Below, one piece after another: positions 1-64,000 of a stretch of 64,000 nt of DNA. The position numbers and the translations under genes were made by a program. The notes under the pieces were generated by a model. That model did not search any database and was not told where the DNA came from. It worked only from the letters and a program-made list of their open reading frames with translations. Each line of letters begins with the position of its first letter. Position 1 is the stretch's first letter. Source of the stretch: Bacteroidota bacterium (GTDB taxonomy: Bacteria; Bacteroidota; Bacteroidia; Cytophagales; Cyclobacteriaceae). Where the stretch lies: assembly GCA_018267215.1 (NCBI GenBank), contig JAFDYX010000029.1, positions 124,001-188,000 on the forward strand, read 5' to 3'.

Positions 1-807
<807 letters not shown>

Positions 808-847
808 TTGATTGGTGCCAAAGAATTGAATTTTTTTACTGCTCACG

Positions 848-878
848 TTTGCAATTATACGGGCGAAGGCTATCTTTG
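848..878 (+). promoter_or_regulatory. tRNA-Glu promoter (TTTG-N19-TATCTTTG)
   Basis: TTTG at 848-851 and TATCTTTG at 871-878 are separated by exactly 19 bases, the Bacteroidota primary-sigma arrangement. The -7 box ends 19 bases before the first base of the tRNA, leaving room for a short 5' leader. The tRNA-Arg gene near the other end of the window has the same geometry. Confidence 0.8.
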
Positions 879-897
879 CGGCTCTTTAAAAAAAACT

Positions 898-969
898 GGT
901 CCGTTCGTCTAGGGGTTAGGACATCAGATTTTCATTCTGGTAACACGGGTTCGATTCCCGTACGGACTA
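898..969 (+). tRNA. tRNA-Glu (anticodon TTC)
   Basis: A complete cloverleaf can be folded. The acceptor stem is GGTCCGT with ACGGACT (the first pair is G-T), followed by discriminator A. The anticodon stem TCAGA/TCTGG carries loop TTTTCAT with anticodon TTC. The T arm is ACGGG-TTCGATT-CCCGT. No CCA is encoded, as usual in Bacteroidota. A promoter lies just upstream and an intrinsic terminator just downstream, so it appears to be a single-gene transcript. Confidence 0.96.
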
Positions 970-981
970 CAGTCATACGAC

Positions 982-1012
982 AAAGCCCTTAATTTTAGGG
1001 CTTTTATTTTTT
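982..1012 (+). terminator. Intrinsic terminator after tRNA-Glu
   Basis: AAAGCCCT and AGGGCTTT form an 8-bp stem around a 7-base loop, followed directly by a T-rich run (TTTTATTTTTT). This is a standard rho-independent terminator 12 bases past the tRNA. The 175 bases from here to the kinase start hold no recognisable gene. Confidence 0.85.
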
Positions 1013-1187
1013 AAGTCGGAAACGCTGCTTTTCTAATTTTCCTCAATCTATCTATTGTTCAATTCATAGAAGCAGAGGCAGATAACTCTGCAGGGCTGCA
1101 GTATTGCCCAAAAATTAAAAAGCCATTATCTTTAGAACGGGCGTATTCAAATAAAAAAATGATATGTGAAATTGGCTGACACCCCGA

Positions 1188-4001
1188 ATGAGTAAAATAG
1201 TTATCGCTTTTTTTTATGGCAGTAGCCGTTGGTTTACCGTGCGACTATTTGGGTGGCTGTTATTTCTTTTGTTGTGCTGGTCACTACAAGCTACACAGGC
1301 GCAGAATAAAAAAATTGATTATCTGAAGGCAAGCCTGAGCAGAGCCAAGAGCCCCACGGAGAAATCTAATCTGTGTCATGAAATTGCTGCCGAACTGTGG
1401 GATTATGATTTTGAAGCAGGTAAACAATATGTTGACAAGGCCTATGCACTGGCACGAAAGGCAAATTATACGCAAGGCATTGTTCAGGCTTTAACTGACT
1501 ACGGACTGTATGCCTATTTTCAAGGCAACTATAAGTTGGCACGCCAGTACTATCAAAAGGCAATTGCGGCTGCCAATGGAAAAAATTTTGGAGACTTTCC
1601 TTCTTATACCTACACGCGGATAGGCAATTTATTTCGTGTTCAATCGGTATATGATTCCGCCCGCCTGTTTTACCATAAAGCATTGGCGTTAGTGGATGAA
1701 CAAAAAGACTTGCTGGCAGCTTCTTCTGCTTATTACAATATGGGCATGTTGGATCATGATGAATATGACTATGACAATGCTGAAAAAAATATTAATAAAT
1801 CGCTTTCCATCCATCAGTTGATGAACGACAGCCTTTTGATGGCAGAATCATGGAAAGGTCTTTTCTCTGTGTATAAGAGCACAGGTAAATATGAAAAAGC
1901 CAAGGAAGCTATTGGTAAAGCAGAAAAAATAGCGAGGAACTACAACGACCCCGAAATGCTGATGTATTGTTATGTATATGGCGCAGAGCTTTCGTACTTA
2001 GCCGGAGATTACGTCATAACGATCAAAACTTTAGAAAAAGCGCTGTCAGTCCTTCAAACCCATCAGTTTAAAAGATACGAGGCATTAACACTTGAGCGCA
2101 TAGGCGACACCTACTGGTCAATCGGCAGTTATGACCGTTCGCAAGAGCATTACATCCGCGCTACAAAAATTTATAAATCTATTGGCGAAAAGCGAGGAGA
2201 GGCAAGAGTACACGCCAGCATGGGCTGGGTTTATCAAGTACTGTATCAATATCAGTTGGCTGAAGCGTATGGTATGCAATCACTATCGCTGGCGAAGGAG
2301 ATAAATGCCATTGATGTACTTGGTTATGCCAACAATATGCTAGGTAGTCTTTTCTTACTTAAAAAGGATTACAATAAATCGTTGGTATTTCTCAACGAGG
2401 CACTTAGGTTTAGAAACATGACTAAAGTAAATGCTGATATTCTTCCTACTAAAGTAAATATTGCCTGGGCATATCAGGAAATGGGAAGATACCAGGAAGC
2501 ACTGCACATTTATCAGGAAGCGCTGACCCAGGATGAAAAAACAGGAAACAAAGAAAACTTTGCTAACGACTACAATGGCATAGGCAGGTTGTACACCCAA
2601 ATGAAAGAGTACGATAAGGCAGCAGCATATTTGCGCAAGTCAAAAGAACTTTCTCGCAATATTTCTTATGCTGAGTTGCTTGCTGACAATCTGTTATTTA
2701 CTGCTAAACTGGAGGCAGCTCGGGGAAACTCACAGAATGCCATAAAACTTTATGAAGAACTGCTTACCTTCAAGGATAGTGTCGCTAATCAAAATTCATC
2801 TAAAAAAATTTTAGAGATTAATGCTCTGCTTGAGATAGAGGCTCAAGAGGCGAAGATTGAGAATTTGGCACAACTGAATGAACAAAAACAAAAGCTGATT
2901 GAGTCGCAGAAATCAACGGTGCAGGCACAGCGGTTGTTGCTCACCTACTCCATCGTGTTGGCAGGGGTGCTGCTGACAGGTGCGATAATTTTTTACCGAC
3001 AAAACAAACAAAGACTAAAATCAAACCAAAAGCTGCAAGAACTGAATAAACAGATCAGCAGTCAGGCTGAAGAGATACAGGCTCAATCTGAAGAATTATT
3101 GGAGTCCAACAAACTGCTTAGCGCACTGAACGGACAACTGCGACAAAATCAAGAGGAGATCATCCATCAAAACGAAGAGCTGGCCAAAGGAAAAGAAGAA
3201 GTCTCCGCCCAGCGCGACTTGTTATCCGACCAAAATACACAATTGCAGGAAGCTAAAATTGAAGTGGAAAACCATCGGTCTATTTTAGAGCAGGAAGTAA
3301 GTCAGCGCACGCAAGAGTTGGTGGAATACAACCGGCAGTTAGAGCAGTTTGCATTTATTTCATCGCACAACTTGCGCGCACCGGTGGCGCGCATCATTGG
3401 CTTGGGCAATCTATTAGACTTGACCCACGAATCTGCTGATTTTGATATGATCAAGAAAAGCATGGTTAAGTCGGCACGCGATCTGGATCAGGTGGTGAAA
3501 GACTTAAACCTGATCCTTGAAATCAAGAAAACAACCGTTCAGGTTTTTTCCGAGATCAATTTGCATGACGTTTATCTTCATGTGCTGGATTTCCTGGAAG
3601 CAGAAATAAAAAGCACCGAAGCAGAAATCCACGCGGATTTTTCTGAAGTACATTTAATATCGGGTGTATTGCCGTATGTGCAGAGTATTTTCCTTAACCT
3701 GATCAGCAATGCTATCAAATACAGATACCCCAACCGAAATATTAAAATTAATTTGGCTACATCTCAGACTGAAAAATTTATGCAAGTAGAAGTGCGAGAT
3801 AACGGCTTAGGCATAGACTTAGAAAAATACGGAGCCAAAGTATTTCGGCTCTACAGCCGTTTTCACGACCATGTGGATGGAAAGGGTTTGGGGCTTTATA
3901 TGGTGAAAGCGCAGATGGAAGCAATGGGTGGCACTGTGCAGCTTTTCAGTAAAGTAAATCAAGGCTGCACCTTCGTGCTTCAGTTTCCTAAAAAAAACTG
4001 A
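1188..4001 (+). CDS. TPR-repeat sensor histidine kinase
   Basis: A membrane sensor kinase of 937 residues. In order it has an N-terminal signal or anchor segment (about 1-39, ending TQAQ) and a long periplasmic array of tetratricopeptide repeats (about 60-530, repeated A-x-x-Y-x-x-A-L patterns). A coiled coil, one membrane span near residues 582-603 and a second strongly heptad cytoplasmic coiled coil (about 605-700) follow. The HisKA domain has His727 in SSHNLRAP as the predicted phosphoacceptor. The C-terminal HATPase has N box NLISNAIKYR, DNGLGID and KGLGLYMVKAQMEAMGG. No response regulator is encoded nearby, so the partner is unknown. The stop is followed after one base by the EamA gene, suggesting co-transcription. 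The signal is presumably sensed through the TPR domain (inference). Confidence 0.93.
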   Translation: MSKIVIAFFYGSSRWFTVRLFGWLLFLLLCWSLQATQAQNKKIDYLKASLSRAKSPTEKSNLCHEIAAELWDYDFEAGKQYVDKAYALARKANYTQGIVQALTDYGLYAYFQGNYKLARQYYQKAIAAANGKNFGDFPSYTYTRIGNLFRVQSVYDSARLFYHKALALVDEQKDLLAASSAYYNMGMLDHDEYDYDNAEKNINKSLSIHQLMNDSLLMAESWKGLFSVYKSTGKYEKAKEAIGKAEKIARNYNDPEMLMYCYVYGAELSYLAGDYVITIKTLEKALSVLQTHQFKRYEALTLERIGDTYWSIGSYDRSQEHYIRATKIYKSIGEKRGEARVHASMGWVYQVLYQYQLAEAYGMQSLSLAKEINAIDVLGYANNMLGSLFLLKKDYNKSLVFLNEALRFRNMTKVNADILPTKVNIAWAYQEMGRYQEALHIYQEALTQDEKTGNKENFANDYNGIGRLYTQMKEYDKAAAYLRKSKELSRNISYAELLADNLLFTAKLEAARGNSQNAIKLYEELLTFKDSVANQNSSKKILEINALLEIEAQEAKIENLAQLNEQKQKLIESQKSTVQAQRLLLTYSIVLAGVLLTGAIIFYRQNKQRLKSNQKLQELNKQISSQAEEIQAQSEELLESNKLLSALNGQLRQNQEEIIHQNEELAKGKEEVSAQRDLLSDQNTQLQEAKIEVENHRSILEQEVSQRTQELVEYNRQLEQFAFISSHNLRAPVARIIGLGNLLDLTHESADFDMIKKSMVKSARDLDQVVKDLNLILEIKKTTVQVFSEINLHDVYLHVLDFLEAEIKSTEAEIHADFSEVHLISGVLPYVQSIFLNLISNAIKYRYPNRNIKINLATSQTEKFMQVEVRDNGLGIDLEKYGAKVFRLYSRFHDHVDGKGLGLYMVKAQMEAMGGTVQLFSKVNQGCTFVLQFPKKN

Positions 4002-4002
4002 T

Positions 4003-4425
4003 ATGCCTACGTGGATAATTTACGCGCTGCTGTCGATGGTATTTGCCGGGTTAACGGCTGTCATCGCCAAACTGGGCTTGAAAAATGTAAGTGGCGATGC
4101 CGGGCTGGCTGTGCGCACTACTTTTGTTTTTTTGTTGGTGTGGATCAATGCCATTGCCTTTCGCCATGTGCGCGAGTTCGATCAGCTTTCATGGAAAGAT
4201 GTTTTGTTCCTCGGCATCTCCGGAGTAACCACCACGCTCTCCTGGATATTTTATTACCGCGCCATCAAGATAGGCGATGTGTCCACCGTAGCAGTGATAG
4301 ACAAAGCAAGTATTGTCATCACACTTATCCTTTCGTTTTGGATTTTGAAAGAACCCTTTACATGGCGCATTGCATTAGCCACAGCTCTGATCGTTTCGGG
4401 GTTGCTGGTGCTTACCGTAAAATGA
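4003..4425 (+). CDS. Half-size EamA/DMT-family transporter
   Basis: A 140-residue hydrophobic protein with about five membrane segments and a single EamA domain, against the usual two domains and about 300 residues in drug/metabolite exporters. Visible family features are the N-terminal helix with ALLSMVFAGLTAVIAKLGLK, the GISGVTTTLSWIFYYRAIKIG segment and the terminal ILKEPFTWRI stretch. Single-domain members are known and probably work as dimers. The substrate cannot be read from sequence. It starts one base after the kinase stop and ends two bases before the convergent phosphate transporter stop. Confidence 0.87.
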   Translation: MPTWIIYALLSMVFAGLTAVIAKLGLKNVSGDAGLAVRTTFVFLLVWINAIAFRHVREFDQLSWKDVLFLGISGVTTTLSWIFYYRAIKIGDVSTVAVIDKASIVITLILSFWILKEPFTWRIALATALIVSGLLVLTVK

Positions 4426-4427
4426 TT

Positions 4428-5840
4428 TTAGAAAACAGCCCGGAACAATAAAAACAAAGAGCCGCCCATAATCATTACCACGGGCAACGTTAAAAACCAG
4501 GCTAGCAAAATATTTCTGACCGTGTCGGGTTGTAGGTTTTTTACGCCCTTGCTGGCCACCATGCTGCCGGCAATGCCTGACGACAGCACGTGGGTGGTGC
4601 TCACCGGCCACCCAAAACTGGTAGATAGGCCGATGGTCATTGAGGCTACCAACTCAGCGCTGGCACCTTGTGCATAGGTAAGGTGTTCTTTTCCTATTTT
4701 TTCGCCTACGGTTTTTACAATCCTTTTCCAGCCAATCATCGTGCCCAGCCCAAGCGAAACAGAAATTAAAACGATAACCCACCGGGGCGAGTAATCGGTT
4801 ACTTTTCTTACTTTTTTTAATTCGGTTTTTAAAACCCCCCTCTCGATTCCGCTCAGTTTAATTTCTTCGTTTTTTAATAAGTTGTTCAGGTGGTTGTCCA
4901 TCAACATAATGTCTTTGCGGGTGTCGAATTTCCGGTCTTTCGTGATGTCGCTCACAGATTTCAGTGAGCGGAAGGTAGCCTGCAGGTGGTGGTTCATTTG
5001 CCGGGCTGCTGTCAGCCTTTGTTGGTCGTTCTTCGAAAGCGTTGTAGAATCTATTCCGGCTGTGATCTGCTCAATCTTGACGAGAGAAGCCGGCAACTTG
5101 GCCGGATCGAAGTTGTTATCCAACGCAAAGTAGGTGGGCACAATACCAATTAATATGAGCATGATCAGGCCCACGCCTTTTTGACCGTCATTGGAGCCGT
5201 GAAAAAAACTTACCAAGGTGCATGTCAGAAACAAAATTCCGCGTATCCACATGGGCGGAGGCTGGTTCTTTTTGGGTTCTTTGAATACCACATCTTCCAT
5301 GGGTGTCTTGCGGATCATGACACGGATAAAATACATGAGGATGATGGTAACAGAAAAGCCAAATAGCGGAGAAATCAGCAACGACAGACCGATCTCTTCG
5401 GCCTTGCTCCAGTTAACGGCATCGCCCGTAGCTTCAGGAAGAATGGAATAAGCCAGACCCACACCCAGTATCGAGCCGATCAGTGTGTGAGAACTGGAGC
5501 AGGGAATACCAAAATACCAGGTGATCAGATTCCAGAAAATGGCGGTCGCCAGCATAGCCAGCACCATCGCCAAACTGTGGGCAATATTCTGGTCAACCAG
5601 CGTTTCTACCGGCAGCAGGTTGACAATGCCCATAGCTACCCCGATGCCTCCGGCAAAGACACCTATAAAATTCCATGTACCAGACCAAGCTACGGCTACC
5701 CAAGGCTTTAAGGTATTAGTGTAAATCACAGTGGCCACGGCATTGGCTGTGTCGTGAAAACCATTGACAAATTCGAATAAACAGGCGGCCAGTAAACAAA
5801 AGAGGAGGAGCAGGGTATAACCGGTATCCAGATCAAACAT
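4428..5840 (-). CDS. pit: Inorganic phosphate transporter, PiT family
   Basis: A 470-residue polytopic inner-membrane carrier, expected to import phosphate with a proton or sodium ion. Both PiT signatures are present: GFHDTANAVATVIYTNTL near the N-terminus and FFHGSNDGQKGVG after the mid-protein loop. The C-terminal repeat has SFGWPVSTTHVLSS. A charged cytoplasmic loop of about 100 residues (roughly 235-345) separates the two halves, as in other bacterial members. No PhoU-like DUF47 gene is adjacent. A -7 type box lies 16 bases upstream. Confidence 0.95.
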   Translation of the reverse strand: MFDLDTGYTLLLLFCLLAACLFEFVNGFHDTANAVATVIYTNTLKPWVAVAWSGTWNFIGVFAGGIGVAMGIVNLLPVETLVDQNIAHSLAMVLAMLATAIFWNLITWYFGIPCSSSHTLIGSILGVGLAYSILPEATGDAVNWSKAEEIGLSLLISPLFGFSVTIILMYFIRVMIRKTPMEDVVFKEPKKNQPPPMWIRGILFLTCTLVSFFHGSNDGQKGVGLIMLILIGIVPTYFALDNNFDPAKLPASLVKIEQITAGIDSTTLSKNDQQRLTAARQMNHHLQATFRSLKSVSDITKDRKFDTRKDIMLMDNHLNNLLKNEEIKLSGIERGVLKTELKKVRKVTDYSPRWVIVLISVSLGLGTMIGWKRIVKTVGEKIGKEHLTYAQGASAELVASMTIGLSTSFGWPVSTTHVLSSGIAGSMVASKGVKNLQPDTVRNILLAWFLTLPVVMIMGGSLFLLFRAVF

Positions 5841-5856
5841 ATAAAATAGATTCAGG

Positions 5857-5864
5857 CAAAGGTA
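5857..5864 (-). promoter_or_regulatory. Possible -7 box for the phosphate transporter
   Basis: On the minus strand TACCTTTG matches TAnnTTTG and ends 16 bases before the pit start codon. No TTTG lies 19 bases upstream, so only half of the usual promoter is visible. Confidence 0.4.
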
Positions 5865-6007
5865 AGGCTCAGGGTAATGCGTAATGTTACGGCAATGTTA
5901 CTATTTTCTGTTTGATAAATGTCAGGATTTTTGGCTTTACGGAAGTATTTGATGGAAATAAAGTTAGTCTGGCAACTAGATTCTTGATGCCAATAAAATG
6001 TTGGTTA

Positions 6008-7168
6008 CTACCCCATCTTAGCCAAAGCATTAATGTACCGCTCGGGCAACTCGCCTTTGGTAGCGGTTTGATAGTCGGCATAGCTGCAAGGCACTACCGA
6101 GTTGCGCGCATACCTAGCGCCAAGCCGGGCTACACTTACTTCCATCCACCACTTGTCGGTTATTTTGCTTTTGTAAAAGGTGATGGTTTCAGGTTCTACC
6201 GGCATAGACACTACATATTTTAAAAAGTCGTTCGACTTAAAGTTGCTTTCGTTTTTACGGTGATAAAATCCTTCGATAAAATACCAGATCATGGTGGCTA
6301 TCACAGAGGCGGTTTTTTTATGAGCGTCATCGTAATGCGGGTTGTACTCATAAAATCCGGCTGAGCTGAGTTTTTCGTTCAGGCCGGCATACCAGCATAT
6401 CTGGCAGGCCTCTTCGCCTGTTAACCCAAACGGCTGCGCGTGGGCATTGCCCGGTGCATCGGATGATTTGATGGCGCCCACATCAAAAGAAAACAGATCG
6501 GCATGGCGGATGGCAGGCTCCATCTCGGCTAAGTTGGTGCGCATTTGCCCCAGCCGGTGTGCTTCAAAATTTAATTTTTCCAACACAGCGGTTGAAAAGG
6601 AATCCACCAAGTAAGTCTGATGTGCCAGATGGGTGTAGCTGAAAAGATAATTGGGTTCGTGCAGCAGTATTTTGTGGATATGTTGCCGGCTGGCAGGTGC
6701 GTTTTTGGCATCGTCCAAGTCGAGCACCGCGTCCACATTCAATAAGCTGATCAGTTTTTGCATGTCTTCGTAGCCGCAGTATTGGCCGTAGTCCAGATCG
6801 TGCGATCCGCCCAGTATGATGGGCAACACGTTGCTTTCCAACAGCATGCGGCACACTTCGCGGATGCGCACGTATGTTTCTTCAAGGTCTATCCCGGGGT
6901 TGAGATTGCCGAGGTCAATAATATTGTACGAGCCCGTACCTTTTTTGAGCGGATAAAGTTTTTTCCTGATTTCATCGGGCGCTTGTGCCGTACCCTGATT
7001 GGTGTGTGTGCCACGTTCTTCGGCCACTCCCAAAATGGCTATCTGCGCATCTTTATAGTCGGGCATTTTTTCGATATAAGCCCGGATGTTTTTAAAAAAA
7101 GAATTGGCCGGATAATCCTGCGCGTAAATCAATTCGTCAACCGGTGAGAAAAATAGCGTGAGATCCAT
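6008..7168 (-). CDS. Arginase/formimidoylglutamase-fold protein with altered metal site
   Basis: A 386-residue member of the ureohydrolase (arginase/agmatinase/formimidoylglutamase) superfamily, of the long type usual in Bacteroidota. The core begins IAILGVAEERGTHTNQGT, followed by PDEIRKKLYPL and the first metal-site region LPIILGGSHDLDYGQY. In catalytic members this reads GGDHS; the DAHxD motif reads LDLDDAKN here and the SxDxDxxDP motif reads FSFDVGAIKSSDAPG. The HxGxR-like PFGLTGEEACQICWYAGLNE segment is recognisable. Several Mn ligands are therefore missing or shifted. It may hydrolyse another C-N bond, use an altered metal site, or be non-catalytic. Databases often call this group formimidoylglutamase, but no hut genes are nearby, so substrate is uncertain. 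Confidence 0.85.
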   Translation of the reverse strand: MDLTLFFSPVDELIYAQDYPANSFFKNIRAYIEKMPDYKDAQIAILGVAEERGTHTNQGTAQAPDEIRKKLYPLKKGTGSYNIIDLGNLNPGIDLEETYVRIREVCRMLLESNVLPIILGGSHDLDYGQYCGYEDMQKLISLLNVDAVLDLDDAKNAPASRQHIHKILLHEPNYLFSYTHLAHQTYLVDSFSTAVLEKLNFEAHRLGQMRTNLAEMEPAIRHADLFSFDVGAIKSSDAPGNAHAQPFGLTGEEACQICWYAGLNEKLSSAGFYEYNPHYDDAHKKTASVIATMIWYFIEGFYHRKNESNFKSNDFLKYVVSMPVEPETITFYKSKITDKWWMEVSVARLGARYARNSVVPCSYADYQTATKGELPERYINALAKMG

Positions 7169-7221
7169 GAAAGAGGAAACTTAATTTTCATGTTAAATTA
7201 GTATTTAAATTGATAACCGAT

Positions 7222-7644
7222 ATGAAAAATGTAATTGCTTTTATTTTGACTGTGGCAGCAGGGCAGGCATGGGCTCAGTCAGTAGTGGGCACCTGGCAGC
7301 AGACCGACAGCAAAACGTGCCTGCAGAGCCAGATGAAAGAGAGCGACACAGAAAAAGAACTCGAAGGCATGATGGGCAGCCATGCCGCGAGCACGGTGGC
7401 CAAGTTGATAGTCTTTAAAAAAGATGGCAGCGGGCAGGAAGGAATATTTTCGGTAGGCAAAAAGAAAGGAAGCGACCTCACGCCATTTCAATATAAAGTC
7501 AGCGGACAAGAACTGCAGTTTGTAGATAAAAAATCGGGCATGATCACACAGCGATTTGTGATTGAGGAGCTTACCGAAAACTCGTTAAAGATTCACGATG
7601 CCATGAAAGAATGCGAAAGCAAATCTTTTGTGCGGGCAAAATAA
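7222..7644 (+). CDS. Small secreted lipocalin-like protein
   Basis: A 140-residue exported protein. Residues 1-19 form a signal peptide (MKNVIAFILTVAAGQAWAQ). The mature part starts VVGTWQQTDS and alternates short strands, as in lipocalin-like beta-barrel proteins of Bacteroidota (inference from the GTW start and strand pattern). Two cysteines are present. The ATG was preferred over a TTG four codons upstream because it begins the signal peptide directly. Function unknown; it stands alone between divergent and co-directional genes. Confidence 0.75.
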   Translation: MKNVIAFILTVAAGQAWAQSVVGTWQQTDSKTCLQSQMKESDTEKELEGMMGSHAASTVAKLIVFKKDGSGQEGIFSVGKKKGSDLTPFQYKVSGQELQFVDKKSGMITQRFVIEELTENSLKIHDAMKECESKSFVRAK

Positions 7645-7689
7645 ACCCGTTGTGCTGGTCTAATCATATTTTTTAAGATAGCTTCTTGT

Positions 7690-7697
7690 TAATTTTG
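7690..7697 (+). promoter_or_regulatory. -7 box immediately before rlmN
   Basis: TAATTTTG matches TAnnTTTG and ends exactly four bases before the rlmN ATG. If used, transcription would begin at or next to the start codon and give a leaderless mRNA. No clear TTTG is present 19 bases upstream. Confidence 0.5.
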
Positions 7698-7701
7698 CCG
7701 G

Positions 7702-8748
7702 ATGCAGGAAGTACACCCCAAACGCGATATACGCAAGCTCAAACCCGATGAACTGAAAAAATTTTTCATCGAACAGGGCGACAAACCCTTTCGGGCTACG
7801 CAGGTAGATGAGTGGCTGTGGAAAAAATCGGCCAAGAGCTTCGATCAGATGACGAACCTCTCGGTAGCTACCCGCGATTTGCTGAAACAAAATTTTACGA
7901 TCAACCACATCCATGTAGATACCATGCAGCGCAGTGCCGATGGCACCATAAAAAATGCGGTGAAATTGCATGATGGCCTCATTGTAGAGTCGGTGCTCAT
8001 CCCGGCAGAAAAAAGAATCACCGCTTGCGTTTCATCGCAAGTGGGGTGCTCACTGGCCTGCAAATTTTGCGCAACTGCCCGCCTGAAACGGCAACGCAAC
8101 CTGAGTGCTGACGAAATCTACGATCAGGTGGCGGCCATCAAAGAACAAAGCGAAACGATCTTCAACCGGCCGCTCACCAACATTGTGTTTATGGGCATGG
8201 GCGAACCGTTGCTCAATTATGCCAACGTTACGGCAGCTATTGACAAGATTACCTCGCCCAAAGGATTGGGCATGGCTATGAAAAGAATTACCGTGTCAAC
8301 GGTGGGCATCGCCAAGATGATCATCAAAATGGCCGATGATGGCGTGAAGTTTAACTTGGCTGTTTCGCTCCATGCCGCGATAGACGGCACCCGCTCATCC
8401 ATCATGCCGATCAACGACTCTAATCCGCTGAGCGAGTTGGCAGCTGCCCTGAAATACTGGTATCAGAAAACCAAGCGAAAGGTTACGTACGAATATGTGG
8501 TGTGGCAAGATGTGAACGACACACCGGAGCATGCGCAGGCATTGTTAAAGTTTGCGCAGATTATTCCTTCCAAAGTTAACCTGATAGAATACAACCCGAT
8601 TGACGAGGGCGGATTTAAACAAGCCGGTGATGACGTGCTGCGGATGTACATGGATCTGTTGGAAAAACATGGCATCACCACCCGTATCCGCAAAAGCCGC
8701 GGCAAAGATATAGATGCTGCCTGCGGCCAGTTAGCTAATAAAGGTTGA
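7702..8748 (+). CDS. rlmN: 23S rRNA (adenine2503-C2)-methyltransferase RlmN
   Basis: A radical-SAM enzyme of 348 residues that methylates C2 of A2503 in 23S rRNA, and in the family also tRNA A37. The 4Fe-4S cluster motif CxxxCxxC is Cys116, Cys120 and Cys123 in GCSLACKFCAT. Other signatures are FMGMGEPLLNY, the ITVSTVGI strand, NLAVSLHAAIDGTRSSIMPI and the terminal VRKS-like TRIRKSRGKDIDAACGQL, which contains the conserved C-terminal cysteine used in catalysis. Length and order match the family. The start directly follows a -7 promoter box. Confidence 0.97.
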   Translation: MQEVHPKRDIRKLKPDELKKFFIEQGDKPFRATQVDEWLWKKSAKSFDQMTNLSVATRDLLKQNFTINHIHVDTMQRSADGTIKNAVKLHDGLIVESVLIPAEKRITACVSSQVGCSLACKFCATARLKRQRNLSADEIYDQVAAIKEQSETIFNRPLTNIVFMGMGEPLLNYANVTAAIDKITSPKGLGMAMKRITVSTVGIAKMIIKMADDGVKFNLAVSLHAAIDGTRSSIMPINDSNPLSELAAALKYWYQKTKRKVTYEYVVWQDVNDTPEHAQALLKFAQIIPSKVNLIEYNPIDEGGFKQAGDDVLRMYMDLLEKHGITTRIRKSRGKDIDAACGQLANKG

Positions 8749-8806
8749 CCGCAACCATATATTTTCTTCTTTTTATTTGATGAAGGCGAAGTATATTGCC
8801 GGCTGA

Positions 8807-9508
8807 ATGAAACGTTTTTTATTCTTGATGCTGGCGTTGTGGGGATGTCAGGAAGCCTGCGCCCAAAAAATTCTTAAGGGTATCGTGGTTGACTCCATCA
8901 CCTTAAATGCAGTTCCGAGTGCATCGGTCAGGGTGAAGGGCACTACACGCGGCACCATCACCAATGTCAATGGTGTATTTTCAATCAAGGTGGCCGGCAA
9001 TGACACACTGATTTTTACCAGCGTAGGGTATGATGAGCTACACCTCCCTATTTATATGGATGACGAGGTGATGTTTGTAAAACTTACCCAACATGTAACC
9101 ATGTTAAAGGAAGTAACAATCATAGGCCGGCCCGAGGCTGAGAAGAAAGAACTACCCTCTCTGAAACTGCGGAGCAAATCAACACCATTTAGCGGAGCCA
9201 CCCCGAGCAGCGGCTTTGGTGCATCCGTTAACTTGGCCTATTTCTCTAAAGAAGAAAAAGAAAAGAGAAAGTTGGTGCGCATCAACCGCGAACTGGCGCA
9301 AACACAAACTTATGCCGAAATAGTAACTAATCCACAGATAAAAAGTGAAATACAAAGCCGGTTTTCGCTGAGCGACTCTACTTATTATTCTATCCTTACC
9401 CATTTTAACGAACGCCATCAGGAGGTTACCCACTCCGGTAAACAGGGGGAAATCCTCGCTGCTCTCTTTTCTTTTTTTGAGATAGAATGTCGGATCCGGA
9501 GACATTGA
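8807..9508 (+). CDS. CarboxypepD_reg-like domain protein, secreted
   Basis: A 233-residue exported protein with signal peptide MKRFLFLMLALWGCQEACAQ. It has one carboxypeptidase-D regulatory-like beta domain (about residues 21-100): KGIVVDSITLNAVPSASVRV, then TTRGTITNVNGVFSIKV and DTLIFTSVGYDEL. This is the same module that opens SusC/TonB receptors, but no receptor barrel follows. The C-terminal half is charged and of unknown fold. Likely periplasmic or surface-associated; function unknown. Confidence 0.8.
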   Translation: MKRFLFLMLALWGCQEACAQKILKGIVVDSITLNAVPSASVRVKGTTRGTITNVNGVFSIKVAGNDTLIFTSVGYDELHLPIYMDDEVMFVKLTQHVTMLKEVTIIGRPEAEKKELPSLKLRSKSTPFSGATPSSGFGASVNLAYFSKEEKEKRKLVRINRELAQTQTYAEIVTNPQIKSEIQSRFSLSDSTYYSILTHFNERHQEVTHSGKQGEILAALFSFFEIECRIRRH

Positions 9509-9545
9509 TATTTTTTTAATGTTGCCCATCTATTAGTTTCGTGTC

Positions 9546-10226
9546 ATGGAAGAAAAACATTTTACCGCCTCCGCCCAGGTTCGCGATTTTGTGATTGGTA
9601 TGAGTGATGGGTTAACCGTGCCTTTTGCTTTGGCAGCAGGGCTAAGCGGGGCCGTAAGCGACACCACGATCATTATTACTGCCGGCCTGGCTGAAATTGC
9701 TGCCGGCTCCATCGCCATGGGCCTTGGCGGCTACTTGGCCGGGCGCACGGAAGTAGAACACTACGAGTCGGAAGAACGGAGAGAGTACGATGAGATCGTT
9801 CATAAACATGAAATGGAAATCCAGGAAACGAAAGACATCTTCGCGCAATATGGATTAGACGATAAGTTGCAGGAGACGATTGCCCGCGAAATGGCCAAGC
9901 ATCCCAAAGAGTGGGTTGATTTTATGATGCGCTTTGAGTTGGGGCTGGAGCGCCCCGACAAAAACAGGGCTTTTCAAAGCGCCTTTATCATTGCACTATC
10001 GTACATCATCGGGGGACTGATTCCCCTCAGTGCATATTTCTTTCTGCCGACAGCCAGCGAAGGACTTCAATACTCTAGTGCCATTACTATTTTGTGCCTG
10101 ATTGCATTTGGATTAATCAAAAGTAAATTAACCGGTCAGCCTTTGTTGAAGGGCGCACTGCGTGTAACCATTATCGGTGCGCTGGCAGCAGCAGCAGCTT
10201 TCGGTATCGCCAAATTGATCGCCTGA
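9546..10226 (+). CDS. VIT1/CCC1-family metal transporter
   Basis: A 226-residue membrane protein of the vacuolar iron transporter family, expected to move Fe2+ or Mn2+ across the inner membrane. The family motif [20 protein letters not shown] is followed by [20 protein letters not shown], then the cytoplasmic, glutamate-rich metal-binding helices ([16 protein letters not shown]) and the paired C-terminal membrane helices. About five spans in total. The next gene, folA, begins four bases after the stop, so the two are probably co-transcribed without a functional link. Confidence 0.9.
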
Positions 10227-10230
10227 GTTT

Positions 10231-10731
10231 ATGATCATTTCATTGATTGCCGCAGTAGCCCAAAATGGTGTGATCGGAAAGCACAATACCCTGCCGTGGC
10301 ATTTGCCCGATGACATGAAATATTTTATGCAAACCACCAAGAGCCATCCGGTTATTATGGGGCGAAAGAACTATGAATCTATTCCGGAAAAATTCAGGCC
10401 GCTGCCCAACCGAGAGAATATCGTGGTAACAAGAAATCCAAAATTTACTGCTGCAGGCTGCCATGTGGTAAACGATTTTCAGCAGGCCATTGATTGGGCA
10501 AGCAAAAGAGCACAAGAAGAAATTTTTGTAATAGGAGGTTCTGAAATTTATGCGCAAGGTCTGCACTTAGCCCATCGGTTATACCTCACAGAAATACAGG
10601 CAGAGATTTTGGGCGATACTTTTTTTCCAACATGGAACAAAGAGCAATGGCAGGAAGTGTCGCGCACACATCATCCGAAAGACCACCGCCATGCCTATTC
10701 GTTTGACTTTGTAGTATATCAACGAAAATAA
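10231..10731 (+). CDS. folA: Dihydrofolate reductase
   Basis: Reduces dihydrofolate to tetrahydrofolate with NADPH. The 166-residue length fits type I DHFR. Seen in order: [22 protein letters not shown], the PDDMKYF active-site helix with its conserved acid, the NADPH site [20 protein letters not shown] and [10 protein letters not shown]. It lies four bases after the VIT1/CCC1 gene and seven before the SDR gene, in a tight co-directional run. Confidence 0.96.
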
Positions 10732-10737
10732 ATTAAC

Positions 10738-11550
10738 GTGCCGTATCTGCATCATAAAATAATCTGGATCACCGGAGCCTCGAGCGGCATCGGAGAAGCG
10801 TTGACCTATCAACTGGCGACCATCAAAGACGTAAAACTGATTTTATCGGCTCGCAGAAAAGAGGAGTTGGAGCGTGTGCGGGCATCGTGCCCGGTAGAGG
10901 TACAAACCAACGTAAGAATATTGCCGCTGGATTTGGCTCAACATGAAATGTTGCCGTTGAGTGTCGAGGCTGCCATTCAGCTATTTGGTCACGTTGATGT
11001 GCTGATCAACAACGGAGGCATCAGCCAGCGTAGCTTGGCGAAAGACACACACCTGAGCGTTGACCGTCAGTTGATGGAAGTAGATTATTTTGGTACGCTG
11101 GCGCTCACTAAATATTTGCTGCCCCATTTTTTAAAAAGAAAATCGGGGCATTTTGTTACCGTATCCAGCGTGATGGGGCTGATCGGCACACCGTATCGCT
11201 CGGGGTATGCGGCAGCCAAGCATGCCCTGCACGGTTATTTTGATTCGCTTCGTGCTGAACTTTGGAAAGACAGCCGATCTATTTTTGTTACCATGATCTG
11301 TCCGGGCTGGGTGCGAACCAATATTACATTGAATGCCCTAACCGGGGAAGGCAACAAGCTCAATAAAATGGATAAAACTACACAGCACGGATTGACACCC
11401 GAAGTGTGCGCCCGCAAAATGATCGCGGCTATCCAAAATAAAAAAGAGGAGGTTTATATTGGCGGAGCCAAGGAAGTAATGGCCGTATATTTAAAACGTT
11501 TTTTCCCCCGGTTGTTTTCTAAGATTGTCAGAAAAGCGGCCGTCAGGTAA
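10738..11550 (+). CDS. Short-chain dehydrogenase/reductase
   Basis: A 270-residue classical SDR with a GTG start six bases after folA. The NAD(P)-binding glycine motif is TGASSGIGEA and the structural NNGG motif is LINNGGISQRS. The catalytic serine lies in VSSVMG and the YxxxK pair in GYAAAKHAL. The layout resembles membrane-associated SDRs of the DHRS7/retSDR type; the C-terminal tail VYLKRFFPRLFSKIVRK is basic and hydrophobic and may contact the membrane. Substrate unknown. Confidence 0.9.
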   Translation: MPYLHHKIIWITGASSGIGEALTYQLATIKDVKLILSARRKEELERVRASCPVEVQTNVRILPLDLAQHEMLPLSVEAAIQLFGHVDVLINNGGISQRSLAKDTHLSVDRQLMEVDYFGTLALTKYLLPHFLKRKSGHFVTVSSVMGLIGTPYRSGYAAAKHALHGYFDSLRAELWKDSRSIFVTMICPGWVRTNITLNALTGEGNKLNKMDKTTQHGLTPEVCARKMIAAIQNKKEEVYIGGAKEVMAVYLKRFFPRLFSKIVRKAAVR

Positions 11551-11590
11551 TACATATCGTATCAGCATTAACAATTAATTTTATTTCATT

Positions 11591-12340
11591 ATGCGCAGTT
11601 TAATTTTATTTTTTCTCATAGTGATTAGCTTTTCGCTCCACTCGCAAAGCAAAAAAGAATTGCAACAAAAAGTCGCTAACCAAGAGCAACAAATCAAACA
11701 GCTTCAGGCTGAGATAGAAGAATTGAAAAAGCCTAAAGAAGTGGATCTGTCTTCCGAAAAGAAAAAGGCCGGCTATGGAATGGGCGTATTGTTTTCTACC
11801 AACGTCCGAAGCCAGGGAGGCGACTCGCTCGACCGTGACGCCATCATTGCCGCCATTCAAGATGTGTACAACGGCAAACCTTTAAAGATAGACCAGCAAC
11901 AATGTATGACTACCGTGCAAACATACATGACGGCAGCTGCCGAGAAAAAAAATGCGAGAGCCAAAGAAGCCGGAAATATCTTTTTGGAAAACAACAAAAA
12001 AAATGAAGGCGTAGTAGTGCTGCCCAGCGGCCTGCAGTATAAAATCATAACACAAGGTGCAGGAAAATCTCCAAACTCTACCGCCAATGTTACCGTGCAT
12101 TATACCGGTACACTGACTGATGGAACAGAGTTTGACAGCTCTCATAAGCGCGGCCAGCCGGCCAACTTCGGTGTGAACCAGGTAATACCGGGCTGGACTG
12201 AAGCCTTACAGTTGATGAAGGAAGGCGACAAGTGGATGCTGTATGTTCCTTACAACCTGGCGTATGGCGAACGCGGAGGAGGTGCTATCCCTCCATTTGC
12301 CACATTGGTTTTTGAAGTGGAACTGATCAAAGTAAATTAA
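11591..12340 (+). CDS. FKBP-type peptidyl-prolyl cis-trans isomerase, secreted (Mip/FkpA-like)
   Basis: A 249-residue exported protein. It has signal peptide MRSLILFFLIVISFSLHSQ, a coiled-coil stretch (QQKVANQEQQIKQLQAEIEEL), an FKBP N-terminal dimerisation domain (SYGMG-like AGYGMGVLFSTNV to about residue 130) and a C-terminal FKBP domain. Active-site positions are all present: Y in VHYTGTL, FD in GTEFDSS, VIPGW, LAYG and the final FEVEL. It should catalyse proline isomerisation in the periplasm. Its stop codon lies at the very start of the repeat region downstream. Confidence 0.93.
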   Translation: MRSLILFFLIVISFSLHSQSKKELQQKVANQEQQIKQLQAEIEELKKPKEVDLSSEKKKAGYGMGVLFSTNVRSQGGDSLDRDAIIAAIQDVYNGKPLKIDQQQCMTTVQTYMTAAAEKKNARAKEAGNIFLENNKKNEGVVVLPSGLQYKIITQGAGKSPNSTANVTVHYTGTLTDGTEFDSSHKRGQPANFGVNQVIPGWTEALQLMKEGDKWMLYVPYNLAYGERGGGAIPPFATLVFEVELIKVN

Positions 12341-12377
12341 AAAATCAGGCTAAGTTTTGCGGTGGGTTGTACTCATA

Positions 12378-12411
12378 CTGTTCGACATGCGCTCGCTAAC
12401 ATGTCGAACAG
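12378..12411. repeat. REP-like palindrome, copy 1 (segment A)
   Basis: CTGTTCGACAT and ATGTCGAACAG form a perfect 11-bp stem around a 12-base loop (GCGCTCGCTAAC). It is the first of four copies of this palindrome within 720 bases. Confidence 0.85.
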
Positions 12412-12422
12412 CAAGAAAAGAT

Positions 12423-12533
12423 CTCACCCCGGAAAGTCCATCTGTTAAACGCAGTTTACTGCCACCCTTCTCCAATGGAGAGGGGCATAGATAACTTTCG
12501 ATAACCGTAAAAAAGATTTTGGGGTGAGGTGGG
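12423..12533. repeat. MITE-like segment B, copy 1
   Basis: A segment of about 110 bases bounded by imperfect inverted ends, ATCTCACCCC and GGGGTGAGGT (9 of 10 positions pair), with an inner hairpin around CTCCAATGGAG. Copy 2 lies about 417 bases downstream. Inverted ends plus inner palindromes suggest a non-autonomous element or an RNA structure. No ORF. Confidence 0.6.
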
Positions 12534-12554
12534 AAGACATGACGGGCGCTTAAA

Positions 12555-12574
12555 AATACTCCTTTAGGAGTATT
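12555..12574. repeat. Short perfect hairpin AATACTCC/GGAGTATT
   Basis: An 8-bp perfect stem around loop TTTA lies between segments B and C of the first repeat unit. It has no counterpart in the second unit. Confidence 0.65.
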
Positions 12575-12677
12575 GACTCTCCTTATTCATCCGGCCAACT
12601 TTATAGCAGTATTGCAGCAGGTGATGATGAAAAGTACTGAGGTCAGGGTAGGCATTACAAATGCCTTTTTATTTGTC

Positions 12678-12708
12678 GTTCGACATGCGCTTCACTAACA
12701 TGTCGAAC
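12678..12708. repeat. REP-like palindrome, copy 2 (segment C)
   Basis: GTTCGACAT and ATGTCGAAC pair over 9 bp around a 13-base loop. Same core as the palindrome in segment A; the loop has one substitution (TTCACT for TTCGCT). Confidence 0.8.
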
Positions 12709-12755
12709 AGCAAACTTAAAAAATCAGGCTAAGTTTTGTAGTGGGTTGTACTCAT

Positions 12756-12792
12756 GCTGTTCGACATGCGCTTCGCTAACATGTCGAACAGC
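12756..12792. repeat. REP-like palindrome, copy 3 (segment A)
   Basis: GCTGTTCGACAT and ATGTCGAACAGC form a perfect 12-bp stem around a 13-base loop, the longest of the four copies. Confidence 0.85.
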
Positions 12793-12800
12793 AAGAATTA

Positions 12801-12821
12801 TTGTTGGTCGCTGACCAACAA
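12801..12821. repeat. Perfect hairpin TTGTTGGTC/GACCAACAA
   Basis: A 9-bp stem around a 3-base loop, placed between segments A and B of the second repeat unit and absent from the first. It looks like a separate short palindromic insertion. Confidence 0.7.
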
Positions 12822-12839
12822 CCTGAGGCACTTAAAGAC

Positions 12840-12959
12840 CTCACCCCGGAAAGTCCATCTGTTAAACGCAGTTTACTGCCACCCCTCTCCACTGGAGAGG
12901 GGTATTGATAACTTTTGATAACTTTTGATAACAGTAAAAAAAAATTGGGGAGAGGTAGA
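12840..12959. repeat. MITE-like segment B, copy 2
   Basis: Second copy of segment B. The inner hairpin is perfect here: CCCCTCTCC, loop ACT, GGAGAGGGG (12882-12902). A GATAACTTTT motif has been duplicated inside it, and the right end reads GGGGAGAGGT instead of GGGGTGAGGT. Confidence 0.6.
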
Positions 12960-13059
12960 GGAGGAGGGTATCTGTATATTGGCACAAGCGTGATGCTTGC
13001 GCCAGATTGAGCTGCGCCTGAGTTGTTAGGGTAGGCATTACAAATGCTATTTTTTTGTC

Positions 13060-13090
13060 GTTCGATATGCGCTTCGCTAACATGTCGAAC
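13060..13090. repeat. REP-like palindrome, copy 4 (segment C)
   Basis: GTTCGATAT and ATGTCGAAC pair over 9 bp with one G-T wobble. It is the most diverged of the four copies. Confidence 0.75.
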
Positions 13091-13136
13091 AGCACATTAA
13101 AAATAGATGCAGTGAATCAGGCCAACCTGATCAGTA

Positions 13137-13175
13137 CAAAAAAAATCGAGCCATCCTTTTAGAGAATGGCTCGAT
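13137..13175 (-). terminator. Intrinsic terminator of secDF
   Basis: ATCGAGCCAT and ATGGCTCGAT form a perfect 10-bp stem around an 11-base loop. Read on the minus strand it is followed by a run of T. It lies about 20 bases past the secDF stop. Confidence 0.85.
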
Positions 13176-13195
13176 AGAAATAAGTGTAAACGATT

Positions 13196-16100
13196 TTAAG
13201 CGACTGCTTTCACTTTTTCTTTCTCCGTTTCCGGTGATTTCACCCGGTCGAAATCAAGTACGATAGGCGAAGCAATGAAGATGGATGAGTACGTGCCGAT
13301 GATCATACCCACCACCAAGGCAAACGAGAATCCACGCAATACTTCCCCTCCAAATATCAACAGCACCACCACTACCATCAATACAGTTCCTGAGGTAATC
13401 AGCGTGCGGCTCAGCGTATTATTGATAGCATCGTTAAACAATTTCGGATGGTCGTGGTTAGCTCCGAAACTCAGGTATTCCCTGATCCGGTCGAAGATAA
13501 TCACCGTGTCGTTGATGGAGTAACCGATGATGGTGAGCAAGGCGGCCACAAAAATCTGATCAATTTCAAAAGACAACCCAAAGGCATGGGCAATACCAAA
13601 TGCGGCCACCACGAAGAGGGCATCGTGTGCTGTAGCGATGATGGCGCCTGTGCTGAACTGCCACTTCTTGAAGCGTATCAAAATCCAGATAAAAATAGCA
13701 ATGAGCGAATAAATGCTGGCCTTCAGGGCAGAGTGCTTAATATCGTCTGCAATGGTGGGGCTTACTTTCAGCGAACTGGAAACTGTAAAATGCTGGTTGT
13801 CTAATTGGGTGTCGTTGGCAGAGTGTTTCAATCCACTGAATTTTTCTACGGCAGCAATCAGAGCCTCGCGCACATGGTCGTCAGCTCCGTCCGATTCATC
13901 GTCTATCAGGTAAGAGGTAGTTACACGCATGTGGTCATCGCTTCCATAATTTTTTACTTCCGTGCTGGAGTTTTTAAAGCTTTCATCCAAGGCTATTTTC
14001 ATGTCGGTAGCTACCACTGGTTTACTGAACGACACTACATACGAGCGGCCTCCCTTGAAGTCCACGCCCATGTTCAATCCCTGAAATGCAATGATGACGA
14101 AACCGATGACGATGATAGAACCTGAGAAGGCGTATGCTTTATATCTGTTGCCGATGAAATTAAATTGCCCACGTTTGCGTATCACATTAGCCAAAGGCGA
14201 CTCGAATGAAAAATTGGCATCATCTCCTTTTCGCACAAACCATTCTACAATGACGCGCGAAATGTACACAGCCGAAAAGAATGAGGTAACAATACCGATC
14301 ATCAACACGATGGCAAATCCTTTCAACGGCCCTTGTCCGAAAATAAACAAGAACATACCCGTCAAGAATGTAGTTAAGTTCGAGTCGAAGATGGTAGCAA
14401 ATGCGCGCTCATAACCTTTTTTGATGGCATCGCGCAATCGTCTGCCTGCTTTCAATTCTTCTTTGACACGTTCATAAATCACCACGTTGGCATCCACGGC
14501 CATAGCCATGGTGAGTACGATACCGGCCATACCGGGCAGTGTCAGCGCGGCATTGTATTGTGCTAAAATTCCAAGAATAAAAAAGATGTTGAACAGCAAC
14601 GCTATGTTGGCTACCCAACCGCCTTTAGAGTAGTAGGCGATCATAAAGATGATGATCAATCCCAGACCGCAGGCCATAGAAATTAAACCCTGGTTTTGGG
14701 CGATCTTACCTAATGAAGGGCCGACAATGGCTTGCTCTACAATGCGGGTAGGGGCGGGCAGCGAACCGGCTTTTAATACCAGCGCCAAGTCTTTGGCTTC
14801 TTCGGGTGTGAACGAACCTGTTATTTGCGAGTTGCCATTGGGGATTTCGCCTTGCACGGTGGGCGCAGTATAAACATAATCGTCAAGTAAAATAGCAATG
14901 CGTCCTTGCGGCTGCTTGGAAGAAGCGGCTGCCGTAATCTTCGCCCACTTCTGCGCGCCTGTTACGTTCATGGTCATGCTGACAGACGGCCGGCTGTATT
15001 GATCGAAGTCGGAGCGGGCATCTGTAATCACTTCACCTGTCAGCAACGGCTTTGCCCCGCGTCCTAAATTGATGAAGTTCAATTTAATGTCTTCTACTCC
15101 GGGTGTTATGTCTGGGTCAGCTTTTACATCCCAACGCCAGCCAACGGTGCGCGGCATCAGGGTGCGTACTTCATTGCGCTTGAAGATGGCATTGATGGTA
15201 GCCGTGTCTTTGGTGGCATACATGAACGAACCTTGCTGTGTCATCAGCGCAAAGAGCGGTGAAGAGGTGGCAGACCGCAAGGAGTCAAGCGAGCTCTTAG
15301 CCTTGCTGCTGTCTGTGGCAACCTTTGCCAATTGTTTTTCCAACGCAGATTTTGTGGTATCAGTTTTGGCTACTTCTTTTGTTTCGGTTTTCAGTTGTTT
15401 GTTGTTAGTCGGTAGTGTTGTAGCGGCCTTCAGAGTTTGTTCTTTTACCAGAAGCTGGTTGATAGCCACTAATGCTTGACTTACCTGCGGATCGTAGGGC
15501 TCAACAATTTCCCAAAACTCAAGGCGGGCAACTCCTTGCAATAATTTCCTTACCCGTTGTGGGTTATCGGCACCGGGTATTTCGATTTGAATACGTCCCG
15601 AACCGGCCAACCGCTGGATGTTTGGCTGCGAAGTGCCAAACTGGTCAATACGTGTTTTTAAGATAGTGTAAGAACGGTCAATGGAGTTGTTGATTTCTTT
15701 GTTCAAGAACTTCAAAACTTTGTCATCGCTATCCGAAAGGTTGATGTCTTTATTGGCCGTAGAGGTAAAGAACGGAGCCAGTGTTTTGCCGGGGTTTGAT
15801 TCTTTAAAGGCATTGTAAAATAATGTGGTGAAATTGCCATTGCTTTTCTTTTGCAAGTCGCTTGCTTTTTGCAAAGCGGCCACAAAAGCCGGTTCCTGAT
15901 TGTTTCCGCTCAGACTGCGCACGATATCTACAGGCGAAATTTCTAACACTACGTGCATGCCGCCCTGTAAGTCGAGACCCAAGCTCAGTTCGTTGTCTTT
16001 TACTTCTTTGTAGGTGTATTGAGCACCGAATAAATTATATACCGGTTTGTTCCACATCGAATCTAAATAGGACTGTTTCTTATCCAGATCAACTGACCCT

Positions 16101-16228
16101 TGTTTGTCGGTGGCATGATCGGTTGCCTGCTGTTGAATCTTCCGGCTCACAAGCGTGAACGACAGAAAATATAAACACAAGGCGGTAATGACGATGGTGA
16201 GTACAATGACGACTCCTTTGTTGCGCAT
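13196..16228 (-). CDS. secDF: Fused protein translocase subunit SecDF
   Basis: A 1010-residue fusion of SecD (about 1-640) and SecF (about 700-1010), the proton-driven inner-membrane partner of SecYEG that helps pull proteins across. SecD shows the N-terminal span, the LGLDLQGGMHVVLEI motif, a long periplasmic P1 region and the membrane block ending LTMAMAVDANVVIYERVKEE. SecF shows GVDFKGGRSYVVSF and TIIGYSINDTVIIFDRIRE. Fused SecDF is the rule in Bacteroidota. The P1 region includes a lysine-, threonine- and serine-rich insertion around residues 265-320. A terminator follows the stop. Confidence 0.97.
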   Translation of the reverse strand: MRNKGVVIVLTIVITALCLYFLSFTLVSRKIQQQATDHATDKQGSVDLDKKQSYLDSMWNKPVYNLFGAQYTYKEVKDNELSLGLDLQGGMHVVLEISPVDIVRSLSGNNQEPAFVAALQKASDLQKKSNGNFTTLFYNAFKESNPGKTLAPFFTSTANKDINLSDSDDKVLKFLNKEINNSIDRSYTILKTRIDQFGTSQPNIQRLAGSGRIQIEIPGADNPQRVRKLLQGVARLEFWEIVEPYDPQVSQALVAINQLLVKEQTLKAATTLPTNNKQLKTETKEVAKTDTTKSALEKQLAKVATDSSKAKSSLDSLRSATSSPLFALMTQQGSFMYATKDTATINAIFKRNEVRTLMPRTVGWRWDVKADPDITPGVEDIKLNFINLGRGAKPLLTGEVITDARSDFDQYSRPSVSMTMNVTGAQKWAKITAAASSKQPQGRIAILLDDYVYTAPTVQGEIPNGNSQITGSFTPEEAKDLALVLKAGSLPAPTRIVEQAIVGPSLGKIAQNQGLISMACGLGLIIIFMIAYYSKGGWVANIALLFNIFFILGILAQYNAALTLPGMAGIVLTMAMAVDANVVIYERVKEELKAGRRLRDAIKKGYERAFATIFDSNLTTFLTGMFLFIFGQGPLKGFAIVLMIGIVTSFFSAVYISRVIVEWFVRKGDDANFSFESPLANVIRKRGQFNFIGNRYKAYAFSGSIIVIGFVIIAFQGLNMGVDFKGGRSYVVSFSKPVVATDMKIALDESFKNSSTEVKNYGSDDHMRVTTSYLIDDESDGADDHVREALIAAVEKFSGLKHSANDTQLDNQHFTVSSSLKVSPTIADDIKHSALKASIYSLIAIFIWILIRFKKWQFSTGAIIATAHDALFVVAAFGIAHAFGLSFEIDQIFVAALLTIIGYSINDTVIIFDRIREYLSFGANHDHPKLFNDAINNTLSRTLITSGTVLMVVVVLLIFGGEVLRGFSFALVVGMIIGTYSSIFIASPIVLDFDRVKSPETEKEKVKAVA

Positions 16229-16323
16229 AAAAATTTAATTTGAAAATGTTACGATTTGAAAATTTGAAAAAGACACAGCCAATCGGTAAGCGACTAACTT
16301 TTAACTAAAAACGGATAGAAAAT

Positions 16324-16656
16324 TTACGGTGCGTTGGGCGAGATGATAACCCTGAACAGTGTTTTAAAAAAACGGATCGTATTTTTTTCGATGAAAACGA
16401 TTATTTCATTCTTGTGTTCATCGCTAACCAATTCTTTTACAACAACGGCATCCTGATCGTTAACAATGCCCGTTTGGCCTTGCGAAGCCACTTCGGTAGG
16501 AGCCTGAATAGTTACTTCCGATTTGTCTTTATTTTTTTTAGGCTGTTGGGCTGCCTGATCAGAATTTTGGTAAAGCGAATGCGAAAGCAAAATCACCAAC
16601 ACGGCACACAGCCCGATGGCAAGGAGAAAAACCCGTTGAAGAGATTTTGTTTTCAT
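16324..16656 (-). CDS. Small single-span membrane protein, hypothetical
   Basis: A 110-residue protein starting MKTKSLQRVFLLAIGLCAVL, with one hydrophobic N-terminal segment (about 8-27) and a soluble remainder rich in K, Q and D. I do not recognise a family. The inner ATG was chosen because the segment before it would bury the membrane helix behind a basic leader. It lies 95 bases upstream of secDF on the same strand and may share its transcript. Confidence 0.55.
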   Translation of the reverse strand: MKTKSLQRVFLLAIGLCAVLVILLSHSLYQNSDQAAQQPKKNKDKSEVTIQAPTEVASQGQTGIVNDQDAVVVKELVSDEHKNEIIVFIEKNTIRFFKTLFRVIISPNAP

Positions 16657-16703
16657 AAAACCTCGCAAAGCTACTAATAACAGTCGGAAATGCAACTTGA
16701 TTT

Positions 16704-16757
16704 TATCAGGCATACTCTTCTATCGGCAAGCAACTGCAAACCAGATTGCGGTCGCCA
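16704..16757 (-). pseudogene. Displaced 3' end of gcvP (relic, attachment-like repeat, copy 1)
   Basis: Read on the minus strand this encodes [17 protein letters not shown] and a stop, the exact C-terminus of GcvP, but it lies about 660 bases beyond the intact gcvP end. The terminal 37 bases are identical to the end of gcvP; the preceding codons give the same residues with different synonymous codons (GAC for GAT, CGC for AGA, CTG for TTA). A stop codon lies six codons upstream of the conserved glycine, so no longer reading frame survives. Confidence 0.85.
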
Positions 16758-16784
16758 TAGTCAAAGCCTTATTACAAGCCATTT

Positions 16785-16815
16785 TTTGCACTTCATGGGC
16801 AAACTTTTAACTTTG
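16785..16815 (+). promoter_or_regulatory. Promoter of the DUF4160/DUF2442 pair
   Basis: TTTG at 16785-16788 and TAACTTTG at 16808-16815 are exactly 19 bases apart. The -7 box ends four bases before the GTG start of the DUF4160 gene, so the mRNA is probably leaderless. Confidence 0.7.
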
Positions 16816-16819
16816 TCAA

Positions 16820-17071
16820 GTGCCTACTATACTGCTTGTAAAGGGATTCCGTTTTTTCTTCTTTTCAGCCGATGGCAATGAACCTGTGCATATTCATGTG
16901 AAGAAAGGTGATGGCGATGGTAAGATTTGGTTGCAACCTGATGTTAGAACGGCCTATATGTTAGACTTTACGGCACAAGAAGAAAGGCAAATCATAGATA
17001 TTGTAACAGAAAAAAGAGACTTGATTATTTTAAAGTGGAATGAATACTTCAAATCAGAGATGGGACTTTGA
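16820..17071 (+). CDS. DUF4160 protein
   Basis: An 83-residue protein with GTG start. It fits DUF4160: N-terminal MPTILLVKGFRFFFFSAD, the central EPVHIHVKKGDG with paired histidines, an acidic KIWLQPD strand and the terminal helix IIDIVTEKRDLIILKWNEYF. DUF4160 genes usually sit next to DUF2442 genes, as here, where the downstream gene overlaps by 32 bases. The pair is often described as toxin-antitoxin-like, but no biochemical role is established and no nuclease motif is visible. It is flanked by duplicated gcvP ends, suggesting acquisition as a cassette. Confidence 0.88.
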   Translation: MPTILLVKGFRFFFFSADGNEPVHIHVKKGDGDGKIWLQPDVRTAYMLDFTAQEERQIIDIVTEKRDLIILKWNEYFKSEMGL

Positions 17072-17351
17072 TCCAATTGATAAAATGATTTTTGAAGATG
17101 GCGTGCGTATCATCGCAGTTTATTTTCATAAAGATATGGATGTCATGCTTATCCTATTAAATAATCGTAGAATTATCGAACGCAATATCAGTATGACCCA
17201 AGCATTAGCCAATGCTTCTGAAAAGCAACTTCAAAATTATACTCTAAGCCGCACCGGAATCCATTGGCCCGATATTGACGAAGACCTCAGTCTCAGAGGT
17301 TTTCTGAAAGAAGAAATGATAAATGCTATCAGCGCTCCTCGCGTTTCATAG
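17040..17351 (+). CDS. DUF2442 protein
   Basis: A 103-residue protein of the DUF2442 family. It has an N-terminal half of short strands (MIFEDGVRIIAVYFHKD, then DVMLILLNNRRII), a helix and the diagnostic tail GIHWPDIDEDLSLRGFL. The start overlaps the DUF4160 gene by 32 bases in another frame, implying translational coupling. The stop is 15 bases from the convergent end of gcvP. Function unknown; possibly the partner or regulator of DUF4160. Confidence 0.88.
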   Translation: MNTSNQRWDFDPIDKMIFEDGVRIIAVYFHKDMDVMLILLNNRRIIERNISMTQALANASEKQLQNYTLSRTGIHWPDIDEDLSLRGFLKEEMINAISAPRVS

Positions 17352-17366
17352 TTGGGGCAAATTCAA

Positions 17367-20234
17367 TCAGGCATACTCTTCTATCGGCAAGCAACTGCAA
17401 ACTAAATTTCTATCGCCATAGGCATTGTCAACGCGGCTTACACTGGGCCAGAATTTAGCTTCTTTTACAAAAGCAAGCGGGTAAGCGGCTTTCTGTCTTG
17501 TGTAGGGGCGTGCCCACTCGTCTGCTGTGATGATGGCTGCCGTGTGCGGAGCATTTTTTAAAACATTATTTTCTTTGTCTGCTTTGCCTTCTTCCACTTC
17601 GCGTATTTCATTTCTGATTTCTGTTAAAGCTTCTACAAAGCGATCTAATTCTTGCTTCGGTTCGCTTTCGGTGGGCTCGATCATCAGCGTGCCGGCAACC
17701 GGAAAAGAAACTGTGGGCGCATGGAATCCATAGTCCATCAACCGCTTGGCGATATCTTCTACTTCGATGCCTGCTTTTTTAAATTCGCGGCAGTCCACAA
17801 TCATTTCGTGTGCGCAGCGGCCGTTCGTTCCGGTGTATAATATTTTATAGTGTGCCTGTAATTTTTCTTTGATGTAGTTGGCGTTTAAGATGGCCAACTG
17901 GGTGGCATTTGTTAATCCTTCTCCGCCCATCATGGCGATGTAGGCATAAGAGATGGCGAGGATGCCGGCACTACCATACGGTGCTGCCGATACGGCATGG
18001 ATTGCTTTTTCGCCTCCGGTTTTCACTACAGCATGCCCGGGCAGAAAAGGTTTCAATTTATCGTTTACACAGATGGGCCCCATACCGGGGCCACCGCCAC
18101 CATGCGGTATGCAAAAAGTTTTGTGCAAGTTAAGATGGCACACATCGGCACCGATATTGGCGGGCGAGGTCAAGCCTACTTGTGCATTCATGTTGGCGCC
18201 ATCCATATAAACCAAGCCGCCATTCCGGTGGATGGTTTCGCAGATATCCACAATAGATTCTTCAAACACGCCATGTGTAGAAGGGTAGGTAACCATCAGG
18301 CAGGCGAGATCATTTTTATGCTGTTCTGCTTTGGCCTTTAAATCGGCCACATCTATTTTCCCTTCTTCATCCGATTTTATAACCAGCACGTTCATGCCTG
18401 CCATGACTGCGCTGGCCGGATTGGTGCCGTGAGCAGATGCCGGGATCAAGGCCACGTTTCGATGGTTGTCGCCACGGCTTTCGTGGTAGGCGCGAATAGT
18501 GAGCAAGCCGGCATATTCGCCTTGTGCTCCGCTGTTGGGTTGTAGGGATACACCTGTGAAGCCGGTAATCTCTTTCAGCCAGTTTTCAAGGTTGGTAATC
18601 AGTTGCTGATAACCTTGAGCCTGATCAGTCGGTGCAAAAGGATGCATGTGCCCCATCTCTGGCCAGGTAACGGGAATCATTTCGGTAGTGGCATTCAGTT
18701 TCATCGTGCACGACCCCAACGAGATCATGGAATGAACCATAGAAAGATCTTTGTTTTCTAAACGCTTGATGTAGCGCAGCATTTCGTGTTCGGAATGATA
18801 CGTGTTGAAAACCGGGTGGGTGAGGTACTGCGATGTTCTAACCAGCGATGATGGCCAGTTGATTTTTAATTTCTCTTGTGCGAGGTTTAGTCCTGGAGAT
18901 TTTTTTGCGACAGACTCAGCCACAACGGAAAGGATATTTTCTACATCTGCTACTGAGGTGGTTTCATCTAAAGAGATGCCCACGGTGCCATCGGCAAAGT
19001 AGCGGAAGTTTATCTCCTGCTTCTCAGCAACCGATTTTAATTTTTTAGGATCGGCAACAATCTTTAAAGTGTCGAAATAATTTTCGTTCTGCTGATTGAT
19101 CTCTATTTTTTTCAAGCCTGCTTCGAGGAGTTGGGCAAGGCCATGAATCCTTCCGGCAATTTTCTTCAAACCTTCCGGCCCGTGATAGACGGCATACATG
19201 CTGGCCATGACAGACAACAAAACCTGAGCCGTGCAAATATTGGAAGTAGCCTTTTCCCTGCGTATGTGTTGCTCGCGGGTTTGCAGCGCCATGCGGTAAG
19301 CCGCGTTGCCCTGCGCATCTTGCGAAATGCCGATAATGCGCCCCGGCATCTGGCGTTTAAACTCATCTTTGGTAGCAAAGAAAGCTGCGTGCGGGCCGCC
19401 ATAGCCCATGGGCACGCCCAATCGTTGCGATGAGCCTACCACCACGTCTGCACCCATTTCACCGGGCGATTTCATCAGCGTCAGTGCCATCAAATCTGTA
19501 CCGACTACCACAAAAACATTTTTTTCGTGTGCCGAGGCAATGAAGGCTGTGTGATCTTTGATGGCTCCATTGTTGTCGGGTGTTTGAATGTAAACACCAA
19601 ACAGGTTAGGGTTGGTAACATCTAATTGAGCGACCGAGCCAATCACCAACTCAACTCCGATAGGGGCTGAGCGCGTCTTTAATAAGTCAATGACTTGCGG
19701 AAAAACATTTTCGTCAACAAAAAATTGATGAGCGTTTTTCTTTTCAGCCTTGCGCGAAGCATATAATAAATGGAGAGCTTCGGCTGCGGCTGTAGCTTCA
19801 TCCAACAGCGAGGCGTTTGCAATCTCCATTCCGGTAAGATCCATCACCATCGTTTGGAAGTTGATGAGTGCTTCCATGCGACCTTGTGCAATTTCTGCTT
19901 GGTATGGCGTGTAGGCGGTGTACCATCCGGGGTTTTCCAGAATGTTCCTTAAAATAACCGGTGGGGTAATACACTGATAATAGCCTGTGCCGATGTACGA
20001 TTTGAAGATTTTGTTTTTCGACATCATCTTCTTGAAATCGTTCAGAAATTCATACTCCGATTGTGCCGGTGGCAAATTCAAAGGCTTCTTCAATCGGATG
20101 GCGGCCGGCACGGTTTGCCCGATCAGGTCATCAATTGACTGCGCACGAACTGCTTTCAGCATTTCGCTTATCTGCGATGGGCTGGGTGCATTGTGCCTGC
20201 TTTCAAATTTCTCGGAGTAGGAGGGATGTATCAT
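17367..20234 (-). CDS. gcvP: Glycine dehydrogenase (decarboxylating), P protein
   Basis: P protein of the glycine cleavage system: decarboxylates glycine on pyridoxal phosphate and passes aminomethyl to the lipoyl H protein. At 955 residues it is the fused alpha-beta form. The N-terminal half has [20 protein letters not shown]; the C-terminal half has the PLP lysine Lys705 in [19 protein letters not shown]. The end is [20 protein letters not shown]. gcvH and gcvT are not in the window. The last 37 bases are repeated about 660 bases downstream, on the far side of the DUF4160/DUF2442 pair, so this end may have been supplied by an inserted cassette. Confidence 0.98.
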
Positions 20235-20334
20235 AGCGCTGCTTAGGAAGTGTTTATCTTAACTAAAAAAAATAGTTACTAGTTCCCTATTGCAAGTTGA
20301 CTGTTGTAACAGAAACTTGTAACCGAAAATCAAT

Positions 20335-20754
20335 TTAGAATCTTTCGAATTGAGAGAAGAAAAAGTTTCCTTCTATCTCCGCGTTGGCATCTGAGTCGGA
20401 TCCGTGGATGGCATTGGCATCAATGGACTTGGCAAACAAGGCGCGGATGGTGCCGGGGGCAGCCTTCTTTGGGTCGGTGGCGCCAATCAGTTTTCTGAAA
20501 TCTTCTACGGCATTTTCTTTCTCTAAAATCATGGGCACAATGGCTCCTGACGACATATATTTACAAAGCTCGCCATAGAAGGGACGCTCTTTGTGTATCT
20601 CATAAAATTGTCCGGCCAGTTCTGCGCTGAGTTTTGTTTTTTTCATGGCCACGATACGGAAGCCTGCCTCTTCAATCAGTTTGGAAATTGCACCCGTGTT
20701 GCCTGCGGCCACCGCATCGGGTTTGATCATAGTAAAAGTTCTGTTTGTTGCCAT
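20335..20754 (-). CDS. ndk: Nucleoside diphosphate kinase
   Basis: Transfers the gamma phosphate among NTPs and dNTPs through a phosphohistidine. At 139 residues it is full length: [18 protein letters not shown] at the start, the AGFRIVAMK strand and GDTDPKKA-like [17 protein letters not shown]. The catalytic His117 lies in [15 protein letters not shown]. It is transcribed apart from gcvP, with a possible -7 box 25 bases upstream. Confidence 0.97.
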
Positions 20755-20779
20755 TGTAGATTGTTAAAATATTTGGGCG

Positions 20780-20787
20780 CAAAAGTA
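20780..20787 (-). promoter_or_regulatory. Possible -7 box of ndk
   Basis: On the minus strand TACTTTTG fits TAnnTTTG and ends 25 bases before the ndk ATG. A TTTG lies upstream but at 16 rather than 19 bases. Confidence 0.45.
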
Positions 20788-20876
20788 ACTTTTTCGGCCA
20801 TAGCAAAACAACGCATCGGCAATAGATTTTTTATGTTAGGCACTTCCAATAAAAAATATCATTTTTGCCCTCTTTC

Positions 20877-21893
20877 ATGGAAAAATTGGTCGAACTGAAA
20901 GCATTGTTGGCGTCTCCCCAAAAGGTGACGATTGTCACCCATTTTAAACCCGATGCCGATGCGCTCGGCTCTTCATTGGGGCTGGCCGGATTTTTAAAAA
21001 ATACAGGCCACCGGGTAAGTGTAGTAACGCCCAGCGATTTCCCCGACTTTTTAGCTTGGCTTCCCGGCTCGCACGAAGTGATAGCCCTATCTAAACACAC
21101 AAGCGAGCCATTGCAAAAAGCTACTCTTGCTTTCCAGACAGCCGACATTATTTTTTGTCTTGATTTTTCTAACCTGAGCCGCATCAACGACTTGGCCGAC
21201 ATCGTGCGGAAGGCTCCGGGAAAAAAGGTGATGGTTGACCATCATTTAGAGCCTGAACCATTTTCAGATTTTCAGAAGTGGAGTGTGCAGGCGGCTTCCA
21301 CCGCGCAATTGGTTTTTGAATTGATCAATGAATTGGGTGGAAAGGCTCATCTGGATGCAGCTATTGCCACGTGTTTATATGCCGGGCTGATGACAGACAC
21401 AGGCAGCTTTAGGCACAACAACACTACGGCTCGCGAAATGGCCGTGGCCAGCGAATTAATTTCGCTGGGAGCTAACCCCAGCGAAGTGGCGCGTTTGATT
21501 TATGATGTCAACTCACTCTCGCGGCTAAAACTGATTGGGTATGCGTTGTATAAAAACCTGGTGGTTTACCCAGAGTACCATACGGCCTGCATCACCCTGT
21601 CGCAAGAGGAACTGAAGATGCTCAATGTCCAAACCGGAGATACGGAAGGCTTAGTTAACTACGGTTTGTCGTTGAAGGACGTGCGGCTGGCTGTATTGAT
21701 GTATGATAGAGGTGAAGAAATTAAAATTTCTTTTCGATCTTTGGGCGATTTTTCGGTAAACGACTTGGCACGGAAACATTTTGAAGGCGGAGGCCACAAA
21801 AATGCGGCAGGCGGTTCATCGAAACTGACATTGGAGCAAACAATGAAAAAATTTCTGGATTTGCTGCCACAGTATAAAACAAGTTTATCCTAA
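20877..21893 (+). CDS. DHH/DHHA1 phosphoesterase, NrnA-like
   Basis: A 338-residue two-domain phosphoesterase, probably degrading nanoRNA or cyclic-dinucleotide products and/or pAp. The DHH domain shows VTHFKPDADALGSSLGL, a later LDFSNLSRI and the VDHH motif in KVMVDHHLEPEPFSD. The DHHA1 domain ends in FEGGGHKNAAGGSS. The ATG was chosen over a TTG four codons upstream because it begins MEKLVELKALL as in relatives. The FKBP lipoprotein operon follows 20 bases after the stop. Confidence 0.92.
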   Translation: MEKLVELKALLASPQKVTIVTHFKPDADALGSSLGLAGFLKNTGHRVSVVTPSDFPDFLAWLPGSHEVIALSKHTSEPLQKATLAFQTADIIFCLDFSNLSRINDLADIVRKAPGKKVMVDHHLEPEPFSDFQKWSVQAASTAQLVFELINELGGKAHLDAAIATCLYAGLMTDTGSFRHNNTTAREMAVASELISLGANPSEVARLIYDVNSLSRLKLIGYALYKNLVVYPEYHTACITLSQEELKMLNVQTGDTEGLVNYGLSLKDVRLAVLMYDRGEEIKISFRSLGDFSVNDLARKHFEGGGHKNAAGGSSKLTLEQTMKKFLDLLPQYKTSLS

Positions 21894-21913
21894 TAAATTA
21901 ATCCATACGTAAA

Positions 21914-22834
21914 ATGAAAAACTCAATTCTTGGTGTAGCCTTACTTTCGTTGCTGATCAGTGCCTGCTCTAACGAGCGCGAAACAGCTTCAGGGCAAAAA
22001 TTTCAGATCATTAAAAAAGGTGATGGCAAAGAGGTATTGGCCAACGGATTTTTGATTATGAATTTTATGTTTAAAGACGGAAAGGATTCTGCCTGGAACG
22101 ACACACGCAAAAGCCCTTATCCTTTAATCATGCAAAAAAAGCAGATGAACAAGCCGGGCGACAAGGTGATGGAAGTCTTTAACATGCTTACCATTGGCGA
22201 TAGCGCAATTTTTAAAGTATCTGCCAAAGAGTTGTTTAAAAATTCTTTCCATCAACCCTTGCCTGCTAAAATTGATTCTACATCAAATTTCACTTTTTAT
22301 GTGGGGCTTAAGGAAGTGAAAGACAGCGCCCAGTTTATGAAGTTTCGCGAAGAACTAGTAGCCAAGCAAAATCAAAAAGCTTTGGAAGAGCAAAAAGAAC
22401 AACTCGGCAAAGACACCGTGGCCATAGACAGCTACCTGAAAGAAAAAAATATTGCCGCCAAGCGCACCGCTTCGGGGTTGCGCTACGTTGTAGTTAAGCC
22501 GGGCAAAGGCGAGAATGTCAAGACTTCTCAGACCGCGCAAGTTGATTATGCCGGCCATGTGCTGAACGGCAAATATTTTGACACGAGTATCGAAACTGTT
22601 GCAAAAAAAGAAGGCTTGTATCAGGAAGGAAGATCTTACAAGCCTTATGGCGTGATGGTAGGGCAGGGTACGGTGATCAGAGGATGGGATGAGATGCTGC
22701 AACTGATGAACAAAGGCATGAAAGTTACCGTGTATATCCCCTCTACGCTGGGTTATGGTAAACAAGCACGCGGCCCCATCATCACGGCCGATGCTATTTT
22801 GGTTTTTGATATGGAAGTGACTGACATAAAATAA
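21914..22834 (+). CDS. FKBP-type peptidyl-prolyl isomerase lipoprotein
   Basis: A 306-residue lipoprotein (lipobox LISAC, Cys18) with two FKBP-type folds. The N-terminal domain (about 25-140) is diverged. The C-terminal domain (about 190-306) keeps the classical active-site set: Y in VDYAGHV, FD in KYFDTS, VI and W in GTVIRGWDE, Y in LGYG and F in LVFDMEV. The linker DTVAIDSYLKEKNIAAK recurs, in variant form, in the next two genes. Probably a periplasmic or outer-membrane-anchored folding catalyst, GldI-like by architecture (inference). First gene of a three-gene operon. Confidence 0.9.
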   Translation: MKNSILGVALLSLLISACSNERETASGQKFQIIKKGDGKEVLANGFLIMNFMFKDGKDSAWNDTRKSPYPLIMQKKQMNKPGDKVMEVFNMLTIGDSAIFKVSAKELFKNSFHQPLPAKIDSTSNFTFYVGLKEVKDSAQFMKFREELVAKQNQKALEEQKEQLGKDTVAIDSYLKEKNIAAKRTASGLRYVVVKPGKGENVKTSQTAQVDYAGHVLNGKYFDTSIETVAKKEGLYQEGRSYKPYGVMVGQGTVIRGWDEMLQLMNKGMKVTVYIPSTLGYGKQARGPIITADAILVFDMEVTDIK

Positions 22835-22857
22835 GAGCGAGAGAAAAAAAATAAATA

Positions 22858-23721
22858 ATGAATAGAATAAAGATTGTTTTTGCTTTTGCCGGATTGGCTG
22901 CCTTGTTGGGTGCCTGCTCGCTGACATCCCCACAGTTGAACCAGACGATCACCCAATACACGCAAGACACAGCAGCCATCCATTCGTACCTGAAGCAAAA
23001 CAGCATCCGAGCAACGATGGTGAATGCAGGGATTTGGTTTGTGGTAGATTCGGCTGCATCAGGTATCCGGGCTGTATTCAATGATTCTATCAAGATAGCA
23101 TACACCACCACACTCCTCTCCAGCGGCAGTGTGATTGAGCAATCGAGCGTGCCGTTGGCAACGCAGGCTAACAGTTTGGTGCTGGGGGCGCAGTATGCGT
23201 TTCCGCAATTTCAGGCCGGCAGCAAAGGCCGCATTTTTATTCCTGGGTATTATGTCAATAACGGAATCGGAAGCAAGAGCATCACCAATGCTGCTCCCAT
23301 CATTTTTTCATTTAAACTATTGTCTGTAAAAGATAATCAGCTCAAAGTTGATACAGCTACGATCAATACATACATAAAAAATAATTCAATTGCCGCCATG
23401 ACTGATGTAAGCGGCATACGCTACACATTGAGCGGGGCAGGCTCGGGTTCGGTCCCCTCGCTTACCAGTAACGTTACCATTGACTACACCGCCAAAATAC
23501 TAAGTACCGGCAATGTGGTAGATCAAGGAAATTCGGTTAACCTGAATGTTTCTAATTTGATTATCGGAATGCAGATAGCCCTGCTGAAAATGAACGAAGG
23601 CACAACCTGCAATTTGTATGTGCCTTCTAGTTTGGCTTATGGCCCGTACCAGCAAGGATCTATAGCGGGCAATTCTAATATGTTTTTTACGATTAAACTA
23701 TCCAAAATCAATTCTCATTGA
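22858..23721 (+). CDS. Double FKBP-like lipoprotein, diverged active site
   Basis: A 287-residue lipoprotein (lipobox LLGAC) with two tandem FKBP-like modules of about 130 residues. Each is introduced by a DT-x-x-I-x-x-Y linker: DTAAIHSYLKQNSIRATM and DTATINTYIKNNSIAAM. The second module keeps DYTAKIL, SLAYG and a final FTIKL, but the tryptophan at the floor of the FKBP pocket is replaced (LIIGMQIAL) and the FD pair reads VD. Catalytic activity is doubtful; substrate binding or chaperone function is plausible. It lies 23 bases after the first FKBP gene and its stop overlaps a possible TTG start of the next gene. Confidence 0.85.
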   Translation: MNRIKIVFAFAGLAALLGACSLTSPQLNQTITQYTQDTAAIHSYLKQNSIRATMVNAGIWFVVDSAASGIRAVFNDSIKIAYTTTLLSSGSVIEQSSVPLATQANSLVLGAQYAFPQFQAGSKGRIFIPGYYVNNGIGSKSITNAAPIIFSFKLLSVKDNQLKVDTATINTYIKNNSIAAMTDVSGIRYTLSGAGSGSVPSLTSNVTIDYTAKILSTGNVVDQGNSVNLNVSNLIIGMQIALLKMNEGTTCNLYVPSSLAYGPYQQGSIAGNSNMFFTIKLSKINSH

Positions 23722-23735
23722 TCGTAGGGAATGAA

Positions 23736-24611
23736 TTGAAAAAATGTGTCGGTTGGGGAATCTTCTTTTCCTTTGTTTGTGTTTCTTGTCTGAACGACAA
23801 CACAATTTCGGCAAAGGTTCAGTTTAAAACAGACACGCTTTCCATCAGCGCCTATCTTTTGCAGAAAAATATCAAAGCCCAAAAACTACCGGCCGGTGTT
23901 TGGTATGTGTTGGATTCGGTTGGCTTAGGTGTGCTGCCCATGCTGACGGACTCAATTAATATTTCGTACACCGCCCAGTCCATTCCGTCTGAAATGACCA
24001 TGGATCAAAATGCAGGAACAACCGTACTCCTTTCCACCATTATTGCCGGGTTGCAATATTCTCTTCCGATCTTTCCTGCCGGCAGCAAAGGGCGTGTTTA
24101 TATCCCATCGGGTTTGGCATTTGGAACCAACGCGCACAACCAAATACCACCCAATTCTAATTTGGCTTATGCGGTTACCATGAATTTTGTGAAAAGCAAC
24201 CGCCTGCCCACCGACTTAGCTGCAATTGCAGCATACCTGACTAGGATAGGAGATTCACTGAAGGCTGCCAACAAAATTATTCAAACACAAACAGGCACTA
24301 ACCTGCCTTACTATGTTGATACATTGGGCACAGGCATATCTCCTCTGCTGAAAGATTCCATTCTTGTAACATATAAAGGAAGGATACTTAATGCCGACAC
24401 GCTACTGGTAAAAGTGACTACACCGGTAAAACTGAGTTTGAAGTCGCAGATGAATGGCTGGCGCAATATCATTCCGCTTTTAAAAGAAGGATCGTATGCC
24501 ACCCTGCTGATACCTTCGGGCTATGGCTATGGCAGCAATGTGCTACCGGGCATACCGGCCAATTCTAATCTGATGTATCAGATCAAACTCGTGAAGGTGA
24601 TACACCACTGA
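23736..24611 (+). CDS. Double FKBP-like lipoprotein, strongly diverged
   Basis: About 291 residues with two further FKBP-like modules, introduced by DTLSISAYLLQKNIKAQ and DLAAIAAYLTRIGDSL. In the first module the pocket tryptophan is Leu (IIAGLQYSL) and the tyrosine is Phe (GLAFG). In the second, the FD pair is lost (ADTLLVK) but W (NGWRNI) and Y (GYGYG) remain. No ATG starts the frame. The TTG used here gives a lipoprotein-like leader MKKCVGWGIFFSFVCVSC; a TTG at 23718 would overlap the previous stop by four bases. rdgB begins two bases after the stop. Confidence 0.8.
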   Translation: MKKCVGWGIFFSFVCVSCLNDNTISAKVQFKTDTLSISAYLLQKNIKAQKLPAGVWYVLDSVGLGVLPMLTDSINISYTAQSIPSEMTMDQNAGTTVLLSTIIAGLQYSLPIFPAGSKGRVYIPSGLAFGTNAHNQIPPNSNLAYAVTMNFVKSNRLPTDLAAIAAYLTRIGDSLKAANKIIQTQTGTNLPYYVDTLGTGISPLLKDSILVTYKGRILNADTLLVKVTTPVKLSLKSQMNGWRNIIPLLKEGSYATLLIPSGYGYGSNVLPGIPANSNLMYQIKLVKVIHH

Positions 24612-24613
24612 GT

Positions 24614-25204
24614 ATGGAAATTTGTTTCGCCACCAACAACAAAAATAAACTCCATGAAGTAAAAGCCTTGCTGGGCAATGAGTTTCATATCCTTAGCCTG
24701 GCGGAAATAGGTTGCCATGAAGAACTGCCCGAAACCACCGGAACTATTGCCGGAAACTCGCGGCAGAAAGCGGAGTATGTATTTTCGCGTTATGGCATCA
24801 CTTGTTTTGCTGATGATTCCGGCTTGCAGGTGAATGCCCTGCAAGGCGCACCGGGTGTTGACTCTGCATTTTATGCAGGCCCTCAAAAAAATGATCAGGA
24901 TAATGTAGCGCTGCTGTTGCGAAATATGCAACACGTAGCTGACCGATCGGCCAACTTCATCACTATCATTACACTGGTAAAAGGAACGAACGATGTTTCT
25001 CAGTTTGAAGGTATTTTGAATGGCGAAATAACAAGGCAGACTTGTGGCACGAATGGCTTTGGGTACGATCCGGTGTTTCGGCCAGCGGGGCTCTCTATCA
25101 ACTTAGCAGAAATGAGCCGAGAAGAAAAAAACAAAATCAGCCATCGGGCAAAAGCTGTTGAAAAACTGGTCAGGTTCCTTATAGGCCACCAAACAAATCA
25201 GTAA
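24614..25204 (+). CDS. rdgB: Non-canonical purine NTP pyrophosphatase (HAM1/RdgB)
   Basis: Hydrolyses dITP, ITP and XTP to the monophosphates, keeping deaminated purines out of DNA and RNA. At 196 residues it is full length. The N-terminal substrate motif is ICFATNNKNKLHEVKALL, followed by the metal-binding FADDSGLQVNALQGAPGVDS and GFGYDPVFRP, and the tail SHRAKAVEKL. It lies two bases after the third FKBP lipoprotein, so it is co-transcribed with that operon. Confidence 0.96.
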   Translation: MEICFATNNKNKLHEVKALLGNEFHILSLAEIGCHEELPETTGTIAGNSRQKAEYVFSRYGITCFADDSGLQVNALQGAPGVDSAFYAGPQKNDQDNVALLLRNMQHVADRSANFITIITLVKGTNDVSQFEGILNGEITRQTCGTNGFGYDPVFRPAGLSINLAEMSREEKNKISHRAKAVEKLVRFLIGHQTNQ

Positions 25205-25232
25205 TTTGCAATCTGTAATCTGTAATTGAGAT

Positions 25233-25841
25233 ATGCTCACCATCGGCATCACAGGCGGAAGCGGGTCAGGGAAAACTTTTTTTCTGCAAGGGCTGTCGGC
25301 ACGCTTTACCAAAGAGCAACTTTGCCTGATTTCGCAAGACAATTATTACAAGCCACGCGACCAGCAACCTATTGATGAGAACGGAGTGAAAAACTTTGAC
25401 CTGCCCGTTTCCATTGACCGGGAAACTTTTGTGCAAGATTTATTAAAATTAAAATCTGGGCAGGATGTGGTAAAAAAAGAATACACCTTCAACAATCCTG
25501 CGGCTCTACCGAAACAATTAATTTTTAAAGCGGCTCCCATTATTGTAGTAGAAGGATTATTTGTGCAGTATTTTGAGGAGATCGCCAAACTGCTCGATCT
25601 TAAAATCTTTATCGAAGCAAAAGATCATGTAAAGTTAGGCAGAAGGATCAAACGCGATCAGATTGAGCGCGGCTACGACCTTGACGATGTGCTGTACCGG
25701 TATCAATACCATGTGATGCCCGTCTATGAGTCGCTGATTGAGCCATTGAAACATTACGCGGATATCGTGATTCCCAACAACAGCAATTTTGATCGGTCGC
25801 TGGATGTGCTCACCACTTTTCTCAGGTCGAAGCTTGGTTGA
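25233..25841 (+). CDS. udk: Uridine kinase
   Basis: Phosphorylates uridine (and cytidine) to the monophosphate in pyrimidine salvage. A 202-residue P-loop kinase with GITGGSGSGKT at the N-terminus. The substrate segment SQDNYYKPRDQQPIDENG and the FDLPVSID motif follow, then IIVVEGLFVQYFE and the lid KLGRRIKRDQIERGYDLDDV. The stop lies two bases before the start codon of the next gene. Confidence 0.94.
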   Translation: MLTIGITGGSGSGKTFFLQGLSARFTKEQLCLISQDNYYKPRDQQPIDENGVKNFDLPVSIDRETFVQDLLKLKSGQDVVKKEYTFNNPAALPKQLIFKAAPIIVVEGLFVQYFEEIAKLLDLKIFIEAKDHVKLGRRIKRDQIERGYDLDDVLYRYQYHVMPVYESLIEPLKHYADIVIPNNSNFDRSLDVLTTFLRSKLG

Positions 25842-25843
25842 CC

Positions 25844-27139
25844 ATGTCTAAAAAAGTATTGATCATCACCTACTATTGGCCACCGGCCGGAGGCATTGCC
25901 GTGCAGCGATGGGTGAAACTCAGCAAGTACTTGGTGCGCGAAGGATGGCAGCCCGTTATCTACACAGTCAGCAATGGTAACTACCCGCATACTGACCAGT
26001 CCATGGCAAAAGATATTTCGCCTGAAATCACTGTTATCAAAAGACCGATTTGGGAACCACACCGTCTGTACCAACTGATTTCTCCTAAAAAAAATAAAGG
26101 AGATACCCACGAAATCAGCCAGCATAAAAAATCTTTGATCGGCAAAATCTCTACGTGGGTCAGAAGTAATTTTTTTATTCCTGATGCCCGCATGTTTTGG
26201 ATTAAGCCATCTGTAAATTTTTTATGCGGCTACTTACAAAAACATCCGGTTGACGCAGTGCTGTCCACCGGCCCGCCCCACTCGGCACACTTGATTGCCA
26301 TGAAGGTGAAGAAAAAAATGAATTTGCCGTGGCTGGCAGATTTTCGCGACCCGTGGACGACTATGGACTATTACCATGATCTGCTTTTAACAAAACGGGC
26401 AGACCGCAAACATCATCAATTAGAATTAGAAGTGTTGTGCCAGGCAGATGCTGTTACGGTGGTGGGGGAGCGCATGAAAGAAGAATTTGAACAAAAGCGC
26501 GAAGGAGAAGTGGTGGTAATTACCAACGGATTTGACGAAGAAGATTTTTCGGGCAGCGTACAACCAGACCAGAATTTTTCAATAGTGTATGTCGGTTCTT
26601 TTTTTGATCGCATCAATCCGGTTAATTTTTGGAGAGTGCTGGGCGAACTAAAGAAACAAAAACACCCGCTTGCACATCGATTGAAGATCAGGATCATCGG
26701 GCAGGTGGCGCAAGGTGTATTGGCATCCATTGATGAAAATAATTTGCAGCCCGAGTTGCAGATCGTGCCGTTCCAGCCTCATGAAGTGGCCATTCAGGAA
26801 ATAAAAAAAGCTGCCGTGTTGCTGATGGGCGTAGATGTGCGCACTAAGTTTGTACTGACAGGAAAACTTTTTGAATATTTAGGTGCACACCGGCCGATAT
26901 TGGCTTTTGGTCCACCCGATGGCGATGCGGCTGCTATTTTAACGGAAACCCGGGCAGGCAAAATGTTTTCTTTTGAAGAAGAAGAGAGCATGAGAAACTA
27001 TGTAGTTCAGCTTTTTCAGGAGTGGGAACAAGGACAATATGCTACTTCAGGCCGAGTGCAGACATACGCCCACCACGTGTTGGCTGCCCGCGTCAGTTCT
27101 GTGTTAAACCGTATAACCACTAAACCTGCAGTTGCGTGA
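25844..27139 (+). CDS. Glycosyltransferase, GT4-like
   Basis: A 431-residue GT-B glycosyltransferase. N-terminal VLIITYYWPPAGGIAVQRWV carries the glycine-rich acceptor loop. The middle has STGPPHSAHLIA and WLADFRDPWTTMDYYHD; the C-terminal donor domain has YVGSFFDRINP and FEYLGAHRPILAFGPPDGD, with the conserved acidic region ahead of it. The ATG starts two bases after the udk stop. The flippase start overlaps its stop (GTGA). First gene of the glycan region; probably adds a sugar to a lipid-linked glycan. Donor and acceptor unknown. Confidence 0.9.
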   Translation: MSKKVLIITYYWPPAGGIAVQRWVKLSKYLVREGWQPVIYTVSNGNYPHTDQSMAKDISPEITVIKRPIWEPHRLYQLISPKKNKGDTHEISQHKKSLIGKISTWVRSNFFIPDARMFWIKPSVNFLCGYLQKHPVDAVLSTGPPHSAHLIAMKVKKKMNLPWLADFRDPWTTMDYYHDLLLTKRADRKHHQLELEVLCQADAVTVVGERMKEEFEQKREGEVVVITNGFDEEDFSGSVQPDQNFSIVYVGSFFDRINPVNFWRVLGELKKQKHPLAHRLKIRIIGQVAQGVLASIDENNLQPELQIVPFQPHEVAIQEIKKAAVLLMGVDVRTKFVLTGKLFEYLGAHRPILAFGPPDGDAAAILTETRAGKMFSFEEEESMRNYVVQLFQEWEQGQYATSGRVQTYAHHVLAARVSSVLNRITTKPAVA

Positions 27140-28590
27140 TCTCGAAGAGATTTTTAAAAAACTCATTGATCTACACGGTAGCCGGCTCCTTAAATCTGGC
27201 CAGCGCAGTCATCCTGCTTCCATTTTATATCAGCTATCTCTCGCCCTCTACATTGGGTGTGTTGTCTATCTACACCACATTTGCATTGCTGATACAGATT
27301 TTTGTAACCTATAGTTTCGATACGGCCGTTTACACCTACTATCACGAATTTAAAAAAGATACGCATCAACTAAACCGGTATCTCAGTTCGTCCTTCACGT
27401 TTGTGTTGTGTGCCGGACTGATCGTTGGAACAGTGCTCGCTCTGACAGGCGAATTGATTTTTGCAAATGTATTTTCCGGAAAATCAATTTCATTTTACCC
27501 TTACGGAATTTTGTCTGTGTTGTCGGGTATTTTTCAGGCAGTGGTGAAAGTGAACAGCAGCCGGCTGCAGACACAAGAGAAGGCGGTTTCATTTTTGTGG
27601 ATTAATCTGGTTTCTTTTTCTCTGACGGCTATCCTTACCATTGTAGGACTGCATGTTTTTCCCGACAGTTTGTTCGGGCCGATTGGTGGCAAGTTGGTGG
27701 CCATGGCTGTTACAGGCTTGTGGGTGTTGGCAATTGTTTACAAACAGCATGGCTTCCATTTCGATTTTCCTTTGATACGCTCCACACTTGGGTTCAATCA
27801 TCCTTCACTGCTGTATCAGGTGATGGTGTGGTTTAACGGATTTTATGATCGGATGCTGATGGCCGTGTATTTACCGCTAAGCCAGGTGGGTATTTACGAT
27901 TTTGTGGCCAAGTGCTTATCGGTTATCGAGTTTGCCTTGAGCGGGTTTTACAATTCTTTTTTTCCGAAGGTACTGGGCATTTTAGCATTACAAAAAGAAA
28001 AGAAAAGCACGATTGAAATTAACCGGTATTACAATGGGCTGACGGCCGTTACGTTGATTTTAGTTTCTGTTTGTATTTTTAGCTTCCCGGTGATTTTAAA
28101 AGTGGCGGTTGAGTATTTAGGGAAAACAAAATATTTAGAAGCGATACAATGGGTACCTTTTTTAGCGATTACCTATTTATTCCGCTCCATGCGGTTTTAT
28201 GTAGTGATGCCCTACTCAGCCTTGCAATATTTTAAACCCTTGCCGGTATTCTATCTCTTTATTGTGGCGGCTAAAATTTCTTCGATGGTGATACTTATTC
28301 CGCATTACGGAATTATGGGATTGGTGATCGCCACATGGATTGGCTATGTAGTAGAGATCAGCGTGCTGTATGCCGGCATCAGAAAACGATTTGTAATGAA
28401 TTTCAATTCTTGGAAACTGGTAGTAATTCCTTTGGTGATGACGGTTGCCATTTTATCTCTGGAGCCGATTGGGGGCAACTCTTTTCCTCTCCTCATTCAT
28501 GCATTCTATATTTTCTTGACAACAGTGATGCTGGCATGGGTGTATCGCCCTGAGTTAAAGAAACTGAAGATAGGAGAGATATTAAAATAG
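27136..28590 (+). CDS. Polysaccharide flippase, Wzx-like
   Basis: A 484-residue polytopic protein with about 12-14 spans, of the MOP/polysaccharide-biosynthesis family. It is expected to flip lipid-linked oligosaccharide across the inner membrane. Seen: the N-terminal FLKNSLIYTVAGSLNLASAVILLP helix pair, GVLSIYTTFALLIQIF, and paired helices through the C-terminus ending in a short basic tail. GTG start overlapping the previous stop by four bases implies coupling. The stop faces the methyltransferase stop 12 bases away. Confidence 0.9.
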   Translation: MISKRFLKNSLIYTVAGSLNLASAVILLPFYISYLSPSTLGVLSIYTTFALLIQIFVTYSFDTAVYTYYHEFKKDTHQLNRYLSSSFTFVLCAGLIVGTVLALTGELIFANVFSGKSISFYPYGILSVLSGIFQAVVKVNSSRLQTQEKAVSFLWINLVSFSLTAILTIVGLHVFPDSLFGPIGGKLVAMAVTGLWVLAIVYKQHGFHFDFPLIRSTLGFNHPSLLYQVMVWFNGFYDRMLMAVYLPLSQVGIYDFVAKCLSVIEFALSGFYNSFFPKVLGILALQKEKKSTIEINRYYNGLTAVTLILVSVCIFSFPVILKVAVEYLGKTKYLEAIQWVPFLAITYLFRSMRFYVVMPYSALQYFKPLPVFYLFIVAAKISSMVILIPHYGIMGLVIATWIGYVVEISVLYAGIRKRFVMNFNSWKLVVIPLVMTVAILSLEPIGGNSFPLLIHAFYIFLTTVMLAWVYRPELKKLKIGEILK

Positions 28591-28602
28591 AAGAGGATAG
28601 AA

Positions 28603-29340
28603 TTACCTCAACTTTCCGATAGCCACGATAGACGAGGCATACTGAAATCCATATTTGGGTTGCCCGCCAAAAATTTTTATGATCTTCTGTTTTATCAGAC
28701 TATGGATGGGAAGTTTAATACGGTTAGCAAAAAGTAATTCATCCAACTCAATGCCGGCATGGTGCATCACCTTGGCGATGGTGTAGGGAGTAAACCAATA
28801 GCGGTGGTCAGTGTTGATGACTTCTGTAGAGTTTGCAGCAAAACCCATAATACGCAGGCTCATCACATTTGGTACGGTGATAACGATTTTGTGAATAGAT
28901 GAGCTGTATTTTTTTTTGATTTCGCTCAGGTAATGTACAGGGTTATTAATGTGTTCCAGCAATTCACCGAGCACAGCATAGTCCCACGACTCAGCAGTTA
29001 TTTCAGGAATCGGCTCGCCCGTCATATCGCGCAAGATCACGTTAGTTACACCATATTTTTCTTGCACATAAGCCAATGTTTCTCTTTCAATATCTATGCC
29101 TAAACATTTTTTTGAATGTTTGGTTATTTCCTGATGAAGCCACTTCCCGGCTTTTACTTTTTGTTCGATTAGCGGAAGATGATCCAAGCAACCCAAGTGA
29201 ATGACCTTTTTGTCTTTGGCAATTTCGGTAATGAGCCGGATACGATCAGGAATAGTTTCGTAGTATGGATAGTGAATGTGCAAGGCATTCGAAAATTTTT
29301 CGCCCCGCAGGTATGGAAGAGTTGACTGATCTAATTTCAA
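28603..29340 (-). CDS. SAM-dependent methyltransferase
   Basis: A 245-residue class I methyltransferase. The SAM site is KKVIHLGCLDHLP, the acidic strand CLGIDIERETLAYVQE is followed by LRDMTGEPIP, and AVLGELLEHINNPVHYL follows as post-motif. The C-terminal part carries TDHRYWFTPYTIAKVM, common in methyltransferases of glycan loci. Last gene of a five-gene minus-strand operon; probably methylates a sugar or lipid carrier (inference). Confidence 0.87.
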   Translation of the reverse strand: MKLDQSTLPYLRGEKFSNALHIHYPYYETIPDRIRLITEIAKDKKVIHLGCLDHLPLIEQKVKAGKWLHQEITKHSKKCLGIDIERETLAYVQEKYGVTNVILRDMTGEPIPEITAESWDYAVLGELLEHINNPVHYLSEIKKKYSSSIHKIVITVPNVMSLRIMGFAANSTEVINTDHRYWFTPYTIAKVMHHAGIELDELLFANRIKLPIHSLIKQKIIKIFGGQPKYGFQYASSIVAIGKLR

Positions 29341-29344
29341 AGTA

Positions 29345-30592
29345 TTACAGATTTAAAAGTTTGGCTGAAAATGTAGCGTAATTTTTTGAGCTATTGTAAT
29401 GATCGTCCCAATTCTGTCGGGCAAGAGAGCGCATTTTTTCTTTTTCGTTTGGAGATAACGTCAGTAAATGAACAATAGCCTCAGCTATTTCGACAGGGTT
29501 TCCGACTTGCGAAACAAGCATCCCGACACGATCGGAAATAATTTCTGCGTTTCCGCCTACGTTGGTTGCCACACAGGGTATTCCGAACGACTGTGTCTCC
29601 ATGATAGATACAGGGATGCCCTCCGAGAAACTGGTATTTAAAAAAAGATCAACGTATTGGTGTTCATAAAAATCATACAATGCCTGATTGGTTACCGCAC
29701 CCTTCCATTCATATCGGTAGCCGGTTAATTTTTTTTCGGCTAATGCTTGCAGTTGCTCTCGCAAAGGGCCATCGCCAAAATGAATCCAGCGAATGGGTAA
29801 ACCGGTGAGGGCAATAGACTCAATGATAAGGTGCAGTCTTTTTATTTCTTTCATAGACGAGCAACTGACTACCACTAATTCGTCAACTTGATTTTTAACA
29901 GGCAGTCGGTTAGGTGGGCGTGTGCCTAACCTTGTTACTTCAATTTTTGAGTGTAGTGATGTGTCTAAAATTTCCTGAAGAACCTGAGCGCCTAAATTTG
30001 ATGTGGGATAGATTCTATCCAGCCCCGCTGCAGTCACTTGCCGGAACGATAAATACGAATGAGGGTGGAGGTCTTGGTACAGGTCGCCACCGTGTACGCG
30101 TGTCACGCGCTGGATGTTTGTTTTGTTAACCTTCGCCAAAGTGGTAGCCAATGCGGAAGCATTAAACCAGTAGGAGTAGAGCACGACTGTTCCGGTTAGC
30201 TGATGCTTTTTAATTTCATCTTCAATATGCTTTGAGGTTAACAAGGCTTTCAATAGATCGTGCAGCATGGTGCTAACCATACCTGACCTGATTGATTTAT
30301 TTTTGGATCGCAAATAGCTCAGTTCGTTCAGCAAGCAAGAGAAGGAAGTGTTAATCCGAGTAACAAATAGCCAAAGAGAAAATATTTTTTCAGCTAAACT
30401 GCTTTTTAAATTGATGTGTGAAATAAAAAAATTAGGTGCGACAAAACGGCTGGCGGTTACAGCAGGTGCTTTGGTGATAACCACCACCTTACTGAACGAT
30501 TGCACCAGCCAGGGTACTTCACTCTCCAAAAAAGTTTCGCCCGATCCATACGGAAAGTGGTTGGTAAGGATCACTAAGTTTTTGCCGCTCAC
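29345..30592 (-). CDS. Glycosyltransferase, GT4-like
   Basis: A 415-residue GT-B enzyme. The Rossmann donor domain is clear: VVSCSSMKEIKRLHLIIESI, IHFGDGPLREQL, a WKGAVTNQALYDFY segment and the E-x7-E-like region FSEGIPVSIMETQSFGIPCV. GTG start overlapping the stop of the upstream glycosyltransferase (GTGA), and four bases before the methyltransferase. Substrate unknown. Confidence 0.9.
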   Translation of the reverse strand: MSGKNLVILTNHFPYGSGETFLESEVPWLVQSFSKVVVITKAPAVTASRFVAPNFFISHINLKSSLAEKIFSLWLFVTRINTSFSCLLNELSYLRSKNKSIRSGMVSTMLHDLLKALLTSKHIEDEIKKHQLTGTVVLYSYWFNASALATTLAKVNKTNIQRVTRVHGGDLYQDLHPHSYLSFRQVTAAGLDRIYPTSNLGAQVLQEILDTSLHSKIEVTRLGTRPPNRLPVKNQVDELVVVSCSSMKEIKRLHLIIESIALTGLPIRWIHFGDGPLREQLQALAEKKLTGYRYEWKGAVTNQALYDFYEHQYVDLFLNTSFSEGIPVSIMETQSFGIPCVATNVGGNAEIISDRVGMLVSQVGNPVEIAEAIVHLLTLSPNEKEKMRSLARQNWDDHYNSSKNYATFSAKLLNL

Positions 30593-31719
30593 AAACGATG
30601 AATGATTTCGTTAAAAGCTACTTCATTTTTTTCTGCATTAAACTCGCTGGCTGCCGGGCCGCATTTTTTTTTCAAGTCGCTGATCTGATCTGCGCTAAGT
30701 TGCTTAATTTTTTCGGCTAATTTTTTTGGATTGAAGTCACCGGAAACAACGCCCATCGAATACTGCTCAATAATTTTTTTCATTTCCGGAATGGGACCAA
30801 TAGCCTGTGCAATACGCGCCTGAATACATTCAAAAAACTTGTTGGGAAGCGTATTGGCATAATTAAAATTAATGGGAGGAATCAGTGTAATGCCGATGTC
30901 GTATTGATTGAGTGTGTTGATCAGTTCGGCATGGGGCACTGGTTTTGCAAACCGGATGTGGTTATTTTTTTTAGCTAACTCCTTTAGCTTTTCTAAATAA
31001 ATAATATTCGATCGGTGTGCGGGTTTTACCAAATACAAATCAAGCGTGTAGCGGTTGTCCAGATGATCCATCATCTCAAACATCAGCTCCAACTTACGCG
31101 ATGGGGTGGCAATACCCTGATGTACTAACTTAATGTGGTTGGGGTCTGTTTTTCTTGGCTCGATGTTGTAGTAGGCGCAAGCATTGGTAATAACTGTTGG
31201 TTTTACCCCATAATTTTTTTCGTACTCGTCTGCAATGCCTTGCCCGATGGTGATCATGGTATCTACCTTCGGTATAAATTTTCGGCAGAGGTATTCATTG
31301 AAACCCTGAAAAAAAATACGCCATACCAGTTTATCTTCAAACTGCCTCGGTGAGTATTCGTGGGCATCGAACATAATTTTGGCTGAGCCTTTGTAGTGAA
31401 AGGCCAGCGGAAGTGTTTCTATATCATTCGATAAGATTATATCAAACTGACGGTCAAGATTCAGTTTGTAACCGTACAGATAGCGGTAGGCCAGCAAGTA
31501 GAGGCGGGAGAATAGCAACGCACTAGAAATAATTTTTTTTATCAGATTAAGTTTGAGCGGCTTTATCTTAATTAGTTGCACGCCTTCATAGGCTTCGGCA
31601 TCATGGCAAACTAGTGTGATGTGGTGCCCCGCCTGGCGCAAAAAGTTGACGTGGCGTTTTACCCGGGCATCCATTTTTAAGTTGCTGAAAGAAATAACTA
31701 AAATATTCAATGAAGTCAT
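30589..31719 (-). CDS. Glycosyltransferase, GT4-like
   Basis: A 376-residue GT-B enzyme. N-terminal LNILVISFSNLKMDARVKRH resembles the acceptor domain of capsule and LPS glycosyltransferases; the donor domain has VHQGIATPSRKLELMFEMMD and the acidic loop GITLIPPINFNYANTLPNKF. The ATG at the start used here lies one base beyond the preceding gene's stop; an ATG eight codons upstream would overlap that gene. Third gene of the minus-strand operon. Confidence 0.88.
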   Translation of the reverse strand: MTSLNILVISFSNLKMDARVKRHVNFLRQAGHHITLVCHDAEAYEGVQLIKIKPLKLNLIKKIISSALLFSRLYLLAYRYLYGYKLNLDRQFDIILSNDIETLPLAFHYKGSAKIMFDAHEYSPRQFEDKLVWRIFFQGFNEYLCRKFIPKVDTMITIGQGIADEYEKNYGVKPTVITNACAYYNIEPRKTDPNHIKLVHQGIATPSRKLELMFEMMDHLDNRYTLDLYLVKPAHRSNIIYLEKLKELAKKNNHIRFAKPVPHAELINTLNQYDIGITLIPPINFNYANTLPNKFFECIQARIAQAIGPIPEMKKIIEQYSMGVVSGDFNPKKLAEKIKQLSADQISDLKKKCGPAASEFNAEKNEVAFNEIIHRL

Positions 31720-31720
31720 G

Positions 31721-32674
31721 TTATCGGCCTGATGTGAGTGCAAAGTAAAGTTTGAGCAAGAATGAGTTGGTTTTATAGATTTGAAAATAGGGCATTTGTT
31801 TGGCTCCGAATGATCTGCGTACCGGCTCTACCGACTCCAGCATGCTCCCTAAGAAATCAAATGTGCTCAACTGCAATTCGTTTTTTGTAAACTCAATCGC
31901 TTTCCAAATCAACAAAATACCCGCGCCACTGTTGCGCAAGGCCGGGTCTTCGCCCACCATGTGCACATAAGCCGACTGATGATCCCAACTCAGATAAAGA
32001 GCCGAATGGATTTTATTGTCTTTGTCGGTGGCATAGAATATTTTCCGTTGATTGCGTTGCGCGAGAGCGTTATCAATTTTTTTAAGAAAATCGAATGTTA
32101 CAGGTGGTTTAATTTTTTGTCGCTCGAAAGTCATGCAGAAGAGTGTGTAAAAATCTTCCAATTCTTTCTTATCAGTAACAGAAACCAACTCCGCGGCCTT
32201 CCTGATTTTGCCGCGCACACTGCTTTTCAATTCATCGAATACTGTTTCCAGGTTGTCTAACTCTAACACGTAAGTGTAGCGAGTTGTTTGTTCAAATTTT
32301 TTCCAATACAAAGGAAGCCAGTTAGTGACTGAGTAGTGAAAGTTTTGCCGAAAAAATGAAAAGGCAGGAAGCTGTGCCGTTAGTTGTTCGAGCACTTCCA
32401 TTTCGTAGCTCAGGCGCGAAACATACTTTTGATCGGGCGGATAGTCTATAACAGAGCCTAAAAAACTTGTGAGCTTGGGCATGTTGATTAACCGAAGCCC
32501 CATTTTTTTGTCGAGACGATAGGGGAGCGCTGCTGTAATTTCTTCGCCTGAGCTAACTAGCGCTACATCCCAATTTTCGCCACACACCGCATCGAGCCAC
32601 CAGTCGTTAAGGAACAGGGGTACTTTTTTTGTTTGACAAAATTGGCGATAGCGGCTTTTGTTAGTCGTATCCAT
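31721..32674 (-). CDS. GNAT/FemAB-type acyltransferase
   Basis: A 317-residue protein with two GNAT-like halves, of the BioF2/FemAB type found in cell-envelope polysaccharide loci. Visible: FLNDWWLDAVCGENWDVALV, RGKIRKAAELV, KIFYATDKDNKIHSALYLSW and the acetyl-CoA-type segment DPALRNSGAGILLIWKAIEF, followed by TFDFLGSM. It probably transfers an acyl or aminoacyl group to a sugar. Its start overlaps the upstream stop by one base (TAATG). Confidence 0.82.
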   Translation of the reverse strand: MDTTNKSRYRQFCQTKKVPLFLNDWWLDAVCGENWDVALVSSGEEITAALPYRLDKKMGLRLINMPKLTSFLGSVIDYPPDQKYVSRLSYEMEVLEQLTAQLPAFSFFRQNFHYSVTNWLPLYWKKFEQTTRYTYVLELDNLETVFDELKSSVRGKIRKAAELVSVTDKKELEDFYTLFCMTFERQKIKPPVTFDFLKKIDNALAQRNQRKIFYATDKDNKIHSALYLSWDHQSAYVHMVGEDPALRNSGAGILLIWKAIEFTKNELQLSTFDFLGSMLESVEPVRRSFGAKQMPYFQIYKTNSFLLKLYFALTSGR

Positions 32675-33246
32675 TATATCTGTGGCGGCAAAGATTTGAC
32701 GAAACGAACCCCAAAGAAAACCATTAAATGAATACGTTCAATTTCTATAAAGCCACTTTTTTTTATACTTCGGATGGAAGCAGTATTTTCAAGGCTGGCG
32801 CAGATCAGGATTTTTTTAAGGGCAAACTGCCGCCCGATGTGGCTGAGTACAGCCGTAAAAATATTTTTTCCTCGGGCCTGCGAGGAGGTTTCACAATAGT
32901 GAATAAATATTTCAGTACCTGAAAGTTTTTTATGAAGCAAGGGATGGATGGCAGCCTTAGCCGGTCCTGGAAGTGCCCACGACCGGTGTACACACCGGCC
33001 ATCGAGATATCCGTAGAACCCGAAGTTTCCCTGTGTCATCAAAGTTTGAAATTGATGTAGCTGAAAATCATTTTGAAAAGTACTGGCATCAAGAACATTT
33101 CGGTCTGTTACTGGCTGGATGGATAATCCTACCACTTCTACTGGCGCAGGCTGTTTCATTTCAAACAGCACCACAATTTCGTTAGAAAAAATTCTCTTCC
33201 AGATAGCAAAATAAAATTTCCGAACGATTGACTTAAAAAACGACAT
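32674..33246 (-). CDS. GNAT-family N-acetyltransferase
   Basis: A 190-residue GNAT protein with an N-terminal basic hydrophobic leader (MSFFKSIVRKFYFAIWKRIF). The acetyl-CoA strand and loop are seen in IFIHYCETSSQARGKNIFTA, followed by ICASLENTASIRSIKKSGFI, both GNAT hallmarks. First gene of a five-gene operon ending in the methyltransferase. An in-frame upstream ATG (33294) adds 16 residues without family support. Likely a sugar or lipid-carrier acetyltransferase. Confidence 0.82.
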   Translation of the reverse strand: MSFFKSIVRKFYFAIWKRIFSNEIVVLFEMKQPAPVEVVGLSIQPVTDRNVLDASTFQNDFQLHQFQTLMTQGNFGFYGYLDGRCVHRSWALPGPAKAAIHPLLHKKLSGTEIFIHYCETSSQARGKNIFTAVLSHIGRQFALKKILICASLENTASIRSIKKSGFIEIERIHLMVFFGVRFVKSLPPQI

Positions 33247-33353
33247 GACGATGGAATGTACTAATGTTTGTTGTCTGGGTTGATTGTTTTGCAACCGCGC
33301 AAAGGTAATTTAATAATAGTTGTGAACAGCCCCTGCTTTTATCCTTACAAAAA

Positions 33354-33956
33354 CTACCGACTGGTTTTGGTAGATTGCTTCGCCCGCAAAGTCATGATCT
33401 TCTGCGGGTTTTCTTTTAAAAAGCCTTCCCACGATTTTGTTTTGGAGTGAAGTGTGCCCTGCTGATAATGATGGCATACGGCCACCGCCAAAGCATCTGT
33501 GGAGTCGAATAATTTAGGCAACTCTTTAATGGTAAATACCTGCATCAGCATACGGGCTACCTGCTCTTTGCTGGCGTTGCCGTTTCCGGTTACCGATTGC
33601 TTTACTTTTTTGGGAGCATATTCCGTAATCGGAATTTCGCGGTGCAGTGCTGCCGACATGGCCACGCCCTGTGCGCGCCCCAATTTTAACATAGACTGTA
33701 CATTCTTGCCGAAAAAGGGGGCTTCTAAAGCTACCTCATCAGGCTTGTATTCATCTACTAATGCCAGCACCCGCTCAAATATTTTTTTCAACTTTAAAGC
33801 ATGCTCGCCCTGCTTGCCCAAGTTGATGACTCCAAACTGGTTGAGGGTGATGTGCCCGCCACGCACCGTAATAATACCATAACCCATGATGTTCGTGCCG
33901 GGGTCGAGCCCGAGGATCACCTTTTCCTTCACTGTTTTTTTCTCAACTTTGCTCAC
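33354..33956 (-). CDS. ruvC: Holliday junction resolvase RuvC
   Basis: Endonuclease that cuts four-way junctions during recombination. At 200 residues, slightly long through a basic C-terminal tail. Catalytic acids lie in ILGLDPGTNIMGYG, VALEAPFFGKN and DSTDALAVAVCHHY. The ARMLMQ segment after GNGNASKEQV is typical. ruvA and ruvB are not nearby. It is divergent from a GT2 gene with only 26 bases between the start codons. Confidence 0.96.
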   Translation of the reverse strand: MSKVEKKTVKEKVILGLDPGTNIMGYGIITVRGGHITLNQFGVINLGKQGEHALKLKKIFERVLALVDEYKPDEVALEAPFFGKNVQSMLKLGRAQGVAMSAALHREIPITEYAPKKVKQSVTGNGNASKEQVARMLMQVFTIKELPKLFDSTDALAVAVCHHYQQGTLHSKTKSWEGFLKENPQKIMTLRAKQSTKTSR

Positions 33957-33982
33957 GGTTCAAACTTACACATTACGCTTCA

Positions 33983-35080
33983 ATGGTTATTTATTTTTTG
34001 GTCTTATTAGGATTATATTTTTTGTTGCTGCTGTGGTTGCTTATCGGTTGGAAGAGATCTTTTGAAAACCAAGCTGTGACCGAAAGTAATAAATTGCAAT
34101 TTATTTCTGTTGTTGTTGCCGTTCGAAACGAGCAACACAACATAAAGCGGCTGGCATCCGGCCTTTTACAACAACGATACGATAGACGATATTTTGAAAT
34201 TATTTTAGTGGATGATCATTCTGCCGATAAAACGATTGAATCAGCCGGCCATCTTTTGAAAGATTTTTCAAACCTGACTTTCTTGATTTTGTCGTCTAAG
34301 GTATCGGGAAAGAAAGCCGCGCTCAGCGCGGGCATAGCGGCAGCCCAAGGCACGATCATAGCAACCACAGATGCCGACTGCCTGTTGCCTGTGGACTGGC
34401 TTCAGCAAATCAATTTTACTTTTACTAATGAGCGATGTCGGATGGCTATTGGCCCGGTGTCGTTACAGGCAACAGGTTTTTTTTCACAGATGCAGGCGCA
34501 GGAATTTGCCGGTGTGATGGCCGTTACTTTTGGCACGCTCGGCTGGCGAAAGCCCTTGCTTTGCAATGGTGCCAACTTGGCTTATAGAAAGCAGGCTTTC
34601 GTAGAAGTAAATGGCTACGAGGGCAATGAACATATTGCCTCTGGCGATGACGAATTTTTGATGCGGAAGATTCAGGAACGCTATCCTGACTCTATTCATT
34701 TATTAAATACCTTGGTAAGGACACAACCATCGCCCACAGTAAAAGATTTCTTTAGGCAGCGGATCCGTTGGGCAGGCAAATGGAAGGCAAACTCATCGTG
34801 GCCGGCTCGCTTGCTGGCGCTGTTTATTTTTGCTGTGCAGGTTTCATGGATTGTTTTTTTGTTTTGTTATCCGGCTATTTCAATTTATTTATTTGGAAGT
34901 GGGATAGTTGTTAAACTTTTTTTGGATGCATGGTATCTTAACACCGTAGCAGCCCGCCTTCAGGTTGCCATGTCTATTTTTCCATTCTTGGTTTTGCAAT
35001 TTTTTTATCCATTTTACGTTGTAGGAGTCGGTATTTTATCGCTTTGGAAAAAAGCCGAATGGAAGGGACGAACAGTATAG
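33983..35080 (+). CDS. Membrane glycosyltransferase, GT2
   Basis: A 365-residue processive-type family 2 glycosyltransferase with one N-terminal span and about three C-terminal spans. Motifs: SVVVAVRNEQHNIKRL, the acidic pair in IILVDDHSADKT, the DxD in ATTDADCLLP, the GDDEFLM catalytic acid and QRIRWAGKW (QxxRW). It should build or extend a polysaccharide at the inner membrane. The start codons of ruvC and this gene are 26 bases apart, so regulation may be shared. Confidence 0.93.
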   Translation: MVIYFLVLLGLYFLLLLWLLIGWKRSFENQAVTESNKLQFISVVVAVRNEQHNIKRLASGLLQQRYDRRYFEIILVDDHSADKTIESAGHLLKDFSNLTFLILSSKVSGKKAALSAGIAAAQGTIIATTDADCLLPVDWLQQINFTFTNERCRMAIGPVSLQATGFFSQMQAQEFAGVMAVTFGTLGWRKPLLCNGANLAYRKQAFVEVNGYEGNEHIASGDDEFLMRKIQERYPDSIHLLNTLVRTQPSPTVKDFFRQRIRWAGKWKANSSWPARLLALFIFAVQVSWIVFLFCYPAISIYLFGSGIVVKLFLDAWYLNTVAARLQVAMSIFPFLVLQFFYPFYVVGVGILSLWKKAEWKGRTV

Positions 35081-35100
35081 GTACGAATGATTGTATTTCT

Positions 35101-35108
35101 TATTTTTG
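35101..35108 (+). promoter_or_regulatory. -7 box immediately before the PP2C gene
   Basis: TATTTTTG matches TAnnTTTG and ends exactly four bases before the ATG of the phosphatase, suggesting a leaderless transcript. No TTTG lies at the expected -33 position. Confidence 0.5.
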
Positions 35109-35112
35109 ATCA

Positions 35113-36336
35113 ATGAAAATTGAAAGCGAAGTTGATTATAAAAAACTCATCGAACGCAAGGAATTAGAGTTGGGCGCCCTGTTGGAGATCACGCAGGCCA
35201 TCAACAATAATCTTCCGGAAGAATCGCTTTACAAAATCTTCAATTTTACGTTGCGCTCTCAGTTGCAAATTAAAAAACTGGCATTGTTTGTCTTCGATCA
35301 GATTTGGTCGTGCAAGGTCAGCTTCGGGGCAACAAAAAATTTAGCCAGAACCAAACTGGACGATCGGATGAAGTTGATCAAGAATATGCACCGCATGGAA
35401 GAGTTCTCTAACTGCGAGTTTGATGAATTTGATCTGGTGATTCCGATTTCGCACAAGTCGGAAACACTTGCCTTAATTTTTGTGGGTGGGTTGGATTTCA
35501 GCGCCAATCAAAACGAAAGTGCCATCAAATTTATACAGGCACTCAGCAATATTATTGTGGTGGCCATCGAAAATAAAAAACTGGCGAGACAGCAATTAGA
35601 ACAGGAAGCATTTCGCAAAGAGTTAGAAATTGCCAGCGATGTGCAGCGTTTTTTGTTTCCTGAGAAACTTCCTAACACAGAAAAACTAAAAGTGGAAGCA
35701 AGTTATCTGCCGCACGATCGGGTGGGTGGAGATTATTACGATTACATTCCGATCAACGGAAACCAGTTTCTTATCTGCGTGGCCGATGTAAGCGGCAAGG
35801 GAATTCCGGCAGCGCTGATGATGAGCAACTTTCAGGCTTCGCTCCACACACTTTTGCGCCAGACGCCTAACCTGACAGAAATTGTAGAAGCATTGAATTA
35901 TCAAGTGTTGGATAGCGCAAAAGGAGAGAAGTTCATTACTTTTTTTGCGGCCATCTACGACTTGCGTCTCAAGACGATGGTCTATGTCAATGCCGGGCAC
36001 AACCCACCCATTTTATGCGATGACACAGGCATCCGGCTGCTGGAAGAAGGATCAACTGTATTGGGTGCGCTTCATCCTCTGCCGTTTATACGAGAGGGAT
36101 TTATTGAAAATATCGAACGTTTTACTTTGTTTACCTACACCGATGGCTTAACGGAAACCATCAACGAAGACAACCATGAGTTTGGGCTGCAAGCACTGGT
36201 AGATTATTTTAAAAGCAATGTAAAAAAAGACTTGAAGACAATCCATAACGACATCATCATCAACCTCGATACATTCAAAGGAAGAAACCCGTATCGAGAT
36301 GACATCACGATGCTTTCGTGCAGAGTTGAATCCTGA
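35113..36336 (+). CDS. GAF-SpoIIE (PP2C) serine/threonine phosphatase
   Basis: A 407-residue regulator. The N-terminal GAF-like sensor (about 20-165) is followed by a coiled linker with QVEFRKELEIA-type signalling helix (KELEIASDVQRFLFPEKLP). The C-terminal PP2C-type SpoIIE phosphatase has metal-site residues in GGDYYDY, VADVSGKGIPAALMM, YTDGLTE and RDDITML. Such proteins dephosphorylate anti-sigma-factor antagonists, but no STAS or anti-sigma kinase gene is nearby, so the partner is unknown. The deacetylase gene follows 12 bases later. Confidence 0.93.
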   Translation: MKIESEVDYKKLIERKELELGALLEITQAINNNLPEESLYKIFNFTLRSQLQIKKLALFVFDQIWSCKVSFGATKNLARTKLDDRMKLIKNMHRMEEFSNCEFDEFDLVIPISHKSETLALIFVGGLDFSANQNESAIKFIQALSNIIVVAIENKKLARQQLEQEAFRKELEIASDVQRFLFPEKLPNTEKLKVEASYLPHDRVGGDYYDYIPINGNQFLICVADVSGKGIPAALMMSNFQASLHTLLRQTPNLTEIVEALNYQVLDSAKGEKFITFFAAIYDLRLKTMVYVNAGHNPPILCDDTGIRLLEEGSTVLGALHPLPFIREGFIENIERFTLFTYTDGLTETINEDNHEFGLQALVDYFKSNVKKDLKTIHNDIIINLDTFKGRNPYRDDITMLSCRVES

Positions 36337-36348
36337 ATTTTTTAAATT

Positions 36349-36993
36349 TTGAATTTCTTTCGCACACCATTCTTCCTGCCAAAAATTTTTCCCGCTTTGC
36401 TGTGGCGTGTGCCGACAGACCAAAAAAAAATTTTCTTGACTTTCGATGACGGTCCCGTACCCGGCCCAACGGAGTTTGTTTTAAATGAATTAAAAAAATA
36501 TAACGCCCAAGCCACCTTCTTTTGTATTGGCGATAACATCAGAAAGCATCCAATCATTTTTGAAAAAGTAATTTCGGCAGGGCACGCTATCGGAAACCAC
36601 ACATTCAATCACTTGAAAGGCTGGAATACATCATTAGAAAAATATGTAGAGAATACAGCTCTTTGCGAATCACAAATTAAAAGTCATCAATCACAGGTAG
36701 TAAATTTTTTTCGCCCTCCGTATGGAAGGATCACCCCAAAGCAAATCAAAGTATTAAAAGAAAAATATCAAATTGTGATGTGGGATGTGCTGACACACGA
36801 TTATCTGAAAAATATTTCTCGCAAAGATGTTTTGAAAGGTTCTGTGAAAGCAACACGTCCCGGTTCTATTGTTGTTTTTCACGATAGCCTGAAAGCCGAT
36901 AGAAATTTGACCTTTGTGCTTCCAAGGTTTCTCGAACATTTCTCCTCGGCAGGTTATCAATTCAAATCACTGGGTACATATCCAAACTTGTAA
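36349..36993 (+). CDS. Polysaccharide deacetylase (NodB/CE4)
   Basis: A 214-residue carbohydrate esterase family 4 enzyme that removes N- or O-acetyl groups from glycans. NodB motifs: catalytic base and metal site in IFLTFDDGPVPGPTEFVL, the metal histidines in IGNHTFNHL, the RPPYGRITPKQ motif, WDVLTHDY and VVFHDS. An in-frame TAA two codons upstream leaves only TTG (or ATT) as a start; the TTG gives MNFFRTPFFLPKIFP, a short hydrophobic N-terminus. Probably acts on the polysaccharide made by this region. Confidence 0.93.
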   Translation: MNFFRTPFFLPKIFPALLWRVPTDQKKIFLTFDDGPVPGPTEFVLNELKKYNAQATFFCIGDNIRKHPIIFEKVISAGHAIGNHTFNHLKGWNTSLEKYVENTALCESQIKSHQSQVVNFFRPPYGRITPKQIKVLKEKYQIVMWDVLTHDYLKNISRKDVLKGSVKATRPGSIVVFHDSLKADRNLTFVLPRFLEHFSSAGYQFKSLGTYPNL

Positions 36994-37019
36994 CTTGCAA
37001 CTTGTAATCTGTATTTTTT

Positions 37020-38111
37020 CTGAACCATAAATTTTCATCCCCAAAAGTATTAGTTACTCCATTGGATTGGGGCTTAGGCCATGCTACGCGTTGCATCCCG
37101 GTAATCAACGAGTTGCTGCGCAACGGATGCGAAGTGCAGATGGCATCCAGCGGGCAGGCATTGACATTGCTCCGCGAAGAGTTTTCGTCTTTAAAATCTT
37201 TTAAACTTATACCTTATAGCGCCACGTATTCGTCATGGTTGCCGTTGCGGCTAAAGGTAGCTCTTCAACTTCCTAAGTTTTTATATGCTATTTGGAAAGA
37301 ACATAGGCAAATCAAAAGAATTGTATCCGATGAAAAAATTGATTTTATCATTTCTGATAACAGGTATGGCTGCTGGTCGGCACAAAAGCCATCTGTATTT
37401 ATCGGGCATTTACTGAATGTAGAAGTTCCGCTTTTTCAACGAATGTTGAACAGGTATCACTCGTATTTAATCAATCGTTTTTCTATTTGCTGGATTCCCG
37501 ATACAACCGAAAATTCGTTGAGTGGAAAATTGTCTGCCGCTAAACTGAAGCATGTTAAATACATCGGGCTACTGTCGCGCATGAAGTGGAAAGCTGCTGA
37601 AATTCAGTATGAAATCATAGCTGTTATTTCCGGCCCCGAACCGCAGCGAACTATTTTTGAAAAGAAAATCAGAGCACAACTGCTGGCAAGCAAAAAAAAA
37701 TCTTTGGTAGTAAAAGGTTTGCCGGAAAGCCCACACCGTTCGCAGACTGATAATCTAACAGAAGTCTCGCACCTGCATTCAGCCGAACTCAACGAAGCAC
37801 TTCTGCAGTCTGCCCTTGTTATCTGCCGGTCGGGCTATAGCTCGGTAATGGACTTAGCCACGCTCGGGAAGAAAGCAATATTTGTTCCGACACCGGGGCA
37901 GCCCGAGCAAGAATATCTGGCTGATGAAATGATGAAAAAAGGAATAGCTTACGCGATGCCTCAACATGAATTAGATATAGCAAAGGCCATAGATGAGTCA
38001 AAAAAAATTACAGGTTTTGGCATATATCAACATACAAACAATCTGCGTGAGGCTGTACGAGAGTTGATTGATTTACAAGAGAGAAAAGAAAATACCGAGA
38101 CAAAAAACTAA
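37020..38111 (+). CDS. Glycosyltransferase, MurG/UGT-like
   Basis: A GT-B enzyme of about 360 residues. The conserved N-terminal strand and acceptor loop VLVTPLDWGLGHATRCIPVI begin before the first TTG of the frame (37062), so the true start must lie upstream. Only a CTG (used here) or rarer codons are available between that TTG and the in-frame stop at 37005. The C-terminal donor site has VICRSGYSSVMDLATLGKKA and FVPTPGQPEQEYLADEM, as in MurG-like enzymes. Acceptor unknown. Co-directional with the deacetylase. Confidence 0.85.
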   Translation: MNHKFSSPKVLVTPLDWGLGHATRCIPVINELLRNGCEVQMASSGQALTLLREEFSSLKSFKLIPYSATYSSWLPLRLKVALQLPKFLYAIWKEHRQIKRIVSDEKIDFIISDNRYGCWSAQKPSVFIGHLLNVEVPLFQRMLNRYHSYLINRFSICWIPDTTENSLSGKLSAAKLKHVKYIGLLSRMKWKAAEIQYEIIAVISGPEPQRTIFEKKIRAQLLASKKKSLVVKGLPESPHRSQTDNLTEVSHLHSAELNEALLQSALVICRSGYSSVMDLATLGKKAIFVPTPGQPEQEYLADEMMKKGIAYAMPQHELDIAKAIDESKKITGFGIYQHTNNLREAVRELIDLQERKENTETKN

Positions 38112-38148
38112 GATGATAAAGCAATAGCTTTGTAAAATATTTTTTGCC

Positions 38149-38916
38149 ATGACCTGGATAGATACCCATGCCCACATTTACTTACCCGAATTTGATAACG
38201 ATCGGGAGGGGATGCTGGCGCGCAGCCGCGATGCCGGCCTGACAACTATTTATATGCCTAATATAGATCATACATCCATTGACGCCCTGATGGAGGTAGA
38301 ATCTAAACATAAAAATTGTGTGGCCATGATGGGGCTCCATCCATGCTCTGTAAAAAAAGATTTTGAAAAAGAACTTTACCAAATAGAAAGCTGGCTGAAC
38401 AAAAGAACATTTGCAGCTATTGGCGAGATAGGCACAGATTTGTATTGGGATAAAACTTTTTGGCCACAACAACAGGAAGCATTTAATATTCAGGTGCAAT
38501 GGGCAAAAAAATTAAATTTGCCGTTGGTCATCCATTGCAGGGAGTCAATAGACGAAACCATTGCCTTGCTGCAACCTTATGCAGATGGAAAACTGACGGG
38601 CATCTTCCACTGCTTTTCGGGCAACGTAAGCCAGGCAGAAAAAATGATAGCCATGAATTTTTACTTAGGCATTGGCGGAGTGGCTACTTTTAAGAACGGT
38701 GGGTTGGATAAGGTATTGCCCGCCATTGACTTGGGTAGGATAGTTTTAGAAACCGACAGCCCTTATCTGGCTCCCGTGCCCCACCGGGGCAAGCGAAACG
38801 AACCATCGTATGTGCCACTCATCGCCCAAAAAATTTGTGAATTAAAAAAAATATCTTTGGAAGAATTGAGTACAGCAACAAATGCTACTGTTAAAAGAAT
38901 TTTTGGAACGAAATAA
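38149..38916 (+). CDS. tatD: TatD-family hydrolase
   Basis: A 255-residue metal-dependent DNase/hydrolase. Ligands are HxH in DTHAHIYLPEFD, Glu in IGEIGTDLYWD, His in VIHCRESID, His in IFHCFSGNV and the terminal Asp in LETDSPYLAPVPHRGKRNEP. All TatD positions are intact. It is followed 17 bases later by asparaginase on the same strand. Confidence 0.94.
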   Translation: MTWIDTHAHIYLPEFDNDREGMLARSRDAGLTTIYMPNIDHTSIDALMEVESKHKNCVAMMGLHPCSVKKDFEKELYQIESWLNKRTFAAIGEIGTDLYWDKTFWPQQQEAFNIQVQWAKKLNLPLVIHCRESIDETIALLQPYADGKLTGIFHCFSGNVSQAEKMIAMNFYLGIGGVATFKNGGLDKVLPAIDLGRIVLETDSPYLAPVPHRGKRNEPSYVPLIAQKICELKKISLEELSTATNATVKRIFGTK

Positions 38917-38933
38917 TTTTATTTTTCAATAAC

Positions 38934-39986
38934 GTGAAACGAATCAACATCAATACGGCTAAGCCTGCCAAGCCGCAATCTAAAGTGATGATCATTTATA
39001 CCGGAGGCACTTTCGGTATGGCGCATGATGCTGCCGGTGTGCTGGTGCCGTTTGATTTCAGCCTGATACTGGAACACTTGCCGGCACTACGGAATTTAGC
39101 GCTTGACCTTACCGTTATTTCTTTCGATCAGCCGATAGATTCATCGAACATCAAACTGATCCACTGGCAGCAGATAGCCCAACTTATTTACGACCATCAC
39201 CACGAGCAAGACGGATTTGTTGTGCTGCACGGCACCGATACCATGTCGTACACCGCTTCAGCACTCAGCTTTATGCTGCAAGGTTTAAAAAAGCCTGTTG
39301 TGTTTACAGGAGCCCAGCTTCCTATTAGTGAACTGCGGTCGGACGCGCGCGAAAACTTAATTACCTCACTTGAAATTGCTGCAGCTAAAAAAAATGGAAA
39401 AGCCATCGTGCCCGAAGTGTGCATTTATTTTGGCGATGAATTGCTGCGTGCTAACAGGAGCAAGAAAGCAGAGAGCATGCACTTCGATGCCTTTCAATCG
39501 GATAACTACCCGCCACTGGCCAAGGCAGGGGTGAAGATCGAATACAATGAAGCAGCCATACTCACCCCGAAGGACGAACTGAAGTTGACAGACAAACTGG
39601 AAAACGCCATCGTCATCTTGAAATTATTTCCCGGCATCCCGGATGAGGCAGTCAAAGCTATGACATCCATCAATGGATTAAAGGCTATCGTTATGGAGAC
39701 CTTTGGTTCTGGCAACGCACCTACCACACCTGCCTTTTTACAGATTTTAAAAGAAGCCATCAACCGGGGAATCATCATTTTAAATGTATCGCAGTGCTCG
39801 GGCGGCATGGTGATGCAAGGGCGCTATGAAACGAGCAAAGACCTCTTGCAAATTGGCGTGATCAGCGGCAGCGACATGACTACCGAAGCAGTACTCACTA
39901 AGTTGATGGTATTGCTTCCACAGTTTAGCGGAGCTGAGATAAAGGAGCAACTGAGCCGGCCGTTGGCAGGAGAAATGACAGAATAG
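38934..39986 (+). CDS. ansA: Type I L-asparaginase
   Basis: Hydrolyses asparagine to aspartate and ammonia, probably in the cytoplasm, since no signal peptide is seen. It has 350 residues and a GTG start. First catalytic Thr in IIYTGGTFGMAHD; second catalytic group in VVLHGTDTMSYTASALSFML, including the Thr-Asp pair. FTGAQLPISELRSDARENL and ETFGSGNAP match type I enzymes. Convergent with tRNA-Ser. Confidence 0.94.
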   Translation: MKRININTAKPAKPQSKVMIIYTGGTFGMAHDAAGVLVPFDFSLILEHLPALRNLALDLTVISFDQPIDSSNIKLIHWQQIAQLIYDHHHEQDGFVVLHGTDTMSYTASALSFMLQGLKKPVVFTGAQLPISELRSDARENLITSLEIAAAKKNGKAIVPEVCIYFGDELLRANRSKKAESMHFDAFQSDNYPPLAKAGVKIEYNEAAILTPKDELKLTDKLENAIVILKLFPGIPDEAVKAMTSINGLKAIVMETFGSGNAPTTPAFLQILKEAINRGIIILNVSQCSGGMVMQGRYETSKDLLQIGVISGSDMTTEAVLTKLMVLLPQFSGAEIKEQLSRPLAGEMTE

Positions 39987-40003
39987 CTACCCGGCAGATT
40001 TTA

Positions 40004-40032
40004 TTTGACGGCAGAGCGAAAGCCCTGTCAAA
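40004..40032 (-). terminator. Possible terminator between asparaginase and tRNA-Ser
   Basis: TTTGAC and GTCAAA pair around an inner GC-rich stem capped by GAAA. It lies between two convergent genes, six bases past the 3' end of the tRNA. The T-tract is weak. Confidence 0.45.
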
Positions 40033-40037
40033 AATCG

Positions 40038-40124
40038 CGGAGAGGGCGGGATTCGAACCCGCGATACCCTTGCAGGTATACACACTTTCCAGGCGTGCTC
40101 CTTCAACCACTCGGACACCTCTCC
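40038..40124 (-). tRNA. tRNA-Ser (anticodon GGA)
   Basis: On the minus strand an 87-base type II tRNA folds with acceptor GGAGAGG/CCTCTCC and discriminator G. The anticodon loop reads CTGGAAA (anticodon GGA). A long variable arm is formed by GTGTATACCTGCAAGGGTATCG, and the T arm is CGGG-TTCGAAT-CCCG. CCA is not encoded. The long variable arm and G discriminator identify serine. Confidence 0.96.
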
Positions 40125-40138
40125 GTTTTTTGAGTCCG

Positions 40139-40146
40139 CAAAAATA
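40139..40146 (-). promoter_or_regulatory. Possible -7 box of tRNA-Ser
   Basis: On the minus strand TATTTTTG fits TAnnTTTG and ends 14 bases before the tRNA. The -33 element is not clear. Confidence 0.45.
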
Positions 40147-40200
40147 ATAAAATTTTGATGCGGGTAACTAACTTCTGTTATCTTGCTGATAAATCTCTTG

Positions 40201-41190
40201 ATGGAGAACCTGTTGAATATTCTGAAAGATGAGCTGCTCGGTTTTTTTTCTGTGCAGGGTCTCGTCAATTTAATCGAGTCAGGCAACTATTCTTCTCTTC
40301 GAACGTGGCAAGGCGTTACGGCCATCATAGACCCACTCATCCCGCTTATTGTTGTCATCGAGATAGTAATGGCCTTCATCAAGCGCAAGCTCACTTTTGC
40401 TGAGTACAGAATTCCTTTTTTTGTGTATGTGTTTAACCGCACGGCAGGCCGTTTCTTGTCGCTGGGGGTAATAGGCTTTTGCATAGGCTACATCAGCCCT
40501 TTGGTTTGGGTGCATATTCCCCTAACGTGGTATGGGTTTATAATGGGTTATGTGGTTTGGGAGTTCTCTCATTTTATCTATCATTATTTAGCTCATAAAG
40601 TAAGATTGTTGTGGTGCTTGCACGCTACCCATCATGCGCCCGTGCAGATGAACCTGTCGGTAACGTATGCTCATTTTATTTTAGAGGCACCGTATGCCGA
40701 CTTAATCCGCACCTCCATTTGCCTATTCTTCGGAGTACCCCTGCCGATGTTATTTGCTATCATGTTTATTGATGGCACCTGGGGAGCGTTTATCCATGTG
40801 GGAGAAAATTTTTTAAAAAACTCACAATTAGGATTTTTAGAAAAATATATTCTCACCCCCTCTCATCACCGCGTACATCATGCGCGCAACCCGTTGTACA
40901 TAGATACCAACTTCTGCAACTTATTAAATATTTGGGATCGCATTTTTAAAACCTATCAACCGGAACAGGCGGACATAGAAATAGAATACGGCATCACCCG
41001 CAGCATGGATCCCAAAAATTTTTGGGATGTTTATTTTGGCGAATTGTATTATCTGGCATTGGATATTTATAAAGCTCCGGGCTTGGTCAATAAGCTATTG
41101 TATTTCATCATGCCACCCGGCTGGAGCCACACAGGCGCACACAAGACTGCCTCCGTTATGCGGAATAATTATTTAAAAAAATCAACGTAA
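40201..41190 (+). CDS. Sterol desaturase/fatty acid hydroxylase family protein
   Basis: A 329-residue membrane di-iron oxygenase. The three histidine clusters are present: HYLAH in the first loop, HATHH in LWCLHATHHAPVQMN and HRVHH in SPSHHRVHHARN-like LTPSHHRVHH. Four or more spans surround them, including IIVVIEIVMAFIKR and the FICHVYV-type helices. The ATG six codons inside the longest frame fits best. Probably hydroxylates or desaturates a lipid (hopanoid, carotenoid or fatty acid); the substrate cannot be read. MFS gene follows eight bases later. Confidence 0.9.
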   Translation: MENLLNILKDELLGFFSVQGLVNLIESGNYSSLRTWQGVTAIIDPLIPLIVVIEIVMAFIKRKLTFAEYRIPFFVYVFNRTAGRFLSLGVIGFCIGYISPLVWVHIPLTWYGFIMGYVVWEFSHFIYHYLAHKVRLLWCLHATHHAPVQMNLSVTYAHFILEAPYADLIRTSICLFFGVPLPMLFAIMFIDGTWGAFIHVGENFLKNSQLGFLEKYILTPSHHRVHHARNPLYIDTNFCNLLNIWDRIFKTYQPEQADIEIEYGITRSMDPKNFWDVYFGELYYLALDIYKAPGLVNKLLYFIMPPGWSHTGAHKTASVMRNNYLKKST

Positions 41191-41197
41191 ATAATAC

Positions 41198-42505
41198 ATG
41201 AACAACATTGCTCTCAATAACCCGCGCACCATCCGTGCCTGGTGCATGTATGACTGGGCTAATTCTGTTTACTCGCTGGTGATTACTTCGGCCATCTTTC
41301 CGGTGTACTATCAATCAGTAACTACGGCAGCAGACGGAAATGACAAGGTTCATTTTTTAGGGTTTGAGGTCGTTAACTCAGTACTGTATTCCTACGCGCT
41401 GTCGTTTTCGTTTTTGGTGATAGCCCCGCTGTTGCCTTTGCTGTCGGGCATGGCCGACTATACAGGGAACAAAAAGATATACATGAAAATTTTCTGTTAT
41501 ACAGGTGCTTTGGCCTGCATGGGCTTTTATTTTTTTACCGCCTCTACTTTGCACTGGGGAATTTTTTGTGTGATCATCGCCAGCATTGGCTTTTCGGGAA
41601 GCCTTGTTTTTTACGATGCCTTCTTGCCCGAGATTGTTACGCCCGATTTATATGACAAAACCAGCGCCAAAGGTTTTTCTTACGGCTATTACGGAAGTGT
41701 ACTGATGATGGTGATAGCTTTGGGTTTTATTTTGTCGCCTGCTACATTCGGTTTCCCCGATGCCGGCACGGCTACCCGCTTTTCATTTCTTTTGGTCGGC
41801 TTGTGGTGGATAGGATTTGCCCAAATACCTTTTGCCCGGCTGCCCGACAATCCCTACAACCAACACCCCGGCAAGCAAAAATTGCTGAAAGGATATTATG
41901 AACTCAGAAAAGTATGGAATAGCTTAAAAGAAAATCGCGATCTCAAATTTTTCATCGCGGCCTACTTTTTTTACAACATGGGCGTGCAAACGGTGATGTA
42001 TTTAGCTGCTACTTTTGGTTCAAAAGAACTAAAGCTACCGGACTTTAAACTGATTGCAACGGTATTGCTGATTCAGTTGGTAGCATCGGTGGGAGCTAAT
42101 TTTTTTGCCCGTTATTCTGAAAGGCACGGAAACCGCAAAGCGTTGATTACCATGATTGGTTGTTGGATCGTTATATGTATCGCAGCCTATTTTATCAGGT
42201 ATGAATATCAGTTTTATGCGGTGGCATTTGCTGTGGGCTTGGTGATGGGTGGCATTCAGGCGCTGTCGCGTGCTACTTATTCCAAATTAATTCCGCAAGA
42301 CTCTATTCAGCATGCTTCGTATTTCAGCTTCTTCGATGTTACGTTTAACCTCTCTGTTGTGGCGGGTACGTTCTGCTACGGGTTGGTAGAACAACTAACC
42401 GGCAGCATGCGCAACAGCACGCTGGCGCTGGCTTCTTTTTTTGTCATCGGGTTGCTGCTACTACTCAGGGTTCGGTCGGCCAAACTTCTGCCTATCCGCG
42501 GTTAA
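41198..42505 (+). CDS. MFS transporter, UMF1 (Atg22-like) family
   Basis: A 435-residue permease with about 12 spans. The UMF1 family signature RTIRAWCMYDWANSVYSLVI opens the protein; SGMADYTGNKK after span 2 is the MFS loop; VMGGIQALSRATYSKLIP is the conserved span 8-9 loop. Substrate unknown (Atg22 exports amino acids from yeast vacuoles). Seven bases after the hydroxylase gene. Confidence 0.9.
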   Translation: MNNIALNNPRTIRAWCMYDWANSVYSLVITSAIFPVYYQSVTTAADGNDKVHFLGFEVVNSVLYSYALSFSFLVIAPLLPLLSGMADYTGNKKIYMKIFCYTGALACMGFYFFTASTLHWGIFCVIIASIGFSGSLVFYDAFLPEIVTPDLYDKTSAKGFSYGYYGSVLMMVIALGFILSPATFGFPDAGTATRFSFLLVGLWWIGFAQIPFARLPDNPYNQHPGKQKLLKGYYELRKVWNSLKENRDLKFFIAAYFFYNMGVQTVMYLAATFGSKELKLPDFKLIATVLLIQLVASVGANFFARYSERHGNRKALITMIGCWIVICIAAYFIRYEYQFYAVAFAVGLVMGGIQALSRATYSKLIPQDSIQHASYFSFFDVTFNLSVVAGTFCYGLVEQLTGSMRNSTLALASFFVIGLLLLLRVRSAKLLPIRG

Positions 42506-42547
42506 TCTGTGAAAGGGATGTCAATAAAATTATTTTGTAAGATACAA

Positions 42548-43318
42548 TCAATACTGCAGGTGTTTCACCGTAATGCCGTTGTTGATGAGTTGCTTCAGCG
42601 AATCAATGCCGATTTTCACATGCAAGTCAACAAAGTTGGTAGTTACCTTGTGGTCGCTGGCTTCTGTCTTTACGCCATCGTGTATCATAGGCTGGTCTGA
42701 TACTAACAGCAGCGCGCCTGCCGGTATTTCATTGTAAAATGCCGTTGAAAAAATTGTGGCCGTTTCCATATCAATGGCCATCGCCCGTATCTTCATCAGG
42801 TATTCTTTAAAATGCTCGTCCCATTCCCATACCCTGCGGTTGGTGGTGTACACGGTGCCGGTCCAGTAGTCTTGTTGATAATCGCGAATGGTGGTAGAGA
42901 TAGCTTTCTGTAAGGCGAAGGCCGGCAGCGAGGGCACTTCGGGCGGAAAATAATCGTTGGAGGTACCCTCTCCGCGGATGGCGGCAATGGGCAGAATGAG
43001 GTCACCAATTTCATTTTTCTTTTTGAGCCCGCCACACTTGCCCAAAAACAAACAAGCCTTGGGGGTGATAGCCGTCAGGCAATCCATAATAGTGGCCGCA
43101 TTCGGGCTGCCCATGCCGAAGTTAATAATCGTGATGCCCTGTGCCGTGGCGCTGAGCATGGCTCTTTCTTCTCCGCTTACGGGCACATTGTGCCACTCGG
43201 CAAATTTGCGCACGTAGTTATCGAAGTTGGTAAGCAAAATGTATTGCCCGAAATCTTTCAACGGCACACCCGTGTAGCGGGGCAGCCAGTTTTCTACAAT
43301 TTCTTTTTTTGTTTTCAT
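42548..43318 (-). CDS. amn: AMP nucleosidase
   Basis: A 256-residue nucleoside phosphorylase-fold enzyme of the short AMP nucleosidase type common in Bacteroidota; cleaves AMP to adenine and ribose 5-phosphate. Motifs: GMGSPNAATIMDCL for phosphate binding, CLFLGKCGGLKKKNEIGDLI and AMAIDMETATIFSTAF (MExxxxF-like substrate site). ATG chosen so that it begins MKTKKEIVENWLPRYTG as in relatives. The simpler alternative, a purine phosphorylase, is less likely. Confidence 0.88.
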   Translation of the reverse strand: MKTKKEIVENWLPRYTGVPLKDFGQYILLTNFDNYVRKFAEWHNVPVSGEERAMLSATAQGITIINFGMGSPNAATIMDCLTAITPKACLFLGKCGGLKKKNEIGDLILPIAAIRGEGTSNDYFPPEVPSLPAFALQKAISTTIRDYQQDYWTGTVYTTNRRVWEWDEHFKEYLMKIRAMAIDMETATIFSTAFYNEIPAGALLLVSDQPMIHDGVKTEASDHKVTTNFVDLHVKIGIDSLKQLINNGITVKHLQY

Positions 43319-43377
43319 AATGTAAATAAAGTTCAAGATTCGAAGTTCGGGGTTTAAAGTTCACCATACAAAGTTTG

Positions 43378-43410
43378 ACTTTGAACTTTAAACTTTGAAC
43401 TTTGAACTTT
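43378..43410. repeat. Imperfect 7-bp tandem repeat before the HsdR_N gene
   Basis: Nearly five copies of ACTTTGA (one copy ACTTTAA) stand in the 90-base gap between amn and the next gene, with inverted-orientation copies AAAGTTCA just upstream (near 43329 and 43357). They end four bases before the ATG. The gap has no gene. Confidence 0.7.
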
Positions 43411-43414
43411 CAGC

Positions 43415-43858
43415 ATGTACAAACTCAATCTTCCTGCTTACGAAGTTTCCCTCAAAAAAGAGAATGGAAAAGTATGGATTTTTGATGGCATTCGGAAAAA
43501 ATTTTTGGTGCTGACGCCCGAAGAGTGGGTGCGTCAACATTTTATTCAATATTTGATTACTGAAATGAAATACCCCAAGTCGCTCTTTCGCATCGAAGGA
43601 AGTTTGCTGTATAACAGATTACAAAAACGGTCGGATATTTTAGTCTTCAATAGGAGTGGCAAGCCGTGGATGTTGGTCGAGTGTAAATCCCCGACTATCA
43701 AATTGAACCAAAAGGCATTTAATCAAGTAGCTGTTTACAACATGACGCTCGGAGCCAAATACTTAGCTGTTACCAACGGCATGGCACATTTTTGTTTTGA
43801 AGCGGCCATACCGGGACATGAACCCAAAACACTTGAACATTTTCCGCAGTTTGAATAA
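43415..43858 (+). CDS. HsdR_N-type (type I restriction endonuclease N-terminal) nuclease-fold protein
   Basis: A 147-residue stand-alone HSDR_N_2 domain. It carries a PD-(D/E)XK-type site: Asp in RSDILVFNR, then Glu and Lys in MLVECKSPTIKL. VRQHFIQYLITEMKYPKSLF is the conserved N-terminal helix. No HsdM or HsdS is near, and such orphans are common in Bacteroidota. It may be a nuclease or a DNA-binding accessory. A helicase gene starts 46 bases later. Repeats lie in its upstream gap. Confidence 0.9.
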   Translation: MYKLNLPAYEVSLKKENGKVWIFDGIRKKFLVLTPEEWVRQHFIQYLITEMKYPKSLFRIEGSLLYNRLQKRSDILVFNRSGKPWMLVECKSPTIKLNQKAFNQVAVYNMTLGAKYLAVTNGMAHFCFEAAIPGHEPKTLEHFPQFE

Positions 43859-43904
43859 TAGTTCAAACGTCAATACCAATTCTCTGCAACCTGAAAAACC
43901 TGAC

Positions 43905-45827
43905 ATGACTTCGATAGACCAGCTCAAGCACACGTACCAACTTCTTCAGCTCGAGCGTCAGGCCGACCTGGAGCAATACCGCCAGAAGGTATTGATGCGG
44001 GCTTTGCACGAGCGCGCCAAAGAAGGGGTAACCTGGTATCCTGTTCGGTTGCTTCGCGATTATATTGGCACGGGCGAACGCGTGATCATTGAAGTTGAAA
44101 AAACAAAGTTATTAGACCAGCCTCACTCGTTTCAAAGTGGTAAGGTGGTAAGTGTGTTTACCAACGCTTCCGGCAAACCGGAGAAACAATATGTAACCGG
44201 GATCGTGAACTATGTCCGCGAAAGCGTGATGACGATTACGCTGAACGGAGATGATCTGCCCGATTGGATTGACGATGGCATGCTGGGTGTAGATGTGATG
44301 TTCGATGAGGTAACTTACCGCGAGATGGAATATGCCCTGCGCAAAACGATGGAAGCAGAAGATAACCGGCTTGCAGAATTAAGAGAAATTTTATTGGGAA
44401 AGTTACATAGCTCTGCTTCGCGACCACCGGAAAAAGGTAACAGGCAGTTGGCTGCCGTTTTAAACGAGAGCCAGCAACAAGCTGTAAAAAAAATTATGGA
44501 GGCACCCGATGTGGCCTTTATTCACGGCCCTCCGGGCACCGGAAAAACTACTACGCTGGTAGAGGCTATCCGCCTGACGATACTGGAAGAACGACAAGTG
44601 CTGGTGTGTACTCCCAGCAATGCAGCCGTAGATTTGCTGGTGGAGAAACTGAGCAACCTGGGGTTGAATACTTTGCGCATTGGCCATCCGGCCAGAGTAA
44701 CACAGCAGTCGCTGAGCAAGACCCTCGATGTAAAAATTACAGAACACCCACATTTTGGCGAGCTGCGCTCTCTGCGCAGGAAGATGGAAACAGTACGCCA
44801 GCAGGCCAATCAATTTAAACGCAACTTTGGCCGTTTTGAACGCGAGCAACGAAATATGTTGCGCGATGAAGCTAAATCACTGAAGGCAGATGCCGACACA
44901 CTGGAGTTTTATATCATCACCGACTTGATCAATAAAGCAGAAGCTATTTGCTGTACGCTAACAGGCACTGCCCATTCCGTATTGAAAGGAAAAAAATTTA
45001 AAACTGTATTTATAGACGAAGCCGGGCAGGCGCTGGAGCCGGCTTGTTGGATACCCTTGCTGAAATCGCAACGGGTTATTTTTGCAGGCGATCATTGCCA
45101 ACTTCCGCCCACCATCAAATCGCAAGAGGCAGCGCGACAGGGTTTGGCCAAAACACTTTTTGAAAAGGGCATCGAAAAATTTCCACAGCACACATCAATG
45201 CTGCAAGTGCAATACCGCATGCATCAGGCAATCATGGAATTTCCTTCTCATTACTTTTATCATGACGCATTGATTGCCCACGAGTCGGTACGACATGAAC
45301 TGCTCCGACCCAGTGAACAGCCCATTGATTTTATTGATACGGCAGGCTGTGGTTATACGGAAAAGCAAGATCCCGAAACTGGAAGCAGGCAGAATGAAGA
45401 AGAGGCGACATTGCTGATCAGGCTGGTGGAGCGGCTGGTAGAATCAGTAGGTGCGGTAGCTTGGCAAGAAGAAAAAATTTCGATGGGCATTATCTCTCCG
45501 TATCGGGCACAGGTAGATATTATTCAACATCTGGCCGAGCGTTCGGAGATATTGGAGCCATTACATTCATTTATTTCTATTAACACAGTTGATGCTTTTC
45601 AGGGACAGGAGCGGGACGTAGTGGCCATCAGTTTTGTGCGCAGCAACGAGAAGAGCGAAGTAGGCTTTTTGGGCGATATCCGCAGAACCAACGTAGCCAT
45701 CACCCGTGCCCGCAAAAAACTGATAATGGTTGGCGACAGCGCTACACTGGCAGCACACCCTTTTTATGCTGATTTTATCTCCTACCTTCAGTCGAAGGGA
45801 TTTTATACCAGTGTATTTTCTTTGTAA
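43905..45827 (+). CDS. SF1 DNA/RNA helicase, IGHMBP2-like
   Basis: A 640-residue superfamily 1B helicase. An OB-like N-terminal region (about 1-170) is followed by Walker A in IHGPPGTGKTTTLVEAI, TPSNAAVDLLVEKL, Walker B-like TVFIDEAGQALEPACW, GDHCQLPPT, the QYRMHQAIMEFPS motif, VDAFQGQERDVVAISFVRS and TRARKKLIMVGD. The ATG used gives MTSIDQLKHTYQLLQLER; the frame extends upstream into the HsdR_N gene, but that part reads as the other gene's shadow. Probable role in repair or RNA handling. Confidence 0.93.
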   Translation: MTSIDQLKHTYQLLQLERQADLEQYRQKVLMRALHERAKEGVTWYPVRLLRDYIGTGERVIIEVEKTKLLDQPHSFQSGKVVSVFTNASGKPEKQYVTGIVNYVRESVMTITLNGDDLPDWIDDGMLGVDVMFDEVTYREMEYALRKTMEAEDNRLAELREILLGKLHSSASRPPEKGNRQLAAVLNESQQQAVKKIMEAPDVAFIHGPPGTGKTTTLVEAIRLTILEERQVLVCTPSNAAVDLLVEKLSNLGLNTLRIGHPARVTQQSLSKTLDVKITEHPHFGELRSLRRKMETVRQQANQFKRNFGRFEREQRNMLRDEAKSLKADADTLEFYIITDLINKAEAICCTLTGTAHSVLKGKKFKTVFIDEAGQALEPACWIPLLKSQRVIFAGDHCQLPPTIKSQEAARQGLAKTLFEKGIEKFPQHTSMLQVQYRMHQAIMEFPSHYFYHDALIAHESVRHELLRPSEQPIDFIDTAGCGYTEKQDPETGSRQNEEEATLLIRLVERLVESVGAVAWQEEKISMGIISPYRAQVDIIQHLAERSEILEPLHSFISINTVDAFQGQERDVVAISFVRSNEKSEVGFLGDIRRTNVAITRARKKLIMVGDSATLAAHPFYADFISYLQSKGFYTSVFSL

Positions 45828-45866
45828 ATGAGTTATTACTTTTGCTGTCACTAAATCCCAATAATT

Positions 45867-46214
45867 ATGAAATCTGTTTTGCTTACTTTGTTATTTCTGG
45901 CCGTTGGCGTGATGAGTACGCCAGCCCAGCTTTTTAATACCTCCCTCACCATTACTGTTCGCGATGAGTTGGGCAATACCGTAGAAGGTGTCTCTGTAAA
46001 AATCTTTGAAAAGCAAGAAGACTTTACCAAAGAAGTAAATGCAGTGGAAGAAACAACTACCGATAAAAAAGGAGTGGCTAAATTTAAAAAACTCAAACCC
46101 GAATCATATTACATTCTTTGCCGCAAAGGCGACAAAGACAATACGGGTGGCGGTGAAAAAATTGGCCAGCTCAAAAAAGGAGAGTTCAACAAGGCCACGA
46201 TCGTTATTCAATAA
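45867..46214 (+). CDS. Small secreted carboxypeptidase-regulatory-like protein
   Basis: A 115-residue exported protein with signal peptide MKSVLLTLLFLAVGVMSTPAQ and one beta-sandwich like CarboxypepD_reg or prealbumin folds: LTITVRDELGNTVEGVSVKI, TTTDKKGVAKFKKLKPESYYI. It ends VIQ. A -7 box TACTTTTG lies 22 bases upstream (45837-45844). The NUDIX gene follows two bases after the stop. Function unknown. Confidence 0.75.
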   Translation: MKSVLLTLLFLAVGVMSTPAQLFNTSLTITVRDELGNTVEGVSVKIFEKQEDFTKEVNAVEETTTDKKGVAKFKKLKPESYYILCRKGDKDNTGGGEKIGQLKKGEFNKATIVIQ

Positions 46215-46216
46215 AT

Positions 46217-46750
46217 GTGGAACGCCAGGCGCTGAGTGAATGGCTTCGGTCTTACCAAAGTAAATTTTCCGATGAGCAGCAGTTTGTTGTTCCGTTTGTA
46301 GATTTATTGCAACACCCATCTTGCTATCAGCGCACTCATTTGCCGGGTCACATGACGGGCTCCGCTTGGATTGTTAATTCCGATCGAGATAAAACATTGC
46401 TGGTACATCATGCCAAACTCAACCGCTGGATGCAGCCCGGTGGCCATGCCGATGGAGATGAAAATATTTTAAACGTGACGCTGAAAGAAGCTCGCGAAGA
46501 AACCGGTTTGATAAATTTTCAATTTCTTCCAATTGTTTTTGATATTGATATTCATCCCATTCCTTCCCGTCCGGATTTCCCTGAACACCTGCACTACGAT
46601 GTCCGTTTTTTGTTGGTAGCAGACGAAGCCGATCAGGTAGAGGTGAGCGAAGAATCGCATGACGTACAATGGATTTTACTTTCCGAGCTAGAGAAATATA
46701 CCGATCAGCGTTCCGTTCTCCGTATGAAATACAAAACACTCCATGGCTGA
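46217..46750 (+). CDS. NUDIX hydrolase
   Basis: A 177-residue NUDIX protein. The Nudix box runs from GGHADGDENILNVTLKEARE to EETGL and departs from consensus only in having K for the first R. QPGGHADGDEN precedes it. The GTG start follows the preceding stop by two bases, and the stop is overlapped by the Sua5 gene by eight bases. Nucleoside diphosphate derivatives are the likely substrates; the actual one is unknown. Confidence 0.9.
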   Translation: MERQALSEWLRSYQSKFSDEQQFVVPFVDLLQHPSCYQRTHLPGHMTGSAWIVNSDRDKTLLVHHAKLNRWMQPGGHADGDENILNVTLKEAREETGLINFQFLPIVFDIDIHPIPSRPDFPEHLHYDVRFLLVADEADQVEVSEESHDVQWILLSELEKYTDQRSVLRMKYKTLHG

Positions 46751-47699
46751 AATAGGTAAAGATATTGACAAAGCGCGGACACTGCTCGAGGCAGGAGAGG
46801 TAGTAGCTATCCCTACCGAAACCGTTTATGGGCTGGCCGGCAATGCACTAGATGTAGAAGCCGTAACAAAAATTTTTAAAGTAAAAGACCGCCCTTATTT
46901 TGATCCACTTATTGTTCATGTGCCGGATGCGAAGGCTGTCTATCAATATGCTGCTAATATTCCACATCAGGCCGTTGCGTTATTTGAAAAATTTTGGCCT
47001 GGGCCGCTCACAGTTTTGTTAGAAAAAAAAAATATTATTCCAGATCTGGTTACTTCCGGTCTTGATCGGGTAGGGTTGCGGTGTCCACAGCATCCGTTAA
47101 CGACAGAGTTGTTGCAACGATTGCCTTTTCCGCTGGCAGCACCCAGCGCTAACCCTTTCGGCTACATCAGTCCCACGAAGCCTGAGCATGTAAACGACCA
47201 ACTCGGCAATAAAATAAAATACATTTTAGACGGTGGCGAATGTAAGGTGGGAATTGAATCCACTATCGTAGGCTTTGAACAGGGTATGCCAGTTATCTAT
47301 CGGGTGGGAGGATTGGCCGTTGATCAAATAGAAACTGTTATTGGAAAAGTGCAGGTTAAAGAGAGTAGCTCAAATCCACAGTCGCCCGGCCAGCTGCAAA
47401 GTCATTATGCCCCGCGCAAACAGATGGTGGTTGGCGTGATACCGGAGCTGCTGCAAGAATTTTCTCATCAAACATTAGGTGTACTCTCATTCCGGACAAT
47501 GTATCAGTCAGATGCCATCAAGAAGCAAATAATTTTATCGCCAACCGGAGATGTAGAGGAAGCAGCACAAAAATTTTTTTCTTCGTTGCGGGAGTTAGAC
47601 CGCTCTCAGGTTGATTTGATTATAGCCGAAGAAGTACCCGCTGCCGGATTAGGCCGTGCTATTAACGACCGGTTAAAACGGGCATCTTCAAAAAAATAA
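46743..47699 (+). CDS. tsaC: L-threonylcarbamoyladenylate synthase (Sua5/TsaC)
   Basis: Makes threonylcarbamoyl-AMP for the t6A modification of ANN-decoding tRNAs. At 318 residues it is the long Sua5 form with a C-terminal SUA5 domain. The YrdC domain shows VVAIPTETVYGLAGNA, KVKDRPYFDPLIVHV, RCPQHPLTTELLQ, APSANPFGYISPT and VGIESTIVGF. The Sua5 domain contains SPGQLQSHYAPRKQ. Overlaps the NUDIX gene by eight bases, so translation is probably coupled. Confidence 0.95.
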   Translation: MAEIGKDIDKARTLLEAGEVVAIPTETVYGLAGNALDVEAVTKIFKVKDRPYFDPLIVHVPDAKAVYQYAANIPHQAVALFEKFWPGPLTVLLEKKNIIPDLVTSGLDRVGLRCPQHPLTTELLQRLPFPLAAPSANPFGYISPTKPEHVNDQLGNKIKYILDGGECKVGIESTIVGFEQGMPVIYRVGGLAVDQIETVIGKVQVKESSSNPQSPGQLQSHYAPRKQMVVGVIPELLQEFSHQTLGVLSFRTMYQSDAIKKQIILSPTGDVEEAAQKFFSSLRELDRSQVDLIIAEEVPAAGLGRAINDRLKRASSKK

Positions 47700-47775
47700 A
47701 AAGATTTCATAGAGCGGCCTGTATCTTCTCATTTTCAATTTTGCCCTCTTTTCTTACATTGTGAAAAACAGATTT

Positions 47776-49230
47776 ATGAAAGCAACCCTTATTGTATCAT
47801 TCATATGCCTTTGTCTTTCATCCTTTGCGCAGCTTAAAAACAAGGGTGAAAAAGACAAGCAATTTATTGTTCAGGAGTTGGACAAGAATTTTCCCTCGTA
47901 TAGTGCTGTGGCCAAAGAGATTTGGCAACTGGCCGAGATGGGCTATTTGGAAGAAAAAAGTTCAACCTTACTTCGCGAAAAGCTTAGAGGCAACGGTTTT
48001 GCTATTCAGGTTGGTGTAGCTGAGATACCGACTGCTTTCGTGGCAACATACGGAAGCGGCAAGCCTGTGGTAGGTATCCTGGCGGAGTTTGATGCACTGC
48101 CCGGGCTCTCACAAGACTCTGTTCCTTATAAAAAACCAATACGAGAAGGAGCACCCGGCCATGGCTGCGGTCATAATTTATTTGGCACCGCATCGGTGGC
48201 TGCCGGCATCACACTAAAAAACTGGCTCCAAAAAAATAACTTATCAGGAACGGTCAAAGTATTTGGCACACCCGCTGAAGAAGGCGGAGGAGGAAAAACT
48301 TATATGGTTCGTGCCGGTTTGTTTGATGGGGTGGACGTAGTCCTGCACTGGCATCCCGGTAATGCTAACCAAGCCAATGCAGAGAGTTCGCTGGCTAATA
48401 TCAGCGGGCGTTTCCGCTTCCATGGGGTAGCAGCTCATGCGGCCGCTAATCCTGATGCGGGCAAGTCGGCATTGGATGCTGTTGAGTCCATGGATTACAT
48501 GGTAAACCTTATGCGCGAGCATGTGCCACAAGAGTCGCGTATTCATTACGTAATCACCCATGGTGGGCTAACATCCAATATTGTTCCCGATTTTGCAGAG
48601 GTAGAATACACCGTTCGCCACCCGGATGTTGCCACTACTAAAAAAATTTGGACACGGGTAGTCAAGTGTGCCGAAGCAGCGGCTATGGGCACTGAAACCA
48701 CGATGGATTATGAATTGGAATCTGGATTATATAATTTATTACCAAATGAAACACTTGCTAAAATAACGTACGATAACTTAATGAGAGTAGGTGGGGTAAA
48801 GTACACTGCAGCCGAAATAGAATTTGCCAAAAAACTACAAACCACATTTACAGGTATCAGGCCCGAAGTAAGCAATGCCGAAAAGATAGAGCCATATCGT
48901 ACCGGCATATTTTTTCCTGCTTCTACAGACGTGGGAAATATCAGTTGGGTTGTGCCAACTGTTGGGTTTAGTACGGCTACTTGGGTGCCGGGTACACCGG
49001 CACATTCGTGGCAAAGCACATCCACAGGCTGTATGGGTATCGGGCTGAAGGCTATGCAAAACGCGGCCAAGACAATCGCCATGACCGGTGTTGATTTATT
49101 CAATAATCCGGCACTGGTAGAATCATCAAAGGCAGAACTAAGCCAAAGGCGTGGAGAAGGTTTTACATACGAGTCGCTGGTTGGAAATCGAAAACCTCCG
49201 CTTGACTATCGCAAAGGACAAATCAAATAA
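47776..49230 (+). CDS. M20-family amidohydrolase, secreted (AbgB-like)
   Basis: A 484-residue metalloamidase with signal peptide MKATLIVSFICLCLSSFAQ. The metal-binding segment is GAPGHGCGHNLFGTASV, followed by FGTPAEEGGGGKTYMVRAG, VDVVLHWHPGN and the dimerisation lid FHGVAAHAAANPDAGKSALD. This is the AbgB/aminoacylase branch (p-aminobenzoyl-glutamate hydrolase and relatives). A GTG five codons upstream is an alternative start. The PFK gene begins 13 bases after the stop. Substrate not known. Confidence 0.9.
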   Translation: MKATLIVSFICLCLSSFAQLKNKGEKDKQFIVQELDKNFPSYSAVAKEIWQLAEMGYLEEKSSTLLREKLRGNGFAIQVGVAEIPTAFVATYGSGKPVVGILAEFDALPGLSQDSVPYKKPIREGAPGHGCGHNLFGTASVAAGITLKNWLQKNNLSGTVKVFGTPAEEGGGGKTYMVRAGLFDGVDVVLHWHPGNANQANAESSLANISGRFRFHGVAAHAAANPDAGKSALDAVESMDYMVNLMREHVPQESRIHYVITHGGLTSNIVPDFAEVEYTVRHPDVATTKKIWTRVVKCAEAAAMGTETTMDYELESGLYNLLPNETLAKITYDNLMRVGGVKYTAAEIEFAKKLQTTFTGIRPEVSNAEKIEPYRTGIFFPASTDVGNISWVVPTVGFSTATWVPGTPAHSWQSTSTGCMGIGLKAMQNAAKTIAMTGVDLFNNPALVESSKAELSQRRGEGFTYESLVGNRKPPLDYRKGQIK

Positions 49231-49243
49231 CACATCACAACCC

Positions 49244-50335
49244 ATGAAAAAAATTTTGATCTTAACCGGAGGTGGCGATTGCCCCGGCTTGAATGCTGTT
49301 ATCCGTGGAATTGCCAAACGTGCCCGCAAAGAAAAAGGATGGGAAGTGTACGGCAGTATTGAGGCTTTTAACGGTGTGATGAACGAGCCGCAAGAAATCG
49401 TGCGGTTAACGTCTAAGCGCACAGCCGGGATTCACGTAAAAGGCGGAACGATCCTTAAAACCACCAACAAATCTAACCCCATTCATTTTCCGGTAGTGCA
49501 GGCTGACGGAACTACAAAATTTGTTGACCGCTCGGATGAATTAGTAGCCAAATTAAAGAAACTGGATTTTGATGCCGTCATTAACATCGGAGGCGATGGT
49601 TCGCAGAAAATTTCAAAAGTATTGTACGATAAAGGCATTCCCGTTATCGGAGTTCCTAAAACAATAGACAACGATTTGTCTGCTACCGACATGACGTTTG
49701 GATTTCAAACTGCCGTGCAGATTGCCACAGAAAGTTTTGATAAGCTGGTAACAACTGCCGAAAGTCATCACCGGGTGATGATCATGGAGGTAATGGGGCG
49801 CGATGCCGGATGGATTGCCACCCATACGGCTATTGCAGGCGGTGCAGAAATTTGTTTGATACCAGAGATTCCATACGATGTAAATAAACTATTGAAACGG
49901 ATTCATCTTCGTTATAAAAAAGGGCGGGGCTTTGTCAATATCGTCATTGCCGAAGGCGCCAAGCCTAAGGAGGGAACCGTTACATCAACAGCAGGCGAAA
50001 AAGGATCGGAGCATGTGCGGTTGGGCGGTGTGGCCTACCAGTTGTCGAAGCAACTGAAAGATGCCGGGTGCAAAGCGGAAATCCGCGAGACAGTCCTCGG
50101 CCATGTGCAGCGCGGAGGTACGCCCGTAGCGTTTGATCGGCTGCTGGCATCGGTGTTTGGTGTAAAAGCGTTTGAACTGGTGCTGGAGAAAAATTTCGGG
50201 AGGATGGTAGCGCTCAAAAATAACCAAATCGTTTCCGTTACATTAGATGAGGCTACGCGCGAACCTAATTTTGTAAACCCCGGCTCGTATATCGTGCAGG
50301 CAGCTAAAGGACTGGGCATCAGTTTTGGAGATTGA
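49244..50335 (+). CDS. pfkA: 6-phosphofructokinase
   Basis: Phosphorylates fructose 6-phosphate to the 1,6-bisphosphate. A 363-residue enzyme: KKILILTGGGDCPGLNAVIR, INIGGDGSQKIS and GVPKTIDNDLSATDMTFGF, then ESHHRVMIMEVMGRDAGWIA and GHVQRGGTPVAFDR. The phosphoryl-donor site has Gly in GGDGS, as in ATP-using enzymes, with Lys in PKTIDND, as in PPi-using ones. This mixed Gly/Lys set is known in some ATP-dependent group enzymes, so ATP is more likely. The true start is ATG in the gap after the M20 gene; longer frames overlap that gene. Confidence 0.94.
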   Translation: MKKILILTGGGDCPGLNAVIRGIAKRARKEKGWEVYGSIEAFNGVMNEPQEIVRLTSKRTAGIHVKGGTILKTTNKSNPIHFPVVQADGTTKFVDRSDELVAKLKKLDFDAVINIGGDGSQKISKVLYDKGIPVIGVPKTIDNDLSATDMTFGFQTAVQIATESFDKLVTTAESHHRVMIMEVMGRDAGWIATHTAIAGGAEICLIPEIPYDVNKLLKRIHLRYKKGRGFVNIVIAEGAKPKEGTVTSTAGEKGSEHVRLGGVAYQLSKQLKDAGCKAEIRETVLGHVQRGGTPVAFDRLLASVFGVKAFELVLEKNFGRMVALKNNQIVSVTLDEATREPNFVNPGSYIVQAAKGLGISFGD

Positions 50336-50344
50336 TACAAACGA

Positions 50345-50369
50345 AAGAGCCATCATTACGATGGCTCTT
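50345..50369. terminator. Bidirectional hairpin between pfkA and dnaN
   Basis: AAGAGCCATC and GATGGCTCTT form a perfect 10-bp stem around ATTAC, between two convergent genes. Neither side has a good T-tract, so it may terminate both transcripts weakly or protect their ends. Confidence 0.6.
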
Positions 50370-50394
50370 GAAGATATTCCGTACCTGTTTTCTG

Positions 50395-51519
50395 TTAGGC
50401 ATATTGGTTCAGCATCACCGGCATCACCAGCATGAGGATGTCTTCTCCCTTATCTTTTTCTGATGGCAGGATAACACCTGCTTTATTGGAGGCTGACATG
50501 TTCAGTTTAATCTGATCTGTATCGAGGTTGTTCAGCATCTCAATCAGGAAACGGGCATTGAACCCGATCTCAATATCTTCTCCTTCATGCTCGCACGAAA
50601 GTCTTTCGTTTGCTTCATTAGAGAAGTCGAGGTCTTCGGCAGATACTTGCAGTTCGCTGCCTGTAATTTTCAGGCGAACCTGGTGCGTAGTTTTGTTGGC
50701 ATAGATGGAAATCCTTCGCAGCGAGCTGAGCAGGTCGGTGCGGCTGATGGTCATCTTGATGGGGTTGGTAGTCGGTATGACGTTATCATAATCCGGAAAG
50801 CGCTCATCAATCAGGCGGCAGATCATGCGGATATTTCCAAAACGGAAAAAAGCATTGCTCATGTTGAAGTCTATGCTTACGTCTGTGTTCTCGGCAGGTA
50901 AGGTTGCCTTCAGCAAGTTCAGCGCCTTGCGAGGGATGATGATGGTGTTTCCGTTTTCTGATTTAATGTCTGTTCTGCGGTAGCGCACCAGCCGGTGGCC
51001 ATCGGTGGCTACAAACGTAGTGTTCTTCTCGCCCAGGTTTACATACACACCCGTCATGGCCGGGCGCAGTTCGTCACTGCTGGTGGCGAATATGGTATTG
51101 TTGATGGCACGTGCCAAAACCTCGGTAGAAATATTGGCGGAGAAATCGTTAGATACGGCCGGCACTTTAGGGAAGTCGGTGGCATTTTCGCCTGCTAATT
51201 TATAGCGGCCGTTGTCCGAACTGATTTCGATGCCATAGCTGGCTTCATCTACGGAAAAAGTAACAGGCTGGTCGGGCAGGTTTTTTAATGTTTCCAATAA
51301 TATTTTGGCAGGCACGGCAATATTTCCTTTTTCTTTCGATTCAATACCGATTTCGGTGATCATAGAAGTCTGCAGATCAGAAGCGGTAACTGTCAGCTTG
51401 CTCTTGTCAATTTCAAACAGAAAATTTTCTAAAATCGGAACCACGGGGTTGGTGGTAATCACGCCATTGATGTGCGAAAGCTGTTTCAACAGGATGCTGG
51501 AGTTGACGATAAACTTCAT
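50395..51519 (-). CDS. dnaN: DNA polymerase III beta subunit (sliding clamp)
   Basis: Ring-shaped processivity factor of the replicase. At 374 residues it has three beta-clamp domains: MKFIVNSSILLKQLSHINGV at the start, TASDLQTSMITEI, the middle ARAINNTIFATSSDELRPAM and FVATDGHRLVRYR, and the C-terminal ending VLMPVMLNQY. dnaA and oriC features are not seen next to it, so it is not part of a dnaA-dnaN origin cluster here. Confidence 0.97.
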   Translation of the reverse strand: MKFIVNSSILLKQLSHINGVITTNPVVPILENFLFEIDKSKLTVTASDLQTSMITEIGIESKEKGNIAVPAKILLETLKNLPDQPVTFSVDEASYGIEISSDNGRYKLAGENATDFPKVPAVSNDFSANISTEVLARAINNTIFATSSDELRPAMTGVYVNLGEKNTTFVATDGHRLVRYRRTDIKSENGNTIIIPRKALNLLKATLPAENTDVSIDFNMSNAFFRFGNIRMICRLIDERFPDYDNVIPTTNPIKMTISRTDLLSSLRRISIYANKTTHQVRLKITGSELQVSAEDLDFSNEANERLSCEHEGEDIEIGFNARFLIEMLNNLDTDQIKLNMSASNKAGVILPSEKDKGEDILMLVMPVMLNQYA

Positions 51520-51686
51520 TGAATTCTGATTTGTAGTTGTTAATGGGCGGTAAAGTTAACAAGAAATGACAATCGGAAAAAAATATAAACTATCTTACAA
51601 AACGGTTTTTTTTAGATAATTTCAAAGGTAATGACTGTAAATACATTTGAAAAAACCTTATCTTAAATTTAAAAAATAATATATCC

Positions 51687-53729
51687 ATGAAGAATTTATT
51701 GACATTGTTCTTGACGGTAGCTGCCTCGTCTCTTTTTGCGCAGGGATTGGAACAGTTTTTTAGCCACCCGTTTGAGTCTGATTTTGCTTCCTCTGCCGAT
51801 GGTAAACACATAGCCTGGGTGATAAACGACCAAGGCAAGCGGAATGTGATGCTGAAAACCGGCAATGACCTGCCACGGGCTATCACATCTTACGATCAGG
51901 ATGACGGACAAGAAATAGCTCATTTATTATTTTCCCCAAACGCCACGAAGTTGATTTACGTCCGGGGTGGCTCAGCGAACCAGCGAGGCGAGCGCCCCAA
52001 CCCGGCAAGCCTCTCGGAAGGAGTGGAGCAGGCTATTTATTTTAAAGACCTCTCATCAAAAAACAATCCTTCCAAAATTACACAAGGGAGTAATCCATTG
52101 TTTTATCCCGATGGCTTAAAAATTTTGTTTTCTAAAGGTGGCCAGATTTATGAAACGAATTTGGATATCAATGCAGAACCCAAACTGCTTTTTCATGCAC
52201 GCGGCACAAACCACAGCCCGAAGTTTTCGCCCAATAATTTGGAAATACTTTTTACCAGCGACCGGGGCGATCATTCCTTTACAGGAATCTTCAGCACGGT
52301 AACTAAAAAAATACGTTGGGTGTCGCCCGATGTTTCTTTAGATAATTTCCCGGTGTGGTCTCCGGATGGAAAACAGATTGCCTTCATCCGCTACGATGGA
52401 ATTAAAATAGATGAACTCAGAAACTATGTGGCCGGATTAAAATTTTCTATTTGGGTAGCTGATGCCGAATCGTTGACAGCCAAAAAAATCTGGTCGTCTC
52501 CCGCAGACGATGGTGGGTTTGCACAAGACCGCGAAAAACCATTGACATGGACGAGCACCAACCGCATCCTATTTTATTCCGAGCACACCGGCTGGAACCA
52601 TGTCTTCTCCATGAACCCTGATGGAACCGACCTGAAAGACATTACCCCGGGCGACAACAGTGAAGTAGAAAATTTTACCCTCGATGCATCAGGACAAAAT
52701 ATTTATTTCGATGGAAACAAAGACGACATAGACCGCAGGCATATTTGGAAATCGAGCGTAACAGCCGGAAATCCCGTGGCCGTTACCTCGGGCGAAGGAA
52801 TAGAAATGTACCCTGCTTTTGGGGGCACACAACTATATTGTTATCGCACCACCATCAATCAGCCGATGGCGTTAGCAAAAGTGGATGAGTCGAGGAAAAT
52901 TGTTGTGGCACTGAATGTAACGATAAAAGCACCTGCTTATGTGCCGCAGTTATTTGTTAAACCGGAGCAAGTTATTTTTAAAGCTGCCGATGGCACTGTC
53001 ATCCACGGCCAACTTTTTATAGACCGCAAAATTTCCGGTAAGCGCCCCGGCTTGGTTTATATGCACGGAGGCCCCGAGCGGCAAATGCTGTTGGGGTTCC
53101 ATTACATGGATTATTACAGTGGAGATTATTCCTTCAATCAGTTTTTGGCTCATGCCGGTTATGCGGTGGTAGCTGTTAATTATAGGGATGGCATCGGCTA
53201 CGGCAAAAATTTCAGGCAGGCAAAAAACCAAGGCCCTCGTGGCGCCAGCGAATATCAGGATGTGGTGGCGGCAGCCAAATTTTTGCAAGCCCTTCCGGAA
53301 GTGGAAGCATCTAAAATCGGATTGTGGGGAGGCTCGTACGGAGGTTATCTTACGGCTATGGGCCTAGCCCGCAATCCCGAAATTTTTAAAGCCGGTGTAG
53401 ATCTGCATGGTGTACACGACTGGTCTTTCGATGCACAAGATGCTACCAACGGCTGGGGGCTGGCAAAAAACGAAATGGAGTTGGCGCGCAATTCATCTCC
53501 GGTGGCAGACCTATCAAAGTGGGTAGCTCCTGTACTTTTTATTCATGGAGATGACGACCGCAATGTGCAGTTTCAGCAGACAACCGATTTGGCCACTAAG
53601 TTGCGCGGAAAGAACGTGCCTGTTGAAGTCATCGTTTTTCCGGATGAAGTTCACGGTTTCCTTCGCTACGAAACCTGGCAAAAAGTTTTTAACGGAGCGA
53701 AAGATTTTTTTGATAGGAAATTGAAATAG
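51687..53729 (+). CDS. S9-family prolyl oligopeptidase/acylaminoacyl peptidase, secreted
   Basis: A 680-residue serine peptidase with signal peptide MKNLLTLFLTVAASSLFAQ, a beta-propeller of WD40/PD40-type blades (about 30-400; TSDRGDHSFTGIF and VWSPDGKQIAFIR are typical) and a C-terminal alpha/beta hydrolase. The triad is Ser550 in GLWGGSYGGYL, Asp624 in HGDDDRNVQ and His656 in DEVHGFL. Acts on short peptides in the periplasm or outside the cell (inference). Confidence 0.93.
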   Translation: MKNLLTLFLTVAASSLFAQGLEQFFSHPFESDFASSADGKHIAWVINDQGKRNVMLKTGNDLPRAITSYDQDDGQEIAHLLFSPNATKLIYVRGGSANQRGERPNPASLSEGVEQAIYFKDLSSKNNPSKITQGSNPLFYPDGLKILFSKGGQIYETNLDINAEPKLLFHARGTNHSPKFSPNNLEILFTSDRGDHSFTGIFSTVTKKIRWVSPDVSLDNFPVWSPDGKQIAFIRYDGIKIDELRNYVAGLKFSIWVADAESLTAKKIWSSPADDGGFAQDREKPLTWTSTNRILFYSEHTGWNHVFSMNPDGTDLKDITPGDNSEVENFTLDASGQNIYFDGNKDDIDRRHIWKSSVTAGNPVAVTSGEGIEMYPAFGGTQLYCYRTTINQPMALAKVDESRKIVVALNVTIKAPAYVPQLFVKPEQVIFKAADGTVIHGQLFIDRKISGKRPGLVYMHGGPERQMLLGFHYMDYYSGDYSFNQFLAHAGYAVVAVNYRDGIGYGKNFRQAKNQGPRGASEYQDVVAAAKFLQALPEVEASKIGLWGGSYGGYLTAMGLARNPEIFKAGVDLHGVHDWSFDAQDATNGWGLAKNEMELARNSSPVADLSKWVAPVLFIHGDDDRNVQFQQTTDLATKLRGKNVPVEVIVFPDEVHGFLRYETWQKVFNGAKDFFDRKLK

Positions 53730-53760
53730 AAACTATCAAAGGAATTACGATGAGCGTGAG

Positions 53761-54441
53761 ATGAAGCAGTTGGTGGTATTAACGGGTGCCGGCATTTCTG
53801 CCGAGAGCGGGCTGGCCACTTTTCGCGATGCGGGCGGATTGTGGGAGGGGTATAAAGTGGAAGATGTGGCCACGCCTGAGGCATGGCAAAGAAATCCTGA
53901 ATTAGTTTTAGAATTTTACAACCAACGCAGAAAAGCGGCACGCGAAGCAAAGCCCAACCGGGCACATCATATTTTGGCTGAACTGCAAAATGATTTTAAT
54001 GTAACCGTCATCACCCAAAATGTAGATGACCTGCACGAACGGGCAGGCTCAAAAAATGTAGTTCACCTCCACGGCAGTTTGTTCGAATCGAGAAGCACAT
54101 CCAATCCGTCATTGATTTATAAAATTGAAGACGATTTAAAACTGGGCGATAAGTGCGCGAAGGGTTCACAGCTACGCCCCAACATTGTGTGGTTTGGTGA
54201 AATGGTGCCCATGATGGCCGTGGCTACAGAGATAGCGGCAACAGCAGATATTTTTTTGGTGGTAGGCACATCGCTGGTAGTTTATCCGGCAGCCGGTCTG
54301 ATTGATTATGTTCCCGATTCTGTACTAAAATTTGTTGTTGATCCAAAAAAGCCCGAAGTCTATCACGTTCCCAATCTTGAATTTATTGTTGAGAAGGCTA
54401 GTGTAGGGATGGAGATGGTGAGAAAAACATTGCGCAATTAG
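53761..54441 (+). CDS. cobB: NAD-dependent protein deacylase (sirtuin) without zinc ribbon
   Basis: A 226-residue Sir2 enzyme that removes acyl groups from lysines using NAD. Motifs: VLTGAGISAESGLATFRDAG, VITQNVDDLHERAG, VHLHGSLF with the catalytic His, and LVVGTSLVVYPAAG. After the LHG motif most sirtuins have two CxxC pairs for zinc; here the segment SRSTSNPSLIYKIEDDLK to LRPNIVWFGE has a single cysteine, so zinc is probably not bound. Otherwise intact. Confidence 0.93.
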   Translation: MKQLVVLTGAGISAESGLATFRDAGGLWEGYKVEDVATPEAWQRNPELVLEFYNQRRKAAREAKPNRAHHILAELQNDFNVTVITQNVDDLHERAGSKNVVHLHGSLFESRSTSNPSLIYKIEDDLKLGDKCAKGSQLRPNIVWFGEMVPMMAVATEIAATADIFLVVGTSLVVYPAAGLIDYVPDSVLKFVVDPKKPEVYHVPNLEFIVEKASVGMEMVRKTLRN

Positions 54442-54498
54442 TTTTTAAAAATATATGTAAAGACAAGGTTGAAGAAGTATAGCATAGTGTATAAATAC

Positions 54499-54524
54499 CG
54501 AAGGCCGCCCGCTGGCAGCCTTCG
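54499..54524. terminator. Hairpin between cobB and DUF2911 gene
   Basis: CGAAGGC and GCCTTCG plus four inner pairs (one G-T) form an 11-bp stem with a 4-base loop between two convergent genes; a bidirectional terminator is likely, though the T-tracts are short. Confidence 0.6.
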
Positions 54525-54551
54525 ATGTAAGAATAAATGAATGATGAAAAA

Positions 54552-55400
54552 TTACTTCAGCGACTTCTGCAACTCTTCGTTCATATTAACATAGTCGCGG
54601 TTTTTGGCAGCCGCAGCTTTTTCGGAAGATTTTTTGGAAGAGGCCAATGCAGCTGCTTTGTTGCCAAGCGCTTTTTCAATACGTGCACGCTGATACCAAA
54701 TCCAAAAAGCATCAGGCGAGGCTTCAGAGGCTTTCACAGCCCACTCTTCTGCTTGCTTCAGGTCTTTGCCATTTTCTAAGTAATAAACCGCAGCCTGGTA
54801 ATAGTTGTTGGGATTTATTTTTGTACTGGCTTCGATAGACTTCATCACTTTCGCATCAAAGTCAACACCGACACTAAATTTTACAGATGTGTTTTCCCAA
54901 GCCAGTTGAACTTTGGCAGACTTACTGTCGTCAGCAATATCTCCGATATTGTAGGTAAGTGTTTCTACTTTTTCAGCCAACTTTTCTGATTTTACTTTGA
55001 AGTTGATGAGCTCTTGGGCTTTGTCGTAGTGTTCGGTATCTCCGCCCAAGTTGATGTCCTTATACAAGGATACAGTCCACTCGCTGGCGCCCGGCCAAGT
55101 GTAGATCAGATATTTTCCGGCAGGCACTTTGTTTCCTTCTACCGTTACATCATCAGAGAAAGAAATAAACGTACCATTGTTGGCACCCGAACGCCAAATG
55201 GTTCCGTACGGCAACAGGAAACCGGCTCCTTCGCCAAAAATTTTTCTTCCCTTTACACGAGGGCGCGAGTAATCAATTTTTACATCGGTAAGTCCAACAG
55301 TAGTAGATACCGACCCGGCAGGGCTGGGCGAAGGTGTTTTTATTTGGCCGAATGCCATCAAAGAAACACCTGCCAAAAAGAGAGATAAGATTGATTTCAT
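54552..55400 (-). CDS. DUF2911 protein with C-terminal TPR
   Basis: A 282-residue exported protein with signal peptide MKSILSLFLAGVSLMAFGQ. The DUF2911 domain (about 30-170) contains TDVKIDYSRPRVKGRKIFG, LLPYGTIWRSGANNGTFISF and PAGKYLIYTWPGASEWTVSL. Two TPR-like helix pairs follow (about 190-265: YQAAVYYLENGKDLKQAEEW and WIWYQRARIEKALGNKAAAL). Role unknown; abundant in Bacteroidota. Convergent with cobB and divergent from the glycosylase gene. Confidence 0.88.
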   Translation of the reverse strand: MKSILSLFLAGVSLMAFGQIKTPSPSPAGSVSTTVGLTDVKIDYSRPRVKGRKIFGEGAGFLLPYGTIWRSGANNGTFISFSDDVTVEGNKVPAGKYLIYTWPGASEWTVSLYKDINLGGDTEHYDKAQELINFKVKSEKLAEKVETLTYNIGDIADDSKSAKVQLAWENTSVKFSVGVDFDAKVMKSIEASTKINPNNYYQAAVYYLENGKDLKQAEEWAVKASEASPDAFWIWYQRARIEKALGNKAAALASSKKSSEKAAAAKNRDYVNMNEELQKSLK

Positions 55401-55516
55401 ATAGTTTGTTTTTTTGCAAATTTAATGTGGAATAGCAGATGACCAAACACTTTGTAGAAAGCAGTATAGATAACGTTATTTTGCATCTTAATTTTAACAG
55501 AACTTTAACATACAGC

Positions 55517-56104
55517 ATGATACTAAGCCAATCATTTTATCTGCGCAAAGATGTAACCGTCATCGCCCGGCAGCTTTTAGGAAAAATTCTTGTTTCAAAA
55601 ACAAATCGGCAACTGACTAGCGGCATGATTGTAGAGACAGAGGCGTATTCTGAAATAGAAAAAGGAAGCCATGCCCATAGAGGGAAAACAAAACGCAACG
55701 AGGTAATGTTTGGGATGGGAGGCGTAGCCTACGTGTACTTGTGCTATGGCGTACACGAAATGTTTAATGTGGTAACGAACACAGAAAATAAAGCTGACGC
55801 CATTCTGATACGGGCACTACAACCGGTGGATGGCATAGAGTGGATGATGGAACGGGCAGGCTCAACTTCTTCAAAAAAAATAACTTCGGGGCCGGGCAAA
55901 CTGACAAAGGCGATGGGCATCGGGCGAAAACAAAATGGCAACTCGCTGGTTGATGGTTCAATCTGGATAGAAGACCGTGGCTTGCGCGTAAGCCGTCAGG
56001 AAATTGTAACAACCACACGCATTGGCATAGACTATGCGGGAGAAGACGCACAGTTGCTCTGGCGTTTTTTTGTAAAAGGAAATAAATGGGTGAGCAAATA
56101 TTAA
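55517..56104 (+). CDS. DNA-3-methyladenine glycosylase (AAG/MPG)
   Basis: Removes 3-methyladenine, hypoxanthine and related damaged bases. Signatures: RQLLGKILVSK, GMIVETEAYSEIEKGSHAHR, VYLCYGVHEMFNVVTN, ILIRALQPVDGIE and SGPGKLTKAMGIG. The start used gives 195 residues, the family norm, and lies after promoter-like sequence; an ATG 26 codons upstream would add a leader without family support. Confidence 0.92.
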   Translation: MILSQSFYLRKDVTVIARQLLGKILVSKTNRQLTSGMIVETEAYSEIEKGSHAHRGKTKRNEVMFGMGGVAYVYLCYGVHEMFNVVTNTENKADAILIRALQPVDGIEWMMERAGSTSSKKITSGPGKLTKAMGIGRKQNGNSLVDGSIWIEDRGLRVSRQEIVTTTRIGIDYAGEDAQLLWRFFVKGNKWVSKY

Positions 56105-56147
56105 TTGAGTATTTCCTTAATTTGCCGGACAGACATCATAAAAAAAT

Positions 56148-57689
56148 ATGACAGTTCGATTGATCGCACTGATAGTACTTATTGGTTGTGGCCATGTTTT
56201 GGCTCAGAAGGTTACACCTGCTCCGTTTCGGCTTGTTAATTCGCCTTACGATGAACAAGCGCCTGTTATTTCGCCCGATGGCAAAACCATGTATCTAACC
56301 ATTGCCAATCACCCACAAAACATAGGAGGGAAGCGCGATGCCGGAGATATTTGGGTTTCGTTGTTTATGGATGGTCAGTGGCAGCCGCCCATACATGCTG
56401 GCCAAGCACTCAACAATGCAGGTTACAATGCCGTGGCAGGTTTCAGTGCCGATGGCTCCACACTTTTTTTACTCGGCCATTATGAAAAAAATGGCGAGAT
56501 AGCCCGAACACAAGGTATTTCTTTTTGCAGAAAAAATGAGTCGGGGTGGACAAGCCCTGAGAATATTTCTATTCCCTATTTTTTAAATCGTTCGGATCAT
56601 TTTTCGGGCATGATCAGCAAAGATGGCAACACATTTGTTTTTGCGGCCGAATCATACGGCACAAGAGGCGTAGAAGATATTTATGTGAGTTTGAAAAAAG
56701 ACGGGCGGTGGAGCGATGCTATTAATTTAGGATCGGTGATCAACACACCTTATCAGGAATGGACTCCGGCACTCAGCGATGATGGCCGTACACTTTTCTT
56801 TTCGTCTAATGGAAGAAAGGGATTGGGCGGCTTCGATATTTTTATGTCTATCCGTTTGGATGACAGTTGGACAAACTGGTCGGAGCCGGTGAATGTAGGA
56901 GAGCCGCGCAACTCAGAGGCACGCGATTTGTATTTTCGATCTGATGCAACTCCGTCAGTTTTTACAACCACCCGCGACAGCGACCGCTATGGAAATATCT
57001 TTGCGTGGTATGACTCTGCCCACACTGTGAAAATGGACACCATCAAAATGGTTGAAAAAAAATATCCATCGAAGGGTGCATTTAAAAAGGTAACAATATA
57101 TGGACTGGTAACAAGTGCTAAAGCAGGCAATAAGCTAAACGCACGATTATATTTTAAAACAGATTCTTTGCAACTGCAAGCAGTCAGTGCCGATGGAAAA
57201 TTTCAAATCATCATTCCGTCAACGAAAATTTACCATATCGAAATTCAGTCACCGGGTTTTGTAAATCTTTCTGAGAAGTTAGATATCCACACCTACGAAC
57301 TACAAACGCTGGAGATGAATTTTAAGCTGCAACCTATTGAAGTGGGTACGGTGGTCAACTTAAAAAATATTTTGTTTGTGGTGGGCACAACAACCTTACT
57401 GGCTGAATCTTATCCGGAGTTAGACGTAGTGCAAAGTTTTTTGCTAAATAACCCGAATGTGGAAATTATGTTGGAGGGGCATACTGATAATCGAGGAAAC
57501 GCAGAGGCTAATCTCATTTTGTCAAGGCAGCGGGTAGAGGTGATCAAAAAATACTTAGTATCCAAAGGCATCCCAGCCAAACGCATTAAAGGCAAAGGAT
57601 ATGGCGGCACCAAGCCGGTAACCACCGCAGATAACGAAGAGGCACGGAAACTCAACAGACGGGTGGAGTTTGTGATAGTGAAAGACTGA
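56148..57689 (+). CDS. PD40-repeat OmpA-family outer membrane protein
   Basis: A 513-residue exported protein with signal peptide MTVRLIALIVLIGCGHVLAQ. The N-terminal half is a beta-propeller of PD40/WD40-like repeats (APVISPDGKTMYLTIA, GFSADGSTLFLLGHYE, ALSDDGRTLFFSSNGRKG). A CarboxypepD_reg-like beta segment follows (about 320-395). The C-terminal OmpA domain binds peptidoglycan: VQSFLLNNPNVEIMLEGHTD, NLILSRQRVEVIKKYL, RIKGKGYGGTKPV and LNRRVEFVI. It probably links envelope glycan to a surface or periplasmic complex; T9SS/PorE-like architecture is possible (inference). Confidence 0.9.
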   Translation: MTVRLIALIVLIGCGHVLAQKVTPAPFRLVNSPYDEQAPVISPDGKTMYLTIANHPQNIGGKRDAGDIWVSLFMDGQWQPPIHAGQALNNAGYNAVAGFSADGSTLFLLGHYEKNGEIARTQGISFCRKNESGWTSPENISIPYFLNRSDHFSGMISKDGNTFVFAAESYGTRGVEDIYVSLKKDGRWSDAINLGSVINTPYQEWTPALSDDGRTLFFSSNGRKGLGGFDIFMSIRLDDSWTNWSEPVNVGEPRNSEARDLYFRSDATPSVFTTTRDSDRYGNIFAWYDSAHTVKMDTIKMVEKKYPSKGAFKKVTIYGLVTSAKAGNKLNARLYFKTDSLQLQAVSADGKFQIIIPSTKIYHIEIQSPGFVNLSEKLDIHTYELQTLEMNFKLQPIEVGTVVNLKNILFVVGTTTLLAESYPELDVVQSFLLNNPNVEIMLEGHTDNRGNAEANLILSRQRVEVIKKYLVSKGIPAKRIKGKGYGGTKPVTTADNEEARKLNRRVEFVIVKD

Positions 57690-57706
57690 TGCCGGATTTT
57701 AATGAC

Positions 57707-59395
57707 TCAATACCCGGCAGCGGTGTCGTCTCCGCGCGTATGGTCGGCACCACCTTCTAATTTTCCATTCTTTAGTACAAGGATAGCATCTACACGGCCG
57801 ATGGCCTGTCGGTTTACAATCTTATGCCCCATTTTTACCAGCGCAAGGCTGTCGTTGGTGGTCAGCCCTCGTTTCTCTACGGCCACTACATCAGGAAGCC
57901 ACTGGCTATGGAAACGTTTGGCATCTACGGCTTGCTGCATCCCCATGTCATGCTCGATTACATTGAGGACGGTTTGAAAAACTGAAGTGATGATGGTTGA
58001 CCCACCGGGCGTGCCGACAACCATAAATAGCTGATGATTTTTTTCTACGATGGTAGGCGTCATGGCGCTCAGCATCCGTTTGTTGGGTTCTATGCTGTTG
58101 GCTTTGGCGCCCAAAACCCCAAACATATTGGGCACACCGGGTTTGACGCTGAAGTCGTCCATTTCGTTGTTGAGAAAAAAACCGGAGCCGGCCACCACCA
58201 CATTAGAACCAAACCAGCCGTTGAGCGTAGTGGTAACAGCCACGGCATTCCCATGAGAATCTACAATAGAAAAATGGGTGGTCTCTTCTGATTCATATCC
58301 GGCAATTTTCCCTTCTTTCACTTGGCTGCTCGGTGTAGCCTGCTCGGGATTAAAAGTACTCATCCGCTCATCGTTATACTGGTCGTTTAAAAGTTCTTTG
58401 ACGGGCACTTTGTAGAAATCGGGGTCGCCCAAATATTTCGTGCGGTCGGCATACACTCTGCGCTCGGCTTCCACCATGAGGTGAACAGTCTTTACATGAT
58501 TGAAGCCCCATGATTTGATAGGGTAGGGCTCTACACTCTTGAGCAGTTGAATCAGGCAAATGCCCCCGCTTGATGAAGGAGGCATAGAAATAATTTTGTA
58601 ATCCTTGTAAACGCCCGTAACGGGCTCGCGCCAAACCGATTTATAATTTTTTAAATCTTCCAGCGTGATAATTCCTTTTCCTCTTTGCATCTCAGCCACC
58701 AGGTCATCGGCAGTTTTGCCTTCATAAAACCCGGCTCTGCCCTGATCGCGGACGCGCTCTAACGTGTGACCCAAGTCAGTCCATTTTACAATGTCGCCAG
58801 CTTTCCAATTATCCTTTAACAAAAAATTCGGTTTTACCGTATTGTATTTAATAAGATCAGGTTGCGATTCATTAAACCATTTAGCTTCGCGTGAAGTGAG
58901 CGTAACACCATTCATGGCCAAGTCAATGGCAGGTTGAACTAAATCTTTCCAGGGTAGTGTCCCTAATTTTTTGTGCGCCTCCACCATGCCATCAACAGAA
59001 CCGGGAACACCCGAAGCCAGATGTCCTATCAAACTCAACCCAGGAATAACATTACCATCTTTGTCGAGGTACATATTTTTAGATGCTTTGGCAGGTGCTT
59101 TTTCGCGATAGTCTAATGCATAGAGCGAGCCGTCTTTCTGGCGCACCACCATAAAGCCACCTCCGCCAATATTACCGGCTGCCGGAAAAACAACCGCTAA
59201 TGCAAACTGAACGGCAATGGCAGCATCTACCGCATTACCACCTTTTTTTAAAATAGCAACACCCACCTGCGAGGCCAACGCATGAGCCGAAACAACCATG
59301 GCGGAGTCAGCCACTAAGCCTAAACTTTTTTGGTGCTCTTGCGACTGACAAGCAAAGGCGCCCCATACCAATAAAAGAATGAATAAGCGTTTCAT
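57707..59395 (-). CDS. ggt: Gamma-glutamyltransferase lipoprotein
   Basis: A 562-residue Ntn-hydrolase that cleaves glutathione or other gamma-glutamyl compounds. Lipoprotein-like leader [19 protein letters not shown]. The large subunit opens [20 protein letters not shown]. The self-cleavage and catalytic nucleophile is Thr372 in [10 protein letters not shown], followed by [16 protein letters not shown] and [13 protein letters not shown]. Start chosen at the ATG that begins the lipobox leader. The stop is 17 bases from that of the PD40-OmpA gene. Confidence 0.95.
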
Positions 59396-59485
59396 GGAAT
59401 TTATATCTGGTTTGAACTCTAAAAATATTATTTCCTTATCAAACAATAGTAACTTACGCAAAACATTTTATTACCAATACACATC

Positions 59486-60115
59486 ATGGGATTGCGGAAA
59501 GAAAAAGCTGCCCGCCTGAAACTGGCTATATTAGATGCTACACTCAAACTTATCGGAAAAAAATCTTTTGACGACCTGTATGTAGATGAAATTTGTGCGA
59601 AAGTAAAAATATCGAAAGTAACATTGTTTAGTTACTTTCCACAAAAAGAAGATATTCTGCTTTATTATTTTAGGCTGTGGTGTTTGAAAAGGGCTGTAGA
59701 GTTAGCAGAGAAACCAAAGGAAGGCATTAACGGAATTTATTTTTTGTTCGATAGACTGAGCGAAGACTGCGAAGCAAACCCCGGAATCATTTTAAGTTTA
59801 TTTGCTTATCTGGCAGACCTGAAGCGGAACCCGAAACCTTTTCCGGTGAAGACAGAAGAAAAAAAATTACTGTATCCGCACATAGAAAATATCCAAGGTA
59901 TCGAAATTCAGTCGGTAGATCAGATGTTTGAAAAATTTTCGCTGGAAGCAATCTTTAAAAAAGAAATTACCAAAACTTCTTCTACCCGCGATATTGCCCA
60001 CCTGCTGATTTCTATCTTTTATGGCTCGGTAGTAACAGCACATATCAACCAGATAGCTCCGCTAAAAATATTCTTTAGAAAGAATCTGGATTTTGTACTG
60101 AAGGGGTTGCAATAA
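59486..60115 (+). CDS. TetR/AcrR-family transcriptional regulator
   Basis: A 209-residue repressor-type regulator. The helix-turn-helix occupies about residues 10-60: AILDATLKLIGKKSFDDLYV, then ICAKVKISKVTLFSYFPQKE (recognition helix and the typical FxYFxxKE end). The C-terminal ligand domain is mostly helical and unrecognised. The target is unknown; ggt is divergent with 90 bases between start codons, and the enoyl-CoA hydratase gene lies downstream. Its stop directly abuts the convergent small lipoprotein. Confidence 0.88.
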   Translation: MGLRKEKAARLKLAILDATLKLIGKKSFDDLYVDEICAKVKISKVTLFSYFPQKEDILLYYFRLWCLKRAVELAEKPKEGINGIYFLFDRLSEDCEANPGIILSLFAYLADLKRNPKPFPVKTEEKKLLYPHIENIQGIEIQSVDQMFEKFSLEAIFKKEITKTSSTRDIAHLLISIFYGSVVTAHINQIAPLKIFFRKNLDFVLKGLQ

Positions 60116-60322
60116 CTAACGCAACGTTTCCATTTTTGTCGTGCGTCTCTTCAAGAGACGAATGTGCCGTGCGCCCACAGGTATATCAATGACATACTTA
60201 TTTCCTGCCGGCCAGATTTTGTGTGTTTTAGGCCGAAGTACCTGTGTCTTGTTTTTTGAGGAACGGCACGACACGAGGAGGCAAAGAGATAATAGCAATA
60301 TCAGGGATAAGGCGCGCGCCAT
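60116..60322 (-). CDS. Tiny lipoprotein, hypothetical
   Basis: A 68-residue lipoprotein with a clean leader: MARALSLILLLSLCLLVSC, lipobox LVSC, then about 49 mature residues rich in K and R. No family recognised. The 3' half contains a perfect palindrome, CGTCTCTT-C-AAGAGACG (60144-60160). Its stop abuts the TetR stop with no gap. It could also be a remnant of a larger gene. Confidence 0.55.
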   Translation of the reverse strand: MARALSLILLLSLCLLVSCRSSKNKTQVLRPKTHKIWPAGNKYVIDIPVGARHIRLLKRRTTKMETLR

Positions 60323-60409
60323 GTAGGGTTTTAATTGTTCTAAAAATAGCTTTTTATTTTTTTATACAACAGGTAACTTGGCGAGGTATTAAAATATATC
60401 CTGTTAAGT

Positions 60410-61192
60410 ATGAACTTTCAGTTTATCAAATATCATGTAGCCGGAGGCATAGCCACCATTATCCTTAACCGCCCGGAAGTTTACAATGCGCTAAATGATG
60501 AAATTACTTTTGAGCTTCAGGATGCACTGAAGGCTGTAGCCAAAGACGAGCAAGTGCGCGTGGTGGTGTTGACAGGCGAAGGAAAAGCATTTTGCTCCGG
60601 CCAAGATTTGAAGGCTTCGTCTGGCGCAGGCAAGCGCTCGTTTAAAGAATCGTTGACCAAACGCTACAATCCACTTATTATGGGCATGCGTCATTTGCCG
60701 AAGCCCATCATTTGTAAACTGAATGGAGTGGCGGCCGGTGCAGGCTGTTCGATAGCATTAGCTTGCGATATCATTGTGGCTGCGTCAACAGCCACTTTAA
60801 TAGAAGTATTTATCAACATTGGGTTGGTACCCGATTCAGGATCAAGTTATTTTCTGCCTCGTGCAATTGGTACGGTCAAGGCTTTTGAGCTTTGCAGTAT
60901 GGGTACGAAAGTAAGTGCGGCTGAGGCGCTGCGATTAGGGCTGATTAATCAAATAGCAGAAGAAGGGAAATTAGAGGAGGCCGTAAAACGTTACACCGAT
61001 TATTTTGCGCAGGCGCCTACCAAAGCAATCGGGCTGATCAAAAAAATGTTGAGCAAGTCAGCCGTTTCTTCGCTGGAAGAAATGTTGGAGTACGAAGCAT
61101 ACCTTCAGGAGATTGCCGGCACAACAATAGATCACCGGGAAGGTGTGCAAGCATTTTTGGAAAAAAGAAAGCCGGTATTCACCGGCAAATGA
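60410..61192 (+). CDS. Enoyl-CoA hydratase/isomerase family protein, PaaG-like
   Basis: A 260-residue crotonase-fold enzyme. Motifs: ATIILNRPEVYNALNDEI, VVVLTGEGKAFCSGQDLKA, CKLNGVAAGAGCSIALACDI and the IGLVPDSGSSYFLPRAIG active-site loop, where Asp is in the place used by PaaG 1,2-epoxyphenylacetyl-CoA isomerase rather than the second Glu of hydratases. No other paa genes are nearby. It may act in aromatic or fatty acid degradation; the TetR gene upstream may regulate it. Confidence 0.85.
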   Translation: MNFQFIKYHVAGGIATIILNRPEVYNALNDEITFELQDALKAVAKDEQVRVVVLTGEGKAFCSGQDLKASSGAGKRSFKESLTKRYNPLIMGMRHLPKPIICKLNGVAAGAGCSIALACDIIVAASTATLIEVFINIGLVPDSGSSYFLPRAIGTVKAFELCSMGTKVSAAEALRLGLINQIAEEGKLEEAVKRYTDYFAQAPTKAIGLIKKMLSKSAVSSLEEMLEYEAYLQEIAGTTIDHREGVQAFLEKRKPVFTGK

Positions 61193-61193
61193 T

Positions 61194-61931
61194 TTACAAT
61201 CCGTTGAGCGAAATACCGATAGTCATTACATTCATGCCCGTTTGCGAGGGACCTGAGTTTCCTGAAAAATAGGGCGATAGATTATATTGATAGAATAAGT
61301 TGAAATTGCCGATACCCACACGGGTGTAAAATCCATACCGGAGCTGGTTCAGACCGTGCGTTTGTTTATCTTTATAAACTCCGTTTACCCCATTCATTGA
61401 ATATTTTATTTTGGTGTGGCTGTCCATCAAAAAGCCTACCCGACCACCAACAGAAAAATTAAACCCGCTAGCGGGGTTTTTGGGGTTAGTGTCGAACCTG
61501 AATTCCACCGGCATCAGATCAAAATAATTGGCTACGAGCATACTTTTCTGTACACTTACCGAACCCGATGCGAAGAAAGCCAACTGAGTAATCGGCACCA
61601 AGTCGTACGATCCGTCTTGCCCTATTTGCGAACTCAGCGTATAGTTGTTAGTGAATTTAAACCGTTCGAAAGCAAACCCGCCCCCTGGGTTGTAGCTGAA
61701 TTTGGAATTGCCGATTTGGATCGGGTAATGATAGTACACATTTAATGTGCGCGATCCCCAAAAGCCCTGATTAAAAAAAGCAGGGCGGCTCATGCCATTA
61801 TTAAACCCGAGGTCAACCAGGAAAAACCCGGGAATGTCGGGGCGGTAGGCTTTTTTCTTTTTCTCTTGGGTATAGGCCATTGAAAAAATACAGAACACTA
61901 AAATGGCTGTAACAAAATATTTCTTAGTCAT
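61194..61931 (-). CDS. Putative outer membrane beta-barrel protein
   Basis: A 245-residue protein with signal peptide MTKKYFVTAILVFCIFSMAYTQ and a C-terminal series of amphipathic strands (GFYTRVGIGNFNLFYQYNLS, then TIGISL near the end), matching small Bacteroidota outer membrane proteins. The chosen ATG starts the signal peptide; a frame-extending upstream segment of 14 residues is not signal-like. A -7 box TATTTTTG lies 18 bases upstream (61950-61957). Function unknown. Its stop is one base from the stop of the enoyl-CoA hydratase gene. Confidence 0.75.
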   Translation of the reverse strand: MTKKYFVTAILVFCIFSMAYTQEKKKKAYRPDIPGFFLVDLGFNNGMSRPAFFNQGFWGSRTLNVYYHYPIQIGNSKFSYNPGGGFAFERFKFTNNYTLSSQIGQDGSYDLVPITQLAFFASGSVSVQKSMLVANYFDLMPVEFRFDTNPKNPASGFNFSVGGRVGFLMDSHTKIKYSMNGVNGVYKDKQTHGLNQLRYGFYTRVGIGNFNLFYQYNLSPYFSGNSGPSQTGMNVMTIGISLNGL

Positions 61932-62090
61932 TTTATTTTTTTGAACCGGCAAAAATACATTTTTAACTGACAAATCTCACTTTTATTAAAGAGTGAATTG
62001 CAAGTATAAAAGTTTTATGAAGGAAAGACTTCATGTTACCGTACCGATAGATTGACATCGTTTTAAAATAAATCTCGATTTATTAAATCG

Positions 62091-62121
62091 TTTGGTGAAC
62101 GGATTTATTCTCTTAAATTTG
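62091..62121 (+). promoter_or_regulatory. tRNA-Arg promoter (TTTG-N19-TAAATTTG)
   Basis: TTTG at 62091-62094 and TAAATTTG at 62114-62121 are separated by exactly 19 bases. The box ends 20 bases before the tRNA, the same geometry as the tRNA-Glu promoter. Confidence 0.78.
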
Positions 62122-62141
62122 CCGCTTTGTAATTTTTACCC

Positions 62142-62215
62142 GGGCCCGTAGCTTAACTGAATAGAGCATCTGACTACGGATCAGAAGGTTGGGGGTTTGA
62201 CTCCCTCCGGGCCCA
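62142..62215 (+). tRNA. tRNA-Arg (anticodon ACG)
   Basis: A complete cloverleaf: acceptor GGGCCCG with CGGGCCC and discriminator A, anticodon stem TCTGA/TCAGA, loop CTACGGA with anticodon ACG, T arm GGGGG-TTTGACT-CCCTC. CCA is not encoded. Preceded by a promoter and followed by a probable terminator. Confidence 0.96.
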
Positions 62216-62233
62216 CTAAAATGATTAGTCGTT

Positions 62234-62264
62234 AGGTTAGCTGTGGTTTGAGCCTACCTTTTTT
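62234..62264 (+). terminator. Probable terminator after tRNA-Arg
   Basis: AGGTTAGC and GCCTACCT pair imperfectly (AGGT with ACCT and GC with GC) and are followed by six T. It lies 18 bases past the tRNA. Confidence 0.5.
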
Positions 62265-62316
62265 AAACTTTTTAAAGCAATAAAGCATCATTACTTCTGT
62301 TAAGGTAAAATTGAGA

Positions 62317-63654
62317 ATGCGAGGTAGGTTTATTTTTTTTCTGGCGCTGACGATAACGGCTGTTTTGGGGTGGTCTTGCGAAGACCCCAACACATTAGCT
62401 GTGAGCAGGGTATTCAGTAATAATAATCTTCAAACGATTTTTAGTGACACATTCTCTGTGGTTACATCAACTGTTCAGTTAGATACTTTTTTAACCAATG
62501 GCACCGGAACAGTACTTTTGGGGCGCTATCACGATGCTCAATTAGGAACCGTTTCTTCTTCTTCCTATTTTCAATTGTCGTACACCAGCCTTTTTCAACC
62601 TACTTTTCAGTCATACTTCGACTCGATGGTGCTGGTTATGTTTTACAACAAAACCTTCACCGGAGATACCACCCAAAGCATGAAGATCAACGGCTATCAG
62701 GTTACAGACTACTTAATACCTCGGAAAATACCTACCGGCTCTGTAAAGATGTCTATTTTCGGATCTTATCCGGGTTTTTTCAATTCCACAAAATTTGCGC
62801 ATGCGGCTACTCCGATTATTTCGGGAACAGTAAAATTATTTCCCCACCGAGATACCGTTACCCTTCGGGTGGCCGACAGTTTTGGCGCCAAGTGGTTCAG
62901 TTTGGCTCAGTCTGATTCGGGTAACATATTTTCTAATATGTCAGTTTTTAATTCAGCTTTCTTTCGCGGGCTGTATCTCGAACCCGATCCTTCATCTACC
63001 GCTTGTGTGGCGGGTTTTAAAGCTGATAAATTAAGGCTTCGTATTTATTACAAACGTCTGATCAACGGAGTGCTAAAAAATATGCATATTGATTTTACAA
63101 TCAATAATGGCTATCAGTTTAATAATATTCAATACGACAGATCAGGTACTGCGTTAAGCGGGTTGCAACCCTATCAGGCTATCCCTTCTACTGCCACCGG
63201 CAATACGTGCTATGTGCAAACAGGCACGGGGCTGGTAACGAGGCTTGATTTTCCCTCAGTAAAATCATTCTTTGCCAATAATCCTAACGTGTTGTTAAAC
63301 GCTGCTTATCTGATAGCTTACCCTGAACCCGGCAGTTTTCCGGTCAATCTTTTGCCGCCCAGTAAGTTGGAATTATTTACCACCGATGTAACCAACATAC
63401 CCATTACCACTTTTGGGAATTCTACAGCATCTATTGTGTATGACAATATATTAGGTGTTAATACATTCTATTCATTTTCTATTTACTCTTTTTTCTTCAG
63501 TCAAGTGAAGAGCAATACCAATTACATTACACCCTTGTTTATTGCACCGGGAGATAACATGGGGGGCAGTGTTCAACGAGCATTTATCGGAGATCGCTAT
63601 AAAGGTTACAACAAAATAAAATTACAACTCTACTATACCCATGTACCAAATTAA
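62317..63654 (+). CDS. DUF4270 lipoprotein
   Basis: A 445-residue secreted protein of the Bacteroidota DUF4270 family. The leader MRGRFIFFLALTITAVLGWS is followed by Cys and EDPN; the lipobox is imperfect. Family features: early SRVFSNNNLQTIFSDTFSV, TGTVLLGRYHDAQLGTV and a long all-beta remainder with KADKLRLRIYYKR. Role unknown; DUF4270 genes often pair with kelch genes, and a kelch lipoprotein starts 10 bases after the stop. The ATG was preferred to a TTG two codons upstream. Confidence 0.85.
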   Translation: MRGRFIFFLALTITAVLGWSCEDPNTLAVSRVFSNNNLQTIFSDTFSVVTSTVQLDTFLTNGTGTVLLGRYHDAQLGTVSSSSYFQLSYTSLFQPTFQSYFDSMVLVMFYNKTFTGDTTQSMKINGYQVTDYLIPRKIPTGSVKMSIFGSYPGFFNSTKFAHAATPIISGTVKLFPHRDTVTLRVADSFGAKWFSLAQSDSGNIFSNMSVFNSAFFRGLYLEPDPSSTACVAGFKADKLRLRIYYKRLINGVLKNMHIDFTINNGYQFNNIQYDRSGTALSGLQPYQAIPSTATGNTCYVQTGTGLVTRLDFPSVKSFFANNPNVLLNAAYLIAYPEPGSFPVNLLPPSKLELFTTDVTNIPITTFGNSTASIVYDNILGVNTFYSFSIYSFFFSQVKSNTNYITPLFIAPGDNMGGSVQRAFIGDRYKGYNKIKLQLYYTHVPN

Positions 63655-63664
63655 ATCTACCTAT

Positions 63665-64000
63665 ATGAAACGAGTTTTAGCCTGTTCGGGCAACGTATTA
63701 ATTATGTTCGCATTTTTGATAGCCTTGGCATCGTGCAGCAATCCAAGTTCAACTACCTATCCGGGCAGTTGGGATAAATTAGGAAGCTTTGCGGGAATAC
63801 CCCGACAGGGCGCGGTAGGTTTTGTTATTAATAATGTTGGTTATGTGGGACTTGGCTATAATGGAATGAACAACATCAACACAGCCTTCCTGACTGATTT
63901 TTGGAAATATGATCCGGTGGCTGATGCATGGTATCAGATAGCTTCATTTCCGGGGGCCGGAAGGCGCGATGCAGTGGCTTTTGTTATGAATGGCAAAGCG
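63665..64000 (+). CDS. Kelch-repeat lipoprotein, 3' end cut by window edge
   Basis: The first 112 codons are visible. Leader MKRVLACSGNVLIMFAFLIA ends in lipobox LASC. Two kelch-type blades follow (AVGFVINNVGYVGLGYNG, then FWKYDPVADAWYQIASFPGA and GRRDAVAFVMNGKA), a galactose-oxidase-like propeller start. Probably surface- or periplasm-exposed. It lies 10 bases after the DUF4270 gene and is probably co-transcribed. Confidence 0.85.
   Translation, partial: MKRVLACSGNVLIMFAFLIALASCSNPSSTTYPGSWDKLGSFAGIPRQGAVGFVINNVGYVGLGYNGMNNINTAFLTDFWKYDPVADAWYQIASFPGAGRRDAVAFVMNGKA

Follow-up and report, generated by a model that had tools for sequence, protein, structure and literature searches.

The window studied here, a stretch of 64,000 nucleotides from a genome of the Cyclobacteriaceae (genome G000), carries the 3' end of gcvP twice, with a small DUF4160/DUF2442 gene pair between the two copies. 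This raises the question of how the pair came to lie within a repeated gene end and what part, if any, the repeat plays in its movement. The original prediction had read the arrangement as a minimal passenger cassette, or the remnant of a larger integrase-type element, at an att-like site. The features of the locus are as follows.

13196..16228, minus strand: secDF, the next native neighbour, with SecD/SecF domains; the gene order is the same in empty relatives.
16324..16656, minus strand: small gene, the native downstream neighbour of gcvP, with a homologue right after gcvP in G176, G177, G178 and G174.
16705..16763, minus strand: copy 2, the displaced native gcvP 3' end (relic), from alignment; the small gene and secDF come next, an order shared with empty relatives.
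16785..16815, plus strand: promoter-like site TTTG-N19-TAACTTTG of the DUF4160/DUF2442 pair, from a pattern search, 4 bases 5' of the GTG start.
16820..17071, plus strand: DUF4160 gene with a GTG start, toxin by homology (DhiT, first PEM gene); PF13711, E 3.4e-16.
17040..17351, plus strand: DUF2442 gene, antitoxin by homology (DhiA, second PEM gene); PF10387, E 3e-12.
17366..17424, minus strand: copy 1 of the gcvP 3' end, joined to the intact gene, with the 37-mer at 17366-17402.
17367..20234, minus strand: gcvP (glycine dehydrogenase), the intact target gene; a 955-aa ORF with PF02347 and PF21478.

The 37 identical bases predicted for the two gcvP ends are present at 16705-16741 and 17366-17402 and form the longest exact repeat in the 2.7 kb (in 200 dinucleotide-block shuffles the longest was 10.9 on average and 14 at most). 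A third site of the 36-mer form, with up to 3 mismatches, was not found in the whole genome. Homology between the copies runs from -58 to +1 of the gcvP stop (59 bases, 90% identity), and the alignment bears out that the peptide YGDRNLV is kept upstream of the 37-mer with codons that differ synonymously. Also as predicted, the insert holds the DUF4160 and DUF2442 genes and their promoter, here a promoter-like site, and nothing else. The two frames overlap by 32 bases and, being on the plus strand with gcvP on the minus strand, the pair is convergent with gcvP. The GTG start of the DUF4160 gene matches aligned homologues, and in G094, the other genome of the genus with a second gcvP end, the TAAATTTG box likewise lies 4 bases from the start; the TTTG-N19-TAACTTTG pattern is what we take to be the Bacteroidota promoter consensus. 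It should be noted that a longer frame of the small gene, to 16713, begins within the relic, while the start at 16656 fits the relatives. Using blastn, no plasmid relative of 16600-17500 was found. An old tandem duplication of gcvP, against which the original prediction had set its reading, was ruled out, with homology confined to the 3' end (-58 to +1 in G000; -211 to -13 in G094).

By homology, the pair is assigned to the DhiTA/PEM type of type II toxin-antitoxin systems. Both proteins pass the curated cut-offs (DUF4160, 59.6 bits against 23; DUF2442, 47 bits against 23.9), and the gene order, toxin (16820-17071) followed by antitoxin (17040-17351), on the same strand and overlapping, is that of DhiTA and PEM. 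The pair was rightly called a known one: DUF4160/DUF2442 is a published type II toxin-antitoxin (dhiTA and the Thermus PEM), with toxicity and a plasmid-stabilising effect described in passages of PMC8198452 and PMC12724237. According to these passages, deletion of the DUF2442 gene in Thermus gave no transformants, deletion of the DUF4160 gene gave transformants, and growth of Dickeya was inhibited by overproduction of DhiT (PMC8198452, PMC12724237). The PADLOC defence-system models gave no match for five proteins. Searches against solved structures returned weak matches only (2x8n, E 0.027, for DUF2442; 6j8l, E 0.042, for the DUF4160 profile), which were not used.

To place the locus among its relatives, gcvP was matched in 58 of the 62 genomes of the genus and its 3' end was examined in 53 (31 + 22), the downstream length varying among these loci and being as short as 117 bases in L092. 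A second gcvP end is present in two of the 53, G000 and G094. Linkage of gcvP to the small gene was found in eight genomes, namely the filled G000 and G094, the empty G176, G177, G178 and G174, in which the small gene and secDF come straight after gcvP, and G161 and G162, in which one other gene and about 1.7 kb, respectively, lie between gcvP and the small gene. Empty sites, as sought for a cassette, thus occur in relatives, and the small gene and secDF that follow the far copy in the window agree with its reading as the old end. The gcvP tree placed G094 and G177 as sisters (100/100), with G000 apart. In G094 the two gcvP ends share 198 bases at 95% identity (-211 to -13 of the stop), and the displaced end continues into the same downstream letters as in empty G177, from which its gcvP differs with a dS of 0.43. 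Vertical inheritance of a single gcvP insertion, with loss in G177, may be proposed. However, the repeat in G094 matches the gcvP end of that genome at 95% identity and includes codons absent from G177; it therefore arose or was homogenised after the split from G177. Between G000 and G094, synonymous divergence is lower in each cassette gene (pS 0.59) than in gcvP (0.76) or part of secDF (0.77). For cassette against gcvP the Fisher p is 0.0003, an approximate value because site counts were rounded, with 111 synonymous sites in the two cassette genes together. The relic starts differ (-58 in G000, -211 in G094), and the want of a visibly common start counts against the explanation favoured below.

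The arrangement was also searched for at other genes. DUF4160 was matched in 117 of 390 genomes of the family, and the 70 best-scoring loci were taken (30 + 40 by score). Flanking direct repeats were detected by blastn at 13 of these 70, at 6 of 29 ParE loci and at 3 of 110 control positions. Flanking repeats as a trait unique to DUF4160 were rejected since ParE loci have them too; the ParE repeats inspected seem to be intergenic or repetitive, and none of the 36 gene ends at ParE loci was duplicated. A stricter scan required the last 150 bases of a gene to be repeated behind it, with a score threshold of 60, or of 56 for loci from other phyla and for 19 lower-scoring family loci. Among the 70 best family loci it detected duplicated ends in 10 of 175 cases (10 of 70 loci) and duplicated starts in 1 of 175; as read from the coordinates, all ten ends straddle the pair and no duplicated start does. 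Control gcvP, gltB and ParE loci, the gcvP sets overlapping in genomes, gave no duplicated end among 300 (Fisher p 0.0003, with tails that are not independent). The ten loci represent six target genes, assigned by Pfam.

dinB (IMS polymerase): L068, with L070 and L074 by the same end sequence.
PLP enzyme: L072 and L071.
gltB (glutamate synthase): L076 and L075.
CCG protein: L064.
Tyrosine recombinase (phage-integrase family): L088.
UDP-sugar dehydrogenase (UDP-glucose/GDP-mannose dehydrogenase): L151.

Among the 19 lower-scoring family loci, from which L396 was omitted as a repeat of L153, none of the 66 ends and 2 of the 64 starts were duplicated. Most DUF4160 pairs lack the layout (seen in 10 of the 70 best and 0 of the 19 lower-scoring family loci), and it may be confined to some subfamilies since nine of the ten cases are among the 30 best Pfam scores. 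An order-wide sample of DUF2442 loci gave one case in 30 (L227, at an FAD oxidoreductase gene). In other phyla, 5 of 80 loci have a duplicated end across the pair, and all five inserts hold both domains: L301 (a Bacteroidetes MAG), L321 (Chlorobiaceae, ABC transporter), L365 (Gallionella, 2-oxoacid dehydrogenase acyltransferase), L366 (a proteobacterium) and L368 (Parachlamydiales). A sixth straddling match among the 80, L341, was dropped as low-complexity, and L326, L337 and L344 were not counted, their duplicated ends not straddling the pair. At two loci of this sample (L352, L361) it is a duplicated gene start that lies across the pair, and the 3'-end bias is for that reason non-significant in it. 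The layout is not peculiar to gcvP: other bacteria have it at other genes.

Between loci, the distance from the start of the repeat to the stop codon varies from 39 to 381 bases. Of 22 inserts, each across the pair or at dinB, 20 have an alignment end at -20 to +25 of the stop, the exceptions being L088 (-85) and L151 (-132), in which a second aligned piece reaches the stop; L075, with an alignment that itself ends at -117, was taken as reaching the stop in view of a gap within its relic. Most toxin-antitoxin inserts are roughly 500 to 830 bases in size. Three targets are filled in more than one genome, and at each of them the right junctions agree within 6 bases, with relic starts of -151, -151 and -157 at dinB, -132 in both genomes at the PLP enzyme, and -379 and -381 at gltB, and the pair has one orientation per target. 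In eight of the nine loci compared, it is the far copy that is native and collinear with empty relatives. Filled G345 is collinear with empty G328 over 858 bp from the relic onward (82%), and filled G250 with empty G230 over 888 bp (88%); the relic and following DNA also match the empty relative in G295/G359, G340/G359, G184/G155, G133/G238 and G094/G177, and in G000 the native relic is read from gene order only. The exception is G121, where the DNA beyond the relic is unlike that of three empty congeners.

Other inserts at the same gene end, a further expectation for a cassette site, were found in another genus (g82), where the dinB 3' end takes two kinds. Its 30 dinB loci include three with the toxin-antitoxin insert, four (G319, G332, G216 and G373) with a different insert that is also closed by a dinB relic, and 23 with none within the flank. 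Across the dinB inserts the relic starts at -151/-157, -126, -105, -93 and -61; the edge is fixed among the three toxin-antitoxin inserts and different with the other cargo, where decay could shift it. This second cargo comprises a membrane protein and a lipoprotein-like protein, and no Pfam match above cut-off was obtained for four of its long and small frames or for G264's relatives.

Cassette and host gene were compared in five same-target genome pairs, and in three of these the cassette is the less diverged: the gltB pair (4/604 differences in the cassette against 30/521 in the gene, p 5e-7), the PLP enzyme pair (18/481 against 60/857, p 0.015, uncorrected for five tests) and G295/G340 at dinB (40/514 against 136/893, p 4e-5). 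In the dinB pairs G295/G345 and G340/G345 the cassette is not less diverged than the gene. At the PLP enzyme, similarity between G250 and G121 stops at the relic end, where the downstream DNA differs. Such sequence comparisons support the layout and a probable transfer of the cassette.

The explanation which we favour, with moderate confidence, is that 16705-17366 is an integrase-free selfish toxin-antitoxin cassette, placed immediately after the gcvP stop codon, in which the second copy of the target end supplies right-hand homology for ordinary recombination. Copy 1 leaves gcvP complete, and copy 2 is the native end, joined to native downstream DNA. A pair lying simply behind a gene would have one-sided homology on transfer to a species whose downstream DNA is different; a second gene-end copy would give the cassette homology on both sides, from one gene. 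The unit of gene end, cassette and gene end could therefore be placed by ordinary homologous recombination, entering the orthologous gene of a related species by a linear double crossover, or as a circle with one crossover, independently of what adjoins downstream in the recipient. In this way the extra copy may allow the pair, which has no integration enzyme, to enter related genomes. Recombination between the two copies would lead to precise loss, against which toxin activity would select; we infer the RecA route, the clean loss and the post-segregational killing. Homology provided by the second copy predicts a native relic, a constant right junction, a constant orientation and discordance between cassette and gene, and these were seen to the extent of eight of nine loci for the relic, three targets for junction and orientation, and three of five pairs for discordance. 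Of the minimal passenger cassette first proposed, the cassette is supported and the passenger is not, as the pair itself looks like the mobile unit.

An alternative which we consider unlikely, though it deserves some weight, is that each locus received one old insertion with a long and variable target duplication, followed by inheritance and loss only, the second copy having no role in spread. Long direct repeats that are missing from empty sites and vary from 39 to 381 bases are in keeping with this, the single junction and orientation at each target would fit one founding event each, cassette and gene are equally diverged in two dinB pairs, and there is a precedent in restriction-modification genes (passages of PMC3874152, PMC1643837 and PMC3031569). 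However, the cassette is less diverged than the gene in the other three of the five pairs, and repeated losses would be needed for filled genomes that are nested among empty close relatives. A random duplication also need not end at a stop codon, yet nearly all alignments end at -20 to +25.

The second part of the original prediction, the remnant of an integrase-type element at a gene 3' end, fared less well and is regarded as improbable. In this reading the repeats would be attL and attR, with all but the addiction pair deleted or an integrase acting in trans. The known signature of such elements is a 3' end that has been restored and differs synonymously from the old end, left on the far side; the L088 target is itself a tyrosine recombinase gene. 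Against this, no integrase lies between the copies, numerous unrelated genes have the same two-gene unit, relic starts vary among inserts at the same dinB end, with repeat lengths that differ with the cargo, and no tyrosine recombinase (PF00589) was matched on the window's 238-kb contig, the genome's 4 being on other contigs. A very improbable reading is that the gcvP end was duplicated locally by chance, or that the assembly is at fault, with no connection to the pair. Duplications of this size can come from slippage or template switching, but the same layout is present in independent genomes (L004 and the other scanned loci) and none of the 300 control gene ends is duplicated.

Returning to the integrase-free cassette, a more tentative extension, possible but somewhat doubtful, is a general class of integrase-free two-gene toxin-antidote cassettes which use a copy of the target gene end as a portable homology arm for RecA and keep the gene intact; the second dinB cargo would then belong to this class. 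If the explanation is true, the movement of chromosomal toxin-antitoxin pairs without a known mobile element, an old open question, would be answered for one widespread pair, and RecA dependence and clean loss would be predicted. Any genome can be searched for the simple sequence signature, in which a small gene pair is followed by a repeat of the preceding gene's end.

Integrative elements can replace the 3' end of a protein-coding gene, for example icd of Escherichia coli. The inserts described here resemble these in that the incoming copy restores the gene and the old end lies on the far side, with synonymous differences; they differ in having no integrase in the unit, in their many unrelated targets and in repeats whose start varies at one target. 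DhiTA of Dickeya dadantii 3937 and PEM of a Thermus thermophilus plasmid have the same two domains, with the toxin gene first and the genes adjacent or overlapping. Unlike the window pair, which is known from sequence alone, they have published activities, and duplicated ends of a neighbouring gene are unmentioned in the passages of PMC8198452 and PMC12724237, in which the Dickeya authors infer one ancestral acquisition within the genus. As predicted, the arrangement appears undescribed, with no report of a gene-end duplication around a toxin-antitoxin pair found in the open-licence literature. The inserts also resemble restriction-modification genes that have inserted with long target duplication (Nobusato et al., 2000; Furuta et al., 2010), as presented in passages of PMC3874152, PMC1643837 and PMC3031569. 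There too a small addiction-type unit without a transposase lies between direct repeats, of about 100 bp, of which the empty allele has one copy; here repeats of tens to hundreds of bp flank the insert and are likewise single in empty alleles. In contrast to those insertions as presented there, the cargo here is a toxin-antitoxin and not a restriction-modification system, the repeats are formed by coding-gene ends and break off near the stop codon, and several species have one target filled, with excess similarity of the cassette.

Within positions 16785-16831 of the window, only 4 bases separate the end of the promoter-like site TAACTTTG from the GTG start of DUF4160, and its counterpart in the congener G094, TAAATTTG, lies at the same 4-base distance from the DUF4160 start. 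The messenger of the DUF4160/DUF2442 pair may be leaderless. On the other side of the displaced gcvP 3' end, the small gene that natively follows gcvP, when read at its greatest length, extends across window positions 16657-16713 to an ATG within this relic. The start of this gene in relatives corresponds to window position 16656, and the relic-internal ATG is likely a gene-calling trap.

A further DUF4160/DUF2442 pair was detected in the window's own genome (G000, contig C6; L393 2695-3168). Its DUF4160 frame spans just 55 aa, and none of the gene ends at this locus is duplicated. At locus L301 (676-2009), the pair lies between both gene ends together with two more small genes, which resemble a second toxin-antitoxin pair.

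On the downstream side of dinB, a two-gene insert distinct from DUF4160/DUF2442 was found in L264, L266, L279 and L280, and here too a repeated dinB end bounds the far side of the insert. The insert encodes a small membrane protein and a lipoprotein-like protein of about 210-250 aa, and neither product gave a Pfam match above cut-off. In L326, L337 and L344, duplicated gene ends are close to the DUF4160 locus without straddling it, and these are possibly further inserts of the same kind.

Repeats of other types were also observed. Clustered intergenic direct and inverted repeats occupy window positions 12334-13103, with the core AACATGTCGAACAGCA present in several copies. Among the comparison loci, some ParE genes (L173, L179 and L181) are flanked by long non-coding direct repeats, some of which, by their appearance, we take to be putative integron-type sites.
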